Assembly (NCBI GenBank): GCA_030150795.1
Contig: JASLFF010000215.1
Coordinates: forward strand, 1-6,179
DNA from: Terriglobales bacterium
Lineage (GTDB): Bacteria > Acidobacteriota > Terriglobia > Terriglobales > Gp1-AA117
Direction of reading: 5' to 3'
DNA length: 6,179 nucleotides
Shown here piece after piece: positions 1 to 6,179 of the stretch (positions are counted from its first letter, which is position 1; the number at the start of each line of letters is the position of its first letter). Below the pieces are notes generated by a model that saw nothing but the letters and a program-made list of their open reading frames with translations, was not told the DNA's origin and made no database searches. A program made the translations under genes and the position numbers.

Positions 1-738
1 CCTGACTTCGCCATATTGCCCTGGGTCAATGTGGTAAAGATAGGCGGGCAAAGCATTATGGACCGCGGGCGCAGCGCGGTGTATCCGCTGGTGCAGGAGA
101 TTGTGAGCAATCTTGGCCGGCATAAGATGATTCTGGGAACAGGAGCAGGCACCCGCGCACGCCATATTTACAGCCTGGCAATTGATCTTGGACTTCCAAC
201 CGGAGTCCTTACCGTGCTGGGTACCGCCGTGGCCTGGCAGAACGCGCAGATGCTGCATTATCTGCTGGCCCAGTATGGCATCCCGTTCATCGAGCCGGAA
301 GGGTTCGGCACCTTGCCACATTATTTGATGGAGCGCGGCGCAGTAGTCTGCCAGGGAATGCCGCCTTACAAACTATGGGAGCCGAATCCGCCGGTCGGGC
401 GCATTCCACCGCAGCGTACTGACACGGGATGCTTCCTGATAGCGGAAGTATTCGGCGCCCGCAAGATGATTTACGTAAAAGATGAAGATGGGCTCTACAC
501 GGCTGACCCCAAGAAGCATCCGTCTTCAGAATACATTCCCCGCATCAGCGTGGAGGAATTATTGGCGCGCGATCTGGAAGACTTGATCGTGGAGCGGGCC
601 GTGCTGGAATTTATGGCGCGGGCGCGTAACATCCGCGAAATCCAATTCATCAACGGACTCAAGCCCGGTCAACTCACTGCGGCGCTGAACGGTGAAGCTG
701 TGGGGACCATCATCTATAGAAACGGAGATGCCAAGTGA
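1..738 (+). CDS. mosB: Molybdenum storage protein beta-like subunit (MosB-like), 5' partial
   Basis: Amino-acid-kinase-fold protein resembling the beta subunit of the molybdenum storage protein, a cytoplasmic hetero-oligomer that uses ATP to pack molybdate into polyoxomolybdate clusters. The reading frame is open from base 1. A TTG at 16 could be read as a start, but the codons before it (PDFAI) continue into LPWVNVVKIGG much as remembered MosB proteins do, so the true start lies outside the window. Visible motifs are the N-terminal KIGGQSIMDRGR, the glycine loop GTGAGTRARH, GMPPYKLW, IPPQRTDTG, the nucleotide-site segment KDEDGLYTADPKK, and the C-terminal NGLKPGQLTAAL. The conserved N-terminal Lys (codon 37-39) is present. 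It overlaps the next gene by four bases (GTGA), which indicates translational coupling. A UMP-kinase-like enzyme is the main alternative, but GTRARH and PPYKLW favour MosB. The assignment is from remembered family sequences, not a search. Confidence 0.82.
   Translation, partial: PDFAILPWVNVVKIGGQSIMDRGRSAVYPLVQEIVSNLGRHKMILGTGAGTRARHIYSLAIDLGLPTGVLTVLGTAVAWQNAQMLHYLLAQYGIPFIEPEGFGTLPHYLMERGAVVCQGMPPYKLWEPNPPVGRIPPQRTDTGCFLIAEVFGARKMIYVKDEDGLYTADPKKHPSSEYIPRISVEELLARDLEDLIVERAVLEFMARARNIREIQFINGLKPGQLTAALNGEAVGTIIYRNGDAK
723..726 (+). promoter_or_regulatory. Ribosome binding site for mosA-like gene
   Basis: GGAG lies eight bases before the GTG at 735, inside the last codons of the upstream gene. 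It supports the GTG start and coupled translation of the two storage-protein subunits. Confidence 0.55.
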
Positions 739-1553
739 GTTTCGATCATTCCAGCTCTCAGCATGTCACATCGAGCCTGATGCGCGAATCATTAGTGGAT
801 AAAAATGTCATCGCGCGAACCGAGGCGGCAGTGTCCGCGATTCTGCCTGACGTAAACGTGATCCAGATCGGCGGACATTCGATCATGGACCGGGGACGTT
901 CGGCCCTGCTCCCGCTATTGGATGAAATTGTGGCCAATCAAGCGGAACACCGGATGATCATCGGCGTAGGGGCCGGGGTGCGCTCACGGCACATCTTCTC
1001 CGTGGGACTGGATTTAGGTCTGCCTACCGGCGCGCTGGCTGCGCTTAGCGCAAAAGATTCCGCCCAGAATGCTTACATGGTTTCCTGCCTGCTGGCAAAA
1101 CATGGATTTGTGTATCTGGAAGCTCCCTTTGTAGTGCAGTTACTTCCCGCGATGCTGGCAGCAGCTCGCGGGGCAGTCTTTAATGGCATTCCGCCCTACT
1201 CGCTATGGGAGCATCCGCCCCTTGTGGGCAAGCTGCCGCCTCACGGCAGCGACGCTGGATCATATCTGGTGGGTGAGGTCTTTGGCGCGCGCAGCGTCAT
1301 CCTGCTCAAGGATGTGGATGGAATCTATACAGCCGATCCCAAGACGGATCCAGCGGCGGAGTTTATCCCTGAGGCCACGGCACAGGAACTCATTGATAGA
1401 AAACTGCGCACACTCCCCATTGAACCGGTGGTGCTTGATTTGCTGACCCGGGCGAAATTAGCGCGTAGTATTCGGGTCATCAACGGCTTAACGCCAGGCA
1501 ATCTTACCCGCGCTCTTAAAGGAGACCCGATAGGTACGCTGATCAAGCAATAA
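735..1553 (+). CDS. mosA: Molybdenum storage protein alpha-like subunit (MosA-like)
   Basis: This is a paralogue of the upstream protein, 272 residues, with the same amino-acid-kinase fold. It is the expected partner in a mixed MosA/MosB cage. The GTG start at 735 overlaps the upstream stop and follows a GGAG at 723-726. It is preferred over ATG 780 because residues 9-30 (QHVTSSLMRESL and onward) resemble the N-terminal arm of known alpha subunits. Motifs are IGGHSIMDRGR (45-55), GAGVRSRHIFSVGLDLGLP (79-97, alpha-like), GIPPYSLWEH (151-160), LPPHGSDAG (167-175), KDVDGIYTADPK (192-203) and NGLTPGNLTRAL (250-261). Oddities: the Lys normally found before the first IGG is Gln44, and the loop after PPY, which I remember as His-rich in Azotobacter alpha, reads SLWEH. 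The subunit role is therefore inferred, and it may be a non-catalytic partner. No clear terminator follows; the gene converges on the flavoprotein gene 46 bases away. Confidence 0.8.
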   Translation: MSFDHSSSQHVTSSLMRESLVDKNVIARTEAAVSAILPDVNVIQIGGHSIMDRGRSALLPLLDEIVANQAEHRMIIGVGAGVRSRHIFSVGLDLGLPTGALAALSAKDSAQNAYMVSCLLAKHGFVYLEAPFVVQLLPAMLAAARGAVFNGIPPYSLWEHPPLVGKLPPHGSDAGSYLVGEVFGARSVILLKDVDGIYTADPKTDPAAEFIPEATAQELIDRKLRTLPIEPVVLDLLTRAKLARSIRVINGLTPGNLTRALKGDPIGTLIKQ

Positions 1554-1599
1554 TGATCGCGTATAGCAGCGAATCGAGATAAACAATAAATTCACGAAG

Positions 1600-2652
1600 C
1601 TATTTCATCTGTTTGCGAGCCTGCCAGAAAGAATGTTCTGGCCAGCGATGCTCGATTGCATAGTATAGGCGACGCTGTCGTACATATTCTTCAAATTCCA
1701 AACGCACTTGCCTGGCATATGAGGCCATCGAGTCGGTCTCACCATGAAGGCACGCGGTGACGGCGGCCGTTGCAGAACTTGCTTGACGAAGCGCCTTGAA
1801 AACGCCACGCCCTGAAAGCGGATCATATGAAGAGGCGCTGTCTCCAACGGCCAGCCAGCCATTGCCGAAAACTGCCGTACGGCAGGATGAGGTTACGCGC
1901 AGCACTCGCGAGTCCTGGATCTGGCCGCCTTCCAGTCGGCGCGCCGTGAAGGGAGCAGCCTTGAGTTGTTCGTCAATCGCGATGCCGTCTCGGCGATATA
2001 TGCCGGGATCGGTAAAAAACATTGCAATCGCTGTTTCTCCCGGCAGTGGAGCGCTATACCACCAGCCGGATGAAGTGGTCTCAATGCAGGTGCGGAGATC
2101 CCGCGGAAATCGAGCCGAACAGGAGATTGTTAGCGCAATCGCCAGCAATTCATCTTCGGTCTCGCGATCTGCATTGCCGTCAATGCGAAGCCCGTTTCTT
2201 CCGCAGGCATCGACCAGAATGCGCGACCGGCACTCACTCACACTCCAACCATTATCTGTGCGGCAACATGTTCCCACGCGGCGGCAGGGATAGACCTGCG
2301 CTCCGGCGCGTGCGGCTTCCTTCACCAACATGGCATCAAATTGTCTGCGATCAATGTGCCACCCAGGGCCATGAACGTTGCGAACGAAATCCACCTCTAC
2401 AGGGAGCGGATCGCCCCAAAGGGAGATCATGCCAGAGGTCTCAAGCGGAGAAAGCGATTGGAAGGCTTCCCAAAGTCCCAGGCTGCGCAAAACCGGATTG
2501 ATCTCCGGCGGCAAGGTCTCGCCATACCTTGGAAGATCATATGCCGTGGCTTCCAATAAAGCGACGCGGCATCCCTGGCGTGCCAGGCACAAAGCAACTA
2601 CCGCGCCCGCAGGTCCACCGCCCGCCACCAGTACATCGAACTCTTCGACCAT
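1600..2652 (-). CDS. lodB: LodB/GoxB-like FAD-dependent quinone-cofactor maturation protein
   Basis: FAD-binding monooxygenase-fold protein of about 350 residues. LodB-type flavoproteins are needed for post-translational formation of the CTQ cofactor in LodA-type oxidases. Visible features, numbered from ATG 2652, are the dinucleotide motif VLVAGGGPAGA (7-17) with an acidic end at LLE (32-34), GETLPPEINPVLRSLGL (45-61), GWHIDRRQFD (97-106), VDACGRNG (147-154), GWWYSAPLPGE (196-206), and the second FAD motif GWLAVGDSASSYDPLSGRG (265-283). No signal peptide or membrane segment is seen. The ATG at 2652 is preferred over the in-frame GTG at 2658, because AAGG on the minus strand would leave no spacing for the GTG but about five bases for the ATG. 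The gene is divergent from the LodA-like gene, whereas in Marinomonas the two are co-directional. A generic tryptophan-halogenase or geranylgeranyl-reductase relative is the alternative; the lodA neighbour decides for LodB. Confidence 0.85.
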   Translation of the reverse strand: MVEEFDVLVAGGGPAGAVVALCLARQGCRVALLEATAYDLPRYGETLPPEINPVLRSLGLWEAFQSLSPLETSGMISLWGDPLPVEVDFVRNVHGPGWHIDRRQFDAMLVKEAARAGAQVYPCRRVGTCCRTDNGWSVSECRSRILVDACGRNGLRIDGNADRETEDELLAIALTISCSARFPRDLRTCIETTSSGWWYSAPLPGETAIAMFFTDPGIYRRDGIAIDEQLKAAPFTARRLEGGQIQDSRVLRVTSSCRTAVFGNGWLAVGDSASSYDPLSGRGVFKALRQASSATAAVTACLHGETDSMASYARQVRLEFEEYVRQRRLYYAIEHRWPEHSFWQARKQMK

Positions 2653-2715
2653 CGCCACCTTAATGAAAATTAATGATTAGCCTGTAGTGTGCCATTCAGT
2701 AGTCCGCTACATTTA

Positions 2716-2731
2716 GCATGGAATTTCATGC
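2716..2731. repeat. Operator-like 16-base palindrome in the divergent spacer
   Basis: GCATG and CATGC form a perfect five-base inverted repeat around the centre GAATTT, of which AATT is itself symmetric. It sits nine bases before the TATAAT box, where a regulator could control one or both divergent genes. No regulator gene is in the window, so the role is inferred. Confidence 0.35.
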
Positions 2732-2740
2732 CTCACAGAA

Positions 2741-2746
2741 TATAAT
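2741..2746 (+). promoter_or_regulatory. Candidate -10 box for lodA-like gene
   Basis: A perfect TATAAT lies 21 bases before the ATG at 2768. No good TTGACA-like -35 box is found 16-18 bases upstream; that position overlaps the palindrome at 2716-2731, consistent with an activator-dependent or regulated promoter. Confidence 0.45.
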
Positions 2747-2755
2747 TTACAACCC

Positions 2756-2760
2756 AAGGA
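2756..2760 (+). promoter_or_regulatory. Ribosome binding site for lodA-like gene
   Basis: AAGGA is followed by a seven-base gap to the ATG at 2768, supporting that start. The encoded N-terminus reaches the family signature within ten residues. Confidence 0.6.
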
Positions 2761-2767
2761 AGAAATC

Positions 2768-4669
2768 ATGAACGTGGATTCGGTTGTTGCGGCGCGCATT
2801 CATCCAGCGATTGGCATTGCTCGGGTAGGAAATAGCGATGAATTCTTTATTGGTCCTGAGGTGCCGCACCCCACTCCACCACCCGAGGGCGGCTATCGCG
2901 ACAAGCAAGGCCGGCTCAAACGGCAGGCTGCGCGTTTTCGTGTCTATGGATACGACAGCGCCGGCAATGTGGTCGCGGAGTTGACCGCATCAAATGCAGA
3001 GATCAAGTGGACAGCGCACGTGGCGAACAAGAAGGCCGCGTGGTACGACTTTGACGCCGCGCTCGATTTGCCCGAAGCCGTCAATCTCCAGTCTGCCCGT
3101 CGTAATGCGGCGATTCAGGGAAAGGACCGGGAAAAGCTGGTCATTGACCCAGGGCCGCGATCAGTATCCGGCAGGAGACAAAAATCAAGTCCGTTTGATA
3201 CAGGCAAGTTTCTCGGACAAAAGGTGTATCTCGGGGAGTTGCAGACGGATGAAGAAGGCCGATTAATTTTCATCGGAGGAAAGGGCAAGTCGGGCAGTCC
3301 TCTGCCGGAATACACCCTGGTTACATTTGCCAACAATCTGAGATGGTATGACGATATGTCGGATGGGCCAGTGTCTGCGACGGTCAGCATCGGCGGGCGC
3401 ACTATCCCTGTTGACCCGGCCTGGATAGTAACCGCTCCGCCCAACTACTCGCCCGATTTGGTAACGCCGCAGACGATGTACGACGTGATCCGTGACGCGG
3501 TTACCGGGCCGCTGCTGCCAAAGCCGGGCAAGCCATCTTTTACGCGCGATATTCTGCCGCTGTTCCGGCAGTTCCACGAGGCGCAATGGGTCAATAGCGG
3601 TTTTTTTGTTCAATTCGGCTGGATGGGGCCAAACGACTTCATGCGGCCGGATGTACTCAAGAAGTTGTCCACGCCTCCGACGGGAACCGACGACCCTTTC
3701 GGTGAAATGCGCCGCCAGATCTTCTATTCATTCCGCGACCCTTCTGCCACCACGTTCGAACCTCTCAAATGGCCTCCGCTTTATGGAGATGCATTTGGCA
3801 GCTTTGACAGCCCTCCGGGCCCGCGGGTCGGTTTTGCTTTCACGAAGACGATCTATGAGTTTCTGCGGCAATGGATGACCGGCAACTTTACCGGCGACTA
3901 CGACCCCTCCGTGCGAGAGCCAGAGTCGATCGTCGATGTTGCCGTGGCGGAACAACCCGATACCCTGGACCGTGCCGCTCTACACTTTTGCATGGGCGGA
4001 CCGTTTCACCCCGGTTGCGAGATGACATGGCCGATGCGACAAGCCTCCATGTATCGCGCACCATTTCGTTTACGCCAGCGTGCGGACGGCCAGGCGGAGC
4101 CCGACTATGGCGAGTTCCTGACACAAGCCACAGTCCTGGCTGAAGACGGACCGCTTTCCGCCAGCGGTCCTGGCGATATCAGCAAATGGATGGCAGTGCC
4201 GTGGCAAACGGATACAGCGAGTTGTCGAGCCGGTTATCCTGGCAGACCGTTTCCGGAAGACGCCTTCATTCCGAGCTTCTGGCCCTCGCGCGTGCCGAAT
4301 ACGATCCTGACTGATGCGAACTACAAAATCGTGATTGACGCCAGCCAACCACTCGAGAAACGCATCGCTGCGTTCTACGACCGGTGCAATTGGTTGCGGA
4401 GTCTAGGTCTGAAGCGGCCTTACGTGGAACAGATCACGCACATGGTTCATCACTTCGGCGAGTTGGGTCTGATAGAAAAACGTGAAACCACGGCGGGCCC
4501 GGATTTTCCTTCCGTGATGTATGTAGAGACGCTTCCGCCAGGGGCGCCAGCACCAATATTGCGGGCGGCTGCCTCTTTGACCGAAATAGCACGCGAGCCT
4601 GAACCGTCGGGAGTCAGCCTCGAATTCGCGCAGGCCAGGTTTCCCGCGTCGCGTCGCCTCAAACGCTGA
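2768..4669 (+). CDS. lodA: LodA/GoxA-family CTQ-dependent amino acid oxidase
   Basis: A 633-residue protein of the LodA family, which oxidatively deaminates amino acids (the epsilon-amine of lysine in LodA, glycine in GoxA), giving H2O2 and ammonia. The N-terminal signature RIHPAIGIARVGNS (10-23) with FFIGPE (26-31) is diagnostic. Other family segments are QAARFRVYGYD (53-63), DPGPRSVSG (127-135), KVYLGELQTDE (152-162), FANNLRWYDDMSDGPV (187-202), CMGGPFHPGCEMTW (408-421), PWQTDTASC (478-486) and FWPSRVPN (504-511). Cys486, four residues after Asp482, matches the cofactor-forming Cys and its upstream Asp in LodA (Cys516, Asp512). The Trp partner is less clear: Trp505 and Trp542 are candidates, and Phe563 occupies a spot where I expect Trp in many members. 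The start is ATG 2768 with AAGGA at 2756-2760. There is no signal peptide. Substrate cannot be predicted. The LodB-like maturation partner is divergent, 115 bases away. Confidence 0.9.
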   Translation: MNVDSVVAARIHPAIGIARVGNSDEFFIGPEVPHPTPPPEGGYRDKQGRLKRQAARFRVYGYDSAGNVVAELTASNAEIKWTAHVANKKAAWYDFDAALDLPEAVNLQSARRNAAIQGKDREKLVIDPGPRSVSGRRQKSSPFDTGKFLGQKVYLGELQTDEEGRLIFIGGKGKSGSPLPEYTLVTFANNLRWYDDMSDGPVSATVSIGGRTIPVDPAWIVTAPPNYSPDLVTPQTMYDVIRDAVTGPLLPKPGKPSFTRDILPLFRQFHEAQWVNSGFFVQFGWMGPNDFMRPDVLKKLSTPPTGTDDPFGEMRRQIFYSFRDPSATTFEPLKWPPLYGDAFGSFDSPPGPRVGFAFTKTIYEFLRQWMTGNFTGDYDPSVREPESIVDVAVAEQPDTLDRAALHFCMGGPFHPGCEMTWPMRQASMYRAPFRLRQRADGQAEPDYGEFLTQATVLAEDGPLSASGPGDISKWMAVPWQTDTASCRAGYPGRPFPEDAFIPSFWPSRVPNTILTDANYKIVIDASQPLEKRIAAFYDRCNWLRSLGLKRPYVEQITHMVHHFGELGLIEKRETTAGPDFPSVMYVETLPPGAPAPILRAAASLTEIAREPEPSGVSLEFAQARFPASRRLKR

Positions 4670-4745
4670 AGGCACCGCAAGGCTGACCAATTGACTGATT
4701 TTGTATTGTCTGTTTCTCCAGTCTCAGCGTTTCGGAAGAGTTCCC

Positions 4746-4779
4746 GCAGATCTCGGCAAAAACTGCTCTGAGATCTTGC
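4746..4779. repeat. Inverted repeat / hairpin downstream of lodA-like gene
   Basis: AGATCTC (4748-4754) pairs perfectly with GAGATCT (4770-4776). The stem can extend by GC/GC across a single bulged T, and an inner GCA/TGC (4756-4758 with 4764-4766) can also pair. No T-run follows, so it is not a typical intrinsic terminator. It may stabilise the 3' end of the LodA-like transcript or be a binding site. Confidence 0.4.
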
Positions 4780-5146
4780 AGACATATGATTCATGTAGCA
4801 GAGTTTAACCAGTGGCAGGAGACGGAACGCAAGACACCTGCCAGCAGACAAAGAATCGGATGATAACCTCGTGATCGGACTTCACGGCCTTTGCTAGCAA
4901 TACCAACACAATTCCAAAATGTATCCTCAACTCTAACTTCGGCCATACTCTTCACTGGCAACAAGACTGATTTTTTTCTGCATCAACTCTCTCCCATTCT
5001 GGGAATCCTGATTGCGAAAATTCCAGTGAAAACGTTGAACGAGAGAACGATTCTTCTTAAGCTGGTTTGATGTGGTCGCAATTTGTTTTCTTCTTAGATG
5101 GAAGGTTGCGGAAAGCGGCCCGAGACGAAAACACAGAGGACACTAA

Positions 5147-5160
5147 CCGGCAATGGCCGG
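5147..5160. repeat. Small GC-rich hairpin in the precursor-peptide leader region
   Basis: CCGGC and GCCGG form a five-pair stem with an AATG loop. The unit CCGGCAA also occurs twice in direct orientation (5147-5153 and 5157-5163). Flanking GTTGC (5105-5109) and GCAAC (5160-5164) could close a larger fold. No known riboswitch consensus is matched convincingly. Confidence 0.3.
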
Positions 5161-5224
5161 CAACTCCCACGCCTATGCCGACAAACCTGAAGCTCCGGTA
5201 AACCAACCCTGATTTTTAGGTGAT

Positions 5225-5247
5225 CCATATTCTTGCTAAACCATATT
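5225..5247. repeat. Direct repeat CCATATT, 16-base period, upstream of peptide genes
   Basis: CCATATT occurs at 5225-5231 and again at 5241-5247, flanking a TTGCTA that could be a weak -35 element. This is 57 bases upstream of the first precursor gene, so it could be a regulator binding site. Two seven-base copies can easily arise by chance. Confidence 0.25.
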
Positions 5248-5290
5248 TTTGGCCGATCATGCGGAATTAGAAAAAGTCATTTCACTCAAA

Positions 5291-5297
5291 AAAGGAG
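5291..5297 (+). promoter_or_regulatory. Ribosome binding site for precursor peptide 1
   Basis: AAAGGAG lies six bases before the ATG at 5304. This strong site is a main reason to accept such a short gene, and it favours ATG 5304 over the in-frame ATG at 5319. Confidence 0.7.
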
Positions 5298-5303
5298 CAA
5301 TCA

Positions 5304-5468
5304 ATGTTGGAGCAAATCATGTCTAACCGAGTACTGACCCGCCAGGGCGCGCGCGAGTTGACGACCGAAGAAGTACAGCATGTTGCCGGTGGAACCACGA
5401 CTGGATGCCGTGGCACTTCACTTCACAAGGGTGGCCCCATAGTCGATGTCCTCTGCGACCCTAGCTAG
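5304..5468 (+). CDS. Precursor peptide 1 of a putative graspetide-type RiPP
   Basis: A 54-residue peptide not detectable by usual length limits. The leader runs to a double-glycine end: NRVLTRQGARELTTEE (8-23), then VAGG (27-30). The core of 24 residues begins TTTGCRGTS (31-39) and ends IVDVLCDPS (46-54). Candidate side-chain donors are Thr31-33, Thr38, Ser39 and Lys42; the only acidic acceptors after the GG are Asp48 and Asp52. Cys35 and Cys51 could instead form a disulfide. The leader is clearly paralogous to that of the next peptide (NRVL.RQ.AR.LT..E......GG), which is strong evidence that both are real and processed by common enzymes. The Gly-Gly boundary suggests removal by a C39-type or similar peptidase, not in the window. 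The ATP-grasp gene downstream makes graspetide chemistry the best guess; a GG-leader bacteriocin without cross-links is the alternative. Confidence 0.75.
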   Translation: MLEQIMSNRVLTRQGARELTTEEVQHVAGGTTTGCRGTSLHKGGPIVDVLCDPS

Positions 5469-5517
5469 CCAACCAGGGACGCAGTTTCAGAATGAAGTAA
5501 ATGGAAGAACAATTCAT

Positions 5518-5524
5518 AAAGGAG
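5518..5524 (+). promoter_or_regulatory. Ribosome binding site for precursor peptide 2
   Basis: AAAGGAG is placed seven bases before the ATG at 5532. It is the same sequence as the site before peptide 1, fitting duplication of the whole translation-initiation and leader unit. Confidence 0.7.
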
Positions 5525-5531
5525 AAAAATA

Positions 5532-5690
5532 ATGTCGAAAAGCCCAGACAATCGAGTACTTAGCCGTCAACTGGCCCGAGACTTGACACCCCAGGAGCTT
5601 GAAACCATTACCGGCGGATTTTTCACAAATCCGAATCGAGATGTAACCACTACTTTCTGCACGCTTGCCTCAGACGGCGACGATGACTAA
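5532..5690 (+). CDS. Precursor peptide 2 of a putative graspetide-type RiPP
   Basis: A 52-residue peptide. The leader has NRVLSRQLARDLTPQELE (7-24) and ends ITGG (26-29), matching peptide 1 residue for residue at NRVL, RQ, AR, LT and GG. The 23-residue core begins FFTNPNRDV (30-38), then TTTFCTLAS (39-47), and ends in DGDDD (48-52). A cluster of Thr/Ser (39, 40, 41, 44, 47) followed at once by four Asp is the donor/acceptor arrangement expected for ester cross-links made by graspetide ATP-grasp enzymes. The single Cys43 cannot form an internal disulfide. It lies 63 bases after peptide 1, is probably co-transcribed with it, and is followed immediately by an intrinsic terminator. Ring topology and bioactivity cannot be read from sequence. 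Confidence 0.8.
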   Translation: MSKSPDNRVLSRQLARDLTPQELETITGGFFTNPNRDVTTTFCTLASDGDDD

Positions 5691-5699
5691 ACAGAAAGA

Positions 5700-5732
5700 G
5701 GGCCGCCCGCCGGATGGCGACGGCCCCTTTTT
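5700..5732 (+). terminator. Intrinsic terminator after the precursor peptides
   Basis: The outer stem GGGCCG (5700-5705) pairs with CGGCCC (5721-5726). The inner stem CGCC (5708-5711) pairs with GGCG (5716-5719) around a GGAT loop, with a small internal bulge. One C and then five T follow at 5728-5732. It begins nine bases after the stop of peptide 2 and stands before the ligase gene, so it should end or attenuate the peptide transcript and keep precursor mRNA in excess over ligase mRNA. Confidence 0.8.
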
Positions 5733-5790
5733 AGCTTGCCGTAACTCAAGGCAGTGAAGTACACGCCAGTTCCCAGGACTCAATCCAGAC

Positions 5791-5796
5791 AGGAGG
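5791..5796 (+). promoter_or_regulatory. Ribosome binding site for ATP-grasp gene
   Basis: A perfect AGGAGG lies ten bases before the ATG at 5807. The gap is slightly long but usable. Confidence 0.6.
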
Positions 5797-5806
5797 ACCG
5801 CTCAAC

Positions 5807-6179
5807 ATGAAGGTCATTATTTTTGCCTATGCCAAAGAAAACCACACAGCGCCGGTAAAGTGGGCGCTGGAGCAAGCCGGCTATGAAGTAGCTTGCTGGG
5901 GCGGACTTTCATGGACTGAACAGCAACAAGCTTCACTGCAGCTGAACGCGCAGACGAAGATGACTCTGGGGCCGCACACGGTGGAACCCGGCGATGCAAT
6001 CTGGATCCGGCGGCCTGACGTGCCGACGCACAATCCCAACGCATCAGAGGCGGACAGGAAATTTGCGGAACAGGAATATCGCGCCTTTTACCACTGCATT
6101 GCGTGCACGCTGGAAACCCTGCCTGTGTGGTGCATCAACAAATTTTCAGCGGCGCGTTTTATCCACAACAAGGCGGTGC
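5807..6179 (+). CDS. ATP-grasp RiPP ligase (graspetide synthetase-like), 3' partial
   Basis: An open frame of 124 codons runs off the right edge; only the N-terminal (pre-ATP-grasp) domain is visible. It opens MKVIIFAYAKENHTAPVKWA (1-20), an alpha/beta nucleotide-ligase-type start. Further on are AIWIRRPDVP (65-74), an acidic helix with KFAEQEYRAF (85-94), and PVWCINKFSAARFIHNKA (106-123). The W.RRP, FA..E and WxIN....A...NK pattern is what I know from MvdC/MvdD-type macrocyclases and their relatives, which use ATP to activate Asp/Glu side chains of a precursor peptide and form esters with Thr/Ser or amides with Lys. The catalytic ATP-grasp core is beyond the window. Two precursor-like peptides directly upstream support a RiPP role over a glutathione-synthetase or RimK-like role. 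A terminator separates it from the peptides, so it relies on readthrough or its own promoter. Confidence 0.75.
   Translation, partial: MKVIIFAYAKENHTAPVKWALEQAGYEVACWGGLSWTEQQQASLQLNAQTKMTLGPHTVEPGDAIWIRRPDVPTHNPNASEADRKFAEQEYRAFYHCIACTLETLPVWCINKFSAARFIHNKAV

Follow-up and report, generated by a model that had tools for sequence, protein, structure and literature searches.

A probable graspetide locus of Acidobacteriota with two leader-sharing precursor peptides and paired core cysteines among its relatives

Introduction

Graspetides of known function are mostly protease inhibitors and come from few phyla; for the graspimiditides (group 13), an isoaspartyl methyltransferase in the cluster serves as a criterion. 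The text of Makarova 2022 describes many graspetide families (PMC8939145), and that of Carter 2026 sets out 43 graspetide groups (PMC13097080). A term search for Acidobacteria found no mention in the main text of PMC8939145 and none in the main text of PMC13097080. As far as their text goes, other reports place a few Acidobacteria among group-13 graspetide clusters (PMC13001092) and refer, with no detail, to a family of ribosomally synthesised peptide clusters shared among Angelobacter species (PMC9723581). A literature search pairing Angelobacter with RiPP as terms gave no match.

Fuscimiditide (ThfA/ThfB) is described as carrying two nested esters, T3-D22 and T7-D18 (PMC12291112). Rosaritide (MirA/MirB, group 21) has a partner isomerase, and its MirB is labelled TIGR04187 (PMC13097080). 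Multi-precursor Bacteroides loci (branch 5), as presented in PMC8939145, combine divergent GG-leader precursors, conserved cysteines, one ATP-grasp and a SPASM enzyme, and thioethers were suggested for them. Where disulfides appear in the graspetide literature consulted, they concern engineered or substituted precursors.

Here we analyse a 6,179-nucleotide contig of a Terriglobales bacterium (assembly GCA_030150795.1, contig JASLFF010000215.1), called the window below. A first-pass annotation, made from its letters, had proposed a compact graspetide-like locus at the right-hand end.

Results

The window holds the following features.

1-738 and 735-1553, + strand: two tandem overlapping amino-acid-kinase-fold genes
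1600-2658, - strand: LodB/GoxB-like flavoprotein, divergent from LodA
2768-4669, + strand: LodA/GoxA-like oxidase (GoxA model E 1e-127, under its cut-off)
5291-5297, + strand: ribosome-binding site AAAGGAG of peptide 1, ending 6 nt before the ATG at 5304
5304-5468, + strand: peptide 1 open reading frame, 54 aa (49 aa from a second in-frame ATG at 5319)
5304-5393, + strand: leader of peptide 1, 30 aa, terminal GG
5394-5468, + strand: core of peptide 1, TTTGCRGTSLHKGGPIVDVLCDPS, plus stop
5518-5524, + strand: ribosome-binding site AAAGGAG of peptide 2, read from sequence
5532-5690, + strand: peptide 2 open reading frame, 52 aa
5532-5618, + strand: leader of peptide 2, 29 aa, terminal GG
5619-5690, + strand: core of peptide 2, FFTNPNRDVTTTFCTLASDGDDD, plus stop
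5693-5732, + strand: hairpin with T tract, terminator-like or processing (-24 kcal/mol, z -2.9)
5791-5796, + strand: ribosome-binding site AGGAGG of the ATP-grasp gene, read from sequence
5807-6179, + strand: predicted ATP-grasp graspetide synthetase, N-terminal 124 aa (97% to P0051); the window ends inside the gene

The first-pass annotation had described two peptides of 54 and 52 residues, each behind an AAAGGAG site and sharing a leader. Both reading frames and both sites were located as described, and the two leaders, NRVLTRQGARELTTEEVQHVAGG in peptide 1 and NRVLSRQLARDLTPQELETITGG in peptide 2, follow the common pattern NRVLxRQxARxLTxxE...GG and end in GG. The ATP-grasp gene does not begin directly after the peptides, as had been stated: 116 nt, with a predicted hairpin, separate the peptide 2 stop from its ATG. 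The precursors had also been called overlooked, which is true of their role, but databases already list peptide homologues under the label of hypothetical proteins. An Rfam scan of the window, PADLOC on seven window proteins and a promoter scan over 4600-6179 gave no match.

Hairpins similar to that at 5693-5732 follow the peptide 2 copies in two related loci, L039 (z -2.6) and L047 (z -2.8 and -0.2), one of the four peptide 2 hairpins being not significant (z -0.19). A consensus terminator scan did not report the 5693-5732 hairpin on the + strand; it gave 2 sites, both on the minus strand, against 2.1 expected. Across 56 precursors, the 60 nt that follow the stop codon fold better than shuffled sequence, with a mean z of -1.24 (17/56 below -2), which is not so for the first 60 nt of the same genes (mean z 0.07; 3/56 below -2).

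A search by leader pattern and then by profile recovered 69 intact precursors with this leader at 16 loci including the window: 14 in L048, 11 in L051, 7 each in L050 and L053, 5 each in L001 and L054, 4 in L047, 3 each in L055 and L056, 2 each in L039, L049 and the window, and one each in L052, L040, L041 and L057, the last three being weaker profile matches (E 3e-6, 3e-6 and 1e-3). The count derives from 56 pattern matches and 18 additional profile matches, with one shortened reading frame (L053) and four broken or fragmentary ones (L051, L052) excluded. Further precursors, which the first-pass annotation had proposed to look for, are thus plentiful in relatives. The leaders end in GG (39), GA (14), AA (8), GS (4) or otherwise (4). 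The 56 pattern matches fell within 387,043 bases (the window and 25 loci), and there were none in the same sequences reversed, in 7,740,860 shuffled bases, or in the ten of these loci (142,007 bases) that serve as controls, having no more than distant ATP-grasp homologues or LodA genes, so the pattern occurs beyond chance. The published Pro-hydrophobic leader motif Phhx(1,2)h was missing from all 69 (0/69); the text of PMC8939145 gives that motif for about half of graspetide precursors, and it is hence not strictly defining. Broken precursor copies lie beside intact ones in L051 (about 10870-11179) and L052 (about 3345-3722), as would be expected of fast-turning arrays.

The peptide pair recurs in the same order beside the same enzyme in L039, from Ca. 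Angelobacter AA117 (G001), and in L047, from G434, with peptide 2 doubled in L047. Peptides and enzyme are orthologous to those of the window, and the pairing of peptides with ligase is kept in relatives. Protein searches including metagenomes returned 2131 and 200 precursor clusters with two profiles (E <= 0.01).

A different reading of the window would make the LodA/GoxA-like oxidase and the LodB-like flavoprotein upstream tailoring enzymes of the graspetide cluster. In L055 a LodA-LodB pair (1976-4557) lies directly upstream of the exporter, precursors and synthetase, and LodA_N is present in only 2 of 12 genomes searched; the two LodA-graspetide adjacencies, in the window and L055, may exceed chance. 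However, the orthologues of the window LodA (82%) and LodB (78%) form a pair at G696:C12 that has no graspetide locus within the 14 kb covered, and the window proteins share just 41% (LodA) and 36% (LodB) identity with the L055 pair. L039 and L047 have the same precursors with no LodA beside them, and the window LodA and LodB are divergent, with 634 bp from the LodA stop to peptide 1. We regard such tailoring as unlikely, the upstream window genes being probably independent of the graspetide cluster. The oxidase seems to have the cysteine and tryptophan that would form CTQ, and the kinase-fold pair is reminiscent of the two subunits of the molybdenum storage protein.

Both peptides are real genes, since synonymous changes are in excess and indicate selection at the protein level. 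Between the window and three orthologues, peptide 2 shows 21-26 synonymous and 6-11 non-synonymous changes, of which 8-11 and 0-3 fall in the core, so that the core is at least as constrained as the leader. For the core of peptide 1, synonymous changes number 5.5 and 11 and non-synonymous ones 3.5 and 7, with about one third as many synonymous as non-synonymous sites. The cluster had been called a functioning one; selection of this kind is seen, and function itself is presumed from it.

Thr/Ser and Asp residues had been noted in the cores, and these candidate donors and acceptors are conserved in relatives of both peptides. The peptide 1-type core follows the pattern T-G-C-x-G-T-S-L-H-[KP]-x-G-P-[IV]-V-D-x-x-C-[DE], and its frame accommodates 106 of the 107 database relatives in which GC.[GS] is matched (statistics from the best-scoring 120 of 2131 matches). 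Counted after GG the layout is T3-x-C5-x-x-T8-S9 ... D18-x-x-C21-D22; this numbering is the window's own, most relatives having one residue fewer before T3. Across these 106, once aligned, no change occurs at T3, at D18 or at either cysteine, and position 22 is D in 102 and E in 4; T8 is replaced by M in one relative, S9 by A in three and K12 by P in ten. This conservation makes T3 and T8 the better donors and indicates that K12 is not needed. Among the proteins listed, 12 are of the peptide 2 type and have the same core except at three positions. In 129 distinct cores, chosen for a T-x-T/S-x-C-T/S ... D-G/C-D pattern, donors and acceptors are separated by 3 to 9 residues (mostly 7-9), a variable stretch that behaves as a loop would.

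Core cysteines come mostly in even numbers. Among 51 distinct cores, 16 have none, 31 two, 2 four, 1 one and 1 three, so that 49/51 are even, and the 2 odd cores compare with 24 expected if numbers were random (sd 3.6), although common descent inflates all such cysteine statistics. The exceptions are peptide 2, with one cysteine, and L057, where a distant precursor near 3400-3671 has three. Counting all 69 cores, 64 are even, and four of the five odd ones are peptide 2 copies. The best 120 of 2131 matches to one profile (A2) are all even (112 with two cysteines, 8 with four). When T-x-T/S-x-X cores are scored for a cysteine at X and for a second one further on, 95 have both, 10 have neither, and 1 and 3 have a single one (Fisher 7e-11); two such cores, in L055 and L048, lost both, the joint loss that a disulfide predicts. 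The pairing suggests, at the level of sequence, a disulfide besides ester rings.

Even cysteine numbers would also fit disulfide-bonded GG-leader bacteriocins, with the neighbouring ligase acting on something else, and the leaders do weakly match Bacteriocin_IIc (E 0.07) and the CTB bacteriocin model NF038167 (E 0.05). We consider this very unlikely: the leader family accompanies the enzyme family at 16 loci and is missing at the 10 control loci, and the L050 and L053 cores, which have no cysteine, nonetheless keep Thr/Ser and Asp. The L050 and L053 arrays have another core pattern (Thr/Ser then S-N-P-D ... D-Q) and their own synthetase clade.

The 124-aa enzyme fragment of the window is nearly silent in the libraries, with no Pfam match, no PDB match at E <= 1 and a sole, weak NCBIfam match (TIGR04187, E = 0.016), so that its identity rests on full-length relatives. 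A full-length copy (G001:C38) used as query gave 709 homologues at E <= 0.001; among the 120 listed, P0051 is the best match to the fragment, at 97% over 124 aa. The C-terminus of P0051 diverges from other relatives after about residue 322, possibly through a frameshift in that record. TIGR04187 was the best NCBIfam match of all four relatives scanned (E about 5e-44 to 7e-48), followed by MvdD and MvdC. All four fall below the curated cut-offs, which stand at 350 (SAV_5884), 475 (MvdD) and 425 (MvdC) bits; the top scores are 163.5, 135.4 and 114.6 bits, in that order. An enzyme of the MvdC/MvdD kind had been proposed; the homology bears out the class, but scores under the MvdC, MvdD and GRASP_SAV_5884 cut-offs place the relatives outside those named subfamilies.

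Against the PDB, a profile of 23 relatives (A3) matched six sequences only, all graspetide-type ligases: 5ig9, 7mgv, 7m4s, 5ig8, 9bou and 7drm, comprising MdnC, CdnC, AMdnB, MdnB, 9bou (titled PruB) and 7drm (PsnB). Chains of these six also fill Foldseek ranks 1-31 for the AlphaFold model of P0004 (pLDDT 80.6, pTM 0.81), RimK first appearing at rank 32. Residues K122, R214, D275, E288, N290 and G293 are invariant across the 23 relatives and align with MdnC and CdnC; the window enzyme, ending at residue 124, shows K122 only. The full-length relatives keep these predicted catalytic residues, and in both sequence and fold they come closest to graspetide synthetases, not to unrelated ligases. Sequence and model agree with an ATP-grasp peptide ligase of the graspetide kind. 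That the enzyme is instead a RimK-like ligase, adding residues to peptides or joining them with no side-chain rings, is the most improbable reading, for although RimK shares the fold (from rank 32, E 6e-14) and TIGR00768 matches the relatives weakly (E 1e-6 to 2.5e-3), graspetide synthetase models are far ahead by sequence (TIGR04187, E about 1e-46), graspetide synthetases alone match the profile in the PDB and lead by fold, and peptide 1 relatives have the invariant core Thr and Asp that ring formation needs.

A C39 peptidase/exporter, which the first-pass annotation had suggested seeking, is absent from the window but stands beside precursors in other loci of relatives. By Pfam, a C39-ABC protein adjoins the precursors in L001; homologues do so in L041, L048, L051, L054, L055, L056 and L057, and C39-ABC proteins lie beside precursors at G434:C2, G610:C290, G521:C48, G696:C197 and G704:C218. 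The window-like loci L039 (12.7 kb) and L047 (18 kb) contain none. The sole long C39 protein of G001 is encoded at C194, and the longest one of G434 at C2, both beside other precursor arrays, which suggests that one exporter may serve several loci in trans; each genome has additional, shorter C39 frames.

Enzyme homologues were found in 8/396 genomes drawn from the phylum and 11/397 from the order (E <= 1e-20) and in 8/398 from the family (E <= 1e-40), the three draws overlapping. The enzyme family is therefore patchy among genomes, while precursors are many in searches that include metagenomes. The weakest phylum and order homologues (25-33% identity) have no precursor of this leader type nearby. 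There are four synthetase copies in G434 and three each in G001 and G610.

Discussion

At its right-hand end the window very probably holds, in 0.9 kb, the 5' portion of a locus for graspetide biosynthesis. Its source would be an Acidobacteriota lineage, probably from soil, that is Candidatus Angelobacter or close to it. The observed and computed basis of this reading is the layout, the leader family, the homology and modelled fold of the enzyme, the conservation of the pair, selection and cysteine parity. From there we infer the chemistry, the ring connectivity, the disulfide and a trans-acting exporter. The two precursors would be translated from strong ribosome-binding sites, and the ATP-grasp enzyme would bind the shared leader NRVLxRxxARxLTxxE...VxGG and phosphorylate core Asp/Glu side chains, which Thr/Ser would attack to give side-chain esters with a loss of 18 Da each. 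Cleavage after GG, GA or AA and export would fall to a C39 peptidase-exporter whose gene lies at another place in the genome, and paired cysteines of the exported product could then close a disulfide. Peptide 1 would likely form a nested hairpin, with a T3-D22 ester, a C5-C21 disulfide, a T8-D18 ester and the loop SLHKGGPIV. Peptide 2 might carry up to three or more esters, from its TTT/T/S cluster to the DGDDD tail, and its unpaired cysteine could dimerise.

More tentatively, and with some doubt, the locus may belong to a dispersed, library-like Acidobacteriota system, with several synthetase cassettes per genome, fast-diverging core arrays, a common leader, one protease-exporter and hybrid ester-disulfide ladders. 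The family is numerous in metagenomes, has a leader unlike the published motif and combines predicted ester rings with paired cysteines. As a compact set of enzyme and substrates, in which one ligase faces up to 14 natural cores, it could show what a ligase reads in the core.

In the literature consulted, we found no described product of this graspetide family and no description of an ester-disulfide ladder topology; searches with leader and core strings gave unrelated titles among the matches listed.

Microviridin and chryseoviridin (MdnB/MdnC, CdnC, AMdnB) resemble the locus in their homologous ATP-grasp ligase (5ig9, 7mgv, 5ig8, 7m4s), in modelled fold, and in short leader-core precursors ahead of the ligase gene, their ligases being about 20% identical to the P0004 model. 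Unlike microviridin, the Acidobacteriota family has no PFFARFL-like leader, has paired cysteines, and can set as many as 14 precursors beside a single enzyme gene (L048); its core sequences, too, are unlike microviridin.

Going by the published text on fuscimiditide, the residue pairs T3/D22 and T8/D18 of peptide 1 follow one another along a stem-loop as they do there, the connectivity being a guess. Peptide 1 has C5 and C21 in addition, within the stem, and no isoaspartyl methyltransferase was noticed among the partly annotated neighbours here. By analogy, fuscimiditide-like nesting in peptide 1 would put a disulfide between two esters.

Rosaritide, as far as its report describes it, is alike in that TIGR04187, the label of MirB, is the best NCBIfam family of the relatives here too, in a donor cluster, loop and close Asp acceptors (D22, D24, D26) that recall the DGD/DGDDD tails, and in a C39-type exporter like that of Acidobacteriota relatives. 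It differs in its leader, window-family cores have cysteines, and no counterpart of the partner isomerase was noticed here. The branch 5 Bacteroides loci, in the account cited above, likewise have several divergent GG-leader precursors beside one ATP-grasp, but here no conserved SPASM neighbour was seen, cysteine numbers are even and the phylum is different. Compared with published groups as their main text presents them, the family seems set apart by its leader and its paired cysteines.
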